Origin: Miltoncostaea oceani
GTDB taxonomy: Bacteria > Actinomycetota > Thermoleophilia > Miltoncostaeales > Miltoncostaeaceae
Length of the DNA: 64,000 nt
Assembly: GCF_018141545.1 (NCBI RefSeq)
Contig: NZ_CP064356.1
Location: forward strand, 2,493,001-2,557,000
Direction: 5' to 3'
A program made the position numbers and the translations under genes. Of the stretch, positions 1-64,000 are shown one piece after another (the first letter of the stretch is position 1; each line of letters starts with the position of its first letter). The notes under the pieces were generated by a model that was given only the letters and a program-made list of their open reading frames with translations, ran no database searches and had not been told where the DNA came from.

Positions 1-1
1 G

Positions 2-826
2 ACCGGCGGGACGTCGCAGGTCCTCGTCGCCGAGAAGCCGTTCGGGCAACCCTGGGGGGCGGCGGTCGACGTGGCCGCCGGGGAGGTCCCCCGCGTCGCG
101 GCGAACGTCGCGGGCGACCTCGTGCTGACGTGGGCGGGGCCGGGGACACCCGACGCCACGCCCATCCTCGCGGTGGTGCGGCCCGCCGGCGCCCCGTGGC
201 CCGCGCCGACGGTGCTCACCCCCGGCCGCGACCAGACGTGGGTGGAGGCCTCGCTGGCGCGCCTCGCGATCGGCGGCGGGGCGCGGGCGTTCGTGGCGTG
301 GCTCGACCCCCAGGGACCGGGGTCGGCGGAGGTGAACCTGGCGGCGGCGAAGGCCGGTGAGCCGTGGGAGCGGTCGGCGCGGCAGGTGCGCAGCGACGAG
401 ACCGGGTTCGCGCTGTCGGCGTCCTTCTCCAACGCCCTGGCGGTGTCGCCCGTCGAGACGACGGAGGGGTACCGGCTCGACGCGTACGACTACGACGGTT
501 TCGCGCGGCCCCGGGTGTCGGCCCGGCTCGGGGGGGTCCGGCGGGCCGACGACACCACCGGCTGGACGGCCGTGCTGCGCAACACGGGCCGGGCGCCGGC
601 GGTGGACGCACGCCTCACCCTCACGATCTGCTGCGGCGTGCGGCTGGTGTCGGCGTCGCCGGCGGGCACCCGGTCCGGGACCTCCGTCGCGTGGACGGTG
701 CCGCGCATCCCGCCGGGCGGGACGTCGGTGGTGCGCCTCGTCACCCGCCCGGACACGCGGCTGTCGGGGTTCACGCGGGCGGTGGCCGCCGCGCCGGTCG
801 CCGTGACGGCGACCGTGCGCGGCTGA
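2..826 (+). CDS. C-terminal part of a secreted or surface protein with a DUF11-like end
   Basis: The frame is already open at the left edge, so the true start and any signal peptide lie outside the window; the GTG at 71 is only the first start-like codon visible. The 274 visible residues are rich in Val, Ala, Gly and Pro with few Lys, as expected of an exported beta-sheet protein. The last 90 residues or so carry an N-T-G-R-A-P-A stretch followed by alternating hydrophobic strands and W-T-V-P-R-I-P-P-G, the pattern of DUF11/CARDB-like immunoglobulin-fold modules. The substrate or partner cannot be told. It ends 9 bp before the convergent mscL stop. Confidence 0.6.
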   Translation, partial: TGGTSQVLVAEKPFGQPWGAAVDVAAGEVPRVAANVAGDLVLTWAGPGTPDATPILAVVRPAGAPWPAPTVLTPGRDQTWVEASLARLAIGGGARAFVAWLDPQGPGSAEVNLAAAKAGEPWERSARQVRSDETGFALSASFSNALAVSPVETTEGYRLDAYDYDGFARPRVSARLGGVRRADDTTGWTAVLRNTGRAPAVDARLTLTICCGVRLVSASPAGTRSGTSVAWTVPRIPPGGTSVVRLVTRPDTRLSGFTRAVAAAPVAVTATVRG

Positions 827-835
827 CCCGGCGCG

Positions 836-1309
836 CTAGTCGCCCTTGACGAGGACCGCGGACAGGATTCCCTGCCCGCCGTCGCTGACGCTCACGACCT
901 TCCAGCCGTCGTCGGCACGCGCCGTGAGCTGCGCCGCCAGCGCGTCCGCCGATCCGGTCTCGACCGCGTACTCGGGGGAGGGGATCTCGGGGTCGCCCTC
1001 CTTCGCGAAGCGGTTCTTGAAGTGGTTGTAGGGCCGCACGACCAGGAAGAAGACGACGGCGGCGATGATGAGGAACGTCAGCACGGCGTTGATGAAGAGG
1101 CCGTACTGGAACCGGCTGCCGTTGATGGTGAAGTCGAGCTCGGAGAAGTCGGGCTGACCACCGATGGCCGCGATCAGCGGGGTGACGACGTTGGCGACGA
1201 AGGCGGCGATCACGGCACCGAACGCGGTGGCGATGACGACCGCGACGGCGAGGGCGACGACGTCCCCCTTGAGCACGAACTCCTTGAAGTCCTTCACGGC
1301 GTTCTTCAT
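836..1309 (-). CDS. mscL: Large-conductance mechanosensitive channel MscL with an unusual C-terminal domain
   Basis: MscL forms a homopentameric channel of the cytoplasmic membrane that opens on hypo-osmotic shock. The 157-residue protein has the family N-terminus (F-K-E-F-V-L-K-G-D at 8-16), TM1 at about 17-44, a periplasmic loop with Y69-G70, and TM2 at about 71-93 ending in R-P-Y-N. The usual charged C-terminal helix bundle is absent: residues 113-157 instead form a segment with G-W-K-V-V-S-V near 135-141 that resembles DUF4177-like folds. A very good ribosome site (AGGAGGAAG) lies 4 bases before the ATG. No partner gene is coupled to it. Confidence 0.95.
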   Translation of the reverse strand: MKNAVKDFKEFVLKGDVVALAVAVVIATAFGAVIAAFVANVVTPLIAAIGGQPDFSELDFTINGSRFQYGLFINAVLTFLIIAAVVFFLVVRPYNHFKNRFAKEGDPEIPSPEYAVETGSADALAAQLTARADDGWKVVSVSDGGQGILSAVLVKGD

Positions 1310-1416
1310 TGGCTTCCTCCTCTGCGGCGGCGGGCGATGGGCGACACGGACGGTCCGGTCTCCGCAACCCTAGTCCCGGCGGGGGCCGGCGTCCCGGCCG
1401 CCGGGCCACATCCGGC

Positions 1417-2001
1417 TCAGTCGGAGACGGCCACCAGCACGCCGATCAGGATGGTGAGGGCGACGACCCCCAGCTCGATGAACCCGAGCGCGCGCCCGAC
1501 CCGTGCGCGCTGCTCGCCGGCGAGCTCGGGGTCGGCGGCGATCTCCCGCAGGGCCTGGTTGGCGACGACGATGGCGATGACGGACACGACGACGGGGATC
1601 GTCACGAAGCCGGCGGCGCCGAGGATCAGGGCGACCGTCGCCCGGCGCGACTCGGGCCGCGGCCCGGCGACCGGACGGGACGCCGGCGGTGGCGCGCCGG
1701 ACCCGGCGCGCTCGGCGGGGGCCTCGGCGGTGTCCCACCCGCCGCCGGGGTCGGCCGCGGCCCCGGCGCCGGACCCGCCGTCGTCCGTCTCCCCGGCGGG
1801 CAGCGCCTCCACGGCGTCGCGCACCACCCCCGGCGGGGGCGCGGCGTTGCGGTGGTCGATCAGCAGGCCGTCGAGGGCCGCGTCGACGGCCTCGGGGTCG
1901 AGGTCGCCGAGCTCCTCGCGGTAGCGGTCACCCGCTCCGGGCTCGCCCGGCCAGGTCGATTCGATGCGGTCGGCGATGCGCCGCCACTGCTCGTCGCTCA
2001 C
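1417..2001 (-). CDS. Hypothetical membrane protein, DUF4190-like C-terminus
   Basis: The 194-residue protein has three parts: an acidic N-terminal region (1-60) starting M-S-D-E-Q-W-R-R-I-A and reading like a short helical domain, a low-complexity Gly/Ala/Pro linker (about 65-115), and a C-terminal pair of membrane helices (about 122-148 and 168-191) separated by a short charged loop. The arrangement 'linker, helix, N-Q-A-L-R-E-I, helix' is like DUF4190-type small membrane proteins. Function is unknown. It reads in the same direction as the acyl-CoA ligase but is separated from it by 195 bp containing a long hairpin, so it probably has its own transcript. Confidence 0.7.
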   Translation of the reverse strand: MSDEQWRRIADRIESTWPGEPGAGDRYREELGDLDPEAVDAALDGLLIDHRNAAPPPGVVRDAVEALPAGETDDGGSGAGAAADPGGGWDTAEAPAERAGSGAPPPASRPVAGPRPESRRATVALILGAAGFVTIPVVVSVIAIVVANQALREIAADPELAGEQRARVGRALGFIELGVVALTILIGVLVAVSD

Positions 2002-2054
2002 GCCGCCAGGCTACTCCGCGGCGGGCCCGCGCCGACCGGCCGCGGGGGGGTGCC

Positions 2055-2124
2055 GGAGGTCGCGGACGGGATCGCCACAGGTGCCCTGCGGTGGCGATCC
2101 CGTCCGACCGGCGGCCGGACCTCC
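2055..2124. terminator. Long GC-rich hairpin downstream of the acyl-CoA ligase gene
   Basis: Bases 2063-2078 and 2091-2106 are perfect inverted repeats (16 bp) around a 12-base loop. A second 7-bp pair, GGAGGTC at 2055-2061 and GACCTCC at 2118-2124, encloses them. The element lies 70-140 bp beyond the stop of the leftward ligase gene and ahead of the next leftward gene, so transcription termination is the simplest role, although neither side has a T tract. A protein-binding palindrome is an alternative. Confidence 0.55.
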
Positions 2125-2196
2125 GCCGTGGGTCCGCGTGAGCGGACCCTCCCCTACGACCTCACCGCCCGCGGAAGGTCGGAACGATCTCGCGGA

Positions 2197-3804
2197 TCAG
2201 TTGATCCGGCGTTGGTGCCCGGTCCACTCCCGTTCGCGCAGCTCGAACTTGCGGACCTTGCCGGTGGAGGTGCGGGGCAGCTCGTCGACGACCTCGAAGG
2301 CGTCGGGGCACTTGTAGGCGGCGAGGCGTCCCCGGACGTGTGCGGTGAGCTCGTCGGCGCCGGCGGACGCCCCGGCGCGGAGCACCACGAACGCCTTCGG
2401 GCGTTCGCCCCAGCGGTCGTCGGGGATGCCGATGACGGCGGCCTCGAGCACGGCGGGGTGGCTCGTCACGGCCTGCTCCACCTCGATCGTCGAGATGTTC
2501 TCCCCGCCGGAGATGACGACGTCCTTCGCCCGGTCGCGCAGCTCGATGTAGCCGTCGGGGTGGTGCACGCCGAGGTCGCCCGAGTGGAACACGCCGCCGC
2601 GGAACGCCGCCGCGGTGCCCTCGGGGTCGGCGAAGTACCCCTTCATGACGTTGTTGCCGGTCATGACGACCTCGCCGACGGTGACGCCGTCGCGGGGGAC
2701 GTCGGCGCCGTCGGGCCCGACGACGCGGATGGGGTCGGCCATCACCATCGCGACGCCCTGGCGCGACAGCAGCCGGGCGCGTTCGACGGGCTCCTCGCCG
2801 GCCCAGCCGAGCTGCCACTGGCAGACGGTGTGCGGCCCGTACGTCTCGGTGAGCCCGTAGACGTGGACGACCCGTGCGCCGAGGGCCTCCGTCTGGGCGA
2901 GCACCGTCGGGTTGGGCGGGGCCGCCGCCGTCATGACGCACAGCGGGTGGTCGAGGGGGTGGGCGCCGGGGTCGTTGACCAGCATGGAGAGCACGGCGGG
3001 GGCGCCGTTGAGGTGGGTGATCCCCTCCTCGTCGATGAGGCGCCAGATCGCGTCGCCGCGCACGGCGCGCAGGCACACCTGCACCCCGCCGGCGGCGACG
3101 ATCGCCCACGGGTGGCACCAGCCGTTGCAGTGGAACATCGGGAGGGTCCACAGGTAGACGGTGTCGGGGCCGTGGGCGGCGGTGATGTTCTCGCCGAGGG
3201 CGTTGAGGTACGCGCCACGGTGGGTGTACATCACGCCCTTCGGCGCGCCCGTCGTGCCGGACGTGTAGTTGATGGCGATGGTGGCGTCCTCGTCGTCGAC
3301 CCGCCACGGCAGCGACGCCGCGCCCTCCCCGCGCTCGCGGAGCGTCGCGTAGGGGGTGCCGGGCGCGCCGGGGTCGGCGCCGGTGCCGTCGTCGTCCCAG
3401 ACGACCTCCCCCACCCCCATGCGGTCGATGACCGGGACGACGGAGCCCGCGAGAGCGGTGTCGGCCACGATCATCCGCGCGCCCGAGTGGAGGCAGATGG
3501 AGCGGACCTCCTCGGCGTGCAACCGGGTGTTGACGGCGACGAGCACCGCGCCGGCGAGCGGCACGGCGAAGTGCGCGACGAGCAGCGTGGGGGTGTTGGG
3601 GCACAGGTAGGCGACCCGGTCGCCGGGCCCGATGCCGGAGGCCCGCAGCCCCGCGGCGACCCGCTGCACCTCCGCGGCGAGGTCGCGGTAGGTCATGCGG
3701 ACGTCGCCGTGCACCACGGCGGTGGCGTCGGCGAAGACGTCGGCGGAGCGCTCCAGCAGCAGGAGCGGCGTCAGCGGAGTGATGTGGACCGGGTGGGCGC
3801 TCAT
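2197..3804 (-). CDS. AMP-forming acyl-CoA synthetase (fatty-acid CoA ligase family)
   Basis: The 535-residue protein is a full-length ANL-superfamily adenylating enzyme, which activates a carboxylic acid with ATP to an acyl-AMP and transfers it to CoA. The phosphate-binding motif Y-T-S-G-T-T-G-A-P-K-G lies at 180-190, the Y-G-L-T-E-T motif follows near 310, the hinge region contains H-S-G-D-L-G, and the C-terminal catalytic lysine lies in R-T-S-T-G-K-V-R-K near 518. The spacing and the H-C-N-G-W stretch near 230 are typical of medium/long-chain fatty acyl-CoA ligases of the FadD/AlkK type; the exact substrate cannot be read. It is divergent from the antiporter gene, 57 bp away. Confidence 0.92.
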   Translation of the reverse strand: MSAHPVHITPLTPLLLLERSADVFADATAVVHGDVRMTYRDLAAEVQRVAAGLRASGIGPGDRVAYLCPNTPTLLVAHFAVPLAGAVLVAVNTRLHAEEVRSICLHSGARMIVADTALAGSVVPVIDRMGVGEVVWDDDGTGADPGAPGTPYATLRERGEGAASLPWRVDDEDATIAINYTSGTTGAPKGVMYTHRGAYLNALGENITAAHGPDTVYLWTLPMFHCNGWCHPWAIVAAGGVQVCLRAVRGDAIWRLIDEEGITHLNGAPAVLSMLVNDPGAHPLDHPLCVMTAAAPPNPTVLAQTEALGARVVHVYGLTETYGPHTVCQWQLGWAGEEPVERARLLSRQGVAMVMADPIRVVGPDGADVPRDGVTVGEVVMTGNNVMKGYFADPEGTAAAFRGGVFHSGDLGVHHPDGYIELRDRAKDVVISGGENISTIEVEQAVTSHPAVLEAAVIGIPDDRWGERPKAFVVLRAGASAGADELTAHVRGRLAAYKCPDAFEVVDELPRTSTGKVRKFELREREWTGHQRRIN

Positions 3805-3861
3805 CGGGGGTTCCTACGGCCCCGGGCGCCGCCGGTCAAGCCCGGTCATGATGCCCCACCC

Positions 3862-5736
3862 GTGGAACCCGCCCTCCTCGTCCTCGCGCTGGTGGTGACC
3901 GTCGGCGCCGTCGCCGGCCTGTGCCGCCGCTTCGGGTGGTCGCCGCCGCCGGTGCTGGTGCTGGTCGGCATCCTCGCGTCGTTCCTGCCGGCGGTGCCGG
4001 AGTTCGAGCTCGACCCGGAGCTGGTGCTGATCGGGTTCCTGCCGCCCCTGCTCTACGCGGCGGCCATCCGGACGTCGTTCGTCGACTTCCGGGCGAACAC
4101 GTACGCGATCCTGCTGCTGTCCGTCGGCGCCGTGATCGTCAGCACGTTCGCCGTCGGCCTGGTGGCGTGGTGGATCGTCCCGGGCGTCTCCCTGGCCGCC
4201 GCCCTCGCGCTCGGCGCGGTGGTCGCCCCGCCCGACGCGGTCGCGGCGACGGCGATCGCCCGCAAGGTGGGGATGCCCCGCCGGATCGTGACGATCCTGG
4301 AGGGCGAGAGCCTCGTGAACGACGCGACGGCGCTGGTGCTGCTGAGCGTCACGATCACGGCGATCACCGGCAGCGTGGGCGTCGGCGAGATCGGGTGGGA
4401 GTTCGTGCGCGCCGTGGGCGGCGGGATCGTGATCGGCGTGGTCGTGGCGCAGCTGCTGTCGTTCGTGCGGGCCCGCATCGACGACCCGGTGCTCGACACC
4501 CTGCTGTCGTTCACCGCCCCGTTCGTGGCGTTCCTGCCGGCGGAGGCGATCCACTCGTCGGGGGTGCTCGCCGTGGTGATCACGGGCCTCCTGCTCGGCC
4601 ACCGGGCCCCGGTGCTGCAGTCGGCGGCGTCGCGGGTGAGCGAGAGCGTCAACTGGCGCACGGTCCAGTTCATGCTCGAGAACGTCGTGTTCCTGCTGAT
4701 CGGGCTGCAGCTGCGGACGATCCTGCAGGACGTCGCCGACTCCGACCTCGGCCCGGGCCGCCTCGCCGCGATCTGCCTCACGGTGCTGGCGGCGGTGGTG
4801 GCGGTGCGGTTCGCCTACGTCTTCGGCTCGCAGGCGGTCCACCGCTTCGGCGGGCCCCGGATGCGCCGCCGGTCGTGGCCGACGAGCTCGTCGACGGTGG
4901 TGTCGTGGGCGGGGATGCGGGGCGTGGTGACGCTGGCGGCGGCGTTCCTGCTGCCGCCGGAGACGCCCCAGCGCGACGTGCTGCTGCTCGCGGCGTTCAC
5001 GGTGGTGGCGGGGACGTTGCTGGTGCTGAGCCCGACGTTGCCGTGGCTGGTGCGCCGCCTCGGCCTCTCGGGCCCGGACGCGGCGGAGGACGCCCTGCAG
5101 GCCGCGGCCCTCGCCGACGAGGCGTCACGGGCGGGGCTGGCGCGCCTCGACCGGGTGCTGAAGGCGACGGATCCGCAGGAGGTCGTCGACGAGCTGCGCG
5201 AGCGGGCCCGGCGGCGGCCGAACATGATCTGGGAGCGCCTCGGCCGCTCGAACGACGTGCTGGAGCCCCCGTCCGCCGCCTACGTGCGGCTGCGGCTGGA
5301 GATGCTCGCCGCGGAGCGCGAGGCGATCATCGCCCGCCGCGACAGCGGCACCATCGACGACGAGGTGCTGCGCGAGGCGCTGGCGATGGTCGACCGGGAG
5401 GAGTCGCTGCTCGACCGGCTCGAGTCGGCGGAGCGGCGCATCGGCGAGGCGGAGCTCGTCGCCCCCGAGCGCACATCCGGCGACTGCGAGCACCTGCGCG
5501 CCGCACCCCGCACCGCCCGCGCCGCCACCCCCGGCGCGTGCGAGGACTGCCTGCGCGAGGGCACCCGCTGGGTCCACCTGCGGATGTGCCTCGCCTGCGG
5601 GCACGTCGGCTGCTGCGACAGCTCCGTCGGCCGCCACGCCGAACGCCACTTCCACGACGTCGGCCACCCCGTGATGCGCTCCATCGAGCCGGGCGAGGCG
5701 TGGCGGTGGTGCTACATCGACGAGCACCTCGGGTGA
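3862..5736 (+). CDS. CPA1-family Na+(K+)/H+ antiporter with C-terminal UBP-type zinc finger
   Basis: The 624-residue protein exchanges a monovalent cation for protons across the cytoplasmic membrane. About twelve membrane segments fill residues 1-405, with the family motifs P-P-D-A-V-A (123-128) and E-S-L-V-N-D-A-T-A-L (149-158), whose N-D pair is the ion site in CPA1 exchangers. A cytoplasmic helical region (about 420-540) follows. The last 80 residues hold a Cys/His-rich module: C-E-H, C-E-D-C, C-L-A-C-G, C-C, H-A-E-R-H and H, the order of a ZnF-UBP finger. The GTG at 3862 is chosen because it is the first start in frame before the hydrophobic N-terminus; no clear ribosome site precedes it. 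Confidence 0.9.
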   Translation: MEPALLVLALVVTVGAVAGLCRRFGWSPPPVLVLVGILASFLPAVPEFELDPELVLIGFLPPLLYAAAIRTSFVDFRANTYAILLLSVGAVIVSTFAVGLVAWWIVPGVSLAAALALGAVVAPPDAVAATAIARKVGMPRRIVTILEGESLVNDATALVLLSVTITAITGSVGVGEIGWEFVRAVGGGIVIGVVVAQLLSFVRARIDDPVLDTLLSFTAPFVAFLPAEAIHSSGVLAVVITGLLLGHRAPVLQSAASRVSESVNWRTVQFMLENVVFLLIGLQLRTILQDVADSDLGPGRLAAICLTVLAAVVAVRFAYVFGSQAVHRFGGPRMRRRSWPTSSSTVVSWAGMRGVVTLAAAFLLPPETPQRDVLLLAAFTVVAGTLLVLSPTLPWLVRRLGLSGPDAAEDALQAAALADEASRAGLARLDRVLKATDPQEVVDELRERARRRPNMIWERLGRSNDVLEPPSAAYVRLRLEMLAAEREAIIARRDSGTIDDEVLREALAMVDREESLLDRLESAERRIGEAELVAPERTSGDCEHLRAAPRTARAATPGACEDCLREGTRWVHLRMCLACGHVGCCDSSVGRHAERHFHDVGHPVMRSIEPGEAWRWCYIDEHLG

Positions 5737-5739
5737 CGC

Positions 5740-6384
5740 TCAGTCGGGGATCGCCCCGGGCAGGTCGTGGATGGAGTCGAGGACCCGGTCGGCGAGGGCG
5801 AGGGCCTCGGACGCCGGCGGGTAGTGGGGGTTGGGGATCGCGATGACGTGCATCCCCGCCGCCGCCGCCGCGCGGATGCCGCCGCCGGTGTCCTCCACCG
5901 CCACCGCGTCGGCCGGTGCGACACCGAGCAGCTCGAGGGCGCGGAGGTAGACGTCCGGTGAGGGCTTGCCGCGGGCGACCTCCTCGCTCGACACCGTCGC
6001 CGTGAAGCACTCCGTGAGGCCGGTCTGGTCGAGCACCGCGTCGATGAGGGTGCGGGTGGAGGAGCTGGCGACGCCGAGCGGGTACCGGGCGGCGAGGGCG
6101 CGGACGGCCTCGACGACGCCGTCGATGACGGGCGGGTCGGCGCGGTAGCGGGCGATGAGCCGCTCCACCACCATCGCCGCGATCTGCTCCGGGGTGCGCG
6201 GGACCCCGAGCTCGGTGTGCATGTAGCCGGTCCACTCGGGGGTGCTGAGGCCCATCATGTCGCGGTGCGCGGAGGGCCTCCACGTGCCGCCGAGCTCGGC
6301 GGTGAGGCCCTCCCGCACGTCGTCCCAGATCTCCTCGGAGGAGATCAGCACGCCGTCCATGTCGAAGACGACGGCCCGGGTCAC
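5740..6384 (-). CDS. HAD-superfamily hydrolase, beta-phosphoglucomutase/phosphatase-like
   Basis: The 214-residue protein has all four HAD motifs: D-M-D-G-V-L at 8-13 with nucleophile Asp8 and acid/base Asp10, S-S-S-T in motif II, G-K-P-S-P-D with the motif III lysine, and V-E-D-T motif IV. A helical cap lies between motifs I and II, as in subclass I phosphatases and phosphomutases. The substrate is unknown, probably a small phosphorylated metabolite. The GTG start overlaps the stop of the ABC permease by 4 bases (GTGA), so it is translated as the third gene of the exporter operon, an unusual partner for such an exporter. Confidence 0.88.
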   Translation of the reverse strand: MTRAVVFDMDGVLISSEEIWDDVREGLTAELGGTWRPSAHRDMMGLSTPEWTGYMHTELGVPRTPEQIAAMVVERLIARYRADPPVIDGVVEAVRALAARYPLGVASSSTRTLIDAVLDQTGLTECFTATVSSEEVARGKPSPDVYLRALELLGVAPADAVAVEDTGGGIRAAAAAGMHVIAIPNPHYPPASEALALADRVLDSIHDLPGAIPD

Positions 6385-7208
6385 CCGGCGGCCGCCCCAC
6401 GGCGGTAGCGGCTGACGGACAGCGGCACGAACACCAGCAGGATCCCGGCGGTCCAGGCGAGGCTCGCCAGGACGTCGCCCGCCCACTCCCCGCCCAGCAC
6501 CAGCGCCCGCACCGCGTCGACGGCGGCGGTGACGGGCTGGTGCTCGGCGAACACCCGCAGCCAGTCGGGCATGTTCTCGGTCGAGACGAAGGCGCTGGAG
6601 GCGAACACGAGGGGCAGCATGATCGGGAACGCGGCCGCCTGCGCGGTCTCGGCGTTCGGCACCGACAGCCCGACGAACGCGAAGATCCACGAGAGCGAGT
6701 AGCCGAAGAACAGCAGCACCGCGAGCCCGAGCAGGAGCTTGAACCCGTTCGTCTGGACGCGGAACCCGACGAGGAACCCGACGCCGAGCATCAGGGCCAC
6801 GACGAGGACGTTGCGGGCGAGGTCGGCGAGGGTGCGGCCCGCGAGGACGGCGGAGCGCGCCATCGGCAGGGAGCGCAGGCGCTCGATGAGGCCGCGGTTG
6901 CGGTCCTCCGCGAGGCCGACGGCGGTGTTGATCGCGCCGAACGCGATGACCTGGGCGAAGATCCCGGGCATGAGGTAGTTGACGTATTCGACGCCGGGGA
7001 CCTCGATGGATCCGCCGAACACGTACCGGAACATCAGCACGAACAGCAGCGGCTGGATGGTCGCGAACACCAAGAGCTGCGGCAGCCGCCGGATGGTGAG
7101 GAGGTTCCGCCACGTCATGGCGAGGGTGTCGCGCACCGCGAACCCGAGGCCGGACATGGGGTGCACCGCCTCCATGGGCGTCGGGCGGTCGATGGTCTGC
7201 GTGGTCAT
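6381..7208 (-). CDS. ABC-2 type exporter permease (DrrB-like)
   Basis: The 275-residue protein is the membrane half of a drug or lipid exporter. After a 40-residue cytoplasmic N-terminus it has six predicted membrane segments, with the ABC-2 signature region around E-D-R-N-R-G-L-I-E-R-L-R-S-L-P-M (about 99-114) that contacts the ATPase. The size and layout match DrrB/NodJ-type permeases. Its ATG overlaps the ATPase stop by 4 bases (ATGA) and its own stop overlaps the HAD gene, so ATPase, permease and hydrolase are coupled. Confidence 0.93.
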   Translation of the reverse strand: MTTQTIDRPTPMEAVHPMSGLGFAVRDTLAMTWRNLLTIRRLPQLLVFATIQPLLFVLMFRYVFGGSIEVPGVEYVNYLMPGIFAQVIAFGAINTAVGLAEDRNRGLIERLRSLPMARSAVLAGRTLADLARNVLVVALMLGVGFLVGFRVQTNGFKLLLGLAVLLFFGYSLSWIFAFVGLSVPNAETAQAAAFPIMLPLVFASSAFVSTENMPDWLRVFAEHQPVTAAVDAVRALVLGGEWAGDVLASLAWTAGILLVFVPLSVSRYRRGAAAG

Positions 7209-8164
7209 GCCGCCACCTCCGCGGGCCGGCCGGTCAGGGTCAGGAAGACGTCGTCGAGCGACGGTTCGCGCACGGCGGCGGTGGCGGGTTCGACGCCGGC
7301 GGCGTCGAGGGCCCGCACCACGTCGATGAGCGCGCGGGTGCCGTCGTGGGCGTTGAGGCGCAGGGTCGCGCCGTCGCGGGTGAGGGTGCCGAGGTCGAGG
7401 CGCTGCAGGGCCGCCTCCGCGGTGACGGCGTCGGTGTCGCCGGCCATGGTCACCTCGACGACGGTGGCGCCGAGGCGCTGCTTCAGCTCCGTCGACGTCC
7501 CCTCGGTGATCACCTTGCCGTGGTCGATGACGACGATCCGGTCGGCGAGGAGGTCGGCCTCCTCCAGGTACTGGGTGGTGAGGAGGACGGTGGTGCCGTC
7601 GGCGACGAGCTCGCGCACGACGCGCCACAGGTCGCTGCGCGACGCGGGGTCGAGGCCGGTGGTGGGCTCGTCGAGGTAGAGCACGGGCGGGCGGTGGACG
7701 AGGGCGGCGGCCAGGTCGAGCCGGCGCCGCATGCCGCCCGAGTAGGTGCGCGCCAGCCGGGCGGCGGCCTCGGTGAGGCCGAACCGCTCGAGCAGCTCGT
7801 CGGCGCGGGGGCCGATGACCTTGCGCGGCAGGTGGGTGAGGGTGCCGATGAGGATGAGGTTCTCGCGGCCGGTGAGGTTTCCGTCGATCGCGGCGAACTG
7901 CCCCGCGAGGCCGATGCGGGTGCGGACGACCTCGGGGTGGGCGGCGACGTCGATGCCGAGCACGCGCGCCTCCCCCGCGTCGGGGCGGAGCACGGTCGCG
8001 AGGATTCGCACGGCGGTGGTCTTGCCGGCGCCGTTCGGGCCGAGCACCCCGAGCACGGTGCCGGCGGGGACCTCCAGGTCGATGCCGTCGAGTGCGCGCA
8101 CCTCGCCGTACGTCTTGACCAGTCCGCGCACCTCGATCGCCAGCTCACGGTCCGTCACCGCCAT
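7205..8164 (-). CDS. ABC exporter ATPase (DrrA family)
   Basis: This 319-residue ATPase drives the permease encoded directly after it. The Walker A motif G-P-N-G-A-G-K-T is at 42-49, Q-loop Q78 lies in L-A-G-Q-F-A-A, the signature is Y-S-G-G-M-R-R-R-L, and Walker B is L-Y-L-D-E-P-T-T-G-L-D. A C-terminal domain after residue 225, ending in S-L-D-D-V-F-L-T-L-T-G-R, is the mark of the DrrA daunorubicin/antibiotic resistance family. The ATG at 8164 is preferred over an upstream GTG because GGGAGGAGG lies 5 bases before it. A divergent MarR gene is the obvious candidate regulator. Confidence 0.94.
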   Translation of the reverse strand: MAVTDRELAIEVRGLVKTYGEVRALDGIDLEVPAGTVLGVLGPNGAGKTTAVRILATVLRPDAGEARVLGIDVAAHPEVVRTRIGLAGQFAAIDGNLTGRENLILIGTLTHLPRKVIGPRADELLERFGLTEAAARLARTYSGGMRRRLDLAAALVHRPPVLYLDEPTTGLDPASRSDLWRVVRELVADGTTVLLTTQYLEEADLLADRIVVIDHGKVITEGTSTELKQRLGATVVEVTMAGDTDAVTAEAALQRLDLGTLTRDGATLRLNAHDGTRALIDVVRALDAAGVEPATAAVREPSLDDVFLTLTGRPAEVAA

Positions 8165-8194
8165 GGCGGCCTCCTCCCGAATACTTCTCACCTG

Positions 8195-8225
8195 TCAATT
8201 GTTCACGCTAGTCGATGATTGATCA
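8195..8225. promoter_or_regulatory. A/T-rich divergent promoter and candidate MarR operator
   Basis: The gap between the exporter ATPase and the MarR gene is much richer in A and T than its surroundings. It holds TCAAT at 8195-8199 and its complement ATTGA at 8218-8222, plus the small palindromes CAATTG (8196-8201) and TGATCA (8220-8225). MarR proteins usually bind such imperfect palindromes between divergent genes. The sequence shows the repeats; binding is inferred. Confidence 0.4.
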
Positions 8226-8263
8226 TTGGTAAAGACCGGCGCGAAAGCGTTAAGCTGGCGGTC

Positions 8264-8782
8264 ATGGGAGCGCACCTCGAGGCAGGCACGGGGCACGGCG
8301 ACGACGAGGGCGGGCGGTCGATCGCCCGGGAGGCGTGGGCGATCCTGGTGGGGGTGTCGATGGCCCAGCGCCGGGTGTGGCTGGAGGCGGGCCAGGCGGA
8401 GGGGTTGACGCCGCCGCAGGCGATCTCCCTCATGCGCCTCAGTCCGGAGGACCCCCGCAGCCTCGGCGATCTGGCGAAGCACATGCACTGCGACGCGAGC
8501 TATGCCACCGCCCTCGCCGACCGGCTGGAGGAGCGGGGCTTCGTCGAGCGGCGTGTGAGCGCGACCGACCGCCGGGTGCGGGAGCTCGTCCTCACGGCCG
8601 AGGGCCTCGCCGCCCAGCGGCGCCTCCGGGCGGCGTTCACCACTCCCCCCCTCGGCCTGGACGAGTTGCCGGAGGAGGACCAGCTCGCCCTGATGCGCAT
8701 CGCGGAGCGCCTCGCCGAACGCGCCGACCCGGATGTCGCCCGGTCACTCGGCATGCCCGTCCGTGACGCGCCGGTAGGCTGA
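8264..8782 (+). CDS. MarR-family transcriptional regulator
   Basis: The 172-residue protein has the winged-helix layout of MarR repressors: N-terminal dimerisation helix, a recognition region around D-A-S-Y-A-T-A-L-A-D-R-L-E-E-R-G-F-V, and the wing R-R-V-S-A-T-D-R-R-V-R-E-L containing the conserved D-x-R. MarR proteins repress neighbouring efflux genes and release DNA on binding small aromatic or lipophilic ligands. It is divergent from the DrrAB-like exporter genes, 99 bp away, the usual arrangement for control of such an exporter. The ATG at 8264 is preferred to an upstream ATG at 8219 that would lie in the candidate operator. Confidence 0.88.
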   Translation: MGAHLEAGTGHGDDEGGRSIAREAWAILVGVSMAQRRVWLEAGQAEGLTPPQAISLMRLSPEDPRSLGDLAKHMHCDASYATALADRLEERGFVERRVSATDRRVRELVLTAEGLAAQRRLRAAFTTPPLGLDELPEEDQLALMRIAERLAERADPDVARSLGMPVRDAPVG

Positions 8783-8835
8783 CCCCCGGAGCGGGCCACG
8801 CATCCAGCGGCCCCGGAATCGTCTCGGAGGTCGGT

Positions 8836-9201
8836 GTGGAAGCGCGCCTGCTGGAGTCGGTCTTCCCCACCGACTCGAACCCCCGCGGGAACCTCTTCGG
8901 AGGGACGCTGGTGAGCTGGATGGACAAGGCCGCCGGCATCGCCGCGATGCGCCGCGCCCGCCAGGTCGTCGTGACCGCGAGGATCGAGGACATCGAGTTC
9001 AAGGTCCCGATCATCGTCGGCGACCTCGTCGAGGTGAACGCCCGCGTCGAGCACGTCGGCCGGACGAGCCTGAAGGTGCGGGTCGACGTCTCGAAGGAGA
9101 ACCCCCTCACCGGGACGAGCCAGCTCTGCACCACCGGGAACTTCACGATGGTCGCCATCGACGCCGACCGGAAGCCGACGCCCGTCGACCCCGAGGACTG
9201 A
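8836..9201 (+). CDS. Acyl-CoA thioesterase, hotdog fold (YciA/BFIT type)
   Basis: The 121-residue single-hotdog protein matches the YciA/cytosolic acyl-CoA hydrolase family, which hydrolyses acyl-CoA to free acid and CoA. The key stretch P-R-G-N-L-F-G-G-T-L-V-S-W-M-D-K-A-A at 16-33 contains the conserved N-x-x-G-x-x-F-G-G-x-L and the catalytic Asp of W-M-D. A second conserved patch, G-D-L-V-E-V, follows near 61. The GTG start has GGAGG eight bases upstream. The gene continues into a short unknown gene 4 bp downstream, probably co-transcribed. Confidence 0.9.
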   Translation: MEARLLESVFPTDSNPRGNLFGGTLVSWMDKAAGIAAMRRARQVVVTARIEDIEFKVPIIVGDLVEVNARVEHVGRTSLKVRVDVSKENPLTGTSQLCTTGNFTMVAIDADRKPTPVDPED

Positions 9202-9205
9202 CGAG

Positions 9206-9496
9206 GTGCCTCCGGCCGAGGACACCGGGGACGACCTCGCCGTCTACGTCGTCGCGGCGACCGGGGGCGACGACCTCGACGCCGTGATGGCGGGACTCGA
9301 CTCGATCGCCCTCACCGAGACCCTCTACCTCGTCCGCACCGACCTCACCCAGTCGCGGCTCTACCACCATGTGAAGCGCGAGACCGATCCGACGACGCTC
9401 TTCGTCGGCCGGCTCGACAGAGCGCCCAAATTCAAGGGGATGACCGAGGGCTCGCTCGCCACGCTGCGCGACTGGACCGCCGACGACGCCATCTGA
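9206..9496 (+). CDS. Hypothetical small protein downstream of the thioesterase
   Basis: The 96-residue acidic protein is not one I recognise. It starts with GTG 4 bp after the thioesterase stop, so it is probably translated from the same message. The middle part (about 30-85) has amphipathic beta/alpha patterning around L-Y-L-V-R-T-D-L and L-F-V-G-R-L-D, suggesting a small ferredoxin-like or RNA-binding-like fold, but no motif confirms this. Codon usage matches its neighbours. It converges on the following MarR gene, 14 bp away. Confidence 0.65.
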   Translation: MPPAEDTGDDLAVYVVAATGGDDLDAVMAGLDSIALTETLYLVRTDLTQSRLYHHVKRETDPTTLFVGRLDRAPKFKGMTEGSLATLRDWTADDAI

Positions 9497-9510
9497 ACGG
9501 GGCGGAGGAC

Positions 9511-10017
9511 CTACCCCCCGCTCACCCGCCCCGGCCTCAACGGACGCACGTGGGTCCTCACCTTCTCCAGCGCCTTCATCAGGGCGGCGTGGTCCTTCGC
9601 GGTGAGGTGCTCGCTGAAGTGACGGAGGATCCCGTCGCGGTGGATCCGCCGGGAGACGTGGAGGGCCGCGAGGCCGTCGGGGGTCGCGTGGACGAGGACG
9701 ACGCGACGGTCACCCTCCGGCCGCTCCCGCTGGACGAAGCCGGCCTTCTCCATCTTGTCGATCACCCGGGTCAGGCCGCTCTTGCTCGCGAGGATGCGGC
9801 TTGCGATCTCGTTCATCGGCACGCCCTCCCCCGCCTCCTCCAGGTGCACAAGGACGTCGTACCAACGCAGCGACAGGCCTCCGGCGGCCTCCATCTCGGC
9901 CCCGAGGACGTCCGGGAGCGCGAGGGCGCACTCCAGGAAGACACGCCACGTGGCGAGCTCCTCCGGACTGGGGCTTGACAGGACTGGTACGCCGTTAGAT
10001 TGTTCGTCTTGCAACAT
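9511..10017 (-). CDS. MarR-family transcriptional regulator
   Basis: The 168-residue protein shows the MarR winged-helix: I-A-S-R-I-L-A-S-K-S-G-L-T-R-V-I as the helix-turn-helix and R-P-E-G-D-R-R-V-V-L-V as the wing with the conserved D-R-R. The N-terminal and C-terminal helices would form the dimer interface. Its ATG lies about 140 bp from the divergent cupin gene, suggesting that gene as a target. The upstream ribosome site is weak (GAGAAAG). The ligand is unknown. Confidence 0.87.
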   Translation of the reverse strand: MLQDEQSNGVPVLSSPSPEELATWRVFLECALALPDVLGAEMEAAGGLSLRWYDVLVHLEEAGEGVPMNEIASRILASKSGLTRVIDKMEKAGFVQRERPEGDRRVVLVHATPDGLAALHVSRRIHRDGILRHFSEHLTAKDHAALMKALEKVRTHVRPLRPGRVSGG

Positions 10018-10158
10018 TCTTTCTCGCAAATGTCGTGGAGGGAATCGATGCAGAGCGTAGCATCGCGCGGCGGACGGACCGGGGTGGTGGTCGAGACCCA
10101 CCCGGTCGGTGCCTCCCCCTCCGGTGCGCCGGTCGCGGGCCGGCGCGGAAAGGCAGCC

Positions 10159-10668
10159 ATGTCCGTGGACAGCAGCACCCTCACCGCCATGTTCCACCGC
10201 ACGAACGACACCGGCCTCTCCTACTGGGGGCCCGGCGACCGCTACACCTTCCTCGTCACCGGCGAGGAGTCCGGCGGCGCCTACTTCGCGATGCTCGCCG
10301 TCGTCCCGCCGCAGGGTGGCCCCCCGCCGCACACCCACCGCGACGAGGACGAGACCTTCTACATCCTCGAGGGGCGCCCCACCTTCCGGCTCGGCGACCG
10401 CCGCGTCGAGGCCGGCCCCGGCGACTTCGTGAACATCCCGCGCGGCATGCTCCACTGCTTCCGCAACTTCAGCGACGAGCCCGTGCGGATGATCCTCACC
10501 TTCACCCCCTCCGGCATCGAGCACTTCTTCCAGGAGACCCTGGAGCGCGCGTACGACCTCACCCAGGACCCCCCGGACAACCTCGAGGAGGTCGGCGCCC
10601 GCTACGCCGAGGCCGCCCCGCGGTACGGGATGGAGTTCTTCCTCGACCTCCCGCCCGCCACCGCCTGA
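10159..10668 (+). CDS. Cupin-domain protein (quercetin dioxygenase-like)
   Basis: The 169-residue protein contains one cupin barrel. Motif 1 is complete, with P-P-P-H-T-H-R-D-E-D-E-T-F-Y near 52-65 supplying two His and one Glu, and motif 2, P-R-G-M-L-H-C-F near 95-102, supplies the third His. Such a site binds one divalent metal ion, and relatives include single-domain dioxygenases and sugar- or ligand-sensing proteins. The ATG at 10159 has GGAAAGG nearby; an open frame continues upstream to 10000 but enters the divergent promoter region. The facing MarR gene may regulate it. Confidence 0.85.
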   Translation: MSVDSSTLTAMFHRTNDTGLSYWGPGDRYTFLVTGEESGGAYFAMLAVVPPQGGPPPHTHRDEDETFYILEGRPTFRLGDRRVEAGPGDFVNIPRGMLHCFRNFSDEPVRMILTFTPSGIEHFFQETLERAYDLTQDPPDNLEEVGARYAEAAPRYGMEFFLDLPPATA

Positions 10669-10695
10669 CGACACCGCACCGCCGGGGGCGCGCCC

Positions 10696-11007
10696 TCACC
10701 CCCCCGAGATCGCCCCGATCACGATGAGCGGCTCCTCCCCCGCCACCACCGGGCCGGGGAGGGCGCCCGCCGGGTCGTCGTGGGAGAGGTCCCGCCCGCA
10801 GGCCATGTAGCGCATGTACGGCCGGCGGACCCGGGTCCGCCGGTCGCGGATCGTCCCCCGCAGCGCCGGGTGGGCGGCCTCCAGGGCGTCGAGGGCGTCC
10901 GTGATCGACGGGGCGTCGCCCGGCACCGCGACCACGACCTCCGCCCCGACGCCCGCCAGCGTCCGCAGGTGGGTGGGCAGCGCGACGCGGACGGCGACGG
11001 CGCTCAC
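10696..11007 (-). CDS. MoaD/ThiS-family ubiquitin-like sulfur-carrier protein
   Basis: The 103-residue protein has a beta-grasp pattern ([16 protein letters not shown] at the start) and ends in I-S-G-G, the C-terminal Gly-Gly that is adenylated and thiocarboxylated in MoaD/ThiS proteins. It is about 20 residues longer than E. coli MoaD, with an insert around R-D-R-R-T-R-V-R-R. No moaE, thiF or thiG gene is nearby, so molybdopterin or thiamin synthesis is not supported by context. Its GTG overlaps the stop of the BNR-propeller gene by 4 bases, coupling the two. Confidence 0.82.
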
Positions 11008-12119
11008 GCCAGCGTCTGCACCTCGACCGACAGCACCGACGGCAGGTGCTCCACGATCGGCGCCCACGTGTCCCCCGAGTCCGGCGACACGTAGACCTCC
11101 CCGCCGGTCGTCCCGACGTAGACGCCGCAGCTGTCGAGCGAATCGACCGCCATCGCGTCGCGCAGCACGTTGACGTAGCAGTCGCGCTGCGGCAGCCCCT
11201 CGGTCAGCAGCTCCCACTCCCCGCCGCCCGTGCGGCTGCGGGCGACGCGCAGGCGGCCGTCCGGCGGGTAGTGCTCCGCGTCGCTCGTGATCGGCACCAC
11301 GTAGACCGTCTCCGGCTCGTGGGCGTGGACCGCGATCGGGAAGCCGAAGTCGCTCGGCAGGTTGCCGCTCACCTCCGTCCAGTGGTCGCCGGCGTCGTCG
11401 CTGCGGCACACGTCCCAGTGCTTCTGCATGAACAGCGTGTCCGGCCGCGACGGGTGCATCGCCAGGTTGTGCACGCAGTGCCCGGCGGCGGCACCGGGGT
11501 CGGGGAGGAACTCCGACCGCAGCCCGCCCGTCGCGATCGTCCACGTCGCGCCGCCGTCCTCCGTGCGGAACGCCCCCGCCGCCGAGATCGCGACGAACAT
11601 CCGCCGCGTGTCCCCCGGGTCGATGAGGATCGTGTGCAGGCACAGGCCGCCCGCCCCCGGCATCCAGGCGGGTGCGCTGACGTGGCCGCGCAGGCCCGGC
11701 GACTCCCGCCACGTCACGCCGCCGTCGGAGGAGCGGAACAGGCCGGCGTCCTCCACCCCGGCGAACACCGTGTCCGGGTCCTCCGGCGAGGGCTCCAGGT
11801 GCCAGACGCGCGAGAACTCCCACGGGTGCGGGGTGCCGTCGTACCACCGGTGCGTGCCCGTCCCGCCCGTGTAGGCGAAGTCGTTGCCGACCGGCGCCCA
11901 CGACCCCCCGCCGTCGTCGGAGCGCTGCACCACCTGCCCGTGCCAGTCCGTCCACTGCGACGCGTACAGGCGGTCGGGGTCGGCCGGCGAGCCATGGACG
12001 TGCATCACCTGCCAGCCGCCGAACAGCGGCCCCTGCACCGTCCAGTCGCGCCGGGCGGCGTCGGAGCGGAGGATGAACGCGCCCTTACGCGTCCCGACGA
12101 GCACTCTCACCGACGACAT
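11004..12119 (-). CDS. BNR/Asp-box beta-propeller protein (sialidase-like fold)
   Basis: The 371-residue protein has repeated S-x-D-x-G-x-x-W Asp-box motifs ([32 protein letters not shown] and S-P-D-S-G-D-T-W), typical of BNR/YCF48-type propellers. No signal peptide is evident, so it is probably cytoplasmic. Annotation as an 'exo-alpha-sialidase' would be by fold only; I see no arginine triad to support catalysis. A good GGGAGG ribosome site precedes the ATG. The coupled downstream MoaD/ThiS-like gene suggests a shared role. Confidence 0.82.
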
Positions 12120-12171
12120 GCGGGGCCTCCCGGTACGCGGACCGGCCCATCCTCCCGCCACCCCACGTGCT

Positions 12172-12195
12172 CGCGCCACCCCCGGGGGTGGCGCG
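12172..12195. terminator. 24-bp perfect palindrome between two leftward genes
   Basis: Bases 12172-12195 form an uninterrupted 24-bp inverted repeat, CGCGCCACCCCC followed by its complement, giving a hairpin of about 10 bp with a CCGG loop. It sits 10 bp beyond the stop of the 89-residue gene and 53 bp before the next leftward gene. This position suits a terminator, although no T tract follows. Confidence 0.5.
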
Positions 12196-12204
12196 CACCC
12201 TGGG

Positions 12205-12474
12205 CTAGTGGAGCACGCCCGCCGGGATCACGAACCGCGTCGGCTCGCCGGCCTCGGCGACGGTCGAGTAGCCGACCCGGCCGCCGTGCAGACCGCCCTT
12301 CGGCGCCGCGGCGACCTGCTCCTCCGCGATCGCGTGGTGGTCCATCACCCAGGCCATGATCGCGCGGTAGTCACCCCCCGCGGCGAGGATCGCGGCGCGT
12401 TCGATGACCTGGCCCCCGGAGGCGTGTGGCCTCGACAGGCGCGTCACAACGGAGCGGATCTCGGAGTCGTCCAT
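12205..12474 (-). CDS. Hypothetical small protein
   Basis: The 89-residue protein starts [16 protein letters not shown] and I do not recognise a family. The first 55 residues look helical, with [12 protein letters not shown] in the middle; the last 30 are beta-like ([10 protein letters not shown]). The paired His residues could bind a metal, but this is weak. It stands alone, 57 bp downstream of the stop of the secreted protein gene and upstream of a palindromic terminator-like element. Confidence 0.6.
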
Positions 12475-12531
12475 GTGCCGAACCTACTCCCCTCGGCGCA
12501 GAACGCCGCATCGGCCCCACCCCGCGGGGCC

Positions 12532-13575
12532 CTACGGCGTGTACCGCCACACCCGGTAGGTGCCACGTCCGCAGGTGCCGTACCCCATGCCGATGCGGCC
12601 CGTGACCACGTACCGCGAGCGGTCGAGGGTCGCGAACCGCTTGACCCCCGCGTAGGTCGCGCGGAGCCCGGCCCGCCGCGCCAGCGCCACCGCGGCCCGC
12701 GCCGACCGGGCGCGGGCGATCAGCCCCTCGGGCACGTGGCACCGGGCGTCCAGGGCGGGCAGGCTGCCCGCGAGGTACAGCTCCGAGCCGATCCGGACGT
12801 CCATCCGCTGGGTGTCCTGGGGTCCGAACGGGCTGTCGGAGAACGTCGGGCGGTCCGCAAGGGAGATCATCACGCGCCACCCGGCGCGGGTGCGCCGCAC
12901 CGGCCAGTCCAGCGACCGGCTGTTCTCGGTCAACCAGTCGGTGATCGGCCGCGGCACCGCTCCCTGGCCGTTCAGGGCGATGATCCGCGCCAGTCGCTCC
13001 GCGGGGACGCCGGATCCCGGGCACGGGTACGCACCCGACGTGGTGTGGCGGCCCGGCAGCGCGAACCGGTCGGCGATGTACCACCCGTTCGGATCCGGCG
13101 CCAGGTACGGGGCGAGGCCGACGGTGCCCCGGCCCGTGATCAGGTCGAGGCGGGGCGGGAGGATCTCGAAGGCGACCCGGCCGTCGGCGACACCCGCGGC
13201 GGAGCTCGTCGCGGAGGCCGTGTACTCCGACGGCTCACCGTCCTCCGTCGTGGTCTGGCAGATCACCGTCTCCGTCCGGGTGTACGCGAGGTCCGTGGCA
13301 CGGGCCGCCTGCACCTGGGGCGCGAACGGCCGCCGGGTCGGCTCGCCGAGGGCGGGGTCCGCGATCGCCGCGAGCGTCGCCCGGCGCGCGGCGGCGGAAG
13401 GGTCGAACGTGAAGCGGGCCGAGCCCGACCACTGCGTGATCGGCGCCCCGGCGACGCCGTCCCAGCTCGCCGTCAGCGTCCCCCGCACCCCGGAGCCCGG
13501 GGCGACGGCCAGCGCCGGCGGGGCGGCCATCGCGAGCACGACGGGCAGGGCGACGATCACGCGGCGGAGTCTCAT
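12532..13575 (-). CDS. Secreted hypothetical protein
   Basis: The 347-residue product begins M-R-L-R-R-V-I-V-A-L-P-V-V-L and continues with an Ala-rich hydrophobic stretch ending A-L-A-V-A, a clear Sec signal peptide of about 23 residues. That is why the ATG at 13575 is chosen over an upstream start at 13608. The mature part is Thr/Ser-rich with likely beta structure and six or more Cys (for example C-P-G-S-G, C-H-V-P-E, Y-G-T-C-G-R-G-T-Y), so disulfides are likely. No enzymatic motif is visible. It is separate from the pseudokinase gene, 54 bp away. Confidence 0.78.
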   Translation of the reverse strand: MRLRRVIVALPVVLAMAAPPALAVAPGSGVRGTLTASWDGVAGAPITQWSGSARFTFDPSAAARRATLAAIADPALGEPTRRPFAPQVQAARATDLAYTRTETVICQTTTEDGEPSEYTASATSSAAGVADGRVAFEILPPRLDLITGRGTVGLAPYLAPDPNGWYIADRFALPGRHTTSGAYPCPGSGVPAERLARIIALNGQGAVPRPITDWLTENSRSLDWPVRRTRAGWRVMISLADRPTFSDSPFGPQDTQRMDVRIGSELYLAGSLPALDARCHVPEGLIARARSARAAVALARRAGLRATYAGVKRFATLDRSRYVVTGRIGMGYGTCGRGTYRVWRYTP

Positions 13576-13629
13576 GCGGGCCTCGGTGACGGGGGATGCC
13601 GCGGGCACGCTAGCGGAGCCCCGGCCCCG

Positions 13630-14892
13630 TCACGGCGTCGTCGTCACGGCCAGCGCGATCACCACGTCCACCGCGGTGCCCGCGGGCACCTGCGTCGCGG
13701 CGGCCGGATCCTGGGAGAGGACCGTCCCCGCGGGCACGTCGGAGCGCGCCTCCTGCGTCACCGCGCCGGGCCGCAGGCCGACGCGCGCGAGCTCGGCGGC
13801 GGCATCGTCCACGGTCCGGCCCGCCAGGTCCGGCACGGTCACGGTGGTGCTCGGCGGCGGCGTGGTGACCGCCGGGGGACCGCTGCTGACCGTGACCGCC
13901 ACGATCGACCCGGTGGGGATCCGCACGCCCGCCGCGGGGTCCTGGGACACCACCGTGCCGACGGGGGCCGACGTGCTCTCCGCCTCCAGGTACCGCCCGG
14001 TCAGGCCCACCTCCTGCAGCTGGCGCTCGGCGTCGTCGCGGGTGGCCCCCGTCAGCGCGGGCACCACCACGTCCGCCGTCGTCCGCGCCGGGGCGCCGTC
14101 GCCGTCGCCGTCGTCGCGCAGCAGCAGGAGGGCCGCGCCCGCGACCAGCAGCAGGGCGAGGAGGGCGACGAGCGCCCACGGCCACCGCGACGACCGCGGC
14201 CCCGGGGGCGGGGGCGGCGGGATGACCGCCGGGGGCGTCTCGCCCACGGCGGCGAGCAGGCGGCCGCGGAGCTCCTCGGCGGAGCGCACGCGGCCGGCGA
14301 GCGCGTCGTCGATCGCCGCGCGCACGGCGGGCGGCGGCTCGGAGCCGGCCAGCAGGTCGCGCAGCGACCCCCCGGTCGCGGCGACGGACGGATCCGCCCC
14401 CGGGGCACCGGCGCCGGAGCCGTCGGCGAGGCGGGTGACGCGCAGCGTGCCGTCGGCGGTGACGAGCGCCGACGCCACGACGGGCTCGGAGCCGTCGCCG
14501 GCGTTGCGGCGCGCCGCGATGCTCGCGTCGAGCAGCGCGACGCCGAGGCCGACGGCCTCCGCCACCGGCAGCGGCGCCCGGTGCCGGGCGAGCTCGTCGA
14601 GGGGCGTTCCGGGGATCAGCTCACCCGCCGTGTACGCGCCCCCGCCGGGCAGCTCCCCCGCGTCGAGCACGGCCACCGCCGCCGGCGTGTGGGCGTGCAC
14701 CGCCGACATCCGCCGTCCGTCGGCCAGCAGCACCTCCGCCGCCCGCGGGTCGCGCTCCACCACCCGCAGGGCGACCTCCCGGTCGAGGTGGCGGTCGAAC
14801 GCCAGGTAGACACGGCCCGACGCCAGGCCGCCGCCCAGCATGCGGATCAGCTCGTACCGGTCGGCGACGACCGCGCCGGGGCCGAGGGTCAT
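13630..14892 (-). CDS. Membrane-bound PASTA-domain protein with a degenerate kinase domain
   Basis: The 420-residue protein has the layout of PknB/StkP receptor kinases: a cytoplasmic kinase-like domain (about 10-212), a proline-rich linker, one membrane helix (about 238-258) and two extracellular PASTA domains (about 268-335 and 346-413; each has V-P-x-L-x-G-x-T/R-x-x-D-A). PASTA repeats bind peptidoglycan fragments. The kinase part lacks the catalytic residues: Arg43 stands where the V-A-I-K lysine should be, the H-R-D loop is missing, and R-L-A-D-G near 154-158 replaces D-F-G. It is therefore predicted to sense or scaffold rather than phosphorylate. Confidence 0.85.
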   Translation of the reverse strand: MTLGPGAVVADRYELIRMLGGGLASGRVYLAFDRHLDREVALRVVERDPRAAEVLLADGRRMSAVHAHTPAAVAVLDAGELPGGGAYTAGELIPGTPLDELARHRAPLPVAEAVGLGVALLDASIAARRNAGDGSEPVVASALVTADGTLRVTRLADGSGAGAPGADPSVAATGGSLRDLLAGSEPPPAVRAAIDDALAGRVRSAEELRGRLLAAVGETPPAVIPPPPPPGPRSSRWPWALVALLALLLVAGAALLLLRDDGDGDGAPARTTADVVVPALTGATRDDAERQLQEVGLTGRYLEAESTSAPVGTVVSQDPAAGVRIPTGSIVAVTVSSGPPAVTTPPPSTTVTVPDLAGRTVDDAAAELARVGLRPGAVTQEARSDVPAGTVLSQDPAAATQVPAGTAVDVVIALAVTTTP

Positions 14893-14929
14893 GGGGCGGG
14901 CTCCACGCGGCGAGCATAGACCGGGCGGC

Positions 14930-16441
14930 TCACGACCCCCGCGTCCCGGGTCCGGCGCCGCCGGGCAGGTCCCACCGGTGCCCCGGCGCGCCCGTCGCTC
15001 CGCGCTCCAGATAGGCCTCCGTCATGGCGGCGAGGGCCCGCGCCCGGTCGGTGCCCCCGCCCACCGCCGCGAGGGCCCGGCGCTGCCACACCGCACCCGT
15101 CACGCCCGTCTCCACCCGCTCCGCGATCACGTTCAGCCATCCGTCGGCGTCGGCGGCCTCGACGCCCATCCCCGTCAGCCCCGCCCGCGCCACCGGCAGG
15201 AGGCGGCGCACCAGCTCCGCCGCCGGGAACGGCCGGGGGCTGGGGGCCTCCTGCGACGGCCACAGCAGCGTCGCGTCGAGCCCGGCCCGCGACGCCGTGT
15301 AGAAGTTGCGTCGCGCGAACTCGAACGGCAGCGACCGGCACATCCACCCCATCTGGGGCGCCAGCGCCAGCGTCAGCCCCAGCAGGAACGCCACGTTCGC
15401 GGTCATGTCGGCGACCGTCGGCCCGGCGGGCAGGGCGCGCATCTCGATCCGCAGGTGGGGGTCGTCGCCCAGGTCCACGACCGCGCGGTTCCACCGCCAC
15501 ACCGTCCCGTGGTGCAGGCGCAGCTCGTCCAGGGCGGGGGTCCCGCCGGTGGCGACCACGGCGAGCGGCTCCTCCTCGTCACCCACGACGGGGAGGATCG
15601 GCACGTGCAGGGCCACGCTCTCCGCGAAGGGCTCGACGGGGGAGGCGATCCACCCGTGGCCGAAGCTCGCGCGGCTCGGCAGCCAGGCGGCCCCGATCGG
15701 GGCGCGGTCGTCGACCGCCTGGCCGAACAGGGCGATCCGCGTCTCGGCCCACAGCAGGTGCTCCAGCAGGATCGGGGAGTTCCCCGACACCGCCAGGACG
15801 GGGGCGACCGCCGCCTGCGCGGCGTTGAACACCGAGGCGAACGCGCCCGGCGGGACGCGCAGGTGCACGTGCAGGCCGGTCGCGGCCCCCTCCAGGGTGA
15901 TGTCGTCCCAGTCGAGCAGCAGGGGCTCGTCGCCGTCGATGCCGATCTCGAACGGCCCGCCGCGCAGGCCGCGCAGCCCGGCCTGCAGGGCCCGGAAGCG
16001 CGGGGAGTCGGTCATGGCGTGGGCGCCGAGGTCGTCGCGGCGCAGGGTCGGCAGGATCCCGATGGCGATCGGCCGGGCGCCGACGCCGGCGGCGGCCGCG
16101 GCCACCCGGCCGAGGCCGGCGGCGAGGTTGTCGTGGATCGCCCCCAGCGGCCGCCCCGCCAGCATCACCGGCGCCGTGTTCAGCTCGAGGTTGAAGCGGT
16201 CGAGCTCCACGTCGAGGTCGGGGTCGCCGGCGGCGGCCTGCACCTCCCGGTTGAGCGGCGCGGGACGGGCGTCGGCGTCGACCAGGCCGATCTCCACCTC
16301 GACCCCCGTCGACGGCGGCCCGTCGCCGAACCCGGGGCGCGCGACCACCTGCTCCAGCGCGCGGACGCCGTCGCGGCACCGGGCGGCGAACCGCCGGTGG
16401 TCCTCGTCCGAGAAGCTCTCGGTCGCGATCTCCTCGCCCAT
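14930..16441 (-). CDS. GCS2-type glutamate-cysteine ligase family protein
   Basis: The 503-residue protein resembles the glutamate-cysteine ligase type 2 family (ATP-dependent carboxylate-amine ligases): the N-terminal strand G-V-E-V-E-I-G-L-V carries the paired metal-binding Glu residues, and E-L-D-R-F-N-L-E-L-N-T-A-P supplies the next acidic cluster. H-L-H-V-H-L-R and L-R-I-E-M-R-A-L-P-A-G-P-T-V-A-D provide the later conserved patches. Substrates could be glutamate plus cysteine (for mycothiol-free thiols or ergothioneine-type pathways) or another amine. The ATG at 16441 is favoured because the M-G-E-E-I start lacks the Arg-rich upstream extension. It is divergent from the MFS gene. Confidence 0.8.
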   Translation of the reverse strand: MGEEIATESFSDEDHRRFAARCRDGVRALEQVVARPGFGDGPPSTGVEVEIGLVDADARPAPLNREVQAAAGDPDLDVELDRFNLELNTAPVMLAGRPLGAIHDNLAAGLGRVAAAAAGVGARPIAIGILPTLRRDDLGAHAMTDSPRFRALQAGLRGLRGGPFEIGIDGDEPLLLDWDDITLEGAATGLHVHLRVPPGAFASVFNAAQAAVAPVLAVSGNSPILLEHLLWAETRIALFGQAVDDRAPIGAAWLPSRASFGHGWIASPVEPFAESVALHVPILPVVGDEEEPLAVVATGGTPALDELRLHHGTVWRWNRAVVDLGDDPHLRIEMRALPAGPTVADMTANVAFLLGLTLALAPQMGWMCRSLPFEFARRNFYTASRAGLDATLLWPSQEAPSPRPFPAAELVRRLLPVARAGLTGMGVEAADADGWLNVIAERVETGVTGAVWQRRALAAVGGGTDRARALAAMTEAYLERGATGAPGHRWDLPGGAGPGTRGS

Positions 16442-16511
16442 CCGCCCTCTCGTTCCCCGGGTCCGCGGGTTCCCCTGGCACACCCCTCACCGGGAGAGTA
16501 GAACCCCGGGG

Positions 16512-18038
16512 ATGCCCGCTCCCCCGTCACCCCAGACACCCGGGGAGGACGAGGCGGGGGGGATCCGGTTCGCGTCGCGCCGCGGACGGCTCATCCTGCT
16601 CGCCACCGTGCTGGGCTCGGGGATGGCGTTCCTCGACGGCACCGTCGTCAACGTCGCCCTGCCGAGCATCGGCGAGGACCTCGGCGCCGACCTCGCCGGC
16701 CTGCAGTGGACGGTCAACGCGTACGCCCTGACGCTGGCGGGCCTGCTGCTGATCGGCGGGTCGCTCGGCGACCACCTGGGGCGGCGTCGGGTCTTCGCGT
16801 TCGGCGTGGCGTGGTTCGCCGTCGCGTCGCTGCTCTGCGCGGTCGCCCCGTCCATCGAGACCCTGATCGCGGCGCGGGCGATCCAGGGGGTCGGCGCCGC
16901 GCTGCTGACACCCGGCAGCCTCGCCCTGCTCGAGGCGACGTTCCACCCCGACGACCGCGGCGCGGCGATCGGCGCGTGGTCGGGCCTGGCGGGCGTCTCC
17001 ACCGCGTTCGGCCCGTTCCTCGGCGGCTGGCTCGTCGAGGCCGTGTCGTGGCGGCTGATCTTCCTCATCAACCTGCCCCTCGCGGTCGTCGTGCTCTGGG
17101 CGAGCCGGGCGATCCCGGAGTCGCGCGACCCCGCGGCGCAGGGGGTGCGGCTCGACTGGACGGGGGCGGTGCTCACCGCGGTGGGCCTGGCGGGGGTGAC
17201 CTACGCCCTGACCGAGGGACCCGGGGCGGGCTGGGACGACCCCGCGGTCGTGGTGCTCGGCCTCGGCGGCGTCGCCTGCCTCGCCGCGTTCGTGCTCGTC
17301 GAGGCCCGCGGCCGCCACCCCATGGTGCCCCTCGGGATCTTCCGGTCCCGGACGTTCTCGACGGCGAACATCATGACCTTCGTGGTCTACGGGGCGCTCG
17401 GCGCGGCGCTGTTCCTTCTGCCGATCCAGCTCCAGCAGGTCGCCGGCTACAGCCCGATCCAGGCGGGCTCCGCGCTGATCCCGATGACGATCGTGATGCT
17501 GCTGCTCTCCACCAGCGCCGGACGGCTCTCGCAGCGCATCGGCCCGCGCATCCCCATGGGCGTCGGCCCGATCGTCGCGGGCGGTGGGCTGGCCCTGTTC
17601 ACCCGCATCGGCGAGGGGGCGTCGTACGTCACCGACGTCCTGCCGGCGGTGCTGGTGTTCGCGCTCGGCATGTCGATCACCGTCGCGCCGCTCAACGTCA
17701 CCGTGCTGAGCGCCGCGGGCGCCGACCGCGCCGGGGTCGCGTCGGCCATCAACAACGCCGTCGCCCGCGTCGCCGGCCTCCTCGCCGTCGCCGTGATCCC
17801 CGTCGTCGCGGGGATCTCGGGCGACGACTACCTGGTCCCCGAGGCCTTCGACGAGGGCTTCCGCACCGGCACCCTTATCTGCGCGGGGCTGTGCGTCGCG
17901 GGCGGCGTGTTCACCTTGATCGCCCTGCGCAACCCGCCCGCGCCGGCGGAGACCGAGGACGTCCCGCCGCACTGCTGCCTCAACGGGCCGCCCCCCGAGA
18001 TGCCCGCCGACCACCCCGCGGCGGCCGCGGCCTCCTGA
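16512..18038 (+). CDS. MFS multidrug exporter, DHA2 (EmrB/QacA) family
   Basis: The 508-residue protein has about 14 membrane helices, the count of DHA2 drug:H+ antiporters. Motif D1 is L-D-G-T-V-V-N-V-A-L-P-S-I in helix 1, motif A is G-D-H-L-G-R-R-R near 78-85, and motif C, with G-x-x-x-G-P-x-x-G-G, is seen as A-F-G-P-F-L-G-G-W in helix 5. The C-terminal tail is Pro/Ala-rich with a C-C-L-N patch. Substrates cannot be read from sequence. It is followed 40 bp later by a two-component pair, which might regulate it, though this order is also common by chance. Confidence 0.93.
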   Translation: MPAPPSPQTPGEDEAGGIRFASRRGRLILLATVLGSGMAFLDGTVVNVALPSIGEDLGADLAGLQWTVNAYALTLAGLLLIGGSLGDHLGRRRVFAFGVAWFAVASLLCAVAPSIETLIAARAIQGVGAALLTPGSLALLEATFHPDDRGAAIGAWSGLAGVSTAFGPFLGGWLVEAVSWRLIFLINLPLAVVVLWASRAIPESRDPAAQGVRLDWTGAVLTAVGLAGVTYALTEGPGAGWDDPAVVVLGLGGVACLAAFVLVEARGRHPMVPLGIFRSRTFSTANIMTFVVYGALGAALFLLPIQLQQVAGYSPIQAGSALIPMTIVMLLLSTSAGRLSQRIGPRIPMGVGPIVAGGGLALFTRIGEGASYVTDVLPAVLVFALGMSITVAPLNVTVLSAAGADRAGVASAINNAVARVAGLLAVAVIPVVAGISGDDYLVPEAFDEGFRTGTLICAGLCVAGGVFTLIALRNPPAPAETEDVPPHCCLNGPPPEMPADHPAAAAAS

Positions 18039-18078
18039 CCGAGGCGACGGCGGCCCCTCGGCACGCGATACTGGCGGC

Positions 18079-18750
18079 ATGGGCACACCGCTCGTGATGA
18101 TCGTGGAGGACGACGCGGCCCTGCGGTCGGTCCTCGTCCGTGGCCTCCAGGAGGAGGGGTTCCGCTGCGAGGCGCTCGACACGGGCGCCCGCCTGCTGGA
18201 GCGCGTCGAGGTCGTCTGCCCCGACGCCGTGGTCCTCGACATCGGCCTGCCCGACTGCGACGGCCGCGACGCCTGCCAGGCGCTGCGGGCCCGCGGCATC
18301 GACTCGCCCGTCATCTTCCTGACGGCCCGCGACGCCCTCGTCGACCGCCTCGCCGGGTTCGAGGCGGGCGGTGACGACTACCTCTCGAAGCCCTTCTCCC
18401 TCGACGAGCTCCTCGCCCGGCTGCGGGTCGCCGTGCGGCGGTCGCCCGGCGCGGGCGGCGCCGTGCGGGCCGGCGGCGCCGAGCTCGACCCGGCGTCCCA
18501 CGCGCTGCGCGCCGGCGACGCCCTGGTGCGGCTGACCCCGACCGAGTTCCGCATCCTCGCCGCCCTCTTCGCCCGGCCGGGCGAGGCGGTGCGCCGCCGC
18601 GAGCTGGTGCGGGCGGGGTGGCCCCACGGCGCGATCGTCAACGACAACACGCTCGACGCCTACATCGCGCGGCTGCGACGCAAGCTGCGCACGCTCGAGG
18701 CCGCCCCCTCCCTCGAGACGGTCCACGGCGTCGGGTACGCGATCCGGTGA
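18079..18750 (+). CDS. OmpR/PhoB-family response regulator
   Basis: The 223-residue protein combines a receiver domain (acidic pair E11-D12-D13, phosphoacceptor Asp54 in V-L-D-I-G-L-P-D, Thr in F-L-T-A-R, Lys in Y-L-S-K-P-F) with a winged-helix OmpR domain (L-T-P-T-E-F-R-I-L ... D-A-Y-I-A-R-L-R-R-K-L). It would be phosphorylated by the histidine kinase encoded next, whose GTG overlaps this gene's stop by 4 bases. Target genes are unknown; the upstream MFS exporter is one candidate. Confidence 0.95.
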   Translation: MGTPLVMIVEDDAALRSVLVRGLQEEGFRCEALDTGARLLERVEVVCPDAVVLDIGLPDCDGRDACQALRARGIDSPVIFLTARDALVDRLAGFEAGGDDYLSKPFSLDELLARLRVAVRRSPGAGGAVRAGGAELDPASHALRAGDALVRLTPTEFRILAALFARPGEAVRRRELVRAGWPHGAIVNDNTLDAYIARLRRKLRTLEAAPSLETVHGVGYAIR

Positions 18751-20096
18751 AGGGTCGCCGGCGGCCGCTCGCGCTCCGCACGCGGCTGCTCCTGCTGATC
18801 GTCAGCGGCGTCGGGTTGACCCTGGTGCTGCTGATCGTGGTCTTCAACGTCGCCCTCGCGCGCAGCCTCGACAACGACGCCGAGGAGATCGTCGAGGGCC
18901 GCGCCCAGAGCGAGCTCGCCGCCCTGATCGTCGAGGACGGCCGCATCGTTCCGCCCGAGGACATCGTCGCGCCCCGCCTGGAGACGCGCGCCTGGGTCTT
19001 CGAGGGGACCGTCCCCCTGCGGCGCCCCCCCGCCGACGTGGAGCTCGACCGCGCCGCCGCGGCTCTCGCCGACGAGGCGCCCGGGACGACCGACCTGGGG
19101 TCCCGGGCGCGGCTCTACTCGCTCCCGGTCCTCGACGGCGACCGCCGCGTCGGCACCATCGTCGCCGCGATCTCCCTGGAGCCGTACAACCGCACCCGGT
19201 TCCTCGCGCTCGTCGCGTCCACCGCCCTCGGGGTGCTGGTGCTGAGCGCCGTCGCGCTCTCGTCGGCGCTGCTGCTGCGCGCCGCCCTGCGACCCGTCTC
19301 GCGGATGACCTCCGACGCCGCCGCGTGGAGCGAGCGGGACCTCGACAACCGCTTCGCCGCGGGGCCCCCGCACGACGAGATCACCAACCTCGCGGCGACG
19401 CTCGACGGGTTGATGGACCGCCTCGCGGCGGGCATGCGGCGCGAGCGGCGCCTCACCGCCGAGGTGTCGCACGAGCTGCGGACGCCCCTCGCCCAGATCC
19501 GCGCCGAGGCCGACCTCGGCCTGCGCCGCGAGCGCACCCCCGAGGAGTACCGGGCGGCGCTCGAGGTCATCCGCGCCGGGGCGGAGCGCATCGAGGCCAC
19601 CGTCGAGACCCTCATCGCCACCGCCCGTCAGGAGACGCTGCTGCCGCGCGGCACCGGCGACCCCCGCGGCGCGGCCGCCGACGTCATCGCGGCCTGCACG
19701 CCCCTCGCCGACGACCGCGGGGTCGAGCTGGTGCTGCGGGGGGAGCCCGACGTGCGCGCCGGCGTCGAGACCCCCGTCGTCGAGCGGATCCTGCAGCCCG
19801 TCGTGGAGAACGCCTGCCGGTTCGCCCGCGCCCGGGTGACGGTGACCGTCGCCGACGCCGCGCCCGGCGTCGTGATCGAGGTGCGCGACGACGGCCCCGG
19901 CGTCGCCGACGGCCGCCACGAGGCGATCTTCGAGCCGGGGGTGCAGGACCCCGGCGACGGCGACCCGCACCGCAGCGGCGCCGGCCTCGGGCTCCCCCTC
20001 TCCCGCCGCCTGGCGCGCGCCGCCGGCGGCGACGTGACCGCCCACCCCGCCCCCACGGGTGGCGGGGCGTTCACCGTGAGCCTGCCGGCCGCCTGA
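18747..20096 (+). CDS. Membrane sensor histidine kinase
   Basis: The 449-residue kinase has two membrane helices (about 14-36 and 151-173) enclosing an extracytoplasmic sensor of about 115 residues, a HAMP segment, an H-box with S-H-E-L-R-T-P-L, and an ATPase domain with N-box V-V-E-N-A-C, G1 box V-R-D-D-G-P-G-V and G2 box G-A-G-L-G-L. It is the partner of the response regulator, with which it shares a GTGA overlap. The signal is unknown; the sensor is acidic and has no recognised domain. Its stop lies almost on top of the convergent YibE/F-like gene's stop. Confidence 0.94.
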   Translation: MKGRRRPLALRTRLLLLIVSGVGLTLVLLIVVFNVALARSLDNDAEEIVEGRAQSELAALIVEDGRIVPPEDIVAPRLETRAWVFEGTVPLRRPPADVELDRAAAALADEAPGTTDLGSRARLYSLPVLDGDRRVGTIVAAISLEPYNRTRFLALVASTALGVLVLSAVALSSALLLRAALRPVSRMTSDAAAWSERDLDNRFAAGPPHDEITNLAATLDGLMDRLAAGMRRERRLTAEVSHELRTPLAQIRAEADLGLRRERTPEEYRAALEVIRAGAERIEATVETLIATARQETLLPRGTGDPRGAAADVIAACTPLADDRGVELVLRGEPDVRAGVETPVVERILQPVVENACRFARARVTVTVADAAPGVVIEVRDDGPGVADGRHEAIFEPGVQDPGDGDPHRSGAGLGLPLSRRLARAAGGDVTAHPAPTGGGAFTVSLPAA

Positions 20097-20097
20097 G

Positions 20098-21324
20098 CTA
20101 GTGGGTGTGCCCGTGGGCGGCGTCGCCGAGGCGCTCGGTCTCGACGCGCGTCGCCAGCAGCGCCGCGATGCCGGTGGTGATCGGCACCGCCGCGATCAGG
20201 CCGATCGAGCCGACCAGCGTCGCCACGATCTCGCTCGCCACCACCTCGCTGTTGACGGCGTCCGACGTCGACGTGCCCGCCACGCTGAAGACGAGCAGCA
20301 CCGGGAGCGACGCCCCCACGTAGGCGAGCACCAGGGTGTTGACCGTCGCCGCGATGTGGTCGTGGCCGACCGACAGCGCCTCGCGGAACAGGTGGCGGCC
20401 TCCGGCCGACGGGTCGGCCCGCCGCAGCGCCATGACCACCGACGCCTGGCTGACGGTCAGGTCGTCGAGCACGCCGAGGGCGCCGATGACGATGCCCGCG
20501 AGCAGCAGCCCCTGGATCGACAGGTCGGTGGTCGTCGCGCTGAGGAACGTCGCCTCCTCGGACGAGAAGCCGGTGATGTGGGCGAGGGAGGTCGCGAGCC
20601 GCGCGAGCACGACGGTGAGCAGCAGCGCGCAGGCGGTCCCGAGGGCGGCCGCGACCGCCTTCGGGCCCGTCCCGTGGGCGAGGGGGATCGTCACGAGCAT
20701 GATCGCGAGGGCGCCGACGGTCGCGACGCCGAGCGGTGACGCGCCCTCCAGGATGGCGGGGACGACGAACAGGAGCACCACGCCGAGGCTGACGGCGAGC
20801 CCGGCGAGCGCCCGCGCGCCCCGCCACCGGGACGTGGCGATCACGATCACCGCGAAGGCGATCGTCAGCCACAGCAGGGTCGAGCGTCGCTCGAAGTCGG
20901 AGAACGCGTAGCGGTCGGCGGTGACCCCGCCGACGGTGGCGTCGGCAGGGACGCCGGTCGCCGCGACCCGCACCCGGTCGCCGACGTCGATGTCGACCGG
21001 CCCCCCGATGTCGAAGCCCGCGGCGTCGCCCTCGTCGGGTCCCGAGGTGAGCCGCACTGTCACCCGGCGGCACCCCTGCACCCCCGGCGTCGCCGCCGGG
21101 TCGCCGGCGACGGCCGACCGGCAGCCCTCGGCGTTCACGACCGTCACCCGCGCCGACTCGGTGCGCAGGGACCCCACGCCCGGCGGGGCGGGGATCGCGT
21201 CGCCGCGCGGCCAGAGCGCGATGAGACCGGCGGCGGTCGCCACCGCCAGCACCGCGAGGGCGACGACGAGCGCGTTCGCGGCGCGGGAGCGGTAGGGCCG
21301 CGGCAGCCGCCGCCCCTCCCTCAC
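20098..21324 (-). CDS. YibE/F-like membrane protein
   Basis: The 408-residue protein has one N-terminal helix (about 16-38), an extracytoplasmic beta-type domain of about 100 residues with two Cys (G-C-R-S and G-C-R-R), and then about eight membrane helices. The helix run with G-V-L-D-D-L-T-V-S-Q-A-S-V near 290 is the hallmark of the YibE/F family. The C-terminus ends G-H-T-H, which could bind metal. The molecular role of the family is not established. The GTG at 21324 is the chosen start; the next rightward gene, 28 bp away, encodes a signalling protein in the same direction. Confidence 0.8.
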   Translation of the reverse strand: MREGRRLPRPYRSRAANALVVALAVLAVATAAGLIALWPRGDAIPAPPGVGSLRTESARVTVVNAEGCRSAVAGDPAATPGVQGCRRVTVRLTSGPDEGDAAGFDIGGPVDIDVGDRVRVAATGVPADATVGGVTADRYAFSDFERRSTLLWLTIAFAVIVIATSRWRGARALAGLAVSLGVVLLFVVPAILEGASPLGVATVGALAIMLVTIPLAHGTGPKAVAAALGTACALLLTVVLARLATSLAHITGFSSEEATFLSATTTDLSIQGLLLAGIVIGALGVLDDLTVSQASVVMALRRADPSAGGRHLFREALSVGHDHIAATVNTLVLAYVGASLPVLLVFSVAGTSTSDAVNSEVVASEIVATLVGSIGLIAAVPITTGIAALLATRVETERLGDAAHGHTH

Positions 21325-21352
21325 GCCGGACCGCCGGGGGACGCCGGGTCGG

Positions 21353-24319
21353 TCAGGGGCCAGCGGTGGACGAGAAGGCGCCCGACACGACGAGCGCGAG
21401 CATCGCCTCGACGACCTCCGCCGAGAACTGCGCGCCGGAGCACCGCCGCAGCTCCGCGACGGCGTCGTCGATCGACAGCGGCACGTGGTACGAGCGCACC
21501 GAGGTCATGACGTCCCACGAGTCGGCGAGCGCCAGGATGCGCGCGCCCTCCGGGATCGCCTCGCCCGCGAGGCCGTCGGGGTAGCCCCGGCCGTCCCAGC
21601 GCTCGTGGTGGCCGCGCACCCACGCCACCTGCTCCGGGGTCAGCACGTCGGCGACCATCTCCGCGCCGATCTCGGCGTGGCGCATGATCTCCTCGTACTC
21701 CGCCGGCGACAGCCGGGCCGGCTTGAAGAGGATCCGGTCGGGGACGCCGATCTTGCCGACGTCGTGCACGAGGCCCGCCTCGCGCAGGCGGACGAGCCGC
21801 TCGGAGTCCCACCCCATCGCGGTGCCGAGCGACACCGCGAGGTCGGCGACCCGCTCGGAGTGCTCCCGGGTGGAGGTGTCCTTCGCGTCCACCGCGCGGG
21901 CGAGGACGCGGATGCTCTGGAGCGCCTGCATGCGGGTGAGGCGCTCGGCGCGCTCCTCCGCCGACAGCTCCTCCACCACCTCGGGGGAGTAGAGGAACGC
22001 CACGTCGCGGCCGTGCTGCTTCGCCCAGTAGAGGGCGCCCTCCGACAGCCGCAGCAGCTCGCCGGCCGAGCCCGACTGGGCGAGGTCGCAGACACCCGCC
22101 GACACGGTCACCCGCCCGACGCCCTCGAGCGTCGTGCGCGCCACGGCCTCGCGGGCGCGGTCGACCGCCTGCCAGGCCTCCATCGCCTCCGTCTCCGGCA
22201 TCAGCCACGCGATCTCCTCGCCGCCGACGCGGGCGACGAGGTCGGTGTCGCGGGCCGACTCCTGGAACTGGCGGGCGATCTCCTGCAGCACCCGGTCGCC
22301 GATCTGGTGGCCGTGCTGCTCGTTGACGCGACGGAACCGGTCGATGTCGATCAGCGCGAGCGACAGGGGGCGCCCGTGGCGGCGGGCGCGGGTCACCTCC
22401 TGGGACAGGCGCTCCTGGAACCCGCGGTGGTTCGCGAGGCCGGTCAGCGGGTCGCGCGCCGACCGGGCGTCGGCCTCCGCCCGGGTGCGGACGTTGACGG
22501 CGTGGAGGCGGTCGTTGGCGAGGGCGAGGGCCGCCATGCCCGCCAGGCTCTCCGCGGCGATCCGGTCGCGCTCGGTGAACTCGCGGGGACGGCGGAACGA
22601 CAGGAAGATCGTGCCGAGCAGCAGGGGCGTGCCGGCGCGGTGGATGGAGGGGTGCTCCAGCCGCAGACCCATCAGCGCGCCCGCGCCGAGGCCCTTCGCG
22701 ATGACCGGCGGGATGGCGGGGTCGCCGGCGACGTCCCCGATCATCATGGTCGGGGTGGGGTGCTCGACGAGGAGCTGCCACACCGGCATCCGCGACCGCG
22801 TCATCCCGATCGCGGCGCGCAGGAAGGCCCGGCGTTGCGGATCGGTCTCGGTGGTCCGCACCGTCGCGACGGTGTCGGCCTCCTCGTCGTGGACGTAGCA
22901 GGTGGCCCGGTCCGCCCCGAGCGCGCGGAGGGCGGCGGCGATGACCATGTCGAGGGTCGCGTCGACGTCGAGGTCGCTGCGGAAGACGCCGGCGATGGTG
23001 TCCGCGACGATCCGCTCGCGCGCCTCGGCGCTGGTGATCGCCATCTCCGTCAGGCCCGCGAACCGGCGCAGGCGGGTCTCGTCGTCGGCCCCGAAGAACC
23101 CCGGTTGCGACGACCCGAGGCGCAGCGCCCCCCACAGCCGCCCGTCGACGTGCAGCGGACACACGAGGGCGCCGCGGACGTCGATCGGACCGCCCCAGGC
23201 GCGCTCCGTCTCCTCGTCGAGCTCCTCCGACAGGTCGTGGATCCGCTCGCACCGGGCGCTGCGCGACACGCGCGCCATCCCCGAGTTGCCCCCGAGGGGG
23301 GTGACGGCCCCGAGCGGCAGGGAGGTGACGCCCTCGACGCTCCACGACCCGACCTCGACTCCCTGGTCGCCGTCGAAGCGGCTGACGCCGGCGGTCTCGG
23401 CGTCGAGCAGGACCGCGGCCTCCCGCGCGACCTCCTCGAAGACCATCTCGGGCGCGGCGCCCGAGGCCACCACCGTCGAGAGGCGCGTGAGCGCCGCCTG
23501 CTCGTCCTCGTTGCGGCGCCGCCGCGCGATCGACCGGGCCAGGCCGACGTAGCCGGTGACGCTCCCCGACGCGCTGCGGATGGGCGCGATCGTCCGCGCC
23601 GCCGGCACCCGCGTGCCGTCGCGGCGCACGAGGTTCCACTCGCGTGCCTCGTTGTCGGAGATCGCGTCCTGCAGGAGCGCCGCGAGGCCGGTGGGACTCC
23701 CCAGCTCGCGCGCGAGGCCCGCGAGTTCCTCGGGGTCGTGCCCGACGGTGAGGTCGGCGGTGCCGACCACCTCCTCGGCGGTGTGGCCGAGCAGCAGGTG
23801 CGCGCCCTCCCCCCACTCGGTGATGACCCCGTCGGCGTCGGCGATCACCACGGCCATCCCGCGGGCGGCGCGGAGCAACCCGGTGAGGCGGTCGTTGAGG
23901 CCCGAGTAGGCGGCCTCCGCACGCCGGCGGGCGGAGCGGCCTGCGGCCTCGCGCAGCTCCCGCTCGACGGCGACCGGCAACCGCACCAGCTCGTCCCGGC
24001 GGAGGTAGTCGACGGCGCCGGCCCGCATCACCTCGACCGCGGAGGACTCGCCGGGGGTGGTGGCGACGACGATCACCGGCACGTCGAGGCCGCGTCCGCG
24101 GATCACGCGGAGGACCGCCTCGACCAGCAGCATCGGATCGGAGCAGACCATCACGATCACCGAGACGGGGTCCGCGTCGAGGGCCGCGCCGACGGCCGCG
24201 GAGTCGCGCGCCCGCTCGGCGATCACGGGCAGCCCGACGCCTCCCAGGACCGTCGCGGCGGGGTCTGCCAGCCCCCCGCGGTCTTCGACGAGGAGGATGC
24301 GTGGCGAGCTCGGGCACAT
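21353..24319 (-). CDS. Multidomain GGDEF/HD-GYP signalling protein with degenerate receiver
   Basis: This 988-residue cytoplasmic protein has, in order, a receiver-like domain (about 5-120), a PAS domain (about 145-265), two GAF-type sensor domains (about 280-440 and 450-620), a GGDEF domain (about 640-795) and an HD-GYP phosphodiesterase domain (about 805-975). The HD-GYP part is intact (H-S-E-R-V-A-D, V-H-D-V-G-K-I-G, H-H-E-R-W-D-G-R-G-Y-P). The GGDEF site reads G-G-E-E-I, with Ile for Phe. The receiver lacks a clear phosphoacceptor Asp (V-I-V-M-V-C-S-D) and has Arg for the usual Lys (Y-L-R-R-D). It probably breaks down cyclic di-GMP in response to small ligands. Confidence 0.9.
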   Translation of the reverse strand: MCPSSPRILLVEDRGGLADPAATVLGGVGLPVIAERARDSAAVGAALDADPVSVIVMVCSDPMLLVEAVLRVIRGRGLDVPVIVVATTPGESSAVEVMRAGAVDYLRRDELVRLPVAVERELREAAGRSARRRAEAAYSGLNDRLTGLLRAARGMAVVIADADGVITEWGEGAHLLLGHTAEEVVGTADLTVGHDPEELAGLARELGSPTGLAALLQDAISDNEAREWNLVRRDGTRVPAARTIAPIRSASGSVTGYVGLARSIARRRRNEDEQAALTRLSTVVASGAAPEMVFEEVAREAAVLLDAETAGVSRFDGDQGVEVGSWSVEGVTSLPLGAVTPLGGNSGMARVSRSARCERIHDLSEELDEETERAWGGPIDVRGALVCPLHVDGRLWGALRLGSSQPGFFGADDETRLRRFAGLTEMAITSAEARERIVADTIAGVFRSDLDVDATLDMVIAAALRALGADRATCYVHDEEADTVATVRTTETDPQRRAFLRAAIGMTRSRMPVWQLLVEHPTPTMMIGDVAGDPAIPPVIAKGLGAGALMGLRLEHPSIHRAGTPLLLGTIFLSFRRPREFTERDRIAAESLAGMAALALANDRLHAVNVRTRAEADARSARDPLTGLANHRGFQERLSQEVTRARRHGRPLSLALIDIDRFRRVNEQHGHQIGDRVLQEIARQFQESARDTDLVARVGGEEIAWLMPETEAMEAWQAVDRAREAVARTTLEGVGRVTVSAGVCDLAQSGSAGELLRLSEGALYWAKQHGRDVAFLYSPEVVEELSAEERAERLTRMQALQSIRVLARAVDAKDTSTREHSERVADLAVSLGTAMGWDSERLVRLREAGLVHDVGKIGVPDRILFKPARLSPAEYEEIMRHAEIGAEMVADVLTPEQVAWVRGHHERWDGRGYPDGLAGEAIPEGARILALADSWDVMTSVRSYHVPLSIDDAVAELRRCSGAQFSAEVVEAMLALVVSGAFSSTAGP

Positions 24320-24418
24320 CGCTTTCGCAAGCCTTGTGATTCCACCGGACGAACGCAACCCGCCATCCCCCGCCCAAGGGTCGAGGTCGCGGAGACGAAG
24401 GTACAGTCGCGTGACGGC

Positions 24419-25363
24419 CTAGGGGTCGGGGTCGTCCCTGCCCTCGCGGTCCGCCGCCGCACGGGCCCGCACCACCAGCCGCTCGGCCATCGCGCGGGTG
24501 GCCTCGTCGATCATCTCGCCGTCGATGGACGCCGCGCCGGCGCCCGCGGCGGCCGCGTCGGCGTGGGCGCGCAGCACCCGCCGCGCCCGTTCCAGGTCCT
24601 CCGCGGGCACGCCGTAGACCTCGTCGAGCACGGCGATCTGGTCGGGGTGGATGCTCCACTTGCCGTCGTAGCCGAGGGCCCGGGACCGCAGCGCGGCGTC
24701 GCGCAGCCCCGCCGCGTCGCGGATGAGCGCGTACGGCCCGTCAACGGCCTGCAGGCCGTTGGCGCGGGCCGCGACGAGCACCGCCATGAGGACGTGGTGC
24801 CATCCGTCGCCGGGGTAGCCGGGGACGGGGCCGCCGATGACGGTGTGCGGCATGCCGAGCGAGGCGGCCATGTCGCCGGGGCCGACGACGAGGGCCTCGA
24901 CCCGCGCGGGGCGGCAGGCGGCGATGGCGGCGACGTCCTGCAGGCCGCGGGCCGTCTCGATCTGCACCTCCAGCCCGATGCGTCCGGGGGTGAGCCCGTG
25001 CTCGGCCTCGAGCGCGGTGAGGAGGTGGTCGGCGAACGTGACGTGGCTGGGGTCGTCGACCTTCGGCAGCACCACCACGTCGAGGGCGGCGCCGGCGCGG
25101 GCGACGACCTCGGTGAGGTCGCGGTGGTGGTGGGGCGTGCCGACGGCGTTGACCCGCACGGCGCGGGTGCCGGCGGCGAGCCCGCCGGTGAGGGCGGCGG
25201 CGACGGCGGCCCGCACGTCGTCGCCCTTCGCGCCGGCGGCGACGGAGTCCTCGAGGTCGAGGATGACCTCGTCGGCGCGCAGCCCGGCGGCCTTCCCGAG
25301 CATCCGGGGGCTGGAGCCGGGGACGACGTGGCAGCTGCGCCGGGCGCGGGCGGGCCGGGTCAC
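24419..25363 (-). CDS. HpcH/HpaI-type CoA-ester lyase (citrate lyase beta-like)
   Basis: The 314-residue TIM-barrel protein matches the citrate lyase beta/malyl-CoA lyase family, which cleaves or forms 3-hydroxyacyl-CoA esters such as malyl-CoA or citramalyl-CoA. Seen motifs are D-E-V-I-L-D-L-E-D-S-V near 31-41 (metal/CoA site), R-V-N-A-V-G-T near 70, L-E-V-Q-I-E-T-A-R-G-L with the metal-binding Glu, and G-K-W-S-I-H-P-D-Q-I. The exact ester is uncertain. The GTG start lies 4 bp after the HerA-like gene stop, so it belongs to the leftward operon of the oxidoreductase and HerA-like genes. Confidence 0.9.
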   Translation of the reverse strand: MTRPARARRSCHVVPGSSPRMLGKAAGLRADEVILDLEDSVAAGAKGDDVRAAVAAALTGGLAAGTRAVRVNAVGTPHHHRDLTEVVARAGAALDVVVLPKVDDPSHVTFADHLLTALEAEHGLTPGRIGLEVQIETARGLQDVAAIAACRPARVEALVVGPGDMAASLGMPHTVIGGPVPGYPGDGWHHVLMAVLVAARANGLQAVDGPYALIRDAAGLRDAALRSRALGYDGKWSIHPDQIAVLDEVYGVPAEDLERARRVLRAHADAAAAGAGAASIDGEMIDEATRAMAERLVVRARAAADREGRDDPDP

Positions 25364-25367
25364 GGGG

Positions 25368-26906
25368 TCAGCGGCGGCGGAGCATCCCGAAGATGCCGCG
25401 GACGACCTCGCGCGCCACCTGCTTGCCGACGCCGGAGCCGAGGATGTCCTGCACCTGGTCGGCGAGGGTGTCGTCGGCGCGTGGGGCGGGGCGGCGGGCC
25501 GGCTCACGGGGCGGCGGGCGCTCGGCGGCGCGTGTCCGCACCTCCTCGGCGCGGGCGGCGTCGCCGGCGATGCGCGCCTCGAGCATCTCGGCGGCGCTCT
25601 CCCGGTCGAGGCGGTTCGCGTACCGCGGCGTCAGCGGCGACGCGGCGATGGTGGCGGCGCGCTCCTCGGGCAGCAGCGGGGTCATCCGCGACGCCGGCGG
25701 GTAGAGGCGCGTCGCCGCGACCGGGGTGGGGACGCCGCGGTCGTCGAGCACCGTCACGGCGGCTTCGCCGACGCCGAGCGACTGGAGCGTCTGCGCGAGG
25801 TCGTAGTGCTCGGTGATGGGGAAGGTCTCGACGGCCGACTTCAGGGCGCGGGCGTCCTTCGGCGTGAAGGCGCGGACGGCGTGCTGCACCCGGTGGCCGA
25901 GCTGCGACAGGACCTCGTCGGGGAGGTCGGTCGGGAGCTGGGTGATGAAGAAGACGCCGACGCCCTTCGAGCGGATGAGGCGGACCGTCTGGGCGACGGC
26001 GTCGAGGAAGGCGTCGGAGGCGTCGTCGAACAGGAGGTGCGCCTCGTCGAAGAAGAAGACGAGCGTCGGTTTCTCGGGGTCCCCGACCTCGGGGAGCCGC
26101 TCGAACAGCTCGGCGAGCACCCACATGAGGAACGTGGAGAAGAGCGCCGGCTGGCGGGCCACGTCGACGAGGTCCAGGACGGAGACGATGCCGCGCCCGT
26201 CGGGGGCGGTGCGCAGCAGGTCCATCACGTCGAAGGCGGGCTCGCCGAAGAACACGCCGCCGCCCTCGGCCTCGAGCTGGGAGACCTTGCGGAGCAGCAC
26301 CCCCGCGGTGGCGGTGGAGATGCCGCCGAGCGTCTTCAGCTCCGCCTTCCCGGGGCCGGTGAGCCACGCGAGCGCGGCGCGGAGGTCCTCCAGGTCGATG
26401 AGGGGCAGGCCCTTCTCGTCGCAGAAGCGGAAGACGAGGCCGAGGCTCGACTCCTGGGTCTCGTTGACGCCGAGCACCTTCGACAGGAGCGTCGGGCCGA
26501 ACTCGGTGACGGTGGCGCGGATGGCGACGCCGTCCCGGCCGGTGAGCGACATCAGCTCGACGGGGCACCCCGCCGGCGCCCATGCGGTGGCGAGCTCGGT
26601 GGCGCGGGCGGTGATGCGGTCGCCGGCGGTTCCGGGCGCGCCGATGCCGGCGAGGTCGCCCTTCATGTCGGCGGCGAAGACGGGGCAGCCGGCCTGGGAG
26701 ATCTGCTCGGCGATGAGCTGGAGGGTGCGGGTCTTGCCGGTGCCCGTGGCGCCCGCGATGAGGCCGTGGCGGTTGAGGAAGCCGACGGGGATGGCGACCT
26801 CGACGCCGGTGTCGGGCTGCTCGGGGACGGCGAAGGGGCGGCCGAGGCGGATGGTGGGGCCGGCGAACGTGTATCCCGCCGCCATGTCCCCGTGGAAGTC
26901 GCTCAC
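25368..26906 (-). CDS. HerA-like ATPase (DUF853 family)
   Basis: The 512-residue protein is a VirD4/HerA-clan P-loop ATPase. Walker A is G-A-T-G-T-G-K-T-R-T near 46-55, Walker B is L-V-F-F-F-D-E-A-H-L-L-F near 223-234, and I-T-Q-L-P-T-D-L-P-D-E-V provides the sensor region typical of DUF853 proteins. A proline-rich stretch precedes the C-terminal helix. These proteins are annotated as helicase-like, but no DNA role has been shown by this sequence. The GTG overlaps the stop of the oxidoreductase gene by 4 bases, and a CoA-ester lyase follows 4 bp later. Confidence 0.9.
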   Translation of the reverse strand: MSDFHGDMAAGYTFAGPTIRLGRPFAVPEQPDTGVEVAIPVGFLNRHGLIAGATGTGKTRTLQLIAEQISQAGCPVFAADMKGDLAGIGAPGTAGDRITARATELATAWAPAGCPVELMSLTGRDGVAIRATVTEFGPTLLSKVLGVNETQESSLGLVFRFCDEKGLPLIDLEDLRAALAWLTGPGKAELKTLGGISTATAGVLLRKVSQLEAEGGGVFFGEPAFDVMDLLRTAPDGRGIVSVLDLVDVARQPALFSTFLMWVLAELFERLPEVGDPEKPTLVFFFDEAHLLFDDASDAFLDAVAQTVRLIRSKGVGVFFITQLPTDLPDEVLSQLGHRVQHAVRAFTPKDARALKSAVETFPITEHYDLAQTLQSLGVGEAAVTVLDDRGVPTPVAATRLYPPASRMTPLLPEERAATIAASPLTPRYANRLDRESAAEMLEARIAGDAARAEEVRTRAAERPPPREPARRPAPRADDTLADQVQDILGSGVGKQVAREVVRGIFGMLRRR

Positions 26907-27850
26907 CGCGGGTCGATGGCCGTCTTGATCCCGCCGGCGCCCTCCGCCTGGAGGCGCCACGCGTCGGGTGCGCCCTCCAGCGGGACGGTGGTGACGTCGA
27001 GCACCACCTCGCCGGCGAGGGCGGCGGCGGCGAGCTCGGCGTAGGCGGTCCGGAGGCGCTCGGGTTCCTCGACCAGCACCGAGAACCCACGGATGTCGAG
27101 CCGGCGGCCGCGGAGGCCCCCGGCGGTGATCGCGGCGGTGGGGCTCTCGGCGTTGCCGACCTGCACGAGGCGCCCCCGGGGGGCGAGTGCGGCGAGCGCG
27201 GCGACGGCGGAGTCGCCCCAGAGGGGGTCGATGACGAGGTCGAGGCCGTCGGGGCATTCGGCGCGGAGGGCGTCGGCGAGGTCCGGCCCGGTGGGGAGGG
27301 CGACGTCGGCGCCGAGGTCGAGGGCCCGCGCGCGACCGCGGTCGCTGCGGGCGACGGCGACGACGCGGGCGGCGCCGGCGGAGCGTGCGGCCTGGACGGC
27401 GACCTGCCCGACGGCGCCGCCGGCGGCGAGGACGGCGACGGTCTCCCCGGGGACGAGGGCGCCGCGGTCGAGCACCGGCATCCACCCGGCGAGGCCGGCG
27501 ATGCCGAGGGCGACGGCGAGGTCGTCGTCGCATCCCTCCGGCACGGGGACGAGCGCGGCCTCGGGGACGGCGGCGACCTCGGCGATCCCCCCGGTGAGGC
27601 CGATGGCCCAGACGCGGGTGCCGGGCGGGTGGGCCTCGGAGGCGATGACCTCACCGACGATCTCGGCGCCGGGGACGTACGGCGGGTCGGGCACCGGCAT
27701 GTAGAACCGGCCGGCGGCGATGGCGAGGTCGAGCGGGTTGATCGACGCCCGGCTGACGCGCACGAGCGCCGTTCCGGGCCCCGCGACGGGCTCCGGCACC
27801 TCCGCGACGACGGGGGTCGCGCCCCGATCGGTGACGCTCAGTCCACGCAT
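26903..27850 (-). CDS. MDR-superfamily NADPH:quinone-type oxidoreductase
   Basis: The 315-residue protein is a zinc-free medium-chain dehydrogenase/reductase. It has the N-terminal catalytic GroES-like fold (I-N-P-L-D-L-A-I-A-A-G-R, Y-V-P-G-A-E-I-V-G-E-V) and a Rossmann domain with A-A-G-G-A-V-G-Q-V-A-V-Q-A-A. Zinc-ligand cysteines are absent, consistent with the quinone oxidoreductase branch. It would use NADPH to reduce a quinone or enone; the real substrate is unknown. It is the first gene of a coupled leftward set followed by the HerA-like ATPase and CoA-ester lyase. Confidence 0.88.
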   Translation of the reverse strand: MRGLSVTDRGATPVVAEVPEPVAGPGTALVRVSRASINPLDLAIAAGRFYMPVPDPPYVPGAEIVGEVIASEAHPPGTRVWAIGLTGGIAEVAAVPEAALVPVPEGCDDDLAVALGIAGLAGWMPVLDRGALVPGETVAVLAAGGAVGQVAVQAARSAGAARVVAVARSDRGRARALDLGADVALPTGPDLADALRAECPDGLDLVIDPLWGDSAVAALAALAPRGRLVQVGNAESPTAAITAGGLRGRRLDIRGFSVLVEEPERLRTAYAELAAAALAGEVVLDVTTVPLEGAPDAWRLQAEGAGGIKTAIDPR

Positions 27851-27951
27851 GCCCGGGCACGCTACACGCCGCCCGCCGGTCGCACGCCCCGCCGGTGATC
27901 GTTGGCCACCCGGCCAAAGGCGGTGCCGGTTCCCCGGCTCACACTGGCCCC

Positions 27952-28137
27952 ATGAACCAGAGCAACCCTGATGGGCACGACGGCGTCTGGGTCCCCTGCG
28001 GCACGTGCTGGGGCCAGCGAAAGCTCTACGCGGCCCCGGCCGGTGGCGGTCCGCTGGAACCCCACACGTGCCCGAGCTGCATGGGGATCGGCGAGCGCCT
28101 CATGGGCGGGGACCAGGTCCCCGCCCCCACCGCCTAG
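27952..28137 (+). CDS. Small zinc-ribbon-like protein with two C-x-x-C knuckles
   Basis: The 61-residue protein contains C-G-T-C-W-G-Q and C-P-S-C-M-G-I-G, spaced by about 24 residues. These resemble DnaJ-type C-x-x-C-x-G-x-G knuckles and probably bind one zinc ion. No other domain is present. The ATG at 27952 lacks a strong ribosome site. The stop TAG is part of CTAG, shared base for base with the stop of the convergent HTH gene, so the two genes overlap by 4 bp. Function unknown, possibly an RNA- or protein-binding adaptor. Confidence 0.65.
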   Translation: MNQSNPDGHDGVWVPCGTCWGQRKLYAAPAGGGPLEPHTCPSCMGIGERLMGGDQVPAPTA

Positions 28138-28985
28138 AGCGAGCGCACCGGGACCCGGGTCGCCCCCCGGCGGGGCGCGGCCCGGGGACGACGGTGGGCC
28201 GAGACGGACGCCGGACGGGAGTGCGCGCGGGCGGACCGCTTCCGGGGACTGACCGGAGGGGTCGCGCCGGCCGGGAGGCGGGACGCGGATCCTGGTCCGG
28301 CCCCCGAGGGGTGGCCTGAGCCGCGTGCGAGCGGATGCCGGGTATGGGCGGCGAACCGCTTCTGGGGACCGACGGGAGGGGTCGCGCCGGCCGGGACGCG
28401 GGACCCGGATCCTGGTCCGTTCCCTGAGGGTTGGCGTTCGACGCCGGCACCTCCGCCCGGAGGCCCAGTAGGCGGGGGCGGGGGCGGAGAGGGGGGCGGA
28501 GGCGGCGGCTCGGGGGGTCCGCCGAGCCAGCGGCCGTCGCGGAACCAGCGGCGCATCGTCCGCACGCTCGGAGGCCGGGCGGGTCCGCGGCGTTCCCGTT
28601 CCCGGAGACGGGCGATCACCTCCGCGGGACGGTGGCCGGATGCGAACAGCGCCTCCGCCTCCCGGCGGAGGTCGGGCCACGCGTACGAGCCGGGGAGGTC
28701 GCGGGGCAGGGCGCGGTTCCGGAGCCGTGCGCGGTGCAGGTCGAGGGCACGGGAGCGCCGGGCGGTGAAGCACCCCGCGCCTCGCCACACCGCCATGAGG
28801 CTGGCGACGAGGTCCCGCCCGGCCCGCCGACACTGGAACTCCTCGGAGCGGTGGTCGGCGCACAACCACACGCTGACCCCACCGGGGAGGTGCAGCTCCG
28901 CGCGACCTCCCCGACCCGCCCCCACGCAGATCGCACACGGGGGGAGCTTCCCGAGCGGTTCACCCTTGTAGAAGCTGCGAGCCAT
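28134..28985 (-). CDS. Cys-knuckle plus helix-turn-helix protein with proline-rich repetitive tail
   Basis: I do not recognise a named family. The 283-residue protein has an N-terminal C-A-I-C ... C-A-D-H arrangement (about residues 17-47) that looks like a zinc-binding knuckle, a basic middle, and a homeodomain-like segment at about 105-150 (E-A-L-F-A-S-G-H-R-P-A-E-V-I, then S-V-R-T-M-R-R-W-F-R-D-G-R-W). After a poly-Pro stretch come two 40-residue repeats. The ATG at 28985 is chosen because the M-A-R-S-F-Y-K start gives a compact N-terminus. The 425 bp in front of it carry the phased palindrome array, so it may bind there; that is inference. Confidence 0.55.
   Translation of the reverse strand: MARSFYKGEPLGKLPPCAICVGAGRGGRAELHLPGGVSVWLCADHRSEEFQCRRAGRDLVASLMAVWRGAGCFTARRSRALDLHRARLRNRALPRDLPGSYAWPDLRREAEALFASGHRPAEVIARLRERERRGPARPPSVRTMRRWFRDGRWLGGPPEPPPPPPSPPPPPPTGPPGGGAGVERQPSGNGPGSGSRVPAGATPPVGPQKRFAAHTRHPLARGSGHPSGAGPGSASRLPAGATPPVSPRKRSARAHSRPASVSAHRRPRAAPRRGATRVPVRSL
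28231..28433. repeat. Two direct repeats, 83 bp each, offset exactly 120 bp
   Basis: Bases 28231-28313 and 28351-28433 agree at about 73 of 83 positions with no gaps. The 120-bp offset equals 40 codons, so the repeats stay in frame within the leftward HTH gene and give a repeated 40-residue tail module (core S-R-V/L-P-A-G-A-T-P-P-V). A third, weaker copy was looked for to the left and is not convincing. Confidence 0.75.
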
Positions 28986-29067
28986 CGAGGTCGATCGTGA
29001 CGACCGGGGACCGACGCGGGACACCACGACCGCGACGACTCCGTGTCAGCCCTGTGCCGTCCGGGGT

Positions 29068-29290
29068 GCGAATGGACCCCGCCGCCGGGTCCAAGTGGCC
29101 GAGACACTTACGGCCGGGGCTCCCGCCGGCCTCGATCCCCTTCGCTTCCCTGGGTCCTCCCGGCCACGTGGACCTCGACGCTCGGCCACATGGAACGTAT
29201 CGGTGAGTCGTGGACGGCCGGCGGAAAGGGGTCGGGAGAGGGGCGGGTGACGAGACGGCCACTTGGACCGTCACGGAGGTCCATTTGGCC
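29068..29290. promoter_or_regulatory. Array of five phased near-palindromic sites plus a half-site
   Basis: Five copies of GGCCACNTGGACC or its complement occur at 29088-29100 (-), 29162-29174 (+), 29184-29196 (+), 29257-29269 (+) and 29278-29290 (-); a half-site TGGACC lies at 29073-29078. Each has the palindromic core CCANNTGG. Core centres are 29094.5, 29167.5, 29189.5, 29262.5 and 29284.5, so spacings are 73, 22, 73 and 22 bp, close to 7 and 2 helical turns. The spacers between sites are unlike each other. This looks like a cooperative operator. An RNA reading is also possible, because the last two copies can pair across an 8-base loop with 11 of 13 bases matched. Confidence 0.65.
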
Positions 29291-29411
29291 CTCCACCGGC
29301 GACGGGGCCTAGCAAGGCCCTGGCGGACGGGGCCACCACACGCGTCGAGCCATCTCGGATCAGGCGGACGAGCCGGCCGTCGGGTCCCGTCGAACGGGGC
29401 CCGGGGGGGCG
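29291..29411. other. Non-coding stretch with a small hairpin
   Basis: Together with 28986-29067 and the array, this completes the only gene-free stretch longer than 300 bp in the window (28986-29411). It contains GGGCCT at 29305-29310 and AGGCCC at 29315-29320 around the loop AGCA, which could terminate the leftward small gene that ends at 29412. Short open frames cross the region in several frames, but none has a ribosome site or recognisable protein. Confidence 0.5.
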
Positions 29412-29525
29412 TCAGTCGCGCTTGCGGCTGCTGCGGTTCTCGGGTCGGAGGGGGCATCCGGCGCAGAGGCGCTTCGAGTCGCAGCACTTCTTCTTGATCT
29501 TGATCTTCTTCTTCGTCTTCGCCAC
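29412..29525 (-). CDS. Very small Lys-rich protein with a C-C ... C-x-x-C motif
   Basis: The 37-codon frame starts with GTG (A-K-T-K-K-K-I-K-I-K-K-K) and continues C-C-D-S-K-R-L-C-A-G-C-P-L-R-P-E. The run of AAG codons in a genome that otherwise prefers Arg, together with the four clustered Cys, is unlikely to be random. A Lys-rich start followed by a zinc-binding knuckle suggests a nucleic-acid-binding mini-protein. The frame is open far upstream, so a longer product cannot be excluded, but the upstream translation looks like antisense of the PAP2 gene. No strong ribosome site is seen. Confidence 0.5.
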   Translation of the reverse strand: MAKTKKKIKIKKKCCDSKRLCAGCPLRPENRSSRKRD

Positions 29526-29723
29526 GTCCCGGGGAGCATACCGACCGAAGCGGTGAGGTGAGGTGCACCGAACTACGAGGGGACGGTCGTCTCCCAGCGG
29601 CGCCGGGGCGCGCGACCGGCCACGGCGCCCGCCGCGCCGCCCCCGACCCACGGCCGCCGCGTCGCACCCCCGCCCGGACCCGCGGACGGCCCCCGGCGGG
29701 GGCGCTCGTCTACCCTGCCCCGC

Positions 29724-30341
29724 GTGGATCCCGTCGAGATCATCGTCCGCATCGACCGCGCCCTCCTCGACGCGGTCACGGCGCTGCGGGCCGGCCCCGT
29801 GACACCTGTCATGCGCCTCGCCTCCGAGTGGTGGGTGAAGAGCCTCGCCATCCCCGCGATCGGCGTCGCCGCGGAACTCGCGCGCCGCCCGCGGGCGCTC
29901 CCGCCCACGATCCCCCTCGCCGCCGCGGCGCTCGCGCTCGCGTCGCTGTCGTCGAGCAGCCTCAAGGACCTCTTCGACCGCGCCCGGCCCACCCTCGCCG
30001 ACCCGTCCCTCACCGCCCTCATCGGCCTCCCCGGCGACTCCTCCTTCCCCTCCGGCCACGCCACCAGCGCGTTCGCCGCCGCCGGCATCGTCGCCGCCCT
30101 CCACCCGTCGCTGCGCGCCCCCGCCCTCGCGCTCGCCTCCCTCGTCGCCGTCTCCCGCGTCTACCTCGGCGTCCACCACCCCGTCGACATCACCGCCGGA
30201 GCCCTCCTCGGCCTCCTCATCGCCGTCGTCGTCATCGTCACCTCCCAGCGCGCCATCCCCGCAGGACGGTGGCGGACCACCTTGAGCACCCCCGCCCTCA
30301 CCGCGAGGATGCGACGGTGGCCACGCCCCCTCACCGCCTGA
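29724..30341 (+). CDS. PAP2-family membrane phosphatase
   Basis: The 205-residue protein is a membrane-embedded phosphatase of the type-2 phosphatidic acid phosphatase family, whose members act on phosphatidate, undecaprenyl pyrophosphate or similar lipids. The three catalytic motifs are intact: K81-D-L-F-D-R-A-R-P, P-S-G-H at 109-112, and S-R-V-Y-L-G-V-H-H-P-V-D at 144-155 with the nucleophilic His. Five or six membrane helices are predicted. The GTG at 29724 is the start. An SDR gene follows 10 bp later, so both are probably on one message. Confidence 0.92.
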   Translation: MDPVEIIVRIDRALLDAVTALRAGPVTPVMRLASEWWVKSLAIPAIGVAAELARRPRALPPTIPLAAAALALASLSSSSLKDLFDRARPTLADPSLTALIGLPGDSSFPSGHATSAFAAAGIVAALHPSLRAPALALASLVAVSRVYLGVHHPVDITAGALLGLLIAVVVIVTSQRAIPAGRWRTTLSTPALTARMRRWPRPLTA

Positions 30342-30351
30342 GCACCGCGAC

Positions 30352-31026
30352 ATGAGCCGGGTGCTCGTCGCCGGGGCGACCGGCGCCATCGGCGGCCTCG
30401 TCGCCCGCGAGCTCGCCCGCCGCGGCGCCGACCTCGCCGTCACGGGACGCGACGCCGCCGCCCTCGACGCCCTCGCCGCCGACCTCGGGCCCTCGGTGGC
30501 GCTCGCCGTCGCCGCCGACCTCACCGGCGACGGCGAACCCGACCGCGTCGTCGCCGAGGCCCACGCCGCCCTCGGCGGACTCGACGCCGTCGTCTGCGCC
30601 GTCGGAGTCGTCGCGTTCGGACCGGTCGCCGAACTCGACGACGCGACCCTCACCACCCTGCTGCAGGTCAACGTGGCGGCCCCGGCGCGCCTCACCCGCG
30701 CCGCCGCCGCCCACATGGAGAAGGGCGGCGTCATCGTGAACCTGTCGGCCATCGTCGCCGACATGCCCACCGCCGGGATGGCCGCCTACTCGGCGTCCAA
30801 GGCGGCGCTCACCGCGTTCGACCGCGCCGCCGGGCGGGAGCTCCGCCGCGCCGGACTGCGCCTCGTCGACGTCCGCCCACCCCACCTCGCGACCGGCCTC
30901 GAGACACGCCCCATCGCCGGCACCGCACCCCGCCTGCCGGAGGGACGCGACCCCAGCGACTGGGCCCGCCGGATCGCCGACGCCGTCGACGACCCCGGCG
31001 TCACCGAGGTCGGCCCGGAGGCCTGA
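30352..31026 (+). CDS. Short-chain dehydrogenase/reductase (SDR)
   Basis: The 224-residue classical SDR has the nucleotide-binding motif G-A-T-G-A-I-G at 8-14, the C-A-V-G stretch in place of N-N-A-G, the catalytic Ser in N-L-S-A-I-V, and Y-S-A-S-K as Tyr-x-x-x-Lys near 145-149. It would oxidise an alcohol or reduce a carbonyl with NAD(P). T-G-R-D after beta-2 favours NADP(H) over NAD(H). The substrate is unknown. Its 3' end overlaps the convergent hypothetical gene by 26 bp. Confidence 0.9.
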   Translation: MSRVLVAGATGAIGGLVARELARRGADLAVTGRDAAALDALAADLGPSVALAVAADLTGDGEPDRVVAEAHAALGGLDAVVCAVGVVAFGPVAELDDATLTTLLQVNVAAPARLTRAAAAHMEKGGVIVNLSAIVADMPTAGMAAYSASKAALTAFDRAAGRELRRAGLRLVDVRPPHLATGLETRPIAGTAPRLPEGRDPSDWARRIADAVDDPGVTEVGPEA

Positions 31027-31891
31027 CCGCCGGACGGGGGCGCAACCGCTCCGCCCGACGCCCCGCCGCCCGCACCGCGTCCTCCACCAGCCGCCGGCCG
31101 TCCGCGCCGAGGGCGAGGTCGACCTGGGCGATCCACCGGCCCGCCTCGTCGACCAGGAGGATCGCGACGGAGTCCTGGTCCCGCAGCCGGTCCGCCAGCA
31201 CCCGCTGCTCCGGGTCGTCGAAGCGCAGGCGGATCGTGCGGCCCGCCTCCGGCACCGGCGGGCCCGCGGGGAACGCCAGCTCGAGGTCGGGACGCCCCAA
31301 CGGCTCCAGCACGTACGGCCCGACGGGCGCGACCACCACGACGGGCGCGCCCCCACGGACACCGCACGCCAGTCGCGCCGCCGCCGGCCGGGCCGCCTCC
31401 GCCCGCCACTCCCGCGTCCCGAACCCGTCCGGCGCGGGGTCCGTCGTGCGCCACTCCCCCTGCACCGCCGCCTCCCGGCGCAGCCGCTCCGCCGTCGGGC
31501 GGGACAACGCCACCACGTCACGGCGTCGCGGCCGTCCGTCCTCCGCCCCGACCCACACCAGGTCGATCGCCCCCTCCGTCCCGACGCGCCCCAGCAGCAC
31601 GCGCGCGTCCGCGAACCCGAGGTCGAGGGACATCGACACCGACGGGTCGCCGACGAGGGCCATCACCACGCGCCGCGGCCCCGTCCGGCGGTCCGATCCG
31701 ACGTCACCGGGCGTGCCGATCGCGAGGCCCCGGTCCGCGAGCGGCTCGATCTCGGCGGCCGGCACCGCGCACGCCAGGCGCACCCGGCCGCCACCCCCAT
31801 CGGGCACGACGGTCAGCCCCCGCCACCCGCGGCGCACCGCGGCCCCCAGGTCGGGTGGCACCAGCCGCTCACGATCCGGATGGGCGTCCAT
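31001..31891 (-). CDS. Hypothetical protein, 296 residues
   Basis: I do not recognise this protein. It starts M-D-A-H-P-D-R-E-R-L-V-P-P-D-L-G and shows alternating beta/alpha patterning with two similar halves: V-V-M-A-L-V-G-D-P-S in the first and V-V-V-V-A-P-V-G-P-Y in the second, suggesting an internal duplication. No signal peptide or membrane helix is evident. The C-terminal 25 residues are Arg/Pro-rich and overlap the SDR gene on the other strand. An A/T-rich segment with T-A-T-T-A-G-like -10 character lies just upstream, so the message may be nearly leaderless. Confidence 0.65.
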   Translation of the reverse strand: MDAHPDRERLVPPDLGAAVRRGWRGLTVVPDGGGGRVRLACAVPAAEIEPLADRGLAIGTPGDVGSDRRTGPRRVVMALVGDPSVSMSLDLGFADARVLLGRVGTEGAIDLVWVGAEDGRPRRRDVVALSRPTAERLRREAAVQGEWRTTDPAPDGFGTREWRAEAARPAAARLACGVRGGAPVVVVAPVGPYVLEPLGRPDLELAFPAGPPVPEAGRTIRLRFDDPEQRVLADRLRDQDSVAILLVDEAGRWIAQVDLALGADGRRLVEDAVRAAGRRAERLRPRPAVRPPGRPR

Positions 31892-31907
31892 ATTCGGTCA
31901 CCCTAAT

Positions 31908-31932
31908 ATCTGGACTTCGGATAAGTCCAGAT
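31908..31932. promoter_or_regulatory. 10-bp perfect inverted repeat between two leftward genes
   Basis: ATCTGGACTT at 31908-31917 and AAGTCCAGAT at 31923-31932 are exact complements around a 5-base loop. The element lies 6 bp after the peptidase E stop and 16 bp before the start of the hypothetical gene. It could terminate the former or act as an operator for the latter; the low GC content of this patch favours a promoter/operator. Confidence 0.5.
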
Positions 31933-31938
31933 CGTGTG

Positions 31939-32631
31939 TCAGGTCGCGAGCGCCAGGGCGGGGAGCGTCTCCTCGGCACCGTCCGCGCCCACCATCCGCG
32001 CCCCGCGCCCCGGCGCGCCGGAGAGGACGCGTTGCACGCCGTCGCCCGAGATGTGGACCGCCGCGTCGTCATCGACCGCCAGCGTCGGCGGCATCAGGCC
32101 ACGGTCGATCAGCTGGCCCAGCGCGACGAGCCGGCCAGGGTCGCTGTCGGCGTGCGGGCAGAAGCCGCCGGCCAGCAGGCCGAGGCCCGCGACGGGGGCG
32201 AACGAGGGGCCGAGCGAGTTCGTCAGGCCCGACGCGAACCAGCAGATCGCGCCGGCGCTCACGCCGGCGAGGACGACGCCCTGCTCCCACGCGGTCCGCA
32301 GGATCGCCCCGATGCCGTGGACGCCCCACACCGCCATCAGGTTCGCGCTGCTCCCGCCGCCGACGTAGATCACGTCCTGCGCGAGCAGGCGCTCCTCCAG
32401 GTCCTCGGGGTGTGGCCGGAACAGCGCGAGGTGCGACGGCTCGCACGGCAGGCGGCCGAAGAACTCGTGGAACCGTGCGACGAGCCAGTCCGAGTCGCCG
32501 CTCGCGGTCGGCAGCAGCAGCACCCGCGGCCGGTCGGAGCGCGCGAGACCGAGGATGTAGTCCTCGACGGCTCCGCCCCGCATGTCGGAGGACCAGCCCC
32601 CGCCCCCGCAGGCCACGATGTTGCGTGTCAT
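31939..32631 (-). CDS. Peptidase E-like protein (family S51)
   Basis: The 230-residue protein matches dipeptidase E (S51), which cleaves Asp-X dipeptides. N-terminal A-C-G-G-G-G-W-S, V-I-Y-V-G-G-G-S-S-A-N-L and the nucleophile elbow G-V-S-A-G-A-I-C-W-F with Ser125 are seen, so the active-site Ser is kept. The ATG at 32631 places M-T-R-N-I-V-A-C-G-G-G-G at the normal family start; further in-frame ATGs upstream would add a non-conserved stretch. It is divergent from a second S51 gene 108 bp away. Confidence 0.88.
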   Translation of the reverse strand: MTRNIVACGGGGWSSDMRGGAVEDYILGLARSDRPRVLLLPTASGDSDWLVARFHEFFGRLPCEPSHLALFRPHPEDLEERLLAQDVIYVGGGSSANLMAVWGVHGIGAILRTAWEQGVVLAGVSAGAICWFASGLTNSLGPSFAPVAGLGLLAGGFCPHADSDPGRLVALGQLIDRGLMPPTLAVDDDAAVHISGDGVQRVLSGAPGRGARMVGADGAEETLPALALAT

Positions 32632-32739
32632 CCCGGCCAGACTAGCGAGCGCGGTCATGTGCACCGGGCCATGCGTCGCGGCGGAAGTCTGTGCCACGGT
32701 CCCTGCACACGGGCACCCCCGTCCCGCAAGATCGCGGCC

Positions 32740-33552
32740 ATGGCTCGCTCGGCCACCTCACGGGCACGACCCACGGCCACCCGGCCGCGCCAGATCGTGG
32801 CGCTCGGGGGCGGGGGATTCAGCGAGGAGCCGGACAGCACCGCGCTCGACGACTACGTCCTCGACGCCAGCGGCCGCGACCGCCCCCGGGTGCTCTTCCT
32901 GCCGACCGCCGGCGGGGACAACTCGAGCTACATCGCCAAGTTCTACGGCGCCTTCACCGGCGGCCACTGCGACCCGTCGCACCTGCCCCTCTTCAACCGC
33001 CAGATCGACGACGTGCGGTCCGTGCTGCTGTCGCAGGACGTCATCTACGTGGGCGGCGGCAACACGGTCAACCTGCTCGCCGTGTGGCGGGCGCACGGCA
33101 TCGACGTGCTGCTGAGGGAGGCATGGGAGCGCGGGATCGTGCTCGCCGGGCTCTGCGCCGGGTCGATGTGCTGGTTCGAGGGTGGCGTGACCGCGGCCTT
33201 CGGCACCCGCCTCGAGCCGCTCACCCAGGGCCTCGGGCTGCTGCCCGGCAGCAACTGCCCCCACTACCGCAGCCGGCGCGACGCGTACCGCGAGGCCCTG
33301 CGGGGCGGGCTGTCGCCCGGCCTCGGCGCGGAGGACGGCGTCGCGCTGCACTTCGTCGACCGCCGCCTCGCCGCGGTCGTCGCGTCACGCGAGGACCGGC
33401 GCGCCTACCGCGTCGGCGTCGCCGGTGACCGCGTCATCGAGGCACCGCTCCGCCCCATCCTGCTCGCCGACGGGCAGGGGGCCTCCGCCGCGCGGCGGAT
33501 CGCGCACAGCGAGATCGCCGAGGCACGCCCGGCACTCGCCGCGGCGCACTAG
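32740..33552 (+). CDS. Peptidase E-like protein (S51) with Cys at the nucleophile position
   Basis: The 270-residue protein is a paralogue of its divergent neighbour, sharing A-L-G-G-G-G-F-S, L-L-S-Q-D-V-I-Y-V-G-G-G-N-T-V-N-L and a matching elbow. The elbow reads G-L-C-A-G-S-M-C-W-F, with Cys139 where S51 enzymes have Ser (G-x-S-A-G). The fold belongs to the class I glutamine amidotransferase/DJ-1 group, where Cys nucleophiles are normal, so it may be a Cys hydrolase or a non-peptidase. The C-terminus is extended by about 40 residues. The ATG at 32740 starts a 16-residue basic leader. Confidence 0.88.
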   Translation: MARSATSRARPTATRPRQIVALGGGGFSEEPDSTALDDYVLDASGRDRPRVLFLPTAGGDNSSYIAKFYGAFTGGHCDPSHLPLFNRQIDDVRSVLLSQDVIYVGGGNTVNLLAVWRAHGIDVLLREAWERGIVLAGLCAGSMCWFEGGVTAAFGTRLEPLTQGLGLLPGSNCPHYRSRRDAYREALRGGLSPGLGAEDGVALHFVDRRLAAVVASREDRRAYRVGVAGDRVIEAPLRPILLADGQGASAARRIAHSEIAEARPALAAAH

Positions 33553-33592
33553 GCGCCGCGGCGAGCCGAGCCGATCAACCGCCTCGGGGTGC

Positions 33593-33820
33593 TTACTTCA
33601 GTCGGAAGGTGATACGGCCGCGGTTCAGGTCGTAGGGCGAGAGCTCCACCTTCACCCGGTCGCCCGGGTTGATGCGGATCCGGAAACGGCGCAGCTTCCC
33701 GGCCATGTGCGCCAGGACCTCGTGCTCGTTGTCCAGAACCACGCGGAACATGGTGTTGGGCAGGGCCTCCGTGACCTCGCCCTCCACCTCGATCGCCTCT
33801 TCCTTCTGCTTCGTCGCCAG
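33593..33820 (-). CDS. infA: Translation initiation factor IF-1
   Basis: The 75-residue OB-fold protein binds the 30S A site during initiation. It has the family pattern [29 protein letters not shown] and the ending I-T-F-R-L-K. The start appears to be CTG: AGGAG lies 5 bases before CTG at 33820, which gives (M)-A-T-K-Q-K-E-E-A-I, exactly the usual IF-1 beginning, and no ATG, GTG or TTG is in frame nearby. It follows the cold-shock gene by 40 bp, with a hairpin between them. Confidence 0.92.
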
Positions 33821-33837
33821 AACTTCTCCTCTCGGGT

Positions 33838-33853
33838 GAGACCTTCGGGTCTC
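33838..33853. promoter_or_regulatory. 6-bp hairpin with a four-base loop between csp and infA
   Basis: GAGACC at 33838-33843 and GGTCTC at 33848-33853 are perfect complements around four bases. It sits 7 bp beyond the csp stop and 8 bp before the infA ribosome site on the leftward message. No T run follows, so it may be a processing or attenuation element rather than a strong terminator. Confidence 0.45.
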
Positions 33854-33860
33854 TGGGTCG

Positions 33861-34064
33861 CTAGAGCGCCTGGACGCTCGACGCCTGGGGGCCCTTCTGG
33901 CCCTCCGTCGCCTCGTAGCTGACCCGCTGGCCCTCCTCGAGATTCCGGTAACCCGAACCCTGGATCTCCGAGAAGTGCACGAACAGGTCCTTACCGCCGT
34001 CGTCCGGCGTGATGAATCCGTAGCCCTTCTCGGACGAGAACCACTTAACGACACCCTCAGCCAT
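33861..34064 (-). CDS. Cold-shock protein, CspA family
   Basis: The 67-residue protein is a single cold-shock domain that binds single-stranded RNA and DNA. RNP1 is K-G-Y-G-F-I (about 13-18) and RNP2 is L-F-V-H-F (about 27-31); G-V-V-K-W-F-S begins the fold. The length and sequence are standard for CspA-type proteins. A GAAGGAAG ribosome site lies 4 bases before the ATG. It leads a leftward pair with infA, so cold-shock protein and initiation factor are probably co-transcribed. Confidence 0.96.
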
Positions 34065-34092
34065 TGATCTTCCTTCGTTATAGGCGCACGAC

Positions 34093-34119
34093 CGGCTCCG
34101 GAGAGCCGACGCAATCGTA
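34093..34119 (-). promoter_or_regulatory. Candidate csp promoter and leader hairpin
   Basis: On the minus strand TACGAT (34119-34114) resembles a -10 box. About seven bases later CGGCTC and GAGCCG pair (34108-34093) around a UCCG loop, which is a stable UNCG-type tetraloop. A message beginning near 34108 would thus start with this hairpin, some 28 bases before the ATG. Leader hairpins are common in cold-shock messages. No good -35 box is visible. Confidence 0.4.
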
Positions 34120-34121
34120 GC

Positions 34122-34724
34122 CTACGAGCCCCCCACCGGCGCCACCCCCCGCATCACGTCGATGGCGCGCAGCAGGTCCGGGCGGGCCACCTCCAGCACG
34201 GACGCGTTCGCGACGGCGGTCACCGGGCCGTCGAGCGGGTGGGCCCCCTGCATCGCGTTCGCGAGGAAGCGGATCGGGATGTCGTGGGTCACGACGAGCG
34301 GCATGTCGGCGTCGGCGTCGGCGAGGCGCGCGAACGCGGCGGTGTAGCGGCGCAGGGCGTCCATGCGGCTCTCGCCCCCCTCCGGGCGGTCCTCCTCGGT
34401 GCGCCCCGCGCGCCACGAGCGGTAGGCCTCGACCGATGCGCCCTCGAACTCGCCGAGCCGGACGTCGTCGAGGCCCGGGCACTCGATCCGCGGCAGATCC
34501 CGGTCCTCCAGGAGGATGTCGAGCGTCTCGCGCGTCCGGCCGAAGCGCGTGTGCACCGCCAGGTCGAGCGGCAGCGGCGCGAGGCGGTCGCGCAGGGCGC
34601 GCGCCTGATCGACGCCCGTGGCGTCGAGGTGGACCGGCACCGCCGGGTCGCCGTTCAGCCGCCGGGCGACGTTGTAGTCCGACCGGCCGTGACGCACGAG
34701 CACGAGGGTCCGGGGGGGTGGCAT
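34122..34724 (-). CDS. Histidine phosphatase (phosphoglycerate mutase-like)
   Basis: The 200-residue protein belongs to the histidine phosphatase superfamily. The catalytic R-H-G motif is V-R-H-G-R-S-D-Y-N at 10-18, the second Arg lies in R-F-G-R-T-R-E-T, the acid region is L-G-E-F-E-G and the distal His is V-V-T-H-D-I near 145-150. The protein could be a small-molecule or phosphosugar phosphatase; a mutase role is less likely because the L-N-x-x-F motif of true mutases is missing. It reads leftward ahead of csp but is separated by the csp promoter region. Confidence 0.88.
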
Positions 34725-34812
34725 GGGCCGCAGCCTACGACGGCCGGGGACGCGATGGCGACGGGCGGAGACGGGTTTCGACGCCAGCGGGCCGCGGCAC
34801 TAGAGTGGGGTC

Positions 34813-35346
34813 GTGATCAATCGTCGCCAGGCTGTCATCGGATACGTGACGTACCGCGTCGCACGCCGGCTCGCCCGTTGCGAGGCGCAGCGCCGCTTCG
34901 GCGCACCGCGCCGGGGCGGGCTCCGACCCGAAGAGGGAGTGAACATGTTCAGGAACAGCAAGGGCACCGCATCGGCGGCAGCCGATCGCGCCGCCGCCCT
35001 CGTCGAGACGGTCCGCCCCATCGTCACCAAGGCGATGCACGACCCCGAGCTCCACGAGGCGCTCCGGCAGGCGTTCGCCACGGGCCGCGAGGTCCAGGGC
35101 GAGATCTCCGGCAAGCCGCCGAAGAAGGCCGCCAAGAAGCTCGCCCACGACCGCAAGCTCCAGAAGCGGGTCGAGGCGTCGGCGACCGACCTGCAGCGCG
35201 CCGTGACCAGCCTCGTCGAGCCGCCGCGCAGGAAGGGCCGCGTCCGCCGGTTCATCGGCCGGGTCGCGATCATCGGCGCCGTCGCCGGTGGCGTCGTCGT
35301 GGCGCTCAAGAAGTTCCGCGGTGGTGGGGACGACGCCCCGGCCTGA
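34813..35346 (+). CDS. Hypothetical basic protein with a C-terminal membrane helix
   Basis: The protein is Lys/Arg-rich and unknown to me. It has a central helical part with E-L-H-E-A-L-R-Q-A-F-A-T-G-R-E and P-K-K-A-A-K-K-L-A-H, and a hydrophobic segment near the C-terminus (V-A-I-I-G-A-V-A-G-G-V-V-V-A-L). Two starts are possible: GTG at 34813 gives 177 residues, and ATG at 34945 (M-F-R-N-S-K-G) gives 133 and has a better ribosome site, GAGGGAG. The longer form is drawn because its N-terminus (I-N-R-R-Q-A-V-I-G-Y) also looks protein-like. Confidence 0.65.
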   Translation: MINRRQAVIGYVTYRVARRLARCEAQRRFGAPRRGGLRPEEGVNMFRNSKGTASAAADRAAALVETVRPIVTKAMHDPELHEALRQAFATGREVQGEISGKPPKKAAKKLAHDRKLQKRVEASATDLQRAVTSLVEPPRRKGRVRRFIGRVAIIGAVAGGVVVALKKFRGGGDDAPA

Positions 35347-35701
35347 GCCGGAGGGCGCGTTCCCGGTCTTCCTCGAGATGGGCCTCGGGGTGGACCTCGT
35401 CGGGGAGGACTCGACGAAGGCGGCCCGGAGGGCGGTGCGCGAGGCGATCGGGCGCACCTCCCTCCCCGGGGTCCGGGACCTCATCCCGAGCCGCGACCGG
35501 AGGGACATGCGGGTGGACGTGACCGTGGCCGTCCCCGCGCCGGAGACCGTCGACCGCGACGCCGTGGCGTCCGAGTTCCCGTACGGGACCGTCACCGTCA
35601 CGCCGGTGGAGGGCGGGCTCCGCACCCCCAACGGCACCGACGGCGGCCCGGGCGCCGACACCATGATCTGCGCCGTCGCGGTGGTCGCCGTCGGCTGGTA
35701 G
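35324..35701 (+). CDS. Lin0512-family conserved protein
   Basis: About 125 residues match the conserved family typified by Listeria Lin0512: F-L-E-M-G-L-G-V-D-L-V-G-E-D-S-T-K-A-A-R-R-A-V at the start, L-P-G-V-R-D-L-I-P in the middle, and V-A-V-P-A-P-E-T-V-D followed by F-P-Y-G-T-V-T-V. Function of the family is not known. The start is uncertain: the family requires F-P-V-F-L-E-M, so the ATG at 35378 is too late, and the GTG at 35324, overlapping the preceding gene by 23 bp, is the best visible choice. Rather weak ribosome site. Confidence 0.75.
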   Translation: MGTTPRPEPEGAFPVFLEMGLGVDLVGEDSTKAARRAVREAIGRTSLPGVRDLIPSRDRRDMRVDVTVAVPAPETVDRDAVASEFPYGTVTVTPVEGGLRTPNGTDGGPGADTMICAVAVVAVGW

Positions 35702-35744
35702 CGGCGCGGGCGCCGGGGCGGCGCGCGCGCTACCGTCGGCCGTC

Positions 35745-36488
35745 GTGTCCGAGACCGCCGCGCCCGCCCTCCTCTGCGCCGGCGTCACCAAGTCGTTCGC
35801 CGGGGGCGTCGAGGCGCTCGCCGGCCTCGACCTCGAGGTGCCGGCCGGGGCCTTCTTCGGCCTCCTCGGCCCGAACGGCGCCGGCAAGACCACGCTCATC
35901 CGCAGCGTCGTCGGCCTCACGCGCCCCGCCGCGGGCGACATCTCGGTCTTCGGGCTGTCGGCGTGGGGCGCCGGATCGGCGCAGGCGCGCCAGGCGATCG
36001 GCTACGCCCCCCAGGACGTCGCCCTCGACCGCTTCGTGCCGGTGCGCGAGCTGCTGTCGCTGCACGGCCGGTACTTCGGCATGTCGCGCGGCGCGGCGCG
36101 GGAGCGCGCCGACGAGATGCTCGAGGCGTTCGACCTCACGGCGAAGGCCGCGAGCTACGCCCACCTCCTCTCCGGCGGCATGCGGCGGCGCCTGCTGCTC
36201 GCCCGCGCGCTGCTGCACCGCCCGCGCCTCGTCATCCTCGACGAGCCGACCGCGGGCGTCGACCTGGAGCTCCGCCACGACCTCTGGGCGTACATCCGCC
36301 GCCTGCACGCCGACGGCACCACCATCCTCCTCACGACGCACTACATCGAGGAGGCGGAGGCGCTCTGCGAGCGGGTCGCGTTCATCCGCGCCGGGCGCAT
36401 CGTCGCCGAGGGCGCGCCGATCGACCTGCGGGAGCGGTACGACGCCCCCCGGCTCGAGGACGTCTACCTCCAGGTGGTGGGGCGATGA
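35745..36488 (+). CDS. ABC exporter ATPase
   Basis: The 247-residue ATPase has Walker A G-P-N-G-A-G-K-T at 42-49, Q-loop Y-A-P-Q-D-V, signature L-L-S-G-G-M-R-R-R-L, Walker B L-V-I-L-D-E-P-T-A-G-V-D and the H-loop T-T-H. It lacks the C-terminal extension of the DrrA-type ATPase at 7205, so it belongs to a different exporter branch. The permease gene starts with ATG overlapping its stop by 4 bases. Start is a GTG at 35745 without a strong ribosome site. Confidence 0.94.
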   Translation: MSETAAPALLCAGVTKSFAGGVEALAGLDLEVPAGAFFGLLGPNGAGKTTLIRSVVGLTRPAAGDISVFGLSAWGAGSAQARQAIGYAPQDVALDRFVPVRELLSLHGRYFGMSRGAARERADEMLEAFDLTAKAASYAHLLSGGMRRRLLLARALLHRPRLVILDEPTAGVDLELRHDLWAYIRRLHADGTTILLTTHYIEEAEALCERVAFIRAGRIVAEGAPIDLRERYDAPRLEDVYLQVVGR

Positions 36489-37270
36489 CCACCCGCGAGA
36501 TCCGCCAGGCGCGCCGCCGCGGCGTCGGGGCGCTGTCGGAGCGCGAGGTGCTGCGCGTGCTGCGCCTCTGGAACCAGACCATCGCGCCGCCCGTGGTGGC
36601 CGCGGTCCTCTTCATCGTCGTCTTCGGCGTCGCCCTCGGGAACCGCATCGAGCTGATCGACGGCGTCACCTACGAGGAGTTCATCGTCCCCGGCCTGGTG
36701 CTGATGGGCGTCGCGACGTCCGCGTTCGGCAACAACGCCACCTCGATCTTCCAGGCGCGCAACGACGGGTTCATCGAGGACCCCGCGTCGAGCCCGATGA
36801 CGCCGTCGTACATGCTCGCCGGCTACCTCGCGGGCGGGGTGGTCCGCAGCCTCCTCATCGGCGTGCTGACCCTCGCCGCCGCCCGGCTGTTCGTCGACTA
36901 CCCGATCGCCCACCCCGGGGTGCTGGTCGCGGCGCTCGTCGGCACCAGCTTCGCGTTCGCCTCGCTCGGCACCGTCGTCGGCCTCTACTCGACCGGCTGG
37001 GACCAGCAGAACGTCGTCGGCAACCTCGTCATCCAGCCGCTCGTGTTCCTCGGCGGGGTCTTCTACTCGATCGGCGACCTCGAGCAGCCGTGGGCGGCGA
37101 TCACCCACGCCGACCCGATCTTCTACATGGTCGTCGCCGCCCGCCACGGGATGCTCGGCGACTCGGAGGTCGCCCCCGCCCTGTCGGTCGCGGTGACCCT
37201 CGGGCTCGGCGCGGCGATGACCGCCTGGGCGTGGTGGACCTTCCGGCGCGGGGTGGGGATCCGGACCTGA
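36485..37270 (+). CDS. ABC-2 type exporter permease
   Basis: The 261-residue membrane protein has a short cytoplasmic N-terminus and about six membrane helices. The ABC-2 region I-F-Q-A-R-N-D-G-F-I-E-D-P (about 95-107) with S-S-P-M-T-P after it corresponds to the coupling helix that meets the ATPase encoded just before. It is the membrane half of the second exporter in this window; the substrate, drug, lipid or polysaccharide, is unknown. Its start overlaps the ATPase stop (ATGA). Confidence 0.92.
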   Translation: MTTREIRQARRRGVGALSEREVLRVLRLWNQTIAPPVVAAVLFIVVFGVALGNRIELIDGVTYEEFIVPGLVLMGVATSAFGNNATSIFQARNDGFIEDPASSPMTPSYMLAGYLAGGVVRSLLIGVLTLAAARLFVDYPIAHPGVLVAALVGTSFAFASLGTVVGLYSTGWDQQNVVGNLVIQPLVFLGGVFYSIGDLEQPWAAITHADPIFYMVVAARHGMLGDSEVAPALSVAVTLGLGAAMTAWAWWTFRRGVGIRT

Positions 37271-37297
37271 CCGGGGGCGCGTAGGATCGGCGCCGGA

Positions 37298-38002
37298 ATG
37301 GACCCGGGCGACATCCTCCGGCGCACCTGGGACCTCTACCGCTCCCACCTGCGCCACCTCGTGACGATCGCCGCGGTGGTCTACGTGCCGATGGGCGTGA
37401 TCGCGGCCCTGCTGGTGATGACCGGGTGGCCGGGCGTCGTCGCGGCGAACGTCCTGAACACCGCGGCCCTGTTCCTCGTGCAGGGCGCCGTCGTCACCAC
37501 CGTCGCCGACGTCCGCGACGGGCGGCGGGACCTGGGTGTCGCCGAGACGCTCGCGACCGCCGGGCGGCGCCTCGTGCCGGTCGCGCTCGCCGGGGTGCTC
37601 GCCACGCTCGGGATCCTCCTCGGCCTGCTCCTGCTGATCGTCCCCGGCCTGATCCTGCTCACGTGGTGGCTCGTGATCTCCCCGGTGATCCTGCTGGAGT
37701 CGTCCGACGTGGGCGCCTCCTTCGGGCGCAGCCGCGCGCTGGTGCACGGGCACGCGTGGCCGGTCTTCGGCGTCGTCGTGCTGACCCTGCTGGTGCTGCT
37801 CGCGCTCGGCCTCGCCGTCGGGATCGTCCTCTCCCCACTCGACGAGGCGCTGCGCGGGTTCCTCGTCACCGCGATCGGCAACAGCCTGGCCGCGCCGTTC
37901 GCGGGCGTCGCGTGGACGCTCACCTACTTCCGGCTGCGGGACCTCGAGGCCGGGCGCGAGAGGCTGCGCGACGGCGAGCGGGACTACACTCCCGCGTCGT
38001 GA
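37298..38002 (+). CDS. Multi-helix membrane protein, GPDP-membrane-domain-like
   Basis: The 234-residue protein begins M-D-P-G-D-I-L-R-R-T-W-D-L-Y-R-S-H, a pattern common in the membrane domain associated with glycerophosphodiester phosphodiesterases (DUF7847-like). It contains about six membrane helices and no enzyme motif. The charged stretch D-V-G-A-S-F-G-R-S-R-A-L-V is typical of this group. It probably sits on one message with the cyclophilin gene, whose GTG overlaps its stop by 4 bases. Function is unknown. Confidence 0.75.
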   Translation: MDPGDILRRTWDLYRSHLRHLVTIAAVVYVPMGVIAALLVMTGWPGVVAANVLNTAALFLVQGAVVTTVADVRDGRRDLGVAETLATAGRRLVPVALAGVLATLGILLGLLLLIVPGLILLTWWLVISPVILLESSDVGASFGRSRALVHGHAWPVFGVVVLTLLVLLALGLAVGIVLSPLDEALRGFLVTAIGNSLAAPFAGVAWTLTYFRLRDLEAGRERLRDGERDYTPAS

Positions 38003-38694
38003 CCCGGTCCCCACGCGTGCTCGCGGCGGCGCTGGCGGTCGCCGCCCTGCTCGGCGCGGCCGGCTGCGGCGGCGACGACGGACCCGACGGGGCGAGCGCA
38101 CCCGCCCCCGTCGTCACCAACTTCGCCGGCGACGTCTGCTCCGCCCGCGAGCCCGACCCGGACCCCGAGCCCGCGACGTACCCGGCGCCGCCCCCGGTGA
38201 CCATCGACCCGTCGGTCGACTACACCGCCACGCTCGAGACCTCGTGCGGGACGATCGTGATCGCGCTCGACGCCGACGCCGCCCCGATCGCGGTCAACAA
38301 CTTCGTGTTCCTGGCGCGCGAGGGCTTCTACGACGGCCTCCGGTTCCACCGGGTGGTGACGGGCTTCGTCATCCAGGGCGGCGACCCCGAGGGCGACGGC
38401 CGGGGCGGCCCCGGCTACACGTTCCCCGACGAGCTCCCCGACGACGGGTACCCCGCGGGGTCCGTCGCCATGGTGAACTCGGGCCCCGACACCAACGGCT
38501 CCCAGTTCTTCATCGTCACGGGCGCCGCGGAGCTCCCGAACGTCTACTCGCGCTTCGGGACCGTCACCCGGGGGCTCGACGTCGCCCGCGCCATCGAGGC
38601 GTTCGCCGACCCGAACGCGGACCCCGGTGACCCGTCGTCGCAGACGCCGTCCGACCCCGTCTACGTCTACTCGGTCACGATCACCGAGAGCTGA
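37999..38694 (+). CDS. Cyclophilin-type peptidyl-prolyl isomerase lipoprotein
   Basis: The 231-residue protein has a signal sequence ending in the lipobox L-G-A-A-G-C (Cys23), so it should be anchored outside the cytoplasmic membrane. A Pro-rich linker (about 30-70) is followed by a cyclophilin domain with F-H-R-V-V-T-G-F-V-I-Q-G-G-D (the catalytic Arg region) and N-G-S-Q-F-F-I, both intact. It would catalyse cis-trans isomerisation of proline bonds in exported proteins. Translational coupling to the preceding membrane gene is indicated by the GTGA overlap. Confidence 0.92.
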   Translation: MTRSPRVLAAALAVAALLGAAGCGGDDGPDGASAPAPVVTNFAGDVCSAREPDPDPEPATYPAPPPVTIDPSVDYTATLETSCGTIVIALDADAAPIAVNNFVFLAREGFYDGLRFHRVVTGFVIQGGDPEGDGRGGPGYTFPDELPDDGYPAGSVAMVNSGPDTNGSQFFIVTGAAELPNVYSRFGTVTRGLDVARAIEAFADPNADPGDPSSQTPSDPVYVYSVTITES

Positions 38695-38704
38695 CGCGCC
38701 CGCG

Positions 38705-39496
38705 TCACTCCGACCAGTCGCCCTCGGCGATCGGCGGGCCGTGGCGGTTCAGCAGGTCGGCGGGGAGCAGGAACCGCCGGCCCTCCGGGCCCGACTCCCG
38801 CTCGTAGGGCGCCGCGACGTCCTCGGGGACCTCGACGGCGAAGACGACCCAGTCCGGGCCGGCGCCCGGCGGCGGCGGCCGGTCCGTGACCCACACGCCC
38901 GGCGACTCGCCCGCCGCGGCGCGGTCGCGGAAGCCGGAGCGCTGGATGGCCATCGCCTCGTCGTAGTCGCTCGAGTGGAAGAAGCGCATCCGGCGGCCGC
39001 GGCGGGCCTCGTCGAGTCCGCGGTCGTCGCGGTCGCTCGACATCCCCTCGTGCTCCAGGTCGACGATCACGTGGGTGATCGGCACCGAGTACCGCGCGCG
39101 GGCCCGCCGGACGACCTGGCGCTCGAGCCAGTTCGACCGCGCGTGCGGGTGCGTCGAGATGACGACCTCGTCGGGGTCCTCGACCCGGAGGGCGTCGTCG
39201 AGCGCCTGCAGCGGGTCGGCGTCGCCGAGCCGGCCGCGCGCCACGAAGCCCGCGGCGGCGAACGCCTCGACCGAGGTGTCGAGCCGGCGGCGGGCGTCCT
39301 CCTGGCGCGCCTCGAGGTCCGACGTCAGCCAGTGCTCCAGCCGCGTGCGCGCCAGCGCGGGCGCGACCACCACGACCTCGGACCCCTCACCGGCCCGGTA
39401 CCGCACCTCGTCGACCACGCCGGGGGCCGCGCAGGTCTCGTTCGCGATGACCAGTATCCGGCGGGGACGTGCCCCGGGTTCGACCGACGGGGACAT
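38705..39496 (-). CDS. Universal-stress-like nucleotide-binding protein
   Basis: The 263-residue protein starts with a Rossmann-like segment (R-R-I-L-V-I-A-N-E-T) and reads on to V-V-I-S-T-H-P-H-A-R-S-N-W-L-E-R-Q-V-V, which resembles the distal part of UspA-type domains (G-S-H-G-R-x-x-x-x-x-x-L-G-S). A further C-terminal part of about 100 residues is charged and unrecognised. No membrane helix is present. It stands alone, convergent with the cyclophilin gene and 59 bp downstream of the FEA1-related gene's stop. Confidence 0.7.
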   Translation of the reverse strand: MSPSVEPGARPRRILVIANETCAAPGVVDEVRYRAGEGSEVVVVAPALARTRLEHWLTSDLEARQEDARRRLDTSVEAFAAAGFVARGRLGDADPLQALDDALRVEDPDEVVISTHPHARSNWLERQVVRRARARYSVPITHVIVDLEHEGMSSDRDDRGLDEARRGRRMRFFHSSDYDEAMAIQRSGFRDRAAAGESPGVWVTDRPPPPGAGPDWVVFAVEVPEDVAAPYERESGPEGRRFLLPADLLNRHGPPIAEGDWSE

Positions 39497-39555
39497 GTGA
39501 CGGATGTAACCACCCGTCGCCCCGCCGCGCCACCCCCGGGGCGCACCGATCGCCG

Positions 39556-40701
39556 CTACCCGTCCGTGAACGTCCCGATCTCGGCCGGCGTGATCCCGAG
39601 GCCCTCGTAGGCGCCCTCGAGCGCCGTCGCGACCCGGTCGCCCATCCCGGCCGTCGGGCCGGCGGTGACGTCCAGGGCGTCGAGGGTCGTGCGCGCGGCC
39701 CCCGGGTCGGCCGCCGCGACGAGCGGGGCCACCACCCGGAAGAAGGCGAGGCCCTCCGCCTGCTGGACGCGGGCCTCCGCCTCGTCGCCCTCGGCGAGCT
39801 CCGCGTCGGCGGTCGCCGCGTACTTCAGCGCCGCCTGGACGTAGGTGATCGTGATCTGGCGCGTCACCTCCGCGACCGCGGCGTCGAGGGCCGCGGCGTC
39901 ACCCGCCACGGCGGCGTCGCGGGCGGCCTCGATCCGGTCGAGGACCGCGGTGTTCACGGCCGACCCGGTGCCGAAGTCCGCGCCGCGCTTGTCGGCCGTC
40001 GCGAACGGCGCGCCCGTCGGGTCCTCGCCGTGGTAGAAGGCCCACGCCTCGTCGACCTTGTGCGGCGCGCCGTCGGCCGGGGCGATCTCCCCCGCCGCCA
40101 CGTCGGCCCGCGCCGCGGTCAGCTCGTGCAGCGTCCAGGCGACCATCACGCCGTTCTGGATCCCCTTCTGCACCCCCTGCGCACGGACGTCGTCGGAGGC
40201 GCCCGCGAACGTGCCGGTGCCCTCCAGGGCGTCGGTCACGAAGGTGTCGAGCCACGCCGGGTCGTCGTAGAAGGCGACGTAGTCGTCCCACACGGGCTCC
40301 TCGCGGGCCTCGGTGGCGAACCCGGCGAGCGTGCGCGTCGTCCCGTCGCCGGCGATCGAGTTGCGGCCGTCCCGGTAGAGGGCCGCGGCGGCCGCGAAGT
40401 CGACGGGGTCCTCGTCGAGGATGGCGTTGATCGCCGCGACGTCCCGCGTCACCTTCGCGTGGCCCGCGACGTCCGACGCCGGCGCGTAGCCGCCGAACGG
40501 CTCCGTCGCCGTGGTGGACCCGGACACCCCGCTCGCCGACCCCGACCCGGAGCCGGAGCCCGACGCCGACCCCGACGCGGAGCCGGCCGTCTCGCCGACG
40601 TTGCGCACGTCGGCCCCGTCGTCGTCGCCGCACCCGGCGGCGACCCCTCCCAGCGCGAGCGCCGCCACCGCGGCCGCGGCCGCGATCCGTGAACGTCCCA
40701 T
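39556..40701 (-). CDS. FEA1-related (low-iron-inducible periplasmic type) lipoprotein
   Basis: The 381-residue product has a signal peptide with lipobox V-A-A-G-C (Cys24), then a Ser/Gly linker (about 42-62) and a helical domain of about 310 residues. W-A-F-Y-H-G, T-A-D-K-R-G-A-D-F, V-Q-A-A-L-K-Y-A and Q-A-E-G-L-A-F-F-R-V match the pattern I know from algal FEA1 iron-assimilation proteins and their bacterial relatives. It probably captures iron outside the membrane. It faces a DtxR/MntR-type regulator gene 115 bp away and lies near an FbpABC-type transporter. The ATG at 40701 is chosen for its GGAGAGGGG site and complete signal peptide. Confidence 0.75.
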   Translation of the reverse strand: MGRSRIAAAAAVAALALGGVAAGCGDDDGADVRNVGETAGSASGSASGSGSGSGSASGVSGSTTATEPFGGYAPASDVAGHAKVTRDVAAINAILDEDPVDFAAAAALYRDGRNSIAGDGTTRTLAGFATEAREEPVWDDYVAFYDDPAWLDTFVTDALEGTGTFAGASDDVRAQGVQKGIQNGVMVAWTLHELTAARADVAAGEIAPADGAPHKVDEAWAFYHGEDPTGAPFATADKRGADFGTGSAVNTAVLDRIEAARDAAVAGDAAALDAAVAEVTRQITITYVQAALKYAATADAELAEGDEAEARVQQAEGLAFFRVVAPLVAAADPGAARTTLDALDVTAGPTAGMGDRVATALEGAYEGLGITPAEIGTFTDG

Positions 40702-40720
40702 CCTCTCCACCCCTCTCCAT

Positions 40721-40736
40721 GTTCGGTACGACGAAC
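40721..40736. promoter_or_regulatory. Candidate operator between the FEA1-related and DtxR-family genes
   Basis: GTTCG (40721-40725) and CGAAC (40732-40736) form a 16-bp inverted repeat around GTACGA. It lies 20 bp upstream of the lipoprotein start, in the divergent intergenic region, a position suited to repression. It does not resemble the classical DtxR box, so binding by the adjacent regulator is a guess. Confidence 0.35.
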
Positions 40737-40816
40737 AGCGCGCGGCAGCCTACCCGAAGAGCGGACGGCCGACGGAGGGGGGCCGCGACGGCCGGGAGGG
40801 GCGGTAGGATGCCCCC

Positions 40817-41497
40817 ATGGGACGTTCACACACGGTCGATGACTACCTCGAGGCGATCTACTTCCTCGCCACCCCGGTCGGTGAGTACGGCCCGATCGTC
40901 AAGGAGGCGCCGGTCCCCGCGGCCCGCGTCGCCGAGATGCTCAGCGTCACGCCGCCGACGGCGAGCGAGATGCTGAAGCGGCTCGAGGCGGAGGGGCTCG
41001 TGGAGCGCGGCCCGCGCAAGGGACCGCTGCTCACCAAGCTCGGCCGCGAGCAGGCGGAGCGCGTGGTGCGCCACCACCGCATCATCGAGCGGTTCCTGAC
41101 CGACTTCATGGGATACACGCCCGCCGAGTCGCACGTCCACGCCGACGAGCTCGGCGACGCGTTCTCGGACGAGATGGTCGAGCGCCTCGCCGAGCAGCTC
41201 GGGCACCCCGACCGCTGCCCCCACGGCTGGCCGGTGGACACCACGCACGAGCAGGAGGAGAACCGCGAGCTGCGGGCCCTCTCCCAGATCGAGTCCGGCG
41301 ACGCGCGCATCGTGCGCCTCGCCGAGCACGACGGCGACCTCCTCCACTGGTTCTACGACCAGGGCCTCGTCCCCGGCACCGAACTGACCGTGCTCCACGC
41401 CGACCACGCGGCCGGCCAGCTGACGATCGAGATCGACGGCGCCGAGCGCGCCATCGGCGAGCGCGCCGCCGCCGGGCTGTACGTCCTCCCCGCCTGA
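40817..41497 (+). CDS. DtxR/MntR-family metal-dependent regulator
   Basis: The 226-residue repressor has a winged-helix (V-A-E-M-L-S-V-T-P-P-T-A-S-E-M-L-K-R-L), a dimerisation/metal domain and a C-terminal SH3-like FeoA domain (about 152-226). The accessory-site ligands of DtxR are kept: His in H-H-R-I-I-E-R, Glu in the same segment, and His in S-H-V-H. The primary-site positions differ: Asp replaces Met10 (D-D-Y-L-E-A-I-Y, as in MntR), Asp replaces Cys102, and Gly/Asp stand at the Glu105/His106 positions. It faces the FEA1-related gene and precedes an iron-type ABC ATPase. Confidence 0.9.
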   Translation: MGRSHTVDDYLEAIYFLATPVGEYGPIVKEAPVPAARVAEMLSVTPPTASEMLKRLEAEGLVERGPRKGPLLTKLGREQAERVVRHHRIIERFLTDFMGYTPAESHVHADELGDAFSDEMVERLAEQLGHPDRCPHGWPVDTTHEQEENRELRALSQIESGDARIVRLAEHDGDLLHWFYDQGLVPGTELTVLHADHAAGQLTIEIDGAERAIGERAAAGLYVLPA

Positions 41498-41527
41498 CGG
41501 CGCCCCCACCGGCCATCCACCGGCGCT

Positions 41528-41537
41528 AAGGTGGACC
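41528..41537. promoter_or_regulatory. AAGGTGGACC element before the iron-type ATPase gene
   Basis: This 10-bp sequence also occurs upstream of the FbpA-like gene (45656-45665). Here it ends 2 bp before the ATG, so it could simply be the ribosome site (AAGGTGG). Its identity with the second site and the shared iron context make a regulator site worth testing. Confidence 0.35.
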
Positions 41538-41539
41538 GA

Positions 41540-42643
41540 ATGCGTGCGCGTCCAGAGACCGCGGTCCCGGTGACGGGCGACCGTCCGAGCGGGCCCGCGC
41601 CGGTGTCGGTCACCGGCCTCTCCAAGTCGTACGGTGACGTCCCCGTGCTCCGCGACGTCGAGCTCCGGGTGCCCGCGGGGGCACTCGTCGCGCTGCTCGG
41701 CCCGAGCGGATGCGGCAAGACCACGCTGCTGCGGACGATCGCCGGACTCGAGCGCCACACCGCCGGCGAGGTGCGCGTCGGGGACCGGCTGCTCGCCGGA
41801 CCCGGCACGTTCGTCCCGCCGGAGCGGCGGCGGGTCGGCATGGTCTTCCAGGACGGGGCGGTCTTCCCCCACCTGAGCGTCGCCCGCAACGTCGGCTACG
41901 GCCTCCCCCGCCGCACCCCCGACCGCGACGCCCGCATCGCCGACGCCCTCGAGCTTGTCGGTCTCGCCGGGTACGGCGACCGGTCGCCCGCGACCCTCTC
42001 CGGCGGCCAGCTGCAGCGGGTCGCCCTGGCGCGCGCGCTCGCGCCGCGACCGGCGGTGATCCTGCTCGACGAGCCGTTCTCCAGCCTCGACGCCCCCCTC
42101 CGCGCCGAGCTGCGCGGCGAGGTGCGCCGCATGCTCACCGCGATCGACGCGACCGCCCTGTTCGTGACCCACGACCAGGAGGAGGCCTTCGTCGTCGGCG
42201 ACGAGGTCGCCCTCATGCTCGACGGCCGCGTCGTGCAGCAGGGCCCGCCGACCCTCCTCTACGAGCAGCCCGCCTCGCGGGAGATCGCGGCGTTCATCGG
42301 CGACGCGAACTTCGTGCCCGGCGACGCCGACGGCGACGGCGCCCGCACCGCGCTCGGCTGGATCCCCCTCGTCGGGGCGCCCGAAGGCGCCGTCGAGGTG
42401 ATGGTCCGCCCCGAGCGGGTCGTCGCGACCGCCGGCGCGACGGCCACCGTCGACGCGATCGAGTACTTCGGCCACGACGCCGTGTACCGCGTCCGCCTCG
42501 ACGACGGCGTCGTGCTGCGCTCGAGGGTCATCGGCGCCCCGGCGCTCGCGCCCGGCGACCGGGTCGACCTCGGGTTCACCGGCCCACCGGCCGTCGCGTG
42601 GCCCGCCGGGCACGCCCTCCCGGCGGCGGTCGCCGCCACCTGA
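41540..42643 (+). CDS. FbpC-type iron(III) ABC transporter ATPase
   Basis: The 367-residue ATPase has Walker A G-P-S-G-C-G-K-T at 54-61, Q-loop V-F-Q-D-G, signature L-S-G-G-Q-L-Q-R-V, Walker B L-L-D-E-P-F-S-S-L-D and switch H in V-T-H-D-Q-E-E-A, followed by a TOBE-type regulatory domain (about 260-365). This layout is that of FbpC/PotA-like importer ATPases. Matching permease and binding-protein genes lie 2.1-5.8 kb downstream rather than adjacent, separated by a FAD enzyme and a glycosyltransferase. The ATG at 41540 has AAGGTGG just before it; a GTG at 41531 is an alternative. Confidence 0.9.
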   Translation: MRARPETAVPVTGDRPSGPAPVSVTGLSKSYGDVPVLRDVELRVPAGALVALLGPSGCGKTTLLRTIAGLERHTAGEVRVGDRLLAGPGTFVPPERRRVGMVFQDGAVFPHLSVARNVGYGLPRRTPDRDARIADALELVGLAGYGDRSPATLSGGQLQRVALARALAPRPAVILLDEPFSSLDAPLRAELRGEVRRMLTAIDATALFVTHDQEEAFVVGDEVALMLDGRVVQQGPPTLLYEQPASREIAAFIGDANFVPGDADGDGARTALGWIPLVGAPEGAVEVMVRPERVVATAGATATVDAIEYFGHDAVYRVRLDDGVVLRSRVIGAPALAPGDRVDLGFTGPPAVAWPAGHALPAAVAAT

Positions 42644-44037
42644 GCACGACCCCGCCCGACGCCGATCTGCTGGTGCTGGGCGGCGGCCCCGCCGGTGTCG
42701 GCGCCGCCTTCCGCGCCGCCCGCGACGGGCACCGGGTCACCCTCCTCGAACGCGCACCCCGGCTCGGCGGGGCCGCGGCGAGCCACACCGTCGCGGGGCA
42801 CCGGGTCGACCTCGGCAGCCACCGGCTGCACGCCTCCATCGACCCGGGGATCCTGGACGAGCTGCGGGCGCTGCTCGGGGACGACCTGCAGGAACGCGTC
42901 CGCAACGGGCGCATCCGCCTCGAGGGCCGCTGGATCGGGTTCCCCCTGCGCCCCCTCGACCTGGTGCGCCACATGCCGCCGGGGATGACGCTCGGCGCGC
43001 TGCGCGACATGGCGACCGCCCGGCGGCGCGCCCCGCGGCGCGACACGTTCGACGAGGTGCTGCGGGCCGCCCTCGGCCCGACGATCTGCGACCGCTTCTA
43101 CCTCCCCTACGCCCGCAAGATCTGGGGGGTGGACCCGTCGGAGCTGAGCGGCGAGCAGGCGCGCCGGCGCGTCGCGGCACGCTCGCCCGGCGGGCTGGCG
43201 CGACGGCTCGTCGCCCGCGGCGCCGCCGGCAAGCGCACGTTCCTCTCCCCCGCCCGCGGCTACGGCCAGATCACCGAGGCGCTCGCCGACGCCGCCCGCG
43301 CCCACGGGGCCCGCATCGAGACCGGGACCGAGGTCACCGCCGTCGCGCTCGGGACCGGCGGCGCGCGCGTCACCCTGGCCGACGGGCGCGAGCTGTCGGC
43401 GCCCCGGGTCTGGTCGACGATCCCCCTCACGGCCCTCGCCGCGATGGCGCGGCCCGCGCCCCCGGACGACGTCCGCGCCGCGGCCGGGGCCCTGCGCTTC
43501 CGCGCGATGCTCCTCGTCTACCTCGTGCTCGACACCCCGCGGTTCACGCCGTTCGACGCCCACTACCTGCCGGACGGGGACACGCCGCTGACGCGCGTCT
43601 CGGAGCCGAAGAACTACCGCGACGGCGACGACCCCGCCGCGACGACGGTGCTGTGCGCCGAGATCCCGTGCGACCCGGGCGACGCGTTGTGGACGGCGTC
43701 CGACGCCGACCTCGGGAGGATCGCGGCCGACGGGCTCGTGGCCTGCGGCCTACCGCGCCCGCGCGTCGTGGCGGTGGAGGTGGCCCGCCTGCCCCAGGCC
43801 TACCCCGTCCTGCGCGAGGGCTTCGCGGTGCACCTGGAGCGCCTGGACGCGTGGGCCGACGCGCAGCCCTCCCTGCTCACCCTGGGCCGCCAGGGGCTGT
43901 TCGTCCACGACAACGCCCACCACGCGCTCGCCATGGCGTGGGCCGCCGCCGACTGCCTGCGCCCGGACGGCGGGTTCGACGACGCCGCGTGGGCCGCCGC
44001 CCGCGCGCGGTTCGCGACGCATGTCGTCGAGGACTGA
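42640..44037 (+). CDS. FAD-dependent oxidoreductase (amine-oxidase/PPOX/UGM-like fold)
   Basis: About 465 residues. The N-terminal strand and loop L-L-V-L-G-G-G-P-A-G-V-G-A-A, with L-L-E-R-A downstream, bind FAD; G-S-H-R-L-H, F-Y-L-P-Y-A-R-K-I-W-G and the late R-Q-G-L-F-V-H-D-N region are typical of amine-oxidase-like flavoproteins and of sugar-mutase relatives. A catalytic role on a lipid or sugar nucleotide is plausible. The start is drawn at CTG 42640, overlapping the FbpC stop as CTGA; the GTG at 42598 would add an Arg-rich stretch and the GTG at 42673 would cut the FAD strand. Confidence 0.85.
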   Translation: MSTTPPDADLLVLGGGPAGVGAAFRAARDGHRVTLLERAPRLGGAAASHTVAGHRVDLGSHRLHASIDPGILDELRALLGDDLQERVRNGRIRLEGRWIGFPLRPLDLVRHMPPGMTLGALRDMATARRRAPRRDTFDEVLRAALGPTICDRFYLPYARKIWGVDPSELSGEQARRRVAARSPGGLARRLVARGAAGKRTFLSPARGYGQITEALADAARAHGARIETGTEVTAVALGTGGARVTLADGRELSAPRVWSTIPLTALAAMARPAPPDDVRAAAGALRFRAMLLVYLVLDTPRFTPFDAHYLPDGDTPLTRVSEPKNYRDGDDPAATTVLCAEIPCDPGDALWTASDADLGRIAADGLVACGLPRPRVVAVEVARLPQAYPVLREGFAVHLERLDAWADAQPSLLTLGRQGLFVHDNAHHALAMAWAAADCLRPDGGFDDAAWAAARARFATHVVED

Positions 44038-45435
44038 CGAGCCGGAGTTGAGCTCGCGGTGGACCGCCGGGACCACCCGCCGCAGGTAGGACCCGAGCCG
44101 CACGAACGAGCGGCCGTGCTCGCGGAAACGGTACCCGATCGGCACCTCCGCGTAGGCGAAGCCCTTGCCCAGCAGGTCCAGCGTCAGCACCTGCGCGTAG
44201 TTGAAGTCGTGGACGATCTCGGCCCGTCGCGCGGCGGCGGGCGACAGGGCGCGGTAGCCGCTCTGGCCGTCGGCGACGCGACGGCGGGCGACCACCGACA
44301 GCGCCCGGGTGAGCACCCGGTTGCCGAGGCGCCGGTGCGGCAGCATGCGCTCGATGTTCCCGTCGAAGCGCGAGCCGACGACGTAGTCGGCGCGGCCGTC
44401 GAGGACCGGGGCCACCATCGCGCCGAGCTCCTCGGGGGCGTACTCGCCGTCGGCATCGCAGAACGCCACGGCCGCCGCCCCGAGGTCCACGCCCTCGGCG
44501 AGTCCGCGCCGGACGGCGGCCCCGAGCCCCCGGTTGCGCCCCATGCGGACGACGCGTGCGCCGGCCGCGGCGGCGCGCTCGGCGGTGCGGTCCGACGACC
44601 CGTCGTCGACGACCACCACGACGACGGGGCGGCCCGCGACGCGCGCCGGGGCCCGGCGGACGACCGCCGCGACGGTCTCCTCCTCGTCGTGCGCGGGCAG
44701 CACCAGCACCACCGGCGCCCCGGCGCCGACGGGCACGGGCGCCGGGCGGGGGGGCGGGTCGGCCGGCAGCCGCAGGCGGCCGAACAGGCCCGGCGCCGGG
44801 TGCAGCGCCCCGACGGCACCCGCCACCAGCGCATACGCCGTCTTCAGCGCGTGCGCGGTGACGGCCGCCGCGAGGGCCTGCCCGGGGTCGGCGCCGAGGC
44901 CCACCAGGGCGGCCGTCGCCGCCGCCTCGTAGGTGCCGATCCCCCCCGGCGTGATCGCCACGGTCTGGGCGGCGATCGTCACCGCAGTCACCAGGGCGGC
45001 GTCGGTCGCGGAGAGGTCGATGCCCGCCCAGCCGGCGCACGACCACACCAGGACGCTCTCGAGGAGCCACGCGACCGCGGCCCCCGGCAGCGCGAGCGCC
45101 AGCCACCCCCGGCCGGGGGTGCCCGCGCGGCGCACGACGCGGCCGAGCCAGGCCGCGGCGGCCAGCAGCACGACCCCCGAGGCGATCGCGAGCGGGATCC
45201 GCGCGCCGCCCACCAGCTCCTCCGCGAGACCCGGGCCGAGGAGCGCGGCGATCGCGACGACCGCGAGCACGTCGGCGGCCCGCAGCAGCACCGTCGACGC
45301 CGTCGCGGCGCCGACCGGGACCCGCGCCCGGCGCACGGCCGACACGACCCGCAGCGGCTCGCCGAGGCGCAGCGGCAGCAGGTGGTTGCCGGCGAGCGCG
45401 ACGTGGATCGCCGCCAGCGACTGGCCCATCCCCAA
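43750..45435 (-). CDS. Flippase-like membrane domain fused to a GT2 glycosyltransferase
   Basis: The intact frame starts with a TTG at 45435, but similarity to the family continues 5' of it (next entry). The N-terminal half has membrane helices of the LPG-synthase/UPF0104 type (G-N-H-L-L-P-L-R-L-G-E-P, G-G-I-G-T-Y-E-A), and the C-terminal half is a GT2 domain with L-P-A-H-D-E-E-E-T, V-V-D-D-G-S-S-D and F-C-D-A-D-G, close to polyprenyl-phosphate mannosyltransferases. The order is the reverse of archaeal AglD. The final 95 codons run antisense through the 3' end of the FAD enzyme gene, giving a 288-bp convergent overlap. Confidence 0.8.
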   Translation of the reverse strand: MGMGQSLAAIHVALAGNHLLPLRLGEPLRVVSAVRRARVPVGAATASTVLLRAADVLAVVAIAALLGPGLAEELVGGARIPLAIASGVVLLAAAAWLGRVVRRAGTPGRGWLALALPGAAVAWLLESVLVWSCAGWAGIDLSATDAALVTAVTIAAQTVAITPGGIGTYEAAATAALVGLGADPGQALAAAVTAHALKTAYALVAGAVGALHPAPGLFGRLRLPADPPPRPAPVPVGAGAPVVLVLPAHDEEETVAAVVRRAPARVAGRPVVVVVVDDGSSDRTAERAAAAGARVVRMGRNRGLGAAVRRGLAEGVDLGAAAVAFCDADGEYAPEELGAMVAPVLDGRADYVVGSRFDGNIERMLPHRRLGNRVLTRALSVVARRRVADGQSGYRALSPAAARRAEIVHDFNYAQVLTLDLLGKGFAYAEVPIGYRFREHGRSFVRLGSYLRRVVPAVHRELNSGSSVLDDMRREPRAGGGPRGVVEPAVRAQAVGGGPRHGERVVGVVVDEQPLAAQGEQGGLRVGPRVQALQVHREALAQDGVGLGQAGHLHRHDARAR

Positions 45436-45653
45436 CCCCGGCAGCGCACGCGACCACAGCCCCGCCCGGAGGACGAAGGCCGCGAGGTACGCCGCGAGGG
45501 CGACCGCGAGGCCGACGGGGTCGGTCAGCGCCGCGCGGGCGGCGGTCCCGAGGGCGGCGGCATCGACGGTGACCGCGACGTAGACGGCGCTCGCCGCGAG
45601 GGCCAGGACACCGAGGGTGAGGACGAGACGACGGGGGACGTCGGACCCTTCAT
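45436..45653 (-). other. Probable N-terminal part of the flippase-GT2 gene, out of frame with its ATG
   Basis: Upstream of the TTG at 45435 the same frame reads without a stop through R-R-L-V-L-T-L-G-V-L and A-A-Y-L-A-A-F-V-L-R-A-G-L, a membrane-helix pattern that fits the UPF0104 domain. That frame has no ATG, GTG or TTG here. The natural ATG (45653-45651), with AAGG 10 bases upstream, is one frame away, so one extra G in its A-A-G-G-G run would join them. A real frameshift, a sequence error or a non-standard start are all possible. Confidence 0.6.
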
Positions 45654-45655
45654 CG

Positions 45656-45690
45656 AAGGTGGACCTTATATCGAACGGCGGCTGACCTTA
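45656..45690. promoter_or_regulatory. Candidate metal-regulator site and promoter of the FbpA-like gene
   Basis: AAGGT and ACCTT (45656-45660 and 45663-45667) form a short inverted repeat in AAGGTGGACCTTA. GACCTTA occurs at 45662-45668 and again at 45684-45690, two helical turns later. The patch is A/T-rich and TTACACT resembles a -10 box. The first 10 bp, AAGGTGGACC, recur before fbpC (41528-41537). Control by the DtxR/MntR-family regulator is inferred. Confidence 0.45.
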
Positions 45691-45743
45691 CACTGCGGTC
45701 CGTCCCGCGGAGAGGCGGGCGGACGACGACCGGGAGGCGGGGC

Positions 45744-46757
45744 GTGAGGCGAGCGATCGCGGTGGGGTTGCTGGGGCTGGCGGGCCTGGTGGGGGCCCTG
45801 GCGCTGAGCGGGTGCGGAGGAGGCGACCGCGACGCGCTGACCATCTACACCGGGCGCACCGAGAGCCTGGTCGGGCCGCTGCTCGAGCGCTTCTCCGAGG
45901 AGAACGACGTCGCGATCGACGTGCGGTACGGCGACACGAACGACCTCGCGCTGCTCATCGCCACCGAGGGGGACCGCTCCCCCGCCGACGTCTACTGGGG
46001 CCAGAGCCCCGGCGCGACGGCCTACCTGGCCGGGCGCGACCTGCTCGCCCCCCTGCCGGCCGCGACGCTCGAGAAGGTCGCCCCCGGCTTCGAGGACCGC
46101 GACGGCCGCTGGGTCGGCGTCAGCGGCCGCGAGCGCACCCTCGTCTACAACCGGGACGCCGTCGCGGAGGGGGACCTGCCGCAGTCGGTGTTCGACCTCA
46201 CGTCGCCCCGGTTCCGCGACCGGGTCGCGGTCGCCCCGTCCAACGGCTCGTTCCAGGACTTCATCACCGCGATGCGGACCCTGGAGGGCGAGGAGGCGAC
46301 GGCCGACTGGCTCCGCGCGATGGTCGAGAACGGCGTGAGGACCTACGCCAACAACAACGCCATCGTCGAGGCCGTCGGACGCGGCGAAGTCGACATGGGC
46401 CTCGTCAACCACTACTACAACTACCGCTTCCTGGCGGAGGACCCGAGCCTGCCGAGCCGCAACCACCAGTTCGCGGACGGCGACATCGGCAACCTCGTCA
46501 TCCCGTCGTCGGCGAGCGTCCTGGCGAGCTCCGACGACCAGGAGACGGCGCAGCGGTTCATCGACTTCCTCCTGACCGCGGAGTCCCAGACCTACTTCGC
46601 CGAGGAGACCTTCGAGTACCCCCTCGCCGACGGCGTGCCGCCCGCCGACGGGGTCCCGCCGCTGTCGTCGCTGAAGCCCCCCGCCGGTGAGCGCGCCGAC
46701 GAGCTCGGCGACATCGAGCAGACGGGGAAGCTGATCGCGGAGAGCGGCCTCAACTGA
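45744..46757 (+). CDS. FbpA-type iron(III)-binding lipoprotein of an ABC importer
   Basis: The 337-residue product has a signal peptide with lipobox L-S-G-C (Cys24) and the class II binding-protein fold (T-I-Y-T-G-R-T-E-S, the I-Y-S/T-x-R-x-E pattern of ferric-binding proteins). The iron ligands are visible as the tyrosine cluster N-H-Y-Y-N-Y-R, Tyr224 and Tyr225. It should deliver iron to the FbpB-like permease encoded next and the FbpC-like ATPase encoded upstream. The start is GTG with GGGAGG nearby. A candidate regulatory site lies 50-90 bp upstream. Confidence 0.9.
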   Translation: MRRAIAVGLLGLAGLVGALALSGCGGGDRDALTIYTGRTESLVGPLLERFSEENDVAIDVRYGDTNDLALLIATEGDRSPADVYWGQSPGATAYLAGRDLLAPLPAATLEKVAPGFEDRDGRWVGVSGRERTLVYNRDAVAEGDLPQSVFDLTSPRFRDRVAVAPSNGSFQDFITAMRTLEGEEATADWLRAMVENGVRTYANNNAIVEAVGRGEVDMGLVNHYYNYRFLAEDPSLPSRNHQFADGDIGNLVIPSSASVLASSDDQETAQRFIDFLLTAESQTYFAEETFEYPLADGVPPADGVPPLSSLKPPAGERADELGDIEQTGKLIAESGLN

Positions 46758-48343
46758 GCTCCGACACCCCACGGGTCAGGGCCGCCGGGCTGCGCCTGGT
46801 GGTCCTGCTGCTGGCGGCGCCGTTCGCGGCGCCGCTGGCGTACCTCGTCGTCCGCACCATCGACGAGGGCGGCGCGGCCGGGATCATCACCGACGCCGCG
46901 CTGCTCGGCCCGCTCGGGCGCAGCCTGCTGCTGGCGGCCAGCGTCGCCGCGGCCGCCGCCGCGATCGGCACCCTCGCCGCGTGGCTGGTGATGCGCACCG
47001 ACCTGCCGGGCCGGCGGGTGCTGCGCCTCCTGCTCCCCCTGCCCCTGGTGCTGCCGTCGTTCATCGGCGCGTTCGCCCTGATCGCGGCGTTCGCCCCCGG
47101 CGGCCTGATCGAGGAGGTCCTCGGCGTCGGAGGGCTTCCCGAGGTCGGCGGCTTCCGCGGTGCGTTCGTCGTGCTGACGCTCCTGACGTACCCGTACGTG
47201 TACCTGCCCGCCGCCGCCCGGCTGCGGCAGCTGCCGCCCTCCATGGAGGAGTCGGCCCGGCTGCTCGGCAGCGGCCCCCTCGCCACGTTCCGCTCGGTGG
47301 TGCTGCCCCAGGCCTGGCCGGCGATCGCCGGCGGCGGGCTGCTGGTGTTCCTCTACGTGATCGCCGACTTCGGCGCGGTGCAGCTGCTGCGGTACGACAC
47401 GCTGACCCGGGCGATCTACGCGAACCGGCTGATCGACCCCGCCGTCGCCGCGACCCTCAGCCTCGCGCTCGGCGTCCTCGCGATCCTCGTCGTCGTCGGC
47501 CAGCGCGCCATGACGCGCGGCGGCGGCCCCGACACCCGGCGCGGCGGCCGGCCCCTGGTGGTGCCGCTCGGGCGCTGGCGGGCCCCCGCCCTCGCCTTCA
47601 CCGGGCTGCTCCTCACGCTCGCGCTGGTCGCGCCGCTGGCCGTGCTCGGCTACTGGGCCGTCCGCGGCGCCGCCGAGGGGACCGACCGCCCGAACTCGTT
47701 CGTGTCGGACCCCGCCCGCCTCGTGGAGCCGGCCGTCAACACGTCGGTCGCGGGCGCCTCCGCCGCCGTCGTGGCGGTGATCGTGGTGCTGCCGGTGGCC
47801 TTCCTGACCGTCCGCCACCGGGGGCGGCTCGGGAGCGGCGCCGACGCCCTGATCACCGGTGGGTTCGCGCTCCCGGGCATCGTGATCGCGCTCGCACTCG
47901 CGTTCTGGACGTTGAACAGCCCCGGCGCGATCGGCGCGCTCTACCAGACCCTCCCCCTGCTGGTCGGCGCCTACGCGCTCCATTTCGGCGCCCTCGCGCT
48001 CGGCCCGGCGCGGATCGCGGTGGCGAGCGTCCCGCGCCGCCTCGACGACGCCGCCCGCACGCTGGGCCACGGGCGCCTCTCGCGTCTCTGGACGGTCGAC
48101 CTGCCGCTCATGGCCCCGGGCCTCGCCGCCGGCGCCGGGCTGGTGCTGCTGTCGGCCATGAAGGAGCTCCCCGTGACCCTGCTGCTCGCGCCCGCCGGGT
48201 TCCCGACGCTCGCGACACGGGTGTGGAGCGCCGCCGAGGACGCGTTCTGGGCGGACGCGAGCATCGCCGCGCTCCTACTGGTCGCCGTGTCGGGCGTGCT
48301 GACGTGGCTGCTGGTGGTGCGGCGCGGGCGGGCGCTGGGGTGA
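46754..48343 (+). CDS. FbpB-type ABC importer permease, two fused halves
   Basis: The 529-residue protein has about twelve membrane helices arranged as two homologous halves, the layout of FbpB iron permeases. Each half carries an EAA-type loop (L-P-P-S-M-E-E-S-A-R-L-L-G-S-G in the first and R-L-D-D-A-A-R-T-L-G in the second) that contacts the ATPase. The start is drawn at CTG 46754, overlapping the FbpA stop (CTGA), because the GTG at 46799 would lose the positively charged N-terminal residues R-V-R-A-A-G-L-R before helix 1. Both starts are possible. Confidence 0.9.
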   Translation: MSSDTPRVRAAGLRLVVLLLAAPFAAPLAYLVVRTIDEGGAAGIITDAALLGPLGRSLLLAASVAAAAAAIGTLAAWLVMRTDLPGRRVLRLLLPLPLVLPSFIGAFALIAAFAPGGLIEEVLGVGGLPEVGGFRGAFVVLTLLTYPYVYLPAAARLRQLPPSMEESARLLGSGPLATFRSVVLPQAWPAIAGGGLLVFLYVIADFGAVQLLRYDTLTRAIYANRLIDPAVAATLSLALGVLAILVVVGQRAMTRGGGPDTRRGGRPLVVPLGRWRAPALAFTGLLLTLALVAPLAVLGYWAVRGAAEGTDRPNSFVSDPARLVEPAVNTSVAGASAAVVAVIVVLPVAFLTVRHRGRLGSGADALITGGFALPGIVIALALAFWTLNSPGAIGALYQTLPLLVGAYALHFGALALGPARIAVASVPRRLDDAARTLGHGRLSRLWTVDLPLMAPGLAAGAGLVLLSAMKELPVTLLLAPAGFPTLATRVWSAAEDAFWADASIAALLLVAVSGVLTWLLVVRRGRALG

Positions 48344-49734
48344 GCGCCCGGACGTCCCTGCGCCTCGCGATGGCCGCGGTGGCGGTGATCGCGTTCGCCG
48401 CGGCCGCGGCGGGCATCTCCGCGCGCGCCTCGTACGGGGCGCAGCTGACCGCCGACGAACCGCACTACCTCCTCACCGCGATCAGCCTGGCCGAGGACGG
48501 CGACCTGGACGTGCGGGACGAGTTCGCCGCCCAGCGGTACCGCGACTTCCACGAGATCGACCTCGCCCCGCAGGCGCGCCCCCTCGCGGACGGCCGGCTC
48601 GTCGAGCCGCACGACCCCCTGCTGCCGCTGCTGCTGGCGGTGCCGATGGCGCTCGGCGGGTGGGTCGCCGCGAAGCTCGCCCTGTGCCTCGTCGCGGCGG
48701 CGCTCGCCGCGCTGACCCTCTGGATCGCGGTCCGCCGCCTGTCGGTGCCGGTGCTCCCCGCCGCCGTCACCGTCGGGGTGCTCGGGGCCTCGGCCCCGCT
48801 CGCCGCGTACGGCGCGCAGGTCTACCCCGAGATCGTGGCCGCCCTGTTCACCGCGACGGGGGTGGCGGCGTTGACGGGGCGCCTGGGTCGTGCCGGTCTC
48901 GCCACCGTGGCGGCGACCGCCGTCACCCTGCCGTGGCTGTCGGTGAAGTACGCCCCCGTCGCCGCGGCGCTGCTCGCGGTCGCCGCGTGGAGGCTGTGGC
49001 GCGACGGCCGCCGGGGCGGGGTGGTGGCGCTGGCCGTCACGGGCCTCGGCGGCGCGCTCGCGTTCGTCGGCCTGCACCACCTCCTCTACGACGGCGCGAC
49101 GCCCTACGCCGCGGGCGCGCACTTCGTCGACGGCCAGCTCACCGTCGTGGGGTCGGACCCCGACTACCTGGGGCGTGGCCGGCGCCTCGTGGGCCTGCTG
49201 GTCGACCGCGACTTCGGCATCGCGGCGTGGCAGCCCGCGTGGCTCCTCGCCGTCCCCGCGCTCGCGGCGATGGCGGCGCGGCGGCCGCGCGGCTCGGCCG
49301 CCGTCGCCGTCCCCCTCGCCGCCGGATGGTTCACGGCGACGTTCGTGGCCCTGACGATGCAGGGATGGTGGTTCCCGGGCCGCCAGCTCGTCGTGGTGTT
49401 GCCCCTGGTCGTGCTGGCCGTGGCGTGGTGGGCCCGTGGCGGGGGCGCCCGGCTGTGGGCGGTGGCGGGACTCGGCGCGGTGGGCGTGCTGGCGCAGGCG
49501 TGGGTGGCGGTGGAGGCGGGCACCGGGCGCCTCGCCTGGGTGGTCGACCTGCAGGACACGGCGAACCCCCTGTACCGGGCGTGGTCGACGCTCCTCCCCG
49601 ACTACCTGGAGATCACCACGGCGACGTGGACGCTGCACTGGCTGTGGGCGGCGATCGCCGCCGGGGTGGCCGTCGTGGCCTACCGGCGCGAGCGGGGCGC
49701 CACGGCGCCGCGGGGGGCACATGCCCTCGCCTGA
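48340..49734 (+). CDS. Integral membrane protein, GT39/GT87-like glycosyltransferase fold
   Basis: The 464-residue protein has about eleven membrane helices and begins with a loop containing L-T-A-D-E-P-H-Y-L-L-T-A after the first helix. Acidic Asp-Glu pairs in the first extracytoplasmic loop are typical of polyprenyl-phosphate-sugar-dependent (GT-C) transferases. A second loop carries P-E-I-V-A-A-L and the C-terminus is basic. The donor is probably a polyprenyl-phosphate sugar. It follows FbpB with a GTGA overlap, an unexpected coupling of iron import and glycosylation. Confidence 0.72.
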   Translation: MSARTSLRLAMAAVAVIAFAAAAAGISARASYGAQLTADEPHYLLTAISLAEDGDLDVRDEFAAQRYRDFHEIDLAPQARPLADGRLVEPHDPLLPLLLAVPMALGGWVAAKLALCLVAAALAALTLWIAVRRLSVPVLPAAVTVGVLGASAPLAAYGAQVYPEIVAALFTATGVAALTGRLGRAGLATVAATAVTLPWLSVKYAPVAAALLAVAAWRLWRDGRRGGVVALAVTGLGGALAFVGLHHLLYDGATPYAAGAHFVDGQLTVVGSDPDYLGRGRRLVGLLVDRDFGIAAWQPAWLLAVPALAAMAARRPRGSAAVAVPLAAGWFTATFVALTMQGWWFPGRQLVVVLPLVVLAVAWWARGGGARLWAVAGLGAVGVLAQAWVAVEAGTGRLAWVVDLQDTANPLYRAWSTLLPDYLEITTATWTLHWLWAAIAAGVAVVAYRRERGATAPRGAHALA

Positions 49735-50707
49735 CGCGACGGGCCGGCGGGCCCTCGTCACGGGCGCGGCCGGGTTCATCGGCTCGACGCTGTGCGAGGC
49801 CCTCGTCGCCGACGGCTGGCGGGTCACGGGCGTCGACGCGTTCATCGACAGCGGGCCACGCGCCGAGCGGGAGGCGAACCTCGCCGGGCTCGCCGACGAC
49901 CCCCGCTTCGACCTGGTCGAGGCCGACCTCGCCACGGCCCCGCTCGACGACCTCGTCGCCTCCGCGGACGTGGTGGCGCACCTCGCGGGCCGGCCGGGGG
50001 TGCGGTCGAGCTTCGGCGACGGCTTCGCCCCGTGCCTGCGCGACAACCTCACCGCGACCCAGCGCGTGCTGGAGGCCGCCGCCGCCGCGGGGACCCGCCG
50101 GGTGGTGTGGGCGTCGTCGTCGTCGGTCTACGGCGACGCGGGTCCGGGGGCGGCCGACGAGCACGCGACCCCGCTCCAGCCGCGCTCGCCGTACGGCGTG
50201 AGCAAGCGGGCGTGCGAGGACCTGGCGGCGATCGCCCGGGCCCGCGGCCTCGATGTCGTGGGCCTCCGGTACTTCACGGTCTACGGACCGCGGCAGCGGC
50301 CGGACATGGCGGTGCGGCGCATGTGCGAGGCGCTCTGCGGCGGACCCGGGTTCACCCTGCTCGGCGACGGCGCCCAGGTCCGGGACATGACCCACGTCGA
50401 GGACGTCGTCGAGGCCACCCTGCGGGCCATGGCGGCGTCGGCATCGGGCCCCGTGTACAACGTGGGGGGAGGCGAGCCGGTCACGCTGGGGGAGGTCATC
50501 ACGACGCTGGAGGGAATCGCCGGCATGCCGCTGCCGCGGCGTCGCGCACCCGCCGCCCGCGGGGACGTGGCGCGCACCCGCGCCGGCACGGGCCGCGCCC
50601 GCGCCGAGCTCGGCTGGGTGCCGCGCGTCGACCTCGTCGACGGGCTCGCGGGTCAGCTCGGATGGGTGCGGGCCCGGACCCGGGAGCCCATGGCGGCGAC
50701 GGCGTGA
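49721..50707 (+). CDS. NAD-dependent sugar-nucleotide epimerase/dehydratase (extended SDR)
   Basis: The 328-residue protein has the N-terminal G-A-A-G-F-I-G dinucleotide site near 16-22, S-S-S-S-V-Y-G-D around the catalytic Ser, and Y-G-V-S-K as Tyr-x-x-x-Lys near 164-168. Y-F-T-V-Y-G-P-R-Q-R-P and V-E-D-V-V-E are typical of UDP-sugar epimerases such as GalE or UDP-glucuronate epimerases. It should convert a nucleotide sugar for an exported glycan. The ATG overlaps the membrane glycosyltransferase stop by 14 bases, and the next gene is coupled by GTGA. Confidence 0.88.
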   Translation: MPSPDATGRRALVTGAAGFIGSTLCEALVADGWRVTGVDAFIDSGPRAEREANLAGLADDPRFDLVEADLATAPLDDLVASADVVAHLAGRPGVRSSFGDGFAPCLRDNLTATQRVLEAAAAAGTRRVVWASSSSVYGDAGPGAADEHATPLQPRSPYGVSKRACEDLAAIARARGLDVVGLRYFTVYGPRQRPDMAVRRMCEALCGGPGFTLLGDGAQVRDMTHVEDVVEATLRAMAASASGPVYNVGGGEPVTLGEVITTLEGIAGMPLPRRRAPAARGDVARTRAGTGRARAELGWVPRVDLVDGLAGQLGWVRARTREPMAATA

Positions 50708-51315
50708 CCGCCGTGCGCCACGTGCTGTGGCGGGGCCTCGACACGTGGCACGCCGAGAGCTGCGCGGTGCGCGTCACGGCGCGCGGCCTGACCGCCGAGG
50801 GCGTCCAGCTCGGGACCGACCCCGTCCCCTACCGGCTCGACTACGCCCTCGAGGCCGGCGAGGGCTTCACGACCCGGCTGTTCGAGGCCACCGCGAGCGG
50901 CGACGGCTGGACCCGCCGCCTGCGGCTCGAGCGCGAGGGGACCTCGTGGACGTGCGCGGCGGAGGCGACCGGCGCCCACGACCTGGGGGCGCCCGGGTGC
51001 GACCCGGCGGACCTCGCGGAGGCCACCGAGTGCGACCTCGGCCTCTCCCCCCTCACCAACAGCACGCCGATCCTGCGCGGCGGGCTGCACCTCGGGCCGG
51101 GGTCGGTGGAGATCGTCGCCGCCTGGGTGTCGGTGCCGGAGCTGACGGTGCGCCCCTCCAGGCAGCGGTACGACCACGTGGCGCCGGGCGTGGTGCGCTA
51201 CACCGACCTCGGCCTGTTCCCCGGCTTCACCGAGGACGTCGCCGTCGACGGGGACGGCCTCGTCACGCGGTACCCGGGCCTCGCCGTCGCCGCCGGACCG
51301 CTCGAGCCCGCCTGA
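50704..51315 (+). CDS. Putative glycolipid-binding protein (PA1994 type)
   Basis: The 203-residue protein starts V-T-A-V-R-H-V-L-W-R-G-L-D-T-W-H-A-E-S and reads G-L-T-A-E-G-V-Q-L-G, Y-R-L-D-Y-A-L, then T-R-L-F-E-A. This repeated beta-pattern matches the glycolipid-binding family (PA1994-like), whose fold resembles lipid-binding proteins. No signal peptide is evident. Its GTG overlaps the epimerase stop by 4 bases, so it is the last gene of the envelope-glycan operon. The ligand is unproven. Confidence 0.78.
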   Translation: MTAVRHVLWRGLDTWHAESCAVRVTARGLTAEGVQLGTDPVPYRLDYALEAGEGFTTRLFEATASGDGWTRRLRLEREGTSWTCAAEATGAHDLGAPGCDPADLAEATECDLGLSPLTNSTPILRGGLHLGPGSVEIVAAWVSVPELTVRPSRQRYDHVAPGVVRYTDLGLFPGFTEDVAVDGDGLVTRYPGLAVAAGPLEPA

Positions 51316-51316
51316 G

Positions 51317-51856
51317 CTACCCGGGGCCCCCGGCCCCGGACGCGCGGGCGAGGGACGCCCCCCACTCCTCGGCACGGGCGGCCTCCCCGTCGTCGAGGTG
51401 GTTGTCCCTCCCCACGAAGAAGCTCTCCGGCGGCGCCACCAGGGACGCCCCGTGCCGTTCGAGTCGCTTCGCGATGCCGCGGGACGCGCGGCCCGTGAGG
51501 GCCGCGGGGCCGTGCAGCCGGGTGTCGAACGCCGCGGCGCGACAGCCGGCGGGCAGGGTGAGGCCGTCGAACCACTCCCGCAGCATCGGGCCCTCCGCAT
51601 CGGGATCCATGGCGAGGCCCGCGTCCTCCCGGCCCGCCTGCTCGCGTGCCGCGTCGCGCGTCCGGGCGCTCGCCATGCCGTGGACGTGCGTCGGCCCCCC
51701 GACGACGACCAGGTCCCGCCCGGCGAGCGCGTCGTCGGTGGCCTCCGCGACGGAGGCCACCCGTACCTCGCCGGACCCGGCGAGCCCCCGCGCGATCCGC
51801 TCCGCGACCAGGTGCGTGTTCCCGAACATGGACTCGAAGACCACGAGGACCCTCAT
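51317..51856 (-). CDS. Flavodoxin-like protein
   Basis: The 179-residue protein has the FMN phosphate loop F-E-S-M-F-G-N-T-H at 7-15 and G-G-P-T-H-V-H-G near 53-60 for the isoalloxazine ring. Such proteins carry electrons or reduce quinones. The segment after residue 60 includes an insert D-A-A-R-E-Q-A-G-R-E-D, longer than in minimal flavodoxins. It converges on the glycolipid-binding gene (1 bp away) and probably shares a message with the 86-residue gene 21 bp upstream. Confidence 0.86.
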   Translation of the reverse strand: MRVLVVFESMFGNTHLVAERIARGLAGSGEVRVASVAEATDDALAGRDLVVVGGPTHVHGMASARTRDAAREQAGREDAGLAMDPDAEGPMLREWFDGLTLPAGCRAAAFDTRLHGPAALTGRASRGIAKRLERHGASLVAPPESFFVGRDNHLDDGEAARAEEWGASLARASGAGGPG

Positions 51857-51877
51857 GACGACGCCTCCGCCCTCCCG

Positions 51878-52138
51878 TCAGGACCGGCCGAGCCGCCCGT
51901 CGGGGCCGATGCCCCCGAAGCGCGCCTGACCCCCACGCATGTGGACCTCGCGGACGACGCCGCGCACGAACTCCCCCCGCTCGTCGGCGTCCATCCCCTC
52001 GAGCTGCTCGATCTGCTCGGTGGAGGCGGCGACGTCGCCAGCGCCGGCGAGCGCGCGCAGCGGGTCGCCGATCAGGGCGTCACGGAAGGCCGGGTCGGCG
52101 ACGACCCGGGTCCACAGGGGGATCCGGAGCTCCTCCAA
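51878..52138 (-). CDS. Short protein resembling NHLP-clan leader-like domains
   Basis: The frame encodes up to 86 residues. V-A-D-P-A-F-R-D-A-L-I-G-D-P-L-R-A-L resembles the leader regions of NHLP/Nif11-type peptides and the Os1348-type proteins, although no peptide-modifying enzyme gene is nearby. The first start in frame is TTG at 52138, but GGAGGAG lies only after it, inside the open frame; a CTG 12 bases beyond that site would give a start at W-T-R-V-V-A-D. The true start is therefore uncertain. Confidence 0.55.
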   Translation of the reverse strand: MEELRIPLWTRVVADPAFRDALIGDPLRALAGAGDVAASTEQIEQLEGMDADERGEFVRGVVREVHMRGGQARFGGIGPDGRLGRS

Positions 52139-52174
52139 TGGCGGTCAGTCTCGCACGGGTCGGGTGGTACGCGT

Positions 52175-52975
52175 CTAGAGGGAGAAGACGATGCCCGCCG
52201 GCTCACCGGGGGCGGCGTCGATGGCGGGGAGCGCGTGCGCGAGCATCCGCTGGAACACGCCGGCGCTCTCCCCGAACAGCCGCGCGAGGGTCTCGGCGGA
52301 CGTCGGCTCCGGCATCACGCCGTTGGCGTGGTCCGTGACGAAGCCGACGAGGGCGAACGGCAGGCGGGCCTCGCCGGCGAGCACCGTCTCCGGGCCGCCC
52401 GTCTGGCTGACGCACGTCACCCCCGCCGCGGCGAGCTGGGCGATCTCGCTGCGGGTGTTGAGGCGGGGGCCGTCGACGTGGCCGTACGTGCCGCCGTCGC
52501 GCACCGCGATCCCCGCGGCCGCGGCACCCGTCAGCAGCCCCGCCCGGGGCCCCTCGGAGAACGGCCCGTCGTGGATCCAGTGGCCCCGGCCCGGTGCCGC
52601 GGGGTCGGTGAAGAGGGTGCAGAGCGACCCGTCCGCCAACCGGTTCGACGGGAAGTGCAGGTCGTCGAACACGACGAGCGACCCCAGCTCCAGCGACGGG
52701 TCGACGGCGCCGCAGACCGTGGTCGAGACGAGGGCGCGGACACCGATCGACGCGAGGGCCGCGACGTTCGCGCGCGGCGTCACCTGGTGCGAGAGGCGCG
52801 CGTGGCCGCTGCCGTGCCGCGGGACGTGCGCGACGGGGACGCCCGCGAGGGTCCCCCGCGTCACGACCGCCGTGCCGTGGGGCGTCGTCACCTCCTCCAT
52901 GCGGCCCCCGGCGAGCCCGTCGAGCGCGTACAGCCCGGTGCCGGTGATGAGCCCGATCGGCGCCCGGTCGCTCAC
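52175..52975 (-). CDS. MTAP/PNP-type nucleoside phosphorylase
   Basis: The 266-residue protein belongs to the purine nucleoside phosphorylase II/methylthioadenosine phosphorylase group, which cleaves nucleosides with phosphate. G-T-G-L-Y-A-L near 10-16 is the phosphate loop, P-R-H-G-S-G-H near 51-57 binds phosphate, T-T-V-C-G-A-V-D is the helix-strand motif, and V-T-D-H-A-N near 218-223 is the base-contact region. Methylthioadenosine or a related purine nucleoside is the likely substrate. The GTG overlaps the stop of the DUF5996 gene by 4 bases. Confidence 0.88.
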   Translation of the reverse strand: MSDRAPIGLITGTGLYALDGLAGGRMEEVTTPHGTAVVTRGTLAGVPVAHVPRHGSGHARLSHQVTPRANVAALASIGVRALVSTTVCGAVDPSLELGSLVVFDDLHFPSNRLADGSLCTLFTDPAAPGRGHWIHDGPFSEGPRAGLLTGAAAAGIAVRDGGTYGHVDGPRLNTRSEIAQLAAAGVTCVSQTGGPETVLAGEARLPFALVGFVTDHANGVMPEPTSAETLARLFGESAGVFQRMLAHALPAIDAAPGEPAGIVFSL

Positions 52976-53892
52976 CCCCGGCCCCCGGGCTGCGCCGCGA
53001 GGTCGTCGATGTCCCAGCCGGCGAGTCGCGCGCCCGCCAGGTAGGAGCTGTCGAGGAACGCGCGCAGGGCGGCGGCGGTGTCGGGCTCGGCGCGGGCGTC
53101 GTCGTACATCAGCAGCGCCAGCGACCCCGTCGGCCCGGTCTGCCAGCGCGCCGTCGCCGGCTCGAGCGGCGTCTCCGCCAGCCCCGCCGGCTCGGGCGCG
53201 GTGTACGAGTAGAACGCCGGGGCGGGGACCTTGTCGTCGCCCGCCCAGAAGCCGCAGCTCACGACCTCGTGGGAGTAGGCCTCCGCGGTGACGGGGTCGG
53301 CGCCCTCGATGGCGGGTGCGCGGCGCCCGCTGAACCGGGTGACGGCGAGGTCGAAGCTGTGCCAGAACAGCTGCACAGGGCTCGTCTTTCCGGTGAACGC
53401 GCCCGCGTACTCGGTGAACACCTCCTGCGTCGCGCGGAGGACGGCCCAGTAGCGGGCGACGGCGGCGCCGTCGTACGAGCGGTGCTCCTCGTCGTCGGGG
53501 AAGGCGGGCGAGTCGCCCAGGTCGAACGGCGACGCGAGGATCGTGCACCGCACCCCGACGCCCTCCAGCGCGGCGAACAGCCGGTCGTGGAACGCCGCGA
53601 CCGAGAGGCCGTCGTGGAGCGCGAACTCGCGTGTCTCCCCCCGGCTCGTCCGGACGACGAGGCGGTGGGCGACGACGTCGATCTCGATCTCGGCGAGCCC
53701 CGGCGCGCAGGGCATCGGGCCGGTCGTGATCCCCCGCGCGGAGACGGCGAGGGTGACGTTCCACCAGTGGTTGCGGTGGGGCATGAGCGCCATCCGCACC
53801 TTGCCGACGATCTGGCAGTAGCGGTGCAGGGTCTCCTTGGTCGGCCGCCAGTCCTCCAGCGGGAGCGCCGGCCAACGGTCGTCGATGGGCAT
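52972..53892 (-). CDS. DUF5996-family protein
   Basis: The 306-residue protein begins M-P-I-D-D-R-W-P-A-L-P-L-E-D-W-R-P-T-K and contains H-R-N-H-W-W-N-V-T, S-P-V-Q-L-F-W-H-S-F-D and F-S-Y/Y-S-Y-T-A-P-E-P, the conserved pattern of DUF5996 proteins of unknown function. The His/Asp-rich W-W and W-H clusters may form a metal or ligand site. A strong GAGGAGG site lies 3 bases before the ATG. It is coupled to the phosphorylase gene by GTGA, hinting at a role in purine or methylthioadenosine metabolism, but this is not proven. Confidence 0.85.
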   Translation of the reverse strand: MPIDDRWPALPLEDWRPTKETLHRYCQIVGKVRMALMPHRNHWWNVTLAVSARGITTGPMPCAPGLAEIEIDVVAHRLVVRTSRGETREFALHDGLSVAAFHDRLFAALEGVGVRCTILASPFDLGDSPAFPDDEEHRSYDGAAVARYWAVLRATQEVFTEYAGAFTGKTSPVQLFWHSFDLAVTRFSGRRAPAIEGADPVTAEAYSHEVVSCGFWAGDDKVPAPAFYSYTAPEPAGLAETPLEPATARWQTGPTGSLALLMYDDARAEPDTAAALRAFLDSSYLAGARLAGWDIDDLAAQPGGRG

Positions 53893-53958
53893 GGGTCCTC
53901 CTCGGGGGGGCGTCCCCGGGAGAATGCCCGTCCGCGCCGGCGCCGCGCCCGCCCGGGT

Positions 53959-53976
53959 CCGGGCCCCCGGGCCCGG
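53959..53976. terminator. Short GC hairpin after the SnoaL-like gene
   Basis: CCGGGCC (53959-53965) and GGCCCGG (53970-53976) pair around four bases, about 20-37 bp beyond the stop of the leftward SnoaL-like gene. The surrounding 100 bp is nearly all G and C, so a chance hairpin is not excluded. No T tract follows. Confidence 0.3.
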
Positions 53977-53995
53977 GCCGGTGCGCCCCGCCGGC

Positions 53996-54427
53996 TCAGC
54001 CCGCCGGCGGCGTCCAGTTGCGGGCCATCATGTCCGGGTCGAAGTACATGCGCTCCTCCACGATCCGGCCGTCGGAGAGGCGCACGATCGACACCCCCGG
54101 CAACTCGAGCTCCTCGCCCTGCCCCACCCAGTCGCCCCAGGCGCCGGTGTGGTGGCCGTGGCACGTCCACTCGAAGATCGCACCGTCCCCGTTCTCGGCA
54201 TACGCGCCCGCCGCGACGGTGAGGTCCGGGACGGCGTCCATGAACACCTTCACGCCCTCCCGGATGCTGTCCCGGCCCTCGAAGCGCTCGGCGGTGTGGA
54301 CGGCCGGGTTGTTCACCACCATCCACCGCCGGAGACCCCCGGGGACGAAGTGGTCCGCGACCGCCGCCGGGTCGCCCGTGTTCCACGCGGCGAAGTACGA
54401 CTGGACGACCTCCTCGGTCTCGGTCAT
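53996..54427 (-). CDS. SnoaL-like (NTF2-fold) protein
   Basis: The 143-residue protein has the NTF2-like fold pattern: E-E-V-V-Q-S-Y-F-A-A-W-N-T-G-D at the start, V-P-D-L-T-V in the middle, and I-V-R-L-S-D-G-R-I-V-E-E near the end. This is the pattern of SnoaL-type polyketide cyclases, ester cyclases and small ligand-binding proteins. The active-site Asp/His pair expected in SnoaL is not clearly identifiable. A strong AGGAGGAG site lies 6 bases before the ATG. It stands alone; no polyketide genes are near. Confidence 0.8.
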   Translation of the reverse strand: MTETEEVVQSYFAAWNTGDPAAVADHFVPGGLRRWMVVNNPAVHTAERFEGRDSIREGVKVFMDAVPDLTVAAGAYAENGDGAIFEWTCHGHHTGAWGDWVGQGEELELPGVSIVRLSDGRIVEERMYFDPDMMARNWTPPAG

Positions 54428-54567
54428 CGCGCCTCCTCCTGTGCTCGGCGGGAGGCGGGCCGCCGGGTGCGGGGCCTCCCGCCACCCGTTCTATCCGCGC
54501 CGCCACGGTGGCGGATGAGGGTCCCCCCGGATCCGGCGTGGCGGGAAGGGCGCAGACGCCGCCGGCG

Positions 54568-54972
54568 TCAGTCCCGGTGGTCGCCCGCCCGTCGGCTCGC
54601 GATGACGGTGTACGCGGCCGCGGCGCCCGAGAGGAGGAAGTCGGGGTTCACGCAGGGCGCGGGGCCGCGGTGGGCGAAGGTGCGCTCCACCTCGGAGCGG
54701 CAGATCGGGAGCGGCTCACGCGTGGCGCGCAACGCCCCGAAACCGGCCTTCGTGCGCTGCAGCCGCTCCAGGCCGTCGAGGTCGATCTCGACGTCGTAGA
54801 CGCCCTCCATGCAGCCCACCCACGTGCGTCCCTCGCGGACGTGGGAGTAGAGCCGCGGGCAGTCCGCCTCGATGCATCCGGCGGGCTCCACGACCCGCTC
54901 GCAGGAGATCGGGCACTGCCGGCACGACCCCGCGGCGGCGCGCTCCGCGGCCGCGGTCGAGGACGTCCTCAT
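54568..54972 (-). CDS. Hypothetical Cys-rich protein
   Basis: The 134-residue protein has seven Cys in the first 95 residues: C-R-Q-C, C-E-R, C-I-E-A-D-C, G-C-M-E and I-C-R. The first four or five in the C-x-x-C-x(3)-C-x(8)-C-x(4)-C pattern suggest a metal or iron-sulfur site. W-V-G-C-M-E-G-V-Y-D-V-E-I-D-L-D follows as a beta-type stretch. No family is recognised. The ATG at 54972 is the first in frame; no convincing ribosome site precedes it. Confidence 0.68.
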   Translation of the reverse strand: MRTSSTAAAERAAAGSCRQCPISCERVVEPAGCIEADCPRLYSHVREGRTWVGCMEGVYDVEIDLDGLERLQRTKAGFGALRATREPLPICRSEVERTFAHRGPAPCVNPDFLLSGAAAAYTVIASRRAGDHRD

Positions 54973-55068
54973 CGGGGGTGCCCGTGATGCACGCGGCGTA
55001 GTGAAGCAGGCTCCCGCCCGGGGTCAAGCGGCCGGTGCCACGGGGACGTTGCGCGCCCCGGACGGGCC

Positions 55069-58000
55069 CTACGAGACCAGGCAGCGCTCGCCGAAGAGGG
55101 TCTTCAACTCGGCCACCAGGCTGCCCGCGCGGGGGTCGACCTTGAACTCCTCGCCGAGGTACAGGCGGCGGCGGCCCTCCCCCGTCTGGACGTCCATCAC
55201 CACGGCGGCGTCGCCGCGGTGGTCGGTCAGCAGGCGCCGCAGCTCGGTGAGCTCGGTGCGGGCGAGGCGGTTCACGTCGACCTTCACCACGAGGCGCTCG
55301 TCCTCGCCGCCCTCCTCGGGCGTGAAGGCGCGGATCGACTGGGCCACCAGCTTCGTCTCGCCCTCCCCCTTCTGGTCGACCCGCCCCGCGATCAGCACCA
55401 TCGCGTCCGGCGTCAGCAGGTCGCGGGCCTCGGCGAGCACGGCGGGCACGATGACGACCTCCACCGAGCCCTCGAGGTCGTCGACCCGGGCGAACATCAT
55501 CGGCTCGCCGCGGCGGGTGGTGATGCCCTTGAGGGAGCCGAGCATGCCGCCGATCGTGACCGGCTCGCCGTCGGCCCGGTCGGCGAGCGCCGCCATGCCG
55601 CACGTGACGGCGCGGGCGAGCTGACGCCGGCAGTCCTGCAGCGGGTGGCTCGACACGTAGAGGCCGAGGGCCTCCTTCTCGGCGGCGAGCAGCTCGTCCT
55701 TCGGCATCTCCCGCGTCGGGATCGGGGGGTCCAGCTCGATCGCCATGCCCCCGCCGTCCCCGCCGCCGCCCATCGACCCGAACAGCGACTCCTGCCCCGC
55801 CGCGAGGTCGTTGCGCCGCCGCGACGCCTGGGAGACCGCGGCGGGGATCGTCTCGAGCATCCCGAGGCGGCTCGCGCCGGTGCAGTCGAGGGCGCCGCCA
55901 CGCACCAGGCTCTCCAGGGCGCGCTTGTTGACCTGCGCCTGGTCGACCCGCCGGCAGAAGTCCCAGAGCGACTCGAAGGGGCCGCCGGAGTCGCGCGCCG
56001 CGACGATCGCGGCGACCGCGTTCTCGCCGACGCCCTTGGTCGCCGTCAGGCCGAAGCGGATCTCCTTCTCGCCGGTGACGGCGAAGTCGGAGCGGCTCAC
56101 GTTGACGTCGGGCGGGAGCACCTGCAGCCCCATGTCGGTGCACGCCGCGACGTAGAACGGCACGCGGTCCTTCGTGTCCATCACGGAGCTGAGCAGCGAC
56201 GCCATGTACTCGGCGGGGTACTTCGCCTTGAGGTACGCCGTCCGGTACGCGAGGAGCGCGTAGCAGGCGGCGTGGCTCTTGTTGAAGGAGTAGTCGCCGG
56301 CGGCCTCGCACAGGCCCCAGAGGCTCTGCGCGACGGGCTTCGCGGTGCCGCTCTCGATGCAGCCCGCGATGAACTCGTCCTTCAGCGAGGCCATCAGGAC
56401 CTTGTCCTTCTTGCCCACCGCCTTCCGCAGGTCGTCCGCGCGCGACGGCGAGAACCCGGCGAGCTGCCGGGAGATCGCCATCAGCTGCTCCTGGTACACC
56501 GCGACCCCGTAGGTGGGGCCGGTGATCGACTCGAGGCGCGGGTCCTCGAACGTGACGCGGGTGGGGTCGCGCTTGTTGCGCGCGTAGGTGCTGATGAACG
56601 CCATCGGGCCCGGGCGGTAGAGGGCCACGAGGGCGATGAGGTCGGCGAACTCGGTGGGGCGCACCTCGCGCAGCGCCTCGCGCATGCCGCTCGACTCGAA
56701 CTGGAACACGCCGATCGCGTCGCCGCGGGCGAGCATCGCGTACGTGTCGGGGTCGTCGAGGGGGACGGTGTCGATGTCGAGCACGACGCCGCTGCGGTCC
56801 TCGATCAGCTCCAGGGCGCCCTGGATGACGTCGAGGTTCCGCAGGCCCAGGAAGTCCATCTTCAGCAGGCCGAGCGCCTCGACGTCGTGGTCGGGGACCT
56901 GGGTGACGACGTTGCCCTCGTCGTCGAGGCGGACCGGCAGGTAGTCGGTGACGTCGCCGGGGGCGATCACGACGCCGGCGGCGTGGACGCCCTCGTTGCG
57001 GACGAGCCCCTCGAGGGGACGCGCCGTGTCGATGATCTGCTTGGTGATCGGGTCGGCGTCGTACGCCTGGGCGAGTTCCGAACCGGGCGCCATCGCCTGC
57101 TCGAGCTTGATGCCGATCGGGCGCTCCGGCACGAGCTTCGCGATGCGGTCGACCTGCCCGTAGGTGTGGCCGAGCACGCGGCCCGAGTCGCGCACCACCG
57201 CGCGGGCGAGGAGCTTGCCGAAGGTGCCGATGCGCGCCACCGCCGCGGAGCCGTACTTCTGGGTGACGTACTGCACCACCCGGTCGCGGCCCGCCACCGA
57301 GAAGTCGGTGTCGATGTCGGGCATGGACTTGCGGCCCGGGTTCAGGAACCGCTCGAAGAGGAGGTCGTGGGCGAGCGGATCGAGGTCGGTGATGCGCAGC
57401 GAATACGCGACGAGGGAGCCGGCGGCCGAGCCACGGCCCGGGCCCACGCCGACGCCGTTCTCGCGCGCCCACCGCATGTAGTCCCACACGATCAGGAAGT
57501 ACGACGCGAAGCCCATCTCCGCGATGACCGACAACTCGAAGCGCAGGCGCTCCTCGGCGGCGGGCGGCCACCCGCCGGGGTAGCGGCGGTCGAGGCCCTC
57601 GCGGCAGAGGCGCTCCAGGTAGACGCCGGGGTCCTCGCCGCCCGGCACGGGGAAGCGCGGGAGCTTGATGTCCCCGAGCGGCAGCGTCAGGGCCTTGCAC
57701 CGCTCCGCGATCTCCACCGACACGGGGAGCGCGTCCACGAAGTCGGGGAGGGCCTGCGCCATCTCCGCGGCGGTCTTGAGGTAGAACTCCTTCGTGCCGA
57801 AGCGGAAGCGCTTCGGGTTGCTCAGCACGTCCCGCGTCTGGATGGCGAGCAGCGCCTCGTGGGAGTCGGCGTCCTCGCGGCACGGGTAGTGGGCGTCGCA
57901 CGTGGCGACCATCGGGATGCCCGCGTCGAGCGCGATGCGCTTGAGGTGCTGGTTGATCCCGGTCTGCACGTCGAGGCCGGCGTGCTGGATCTCGACGTAG

Positions 58001-58515
58001 ACGTCGTCGCGGCCGAAGATGCCCTGGAGCGCGTCGAGTTCCGCGCGCGCGCCCATGAGGTCCTCGCGCTCGAGGCTCTGGCAGACGACGCCCGACAGGC
58101 ACCCCGAGAGGGCGATGATCCCGTCGGAGTGGCGCTCCATCAGCTCGTGCGAGATGCGCGGCTTGCGGTGGTAGCCCTCGAGGTAGCCGGCCGAGCAGAG
58201 CTTGATGAGGTTGTAGTAGCCCTCGGTGGTCTCGGCGAGCAGCGTCAGGTGGTTGCGGCGCTCCTTGCTCGGGCGCTCGCGGTGGTCCGGGACCACGTAC
58301 GCCTCGAGCCCGACGACCGGCGTGATGCCCTTCTTCGTCGCCTGCCGGTAGAGCTCGACGGCGCCGCTCATGACCCCGTGGTCGGTGAGCGCGACGGCGC
58401 TCTGGCCCATCTCCTCGACCCGCGCCAGGAGGCGCTCGATCTTGCACGCCCCGTCGAGGACGGAGTAGTCCGAGTGGACGTGGAGGTGGACGAAGTCGGG
58501 GGCGGATGCGGGCAT
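55069..58515 (-). CDS. dnaE: DNA polymerase III alpha subunit DnaE
   Basis: The 1148-residue replicative polymerase has an N-terminal PHP domain (H-L-H-V-H-S-D-Y-S at 10-18), the palm with catalytic Asp residues in P-D-I-D-T-D-F at 399-405, the thumb and fingers, a helix-hairpin-helix region, and a C-terminal OB-fold (P-V-T-I-G-G-M-L-G-S-L). The length is normal, with no intein insertion. The ATG at 58515 starts M-P-A-S-A-P-D-F-V-H-L-H-V-H, removing an upstream Arg-rich extension. The adjacent Cys-rich gene downstream is unlikely to be a subunit. Confidence 0.97.
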   Translation of the reverse strand: MPASAPDFVHLHVHSDYSVLDGACKIERLLARVEEMGQSAVALTDHGVMSGAVELYRQATKKGITPVVGLEAYVVPDHRERPSKERRNHLTLLAETTEGYYNLIKLCSAGYLEGYHRKPRISHELMERHSDGIIALSGCLSGVVCQSLEREDLMGARAELDALQGIFGRDDVYVEIQHAGLDVQTGINQHLKRIALDAGIPMVATCDAHYPCREDADSHEALLAIQTRDVLSNPKRFRFGTKEFYLKTAAEMAQALPDFVDALPVSVEIAERCKALTLPLGDIKLPRFPVPGGEDPGVYLERLCREGLDRRYPGGWPPAAEERLRFELSVIAEMGFASYFLIVWDYMRWARENGVGVGPGRGSAAGSLVAYSLRITDLDPLAHDLLFERFLNPGRKSMPDIDTDFSVAGRDRVVQYVTQKYGSAAVARIGTFGKLLARAVVRDSGRVLGHTYGQVDRIAKLVPERPIGIKLEQAMAPGSELAQAYDADPITKQIIDTARPLEGLVRNEGVHAAGVVIAPGDVTDYLPVRLDDEGNVVTQVPDHDVEALGLLKMDFLGLRNLDVIQGALELIEDRSGVVLDIDTVPLDDPDTYAMLARGDAIGVFQFESSGMREALREVRPTEFADLIALVALYRPGPMAFISTYARNKRDPTRVTFEDPRLESITGPTYGVAVYQEQLMAISRQLAGFSPSRADDLRKAVGKKDKVLMASLKDEFIAGCIESGTAKPVAQSLWGLCEAAGDYSFNKSHAACYALLAYRTAYLKAKYPAEYMASLLSSVMDTKDRVPFYVAACTDMGLQVLPPDVNVSRSDFAVTGEKEIRFGLTATKGVGENAVAAIVAARDSGGPFESLWDFCRRVDQAQVNKRALESLVRGGALDCTGASRLGMLETIPAAVSQASRRRNDLAAGQESLFGSMGGGGDGGGMAIELDPPIPTREMPKDELLAAEKEALGLYVSSHPLQDCRRQLARAVTCGMAALADRADGEPVTIGGMLGSLKGITTRRGEPMMFARVDDLEGSVEVVIVPAVLAEARDLLTPDAMVLIAGRVDQKGEGETKLVAQSIRAFTPEEGGEDERLVVKVDVNRLARTELTELRRLLTDHRGDAAVVMDVQTGEGRRRLYLGEEFKVDPRAGSLVAELKTLFGERCLVS

Positions 58516-58742
58516 GGCGCGGACCCAGGTTCGCACATGCGCTCGGACGACGCCGGGGCCCCACGTCACCCCGTCCACGCTGTATGCGGGGTTCTCCGGC
58601 GGCCCGCGGCACCACCCCTGGTGGAGCCGGGTCCGCCCCGGTCCGGGACCCCGTCTCACCAGGCGGTCCCGCGCTTTCGCCGCGAGTGACGGCGGGCGTA
58701 GCGTCGCGCCACACCCATCCGCTCACGCGGGAGGAGGACGCG

Positions 58743-59171
58743 ATGATCAGCACCGACACGATCGCCCTCGCCGCCACCGGGATCGAGGCGTTCAACGTCG
58801 CCGACTGGGACACGATGCGGGACGTCTGCCGCCCCGACGTCGTCTACACGGAGACCGGCACGGGCCGGCGGCTGGAGGGCATCGAGGCGTGCCTGGACGC
58901 CTGGAGGGAGTGGCGCGACGCGATGCCCGACGTCACCGGCACGATCGGGCGCGCCCTCGCCGAGGGCGACCTGGTCGCGATGGAGATCACCTGGCGGGGG
59001 ACCCACGACGGACCCCTCATGAGCCCCCAGGGGGCCCTGCCCGCCACCGGGAGCCCCGTGACCCTGTCCGCGACCCAGTGGCAGACCCACCGCGACGGCC
59101 GGATCGCGACGATCGACCACCACCTCGACATCCTCGCGCTGCTGGCGCAGATCGGGGCGATGGACTCCTGA
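58743..59171 (+). CDS. SnoaL-like ester cyclase family protein
   Basis: The 142-residue NTF2-fold protein reads M-I-S-T-D-T-I-A-L-A-A-T-G-I-E-A-F-N-V-A-D-W, R-P-D-V-V-Y-T-E-T, and I-A-T-I-D-H-H-L-D-I-L, close to the ester cyclase/SnoaL group. It differs from the leftward SnoaL-like gene at 53996 by about two-thirds of its residues, so it is not a recent copy. GGGAGGAGGAC lies 4 bases before the ATG. The preceding 227 bp, shared with dnaE, contains no other gene or motif I can support. Confidence 0.8.
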   Translation: MISTDTIALAATGIEAFNVADWDTMRDVCRPDVVYTETGTGRRLEGIEACLDAWREWRDAMPDVTGTIGRALAEGDLVAMEITWRGTHDGPLMSPQGALPATGSPVTLSATQWQTHRDGRIATIDHHLDILALLAQIGAMDS

Positions 59172-59199
59172 GCCGCCGACCGGGGGACCGCGGGTGCCG

Positions 59200-59237
59200 C
59201 GCACCGGCCCGTCCCCGCGCGGGGACGGGCCGGTGCG
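59200..59237. terminator. Perfect 17-bp hairpin between convergent genes
   Basis: Bases 59200-59216 are the exact complement of 59221-59237 around the loop GCGC. The element lies between the stop of the rightward SnoaL-like gene (59171) and the stop of the leftward propeller gene (59242), so a bidirectional terminator is the best reading. It lacks T tracts on both sides, as is common in GC-rich genomes. Confidence 0.7.
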
Positions 59238-59241
59238 GGGT

Positions 59242-59868
59242 CTAGCTGCGGGGGGTCTCCCGCGCCTCGGCGAGCAGGACGCCCCAGGGCCCGCCCAGGG
59301 CGAGGTGGCGGCCGTCGGCGGACCACGCCGCCGCGCGTGCTCCGCGCACCCAGCGGACGAGGGTGCCGTCGGAGCGGCGCACCAGCGCGACGACGTCGTT
59401 GCGGCCCTCCCGGGTGTGCACCGCGACGACCTCCCCTCCGGGGGCGACCGCGATCGCGTCGACCTCGTGGAGGGGCTCCCCGGGGGTGACGGGGTCGGGC
59501 AGGGCGGCGGCCGGGTCCTCCGGCGGACGCTCCTCGACGTGCAGGCCGAGCTCGGGGACGTTCCAGGCGCGCACCACGTAGGGGCTGACGCCCCGCAGGC
59601 GGCCGTCGTCGTCAAACGACAGCGCGAACGCGGGCTCGCGCGCGGCCGCGACGATGCTGATGCGGCCGACGCCCGCGATGGGGGCGCCGTCCTCGAGGCC
59701 GACGAGCTCGAGCGCGGTGTCCGGCGCGGGCGACAGCATCAGCCCCATCGGGGGCTGCGGGCGGCGGCGGCCGGGACGGCCGGCGCGCGCGAAGACCATG
59801 CTCACCACGCTCCACGGTCCGGGGTCGTCCGCGAGTACCGTGGGGGGTCCCAGGGGCTTCGTGCTCAT
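59242..59868 (-). CDS. Small beta-propeller-like protein, partner of argG operon
   Basis: The 208-residue protein starts M-S-T-K-P-L-G-P-P-T-V-L-A-D and has repeated beta-strands with G-x-x-x-V-V-A-V-H, typical of propeller or WD40-like repeats (V-D-A-I-A-V-A-P-G-G-E-V-V-A-V, A-A-W-S-A-D-G-R-H-L-A-L-G-G). It follows another propeller gene with an ATGA overlap. A strong GAGGAGG site precedes the ATG at 59868. No catalytic motif or signal peptide is present. Its coupling to argG is unexplained. Confidence 0.7.
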   Translation of the reverse strand: MSTKPLGPPTVLADDPGPWSVVSMVFARAGRPGRRRPQPPMGLMLSPAPDTALELVGLEDGAPIAGVGRISIVAAAREPAFALSFDDDGRLRGVSPYVVRAWNVPELGLHVEERPPEDPAAALPDPVTPGEPLHEVDAIAVAPGGEVVAVHTREGRNDVVALVRRSDGTLVRWVRGARAAAWSADGRHLALGGPWGVLLAEARETPRS

Positions 59869-60818
59869 CGATCCTCCTCGGGTGGTGTGAGCCATGCGCA
59901 GCCCCAGTCGCCGGCGACCGCGAGGGTGCCGGGCTCGGGGGCGGGGGCGACGACGCGGGCACCCTCGATGCGGCGCACCTGCGCGCCGTCGGCGGCGTCG
60001 GCGAGGACGGCCACGGGGTCGGGGCCGTCGGGGGTCCCCAGCGCGACGAGCGCGCCGTCCGGCGACAGGGCGATGGCGCCGGCGGCGGGGAGTGGTGCGG
60101 CCCAGGTGGCGACCGGCGCGTCCGCCCCGACGTCCCAGACCGTCACGGTGCCGTCGACGTGCAGCGCGGCGAGGCGCGGCGCCGACGCGGCGGCGGCCAG
60201 CTCCCGCACGGCGGGCCCGTCGCCGGGCGCCGTGCCGGGAGGCCCGACGCGGCCGCCGAGGGCGACCTGCAGGCTCCCGTCGGATGCGTACGCGAGGGCC
60301 TCGGCGCCGCCCTGGTGCGTGGCGACGGGCGCCTCGGCCCCGAGGTCGTGCTCCTCGATCGCGCCGCCGGCGGCGGCGGCGAGGCGGCGGCCGTCGGCGC
60401 GGATCGCGACCGGCCCGGGCCCGAGGTCGGCGGCGACGTCACCGAGGCTCGGGAGCACCACGGCGCGCCAGCCGTCGTCGGCGTGCAGGAGGCCGGCGTT
60501 CGCACCGGGGGCCCCGACCGCGAGGTCGAGGCCGGGCGGCCGCCGGTCGTGGATGACGTGCATCCGGGGTGCGGCGATGCTGAACGCGACGCCGGCGCCG
60601 GAGGCGAGTACCAGCTTGCCCTCGGCGACGACGCTCGCCCGGCGGGCGCCGGTCGGCGCGGCGGCCATCGCCCGCAGGACCGCGCCCGGCGAGGCGGATG
60701 CGTCGGCGGGCGGCTGCAGTGGCGCGAACCGCAGGCCGCGCGGCCCGCGCTCGACGCGGCAGAACGGGGGGACGCCGGCCGGGTCGACCGGCAGCATCGG
60801 GGGTCCGCCGCGCCTCAT
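59865..60818 (-). CDS. WD40-like beta-propeller protein, coupled to argG
   Basis: The 317-residue protein shows repeated strands with the pattern A-x-x-x-D-G-x-x-x-A-L-G-x, for example I-A-L-S-P-D-G-A-L-V-A-L-G-T and I-R-A-D-G-R-R-L-A-A-A-A, consistent with a seven-bladed or six-bladed WD40-like propeller. The N-terminal 20 residues are Pro/Arg-rich. Stop and start overlap the argG stop and the next propeller gene's ATG by 4 bases each, so all three genes are coupled. No substrate can be inferred. Confidence 0.72.
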   Translation of the reverse strand: MRRGGPPMLPVDPAGVPPFCRVERGPRGLRFAPLQPPADASASPGAVLRAMAAAPTGARRASVVAEGKLVLASGAGVAFSIAAPRMHVIHDRRPPGLDLAVGAPGANAGLLHADDGWRAVVLPSLGDVAADLGPGPVAIRADGRRLAAAAGGAIEEHDLGAEAPVATHQGGAEALAYASDGSLQVALGGRVGPPGTAPGDGPAVRELAAAASAPRLAALHVDGTVTVWDVGADAPVATWAAPLPAAGAIALSPDGALVALGTPDGPDPVAVLADAADGAQVRRIEGARVVAPAPEPGTLAVAGDWGCAWLTPPEEDR

Positions 60819-62077
60819 CCGAGGTCACGCTCCTGGGCGATCCGGTACGCCATGCGGCTCTGCAGCGAGAAGAGCTCGATGAAGCCCGGCGCCGCGCCCT
60901 GGGAGAAGGAGGCGTCGGCGTTGAACGTGGCGAGGCTGCGGTCGTAGATCGCGTTCGGCGAGCTGCGGGTCACGGCCGTCGCGGACCCCTTGTAGAGCCG
61001 CATCGTGATGACGCCCTCCACCTTGCGGTTGACCCGCTCCATGAACGCGTTGATGTCGTCGAGCAGCGGCTCGTACCAGAGCCCCTCGTAGGCGAGCTGC
61101 GCCCAGAGGGCGTCGAGCGTCGGCTTCAGGTGGTTCTCGCGGCCCGTGCAGACGAGCTTCTCCAGCTCGCGGTGGGCGTCGAGGATCACCGTGGCGGCGG
61201 GGACCTCGTAGAGGTCGCGCACCTTCAGGCCGACGACGCGGTCCTCGATGTGGTCGAGGATGCCGACGCCGTTGCGGCAGGCGACCTCCGCGACGCGGCG
61301 GATCAGCTCGACCAGCGGCAGCTCCTCGTCGTCGAGGCTGACGGGCAGGCCGTCGCGGAACCCGATCCGGATGTCCTCCGGGCGGTCCGGGGCGAGGGTC
61401 GGGTGGGTGACGAGCTGGAAGACGTCGTCGGGCGGCGGCTGGTCGAGGTCCTCGATGACGCCGCCCTCGCTGCTGCGGCCCCAGAGGTTGTCGTCGATCG
61501 AGTACGGGCGCTCCACCGACGACGAGATCGGGATGCCGTGCTCGATGGCGTAGGCGATCTCCTCGTCGCGGCCCATCTGCCACTCGCGGACGGGCGCGAT
61601 CACCTTGAGGTCGGGCGCGAGGGTGGCGATGGTCGCCTCGATGCGCACCTGGTCGTTGCCCTTGCCGGTGCAGCCGTGGGCGATCGTGTCGGCCGAGTGC
61701 TCGCGGGCGGCGTCGCACGCCAGCTTCGCGAGGAGCGGGCGCCCCAGCGACGTGAACAGCGGGTACCCGCCCTGGTAGCGGGCGTTCGCGCGGATGGCGG
61801 GCGCCACGTAGTCGCGGGCGAACTCCTCCCGCGCGTCGACGACGAGGCTCTCCACGGCCCCGAGGTCGAGGGCCTTCTGCCGGACGGCGTCGAAGTCGTC
61901 GGCGGGCTGCCCGAGGTCGATGCAGAGGGCGATCACCTCGGCGTCGTACTCGTCCTGGATCCACTTCAGCATCACCGAGGTGTCGAGCCCACCCGAGTAG
62001 AGCAGCACGACGCGGTGGACCTCGTGGGGCTGCGCGAGGTAACCCGCGACGGGCGGGGTGGGACGGTGCTCGGGCAC
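60815..62077 (-). CDS. argG: Argininosuccinate synthase
   Basis: The 420-residue enzyme joins citrulline and aspartate with ATP to form argininosuccinate, the penultimate step of arginine synthesis. The ATP-binding P-loop is Y-S-G-G-L-D-T-S at 27-34, H-G-C-T-G-K-G-N-D-Q-V-R binds aspartate, and P-Y-S-I-D-D-N-L-W-G-R-S-S-E-G-G contributes the citrulline site. The length and motifs are standard. It heads a leftward coupled set with two beta-propeller genes. TCTAGAC upstream looks like a -10 box and CCGGAGG like a ribosome site. Confidence 0.97.
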   Translation of the reverse strand: MPEHRPTPPVAGYLAQPHEVHRVVLLYSGGLDTSVMLKWIQDEYDAEVIALCIDLGQPADDFDAVRQKALDLGAVESLVVDAREEFARDYVAPAIRANARYQGGYPLFTSLGRPLLAKLACDAAREHSADTIAHGCTGKGNDQVRIEATIATLAPDLKVIAPVREWQMGRDEEIAYAIEHGIPISSSVERPYSIDDNLWGRSSEGGVIEDLDQPPPDDVFQLVTHPTLAPDRPEDIRIGFRDGLPVSLDDEELPLVELIRRVAEVACRNGVGILDHIEDRVVGLKVRDLYEVPAATVILDAHRELEKLVCTGRENHLKPTLDALWAQLAYEGLWYEPLLDDINAFMERVNRKVEGVITMRLYKGSATAVTRSSPNAIYDRSLATFNADASFSQGAAPGFIELFSLQSRMAYRIAQERDLG

Positions 62078-62268
62078 GGCGTGGCCTCCGGGTGGTGTGG
62101 GCGGCGTGGAAGTCTAGAGCAGGCCGGGGCGGCGGCCCGCGCGGGCGCCCTCCCGTGACCGCCCGGGCCGGGCGCCCCGACGACCGTGGGGGTGCCGCCG
62201 GCCGATGACGGGACCGACGGGGGTGCCCGGGGGGTCGAGTGCTGTCGTATACCGCCGATAAGGTTCCA

Positions 62269-62748
62269 ATGAACGCCTCCTCACAGCAGGTGCTCCGTGA
62301 CCCGATGACGCACGGCGTCCACTCCAGCCTCCGGGTGCCGGCCGACCTCACGGTCGTCGGCTTCGTCCGCTCCGCGTTCGCGTGCGTCCTCACGCGGGAG
62401 GGGTGGCCCACCGAGGGCGCCGGCCGCGTGCTGCTCGCCTCCACGGAGGCCATGACCAACGCGATCGAGCACGGCTCGCCGCTCGGCGGCGCGATCGGGG
62501 TCGAGATCTCCGTGACGCACGACGCGACGCGCATCGCCGTCTCCGACGAGGGTCGCCCCGGCGCGACCACGCCGCGGCTGCCCGCCTCCCCTCCCCCGCC
62601 GACGAGCCCCCGCGGCCGCGGGCTGCTGATCATCAGCCGCCTGGCCGACGAGGTCGCCGTCACGGCCGAGGGCGACGGCACGTTGGTGACCGCGACGTTC
62701 CTCCGGGAGCGCCGGTCCGCCACCCGCGCCACGCGCCGGGCCGCCTAG
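62269..62748 (+). CDS. RsbW-like anti-sigma-type ATPase (HATPase fold)
   Basis: The 159-residue protein has an HATPase_c domain: S-T-E-A-M-T-N-A-I-E-H-G near 60-71 is the N-box with the metal-binding Asn, V-S-D-E-G-R-P-G is the G1 box, and R-G-R-G-L-L-I-I is the G2 box. Such RsbW/SpoIIAB-like proteins bind ATP and regulate a sigma factor or act as serine kinases for an anti-anti-sigma factor; no partner gene is adjacent. The ATG at 62269 has AAGG close by; a GTG at 62239 would add 10 residues of unclear origin. Confidence 0.8.
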   Translation: MNASSQQVLRDPMTHGVHSSLRVPADLTVVGFVRSAFACVLTREGWPTEGAGRVLLASTEAMTNAIEHGSPLGGAIGVEISVTHDATRIAVSDEGRPGATTPRLPASPPPPTSPRGRGLLIISRLADEVAVTAEGDGTLVTATFLRERRSATRATRRAA

Positions 62749-62856
62749 CCACCACCCCCCGGGGCCCCTCACAGGGTCCTCATCGACGGCTCCCCGCGGC
62801 CTCCGATGCGGCGCCGCTTGCATCGGTGTCTCCGAACGTCGACCGAAGGGGACACC

Positions 62857-63111
62857 ATGGGGATCACGACCGGCAGGACCGTGACGGCGGCCATCGCCGC
62901 GCTCGCGCTGGTGGCGGGTGGCGCCACCGCCGTGGCCGCCACGAACGACGGCGGCGGCACCGCCACGACCCCGGCGGCGGCGGCCGCGGCCGCCGAATCG
63001 GGCGCCGCGACCGCGGCCACGACCCCGACGACGCCGGACGCCCCCGCCACCCCGGGCGACGGCACCGGCACCGCACCCGCCCCCGGGGCCGGCCGGGGGG
63101 ACTGCCCGTAG
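62857..63111 (+). CDS. Short secreted Ala/Thr/Pro-rich protein
   Basis: The 84-residue protein begins M-G-I-T-T-G-R-T-V-T-A-A-I-A-A-L-A-L, a Sec signal peptide of about 26 residues ending V-A-A-T. The remainder is Ala, Thr, Pro and Gly with almost no large hydrophobic residues, and ends G-R-G-D-C-P, with a single Cys near the end. No domain is present; a cell-wall or spacer role is possible. GAAGGGG lies 5 bases before the ATG at 62857, which is better than an upstream ATG giving an Arg-rich start. Confidence 0.6.
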   Translation: MGITTGRTVTAAIAALALVAGGATAVAATNDGGGTATTPAAAAAAAESGAATAATTPTTPDAPATPGDGTGTAPAPGAGRGDCP

Positions 63112-63228
63112 GACGGCCCGGGCGCGGCGGCGACCCCGCCGCGCCCCCCGTCCCCCCGACCACCCCGGGGTGCGCGAGCGCGCGGAGTGCGGTTATCCTG
63201 GCGCCCGCACACGATCGGGGAGGCGTCG

Positions 63229-63996
63229 ATGACAGAGGTGACCCCGCCGTCCGCGGACGGCGCCGGGCCGCGCGAGGGCCTCGCGGTCTCGGCGCGCGGC
63301 CTGACGAAGCGCTACGGCAGCGGGGACGCCGAGGTCCACGCCCTCCGCGGTGTCTCGGTCGACTTCCCGAAGGGCCAGTTCGCCGCGATCATGGGGCCAT
63401 CCGGCTCCGGCAAGTCGACGCTGATGAACATCCTCGCGGGGCTCGACACGCCCACCGAGGGCAGCGTGATGATCGACGGCACCGAGATCACGACCCTCAA
63501 GGACAAGCAGCTGACGCTGCTGCGCCGCGAGAAGGTCGGGTTCGTCTTCCAGTTCTTCAACCTGCTGCCGATGCTGACGGCCGAGGAGAACCTGGAGCTG
63601 CCGATGGCGATCGCGGGGCGCAAGATCGACCCGGCGTGGGAGAAGGAGCTGGTGAGCGCCGTCGGCCTGGACGACCGCCGGCGCCACCGCCCGTCGGAGC
63701 TGTCCGGCGGCCAGCAGCAGCGGGTCGCGCTGGCGCGTGGGCTCATCTCCCGCCCCGCGGTGCTGTTCGCCGACGAGCCCACCGGCAACCTCGACTCCTC
63801 GACGTCGGAGGAGATGCTGCGCCTGCTGCGGCGGTCCGTCGACGAGTTCGGCCAGACGATCGTGATGGTCACCCACGACGGCCGCGCCGCGACGTTCGCC
63901 GACCGCGTGCTGTTCCTGCGCGACGGCGAGATCGTCGAGGACCGCGGGCACCTCGAGGCCGACGCGGTGTACGACGTCGTGAAGTCGCTCGAGTAG
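63229..63996 (+). CDS. ABC transporter ATPase, LolD/MacB type
   Basis: The 255-residue ATPase has Walker A G-P-S-G-S-G-K-S-T at 56-64, Q-loop V-F-Q-F-F-N-L-L-P, signature L-S-G-G-Q-Q-Q-R-V, Walker B V-L-F-A-D-E-P-T-G-N-L-D and switch H in V-T-H-D-G. F-Q-F-F-N-L-L-P-M-L is characteristic of LolD/MacB/FtsE-like ATPases that pair with FtsX-type permeases. The permease gene should lie just beyond the right edge, since the stop is 4 bp from the end of the window. GGGGAGG lies 5 bases before the ATG. Confidence 0.93.
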   Translation: MTEVTPPSADGAGPREGLAVSARGLTKRYGSGDAEVHALRGVSVDFPKGQFAAIMGPSGSGKSTLMNILAGLDTPTEGSVMIDGTEITTLKDKQLTLLRREKVGFVFQFFNLLPMLTAEENLELPMAIAGRKIDPAWEKELVSAVGLDDRRRHRPSELSGGQQQRVALARGLISRPAVLFADEPTGNLDSSTSEEMLRLLRRSVDEFGQTIVMVTHDGRAATFADRVLFLRDGEIVEDRGHLEADAVYDVVKSLE

Positions 63997-64000
63997 GGAC

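Follow-up and report, generated by a model that had tools for sequence, protein, structure and literature searches.

The open reading frame described in Table 1, in the window (the whole 64,000-nucleotide stretch of the Miltoncostaea oceani genome analysed here), almost certainly encodes a membrane pseudokinase of the PknB type that is held under constraint. I propose, tentatively, that its role may be that of a partner without catalytic activity within the cell-envelope pathway of PknB. The PknB-type layout with two PASTA domains, anticipated in the original prediction, was borne out. The open reading frame lies exactly where it had been placed, two PASTA stretches match PF03793 in Pfam (E 2.2e-30, 104.9 bits together), with the second scoring highest among the 11 PASTA matches of the genome, and a phmmer search of solved structures aligned residues 6–155 with the kinase domain of StkP (E 1.1e-7) and the C-terminal half with the PASTA region of PknB. 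No Pkinase match to the protein was obtained from Pfam at E ≤ 1, and the NCBIfam PASTA-kinase model NF033483 gave 138.9 bits, against a cut-off of 450. Taken together, these Pfam, NCBIfam and structure-sequence searches indicate that the kinase part is real but degenerate. The hydropathy profile (Kyte-Doolittle, 19 residues) peaks at 2.99 at residue 240, and an Arg before and an Asp after the transmembrane (TM) helix suggest that the kinase side is cytosolic. The GC content of the gene is 0.83/0.60/0.98 by codon position, and Rfam gave no match anywhere in the window.

Table 1. Position and basis of the features of the pseudokinase gene and its neighbours in the window.
Feature	Position	Strand	Description or basis
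Pseudokinase gene	13630..14892	(-)	420 aa, ATG start; degenerate kinase domain, TM, two PASTA
Pseudokinase domain, residues 1-216 (about)	14245..14892	(-)	Alignments to own PknB, AlphaFold2 model, fold matches
Arg43 at the beta-3 (VAIK) lysine position	14764..14766	(-)	Alignment with PknB-type rows
Gly-Ser-Glu, residues 134-136, at the HRD position	14485..14493	(-)	Alignment; Arg-Gly-Asp in both orthologues
Arg154-Leu155 at the DFG position, third residue deleted	14428..14433	(-)	Alignment
Transmembrane helix, about residues 236-258	14119..14187	(-)	Kyte-Doolittle
PASTA domain 1	13882..14070	(-)	PF03793, 50.7 bits
PASTA domain 2	13657..13842	(-)	PF03793, 66.9 bits
GCS2-family glutamate-cysteine ligase gene, upstream	14930..16483	(-)	Ends 37 bp before the pseudokinase
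Predicted secreted protein gene, downstream	12532..13608	(-)	Starts 21 bp after the pseudokinase stop

The reference for the catalytic positions was a set of 25 PknB-type kinase rows, the genome's own PknB and 24 others from the taxonomic family; of 29 loci, L040, L047, L051 and L052 were omitted. Two orthologues from the genus were compared as well, and residues of the three pseudokinases are given below in the order window, G021, G020. Two of the predicted lesions hold throughout: the ATP-binding beta-3 lysine, Lys in 25 of 25 reference rows, is Arg in all three pseudokinases, and the DFG Asp, likewise invariant in the 25 rows, reads R/R/R, with a gap in the DFG Gly column. The claimed loss of HRD stands for the window protein, which has Glu in the catalytic-Asp column, but not for the orthologues, both of which still carry Asp (E/D/D, against D in 25 of 25). 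The catalytic-loop Lys and Asn, again present in every reference row, are V/L/L and S/S/S, and the HRDxKxxN motif is replaced by GSEPVVAS in the window protein. The helix C Glu column reads D/E/E in a 28-row alignment, and glycines 1 and 2 of the glycine loop are retained.

The largest lesion was absent from the original list. Aligned to the PknB of its own genome, the window protein lacks residues in two places, between DFG and helix F and between helix F and helix H. Judging from this alignment, the activation segment including APE is deleted, and the alignments and model indicate that helix G is apparently deleted too, so that the kinase-like domain comprises only about 216 residues. I read the N-lobe and helices D, E, F, H and I as retained, with helix names taken from the alignment and model. 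Catalysis has presumably been lost in the window protein.

A structural model was generated with AlphaFold2 from the window sequence and four related loci (a five-row alignment, MviN rows included), with a mean pLDDT of 76 and a pTM of 0.63; an earlier model from a three-row alignment, with a pLDDT of 46, was left uninterpreted. The model contains a two-lobed protein kinase fold, with helices in its C-terminal part only at residues 168–180, 188–198 and 205–216. The best Foldseek matches were the pseudokinase domain of Rv3910 (MviN), at the top, PknA and PknB (E 5.5e-9 to 1.7e-8), at TM-scores of only 0.41–0.47 and with large rmsd (0.41–0.49 over the best hits), and the rank of MviN was perhaps favoured by the MviN rows in the alignment used for modelling. 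VIA-align gave Z ≥ 8 for 939 of 1000 chains chosen by Foldseek, and the best score, Z 12.4, was to M. tuberculosis PknB (196 residues, rmsd 7.9). The lobes appear correct in the model; how they are placed relative to each other should not be relied on. Structure prediction had been proposed as a check; it returned a kinase-like fold nearest to PknB, PknA and the MviN pseudokinase, and together with the lesions and the TM helix it supports well the identification as a membrane pseudokinase.

Orthologues were found in two of the three other genomes of the genus (G020 and G021, 53 and 54% identity), while G019, the fourth genus genome (99% complete, one contig), encodes PknB only and no pseudokinase. 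Among 42 genomes of the family, orthologues occur only in G020 and G021 (E 1.7e-52 and 6.7e-54), the next-best matches being intact PknBs at E 2e-20 or weaker, and a three-row profile gave more than 360 bits for the three pseudokinases and at most 99.5 bits for any PknB. With the best 7–10 candidates per genome scored, a class-wide search identified the gene in 3 of 299 genomes, all from this genus, and a search of 396 genomes of the phylum, a sample evidently without G020 and G021, matched the window genome alone. Searching the entire collection with the window protein yielded six loci and no orthologues: one kinase with four PASTA domains, two Microbacterium loci that match in the PASTA region, and three MviN pseudokinases of mycobacteria, whose domains are 34–36% identical to the window protein. 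The plasmid collection contained no relative. Judging from these searches, the pseudokinase is restricted to one genus in the genomes sampled.

Both orthologues carry the same lesions and the same deletion as the window protein, and both are 254 residues long, ending directly after the membrane helix (hydropathy maxima 3.87 and 3.58, Kyte-Doolittle, 19 residues) without PASTA domains. The juxtamembrane linkers of the three pseudokinases are dissimilar in the alignment. The orthologue locus has an operon-like order of CapD (Polysacc_synt_2), a 66-residue Cys-containing ORF (read in G021) and the pseudokinase, with a convergent PNPOx gene directly after each orthologue. CapD-PNPOx-Lon is present in the window genome without the pseudokinase, with a different ORF in the gap, and likewise in G019. 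The window pseudokinase is instead probably co-transcribed with the upstream GCS2 gene, which is found in all three other genus genomes with no adjacent pseudokinase within the stretch read (4849 bases only for the G021 contig). The downstream secreted protein has no Pfam or NCBIfam match, and a homologue in one of the three other genus genomes (G019, 55%), at another locus. As both the neighbourhood and the PASTA tail differ between the window and the orthologues, they fall outside the conserved function. The conserved unit, from these comparisons, appears to be a membrane-tethered pseudokinase with lineage-specific PASTA domains, either gained in the window lineage or lost in the orthologues. 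The notion that peptidoglycan sensing is its core task did not survive, both orthologues being without PASTA.

The pseudokinases of G020 and G021 are 80% identical, with dN 0.113, dS 0.387 and dN/dS 0.29, and show a clear excess of synonymous changes (66/218, versus 57/544 non-synonymous, p 1.7e-10). The ratio of 0.29 between the two orthologues indicates that the gene is constrained. The neighbouring CapD and Lon of the same two genomes have ratios roughly one fifth as high (0.053 and 0.054), and the gene is thus constrained yet fast-evolving. Ratios of 0.53 and 0.62 between the orthologues and the window sequence are near saturation, and were therefore set aside. A chance ORF or an assembly error is excluded by the same lesions in two other genomes and by the dN/dS of 0.29. 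On the other hand, the unconserved locus and PASTA domains, the absence from a 99%-complete congener and the high dN/dS suggest that the role is dispensable or fast-changing.

In BLAST, the PknB of the same genome is found first (E 1e-19, 41% identity over 157 residues), and MviN later (E 6e-6). The pseudokinases form a single clade in the trees (100/99 and 100/100), on a long separate branch. When MviN rows are included these join the pseudokinases weakly (79/86), as two very long branches, and without them the pseudokinases stand alone; a topology grouping the pseudokinases with the PknBs of the genus was not rejected (p 0.21). The simplest account of these patterns is probably an old duplication of PknB.

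A check for a co-occurring active-type kinase had also been suggested, and the same genome indeed encodes an intact PknB with four PASTA domains, in a cluster with FhaA (an FhaA_N+FHA homologue), PP2C, FtsW and a PBP; no genomic link from the pseudokinase to this cluster was found. The N-lobe is the best-kept part of the window protein: this PknB has the same residue at 45 of 91 aligned positions there, versus 14 of 50 after residue 158. The N-lobes of the orthologues, with 34/94 and 30/92 identical residues, are not especially PknB-like. In the part of PMC3601408 drawn on here, N-lobe dimerisation is described as the allosteric activation of PknD and PknB, and the S. aureus PknB dimer residues named in the excerpt of PMC3372466 (Arg9, Tyr10, Leu32 and Asp75) all have counterparts in the window protein (R12, Y13, L36 and D77). 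Since the Leu and the Asp are also common in the other kinases of the genome (9/11 and 6/11, respectively), and the D77 column is V in both orthologues, these residues are compatible with pairing to PknB and no more.

If the pseudokinase is a partner of PknB, a protein that has lost its activation segment along with the residues for nucleotide and magnesium would keep a folded core at the membrane, where its cytosolic domain would bind either active PknB, through the back-to-back surface of the N-lobe, or a client of PknB. In the window species, the two PASTA domains may subject it to the peptidoglycan cue that also acts on PknB. In this scheme I infer the partner, the dimer surface, the direction of effect and the PASTA ligand. 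An analogy can be drawn to HER3: the window protein would be a receptor pseudokinase, a catalysis-free PASTA receptor forming a pair with a working PASTA kinase under the same wall signal, and the tethered dead kinase of the sister species would be a constitutive modulator. I consider this more specific picture rather unlikely. To my knowledge, bacterial pseudokinases are almost unstudied. A genome with both an active and a dead form of the best-known bacterial wall-sensing kinase would allow the use of receptor heterodimers in bacteria to be addressed directly, and the orthologues with and without PASTA offer a natural experiment separating sensing from scaffolding roles.

The order of kinase domain, TM and PASTA is that of PknB/Stk1 (NF033483), as is the N-terminal part, through its 41% identity to the PknB of the same genome. 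In contrast to that family, the window protein lacks the VAIK Lys, HRD, DFG and the activation segment, and has two PASTA domains where its own PknB has four; C-terminal PASTA domains after one TM are found in the window protein and not in the two orthologues. Seven annotated bacterial pseudokinase families are described in a 2025 review (PMC12599244), and the following comparisons hold for the part of that review drawn on here. With MviN (Rv3910), of the ActPs3 family, the window protein shares the degradation of all three motifs, the deletion of the activation loop and the membrane attachment (PMC12599244), as well as a similar predicted fold. Unlike MviN it has no MurJ fusion, has Arg rather than Thr at the Lys position, and carries PASTA domains rather than the MviN C-terminal domain. 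The MviN pocket aromatics F724 and W789 correspond to V28 and L92, a mapping inferred from their 65-residue spacing, and to V and F in the orthologues. The Lys-to-Arg change and a C-terminal TM recall ActPs2 and DYD; however, in ActPs2 the HRD Asp is replaced by Asn (E/D/D here) and the activation loop, deleted here, has a 250-residue extension in about 90% of cases, while DYD retains HRD and/or DFG (PMC12599244). All three catalytic residues are changed in ActPs1 as well, and helix G, apparently missing here, is absent from about 60% of its members, but ActPs1 often has a PQQ domain (PMC12599244), of which Pfam found none in the window protein, with its PASTA domains. The window protein thus appears to mix traits of ActPs2/DYD, ActPs3 and ActPs1, and to fit the full definition of none of the families compared, as these are given in that part of the review. 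The word PASTA occurs there once, in the reference list, and no published PASTA pseudokinase was found in the literature among the matches listed.

The main rival to a partnership with PknB is an MviN-like phospho-scaffold, in which phosphorylation of the domain or its juxtamembrane tail by PknB would recruit FhaA and brake envelope synthesis. There is a precedent, in the portion of the review used here, in that PknB phosphorylates the C-terminal tail of the MviN domain and thereby recruits FhaA (PMC12599244). An FhaA_N+FHA protein is encoded within the PknB cluster, database searches found few relatives, MviN domains among them, MviN also heads the fold matches, and in two relatives the gene sits in a polysaccharide-type CapD operon. 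However, there is no conserved Thr-rich tail, the three juxtamembrane linkers being different, and the MviN-specific pocket aromatics are absent from the window protein. The parallel to MviN drawn in the original prediction is upheld by the collection search, the Foldseek ranking and the FhaA homologue, but weakened by the closer similarity to the genome's own PknB, the missing aromatics and the lack of a MurJ fusion; overall, I regard such a scaffold as unlikely.

The dead receptor could also be a decoy or sink, dampening PknB by binding peptidoglycan fragments or lipid II in competition with it. Both PASTA domains are strong matches and similar to those of the PknBs of the genus, but because the orthologues have none, this would be at most a lineage addition rather than the conserved function, and it is improbable. 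A functionless, decaying duplicate is also quite improbable: the gene is patchy in the genus (three of four genomes), lies at different loci and evolves faster than its neighbours, yet the frame is open in all three genomes, which share a derived architecture, the two orthologues are under purifying selection, and the GC content at codon position 3 is like that of neighbouring genes. Most doubtful of all is an unusual catalysis, with another nucleotide or transfer chemistry as in some kinase-fold pseudoenzymes. The two loop glycines are kept, the orthologues keep Asp in the HRD column and Glu in that of helix C, and an Arg for Lys change alone does not preclude nucleotide binding, according to the part of the review drawn on here (PMC12599244). 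Against this, all three proteins have lost the catalytic-loop Asn and Lys, carry Arg for the DFG Asp and lack the activation segment; in the window protein, Glu also stands in for the catalytic Asp. I retain the partnership with PknB as the preferred, if tentative, reading.

Several other loci came to light. A further multi-PASTA locus of the same genome (L095, G000:C1:1115500-1121500) matches PASTA at C1:1117877-1118673, within frames that are 543 and 838 codons long. Two divergent kinases on long branches (L023 and L021, G000:C1:2114518 and 2875466) keep the beta-3 Lys, and partial Pkinase matches lie within long frames at C1:166206 (L026) and C1:2084507 (L027), the latter under the Pfam cut-off; these last two are possibly further degenerate kinases. 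In the three other genus genomes the GCS2 gene, a response regulator and a histidine kinase adjoin; at 14930-18750 of the window the GCS2 and response-regulator genes are separated by one for an MFS-type transporter, and GCS2 is followed by the pseudokinase. Finally, a small ORF of ~65 residues with a conserved Cys/His pattern (CPDHGGEC and FWC) overlaps the CapD stop with its own start (L029:1249-1449 (+); L082:about 3146-3340 (+); L083 near 4758-4950 (-)). The window genome and G019 also have it 3' of CapD, of which it is possibly a small metal-binding partner.
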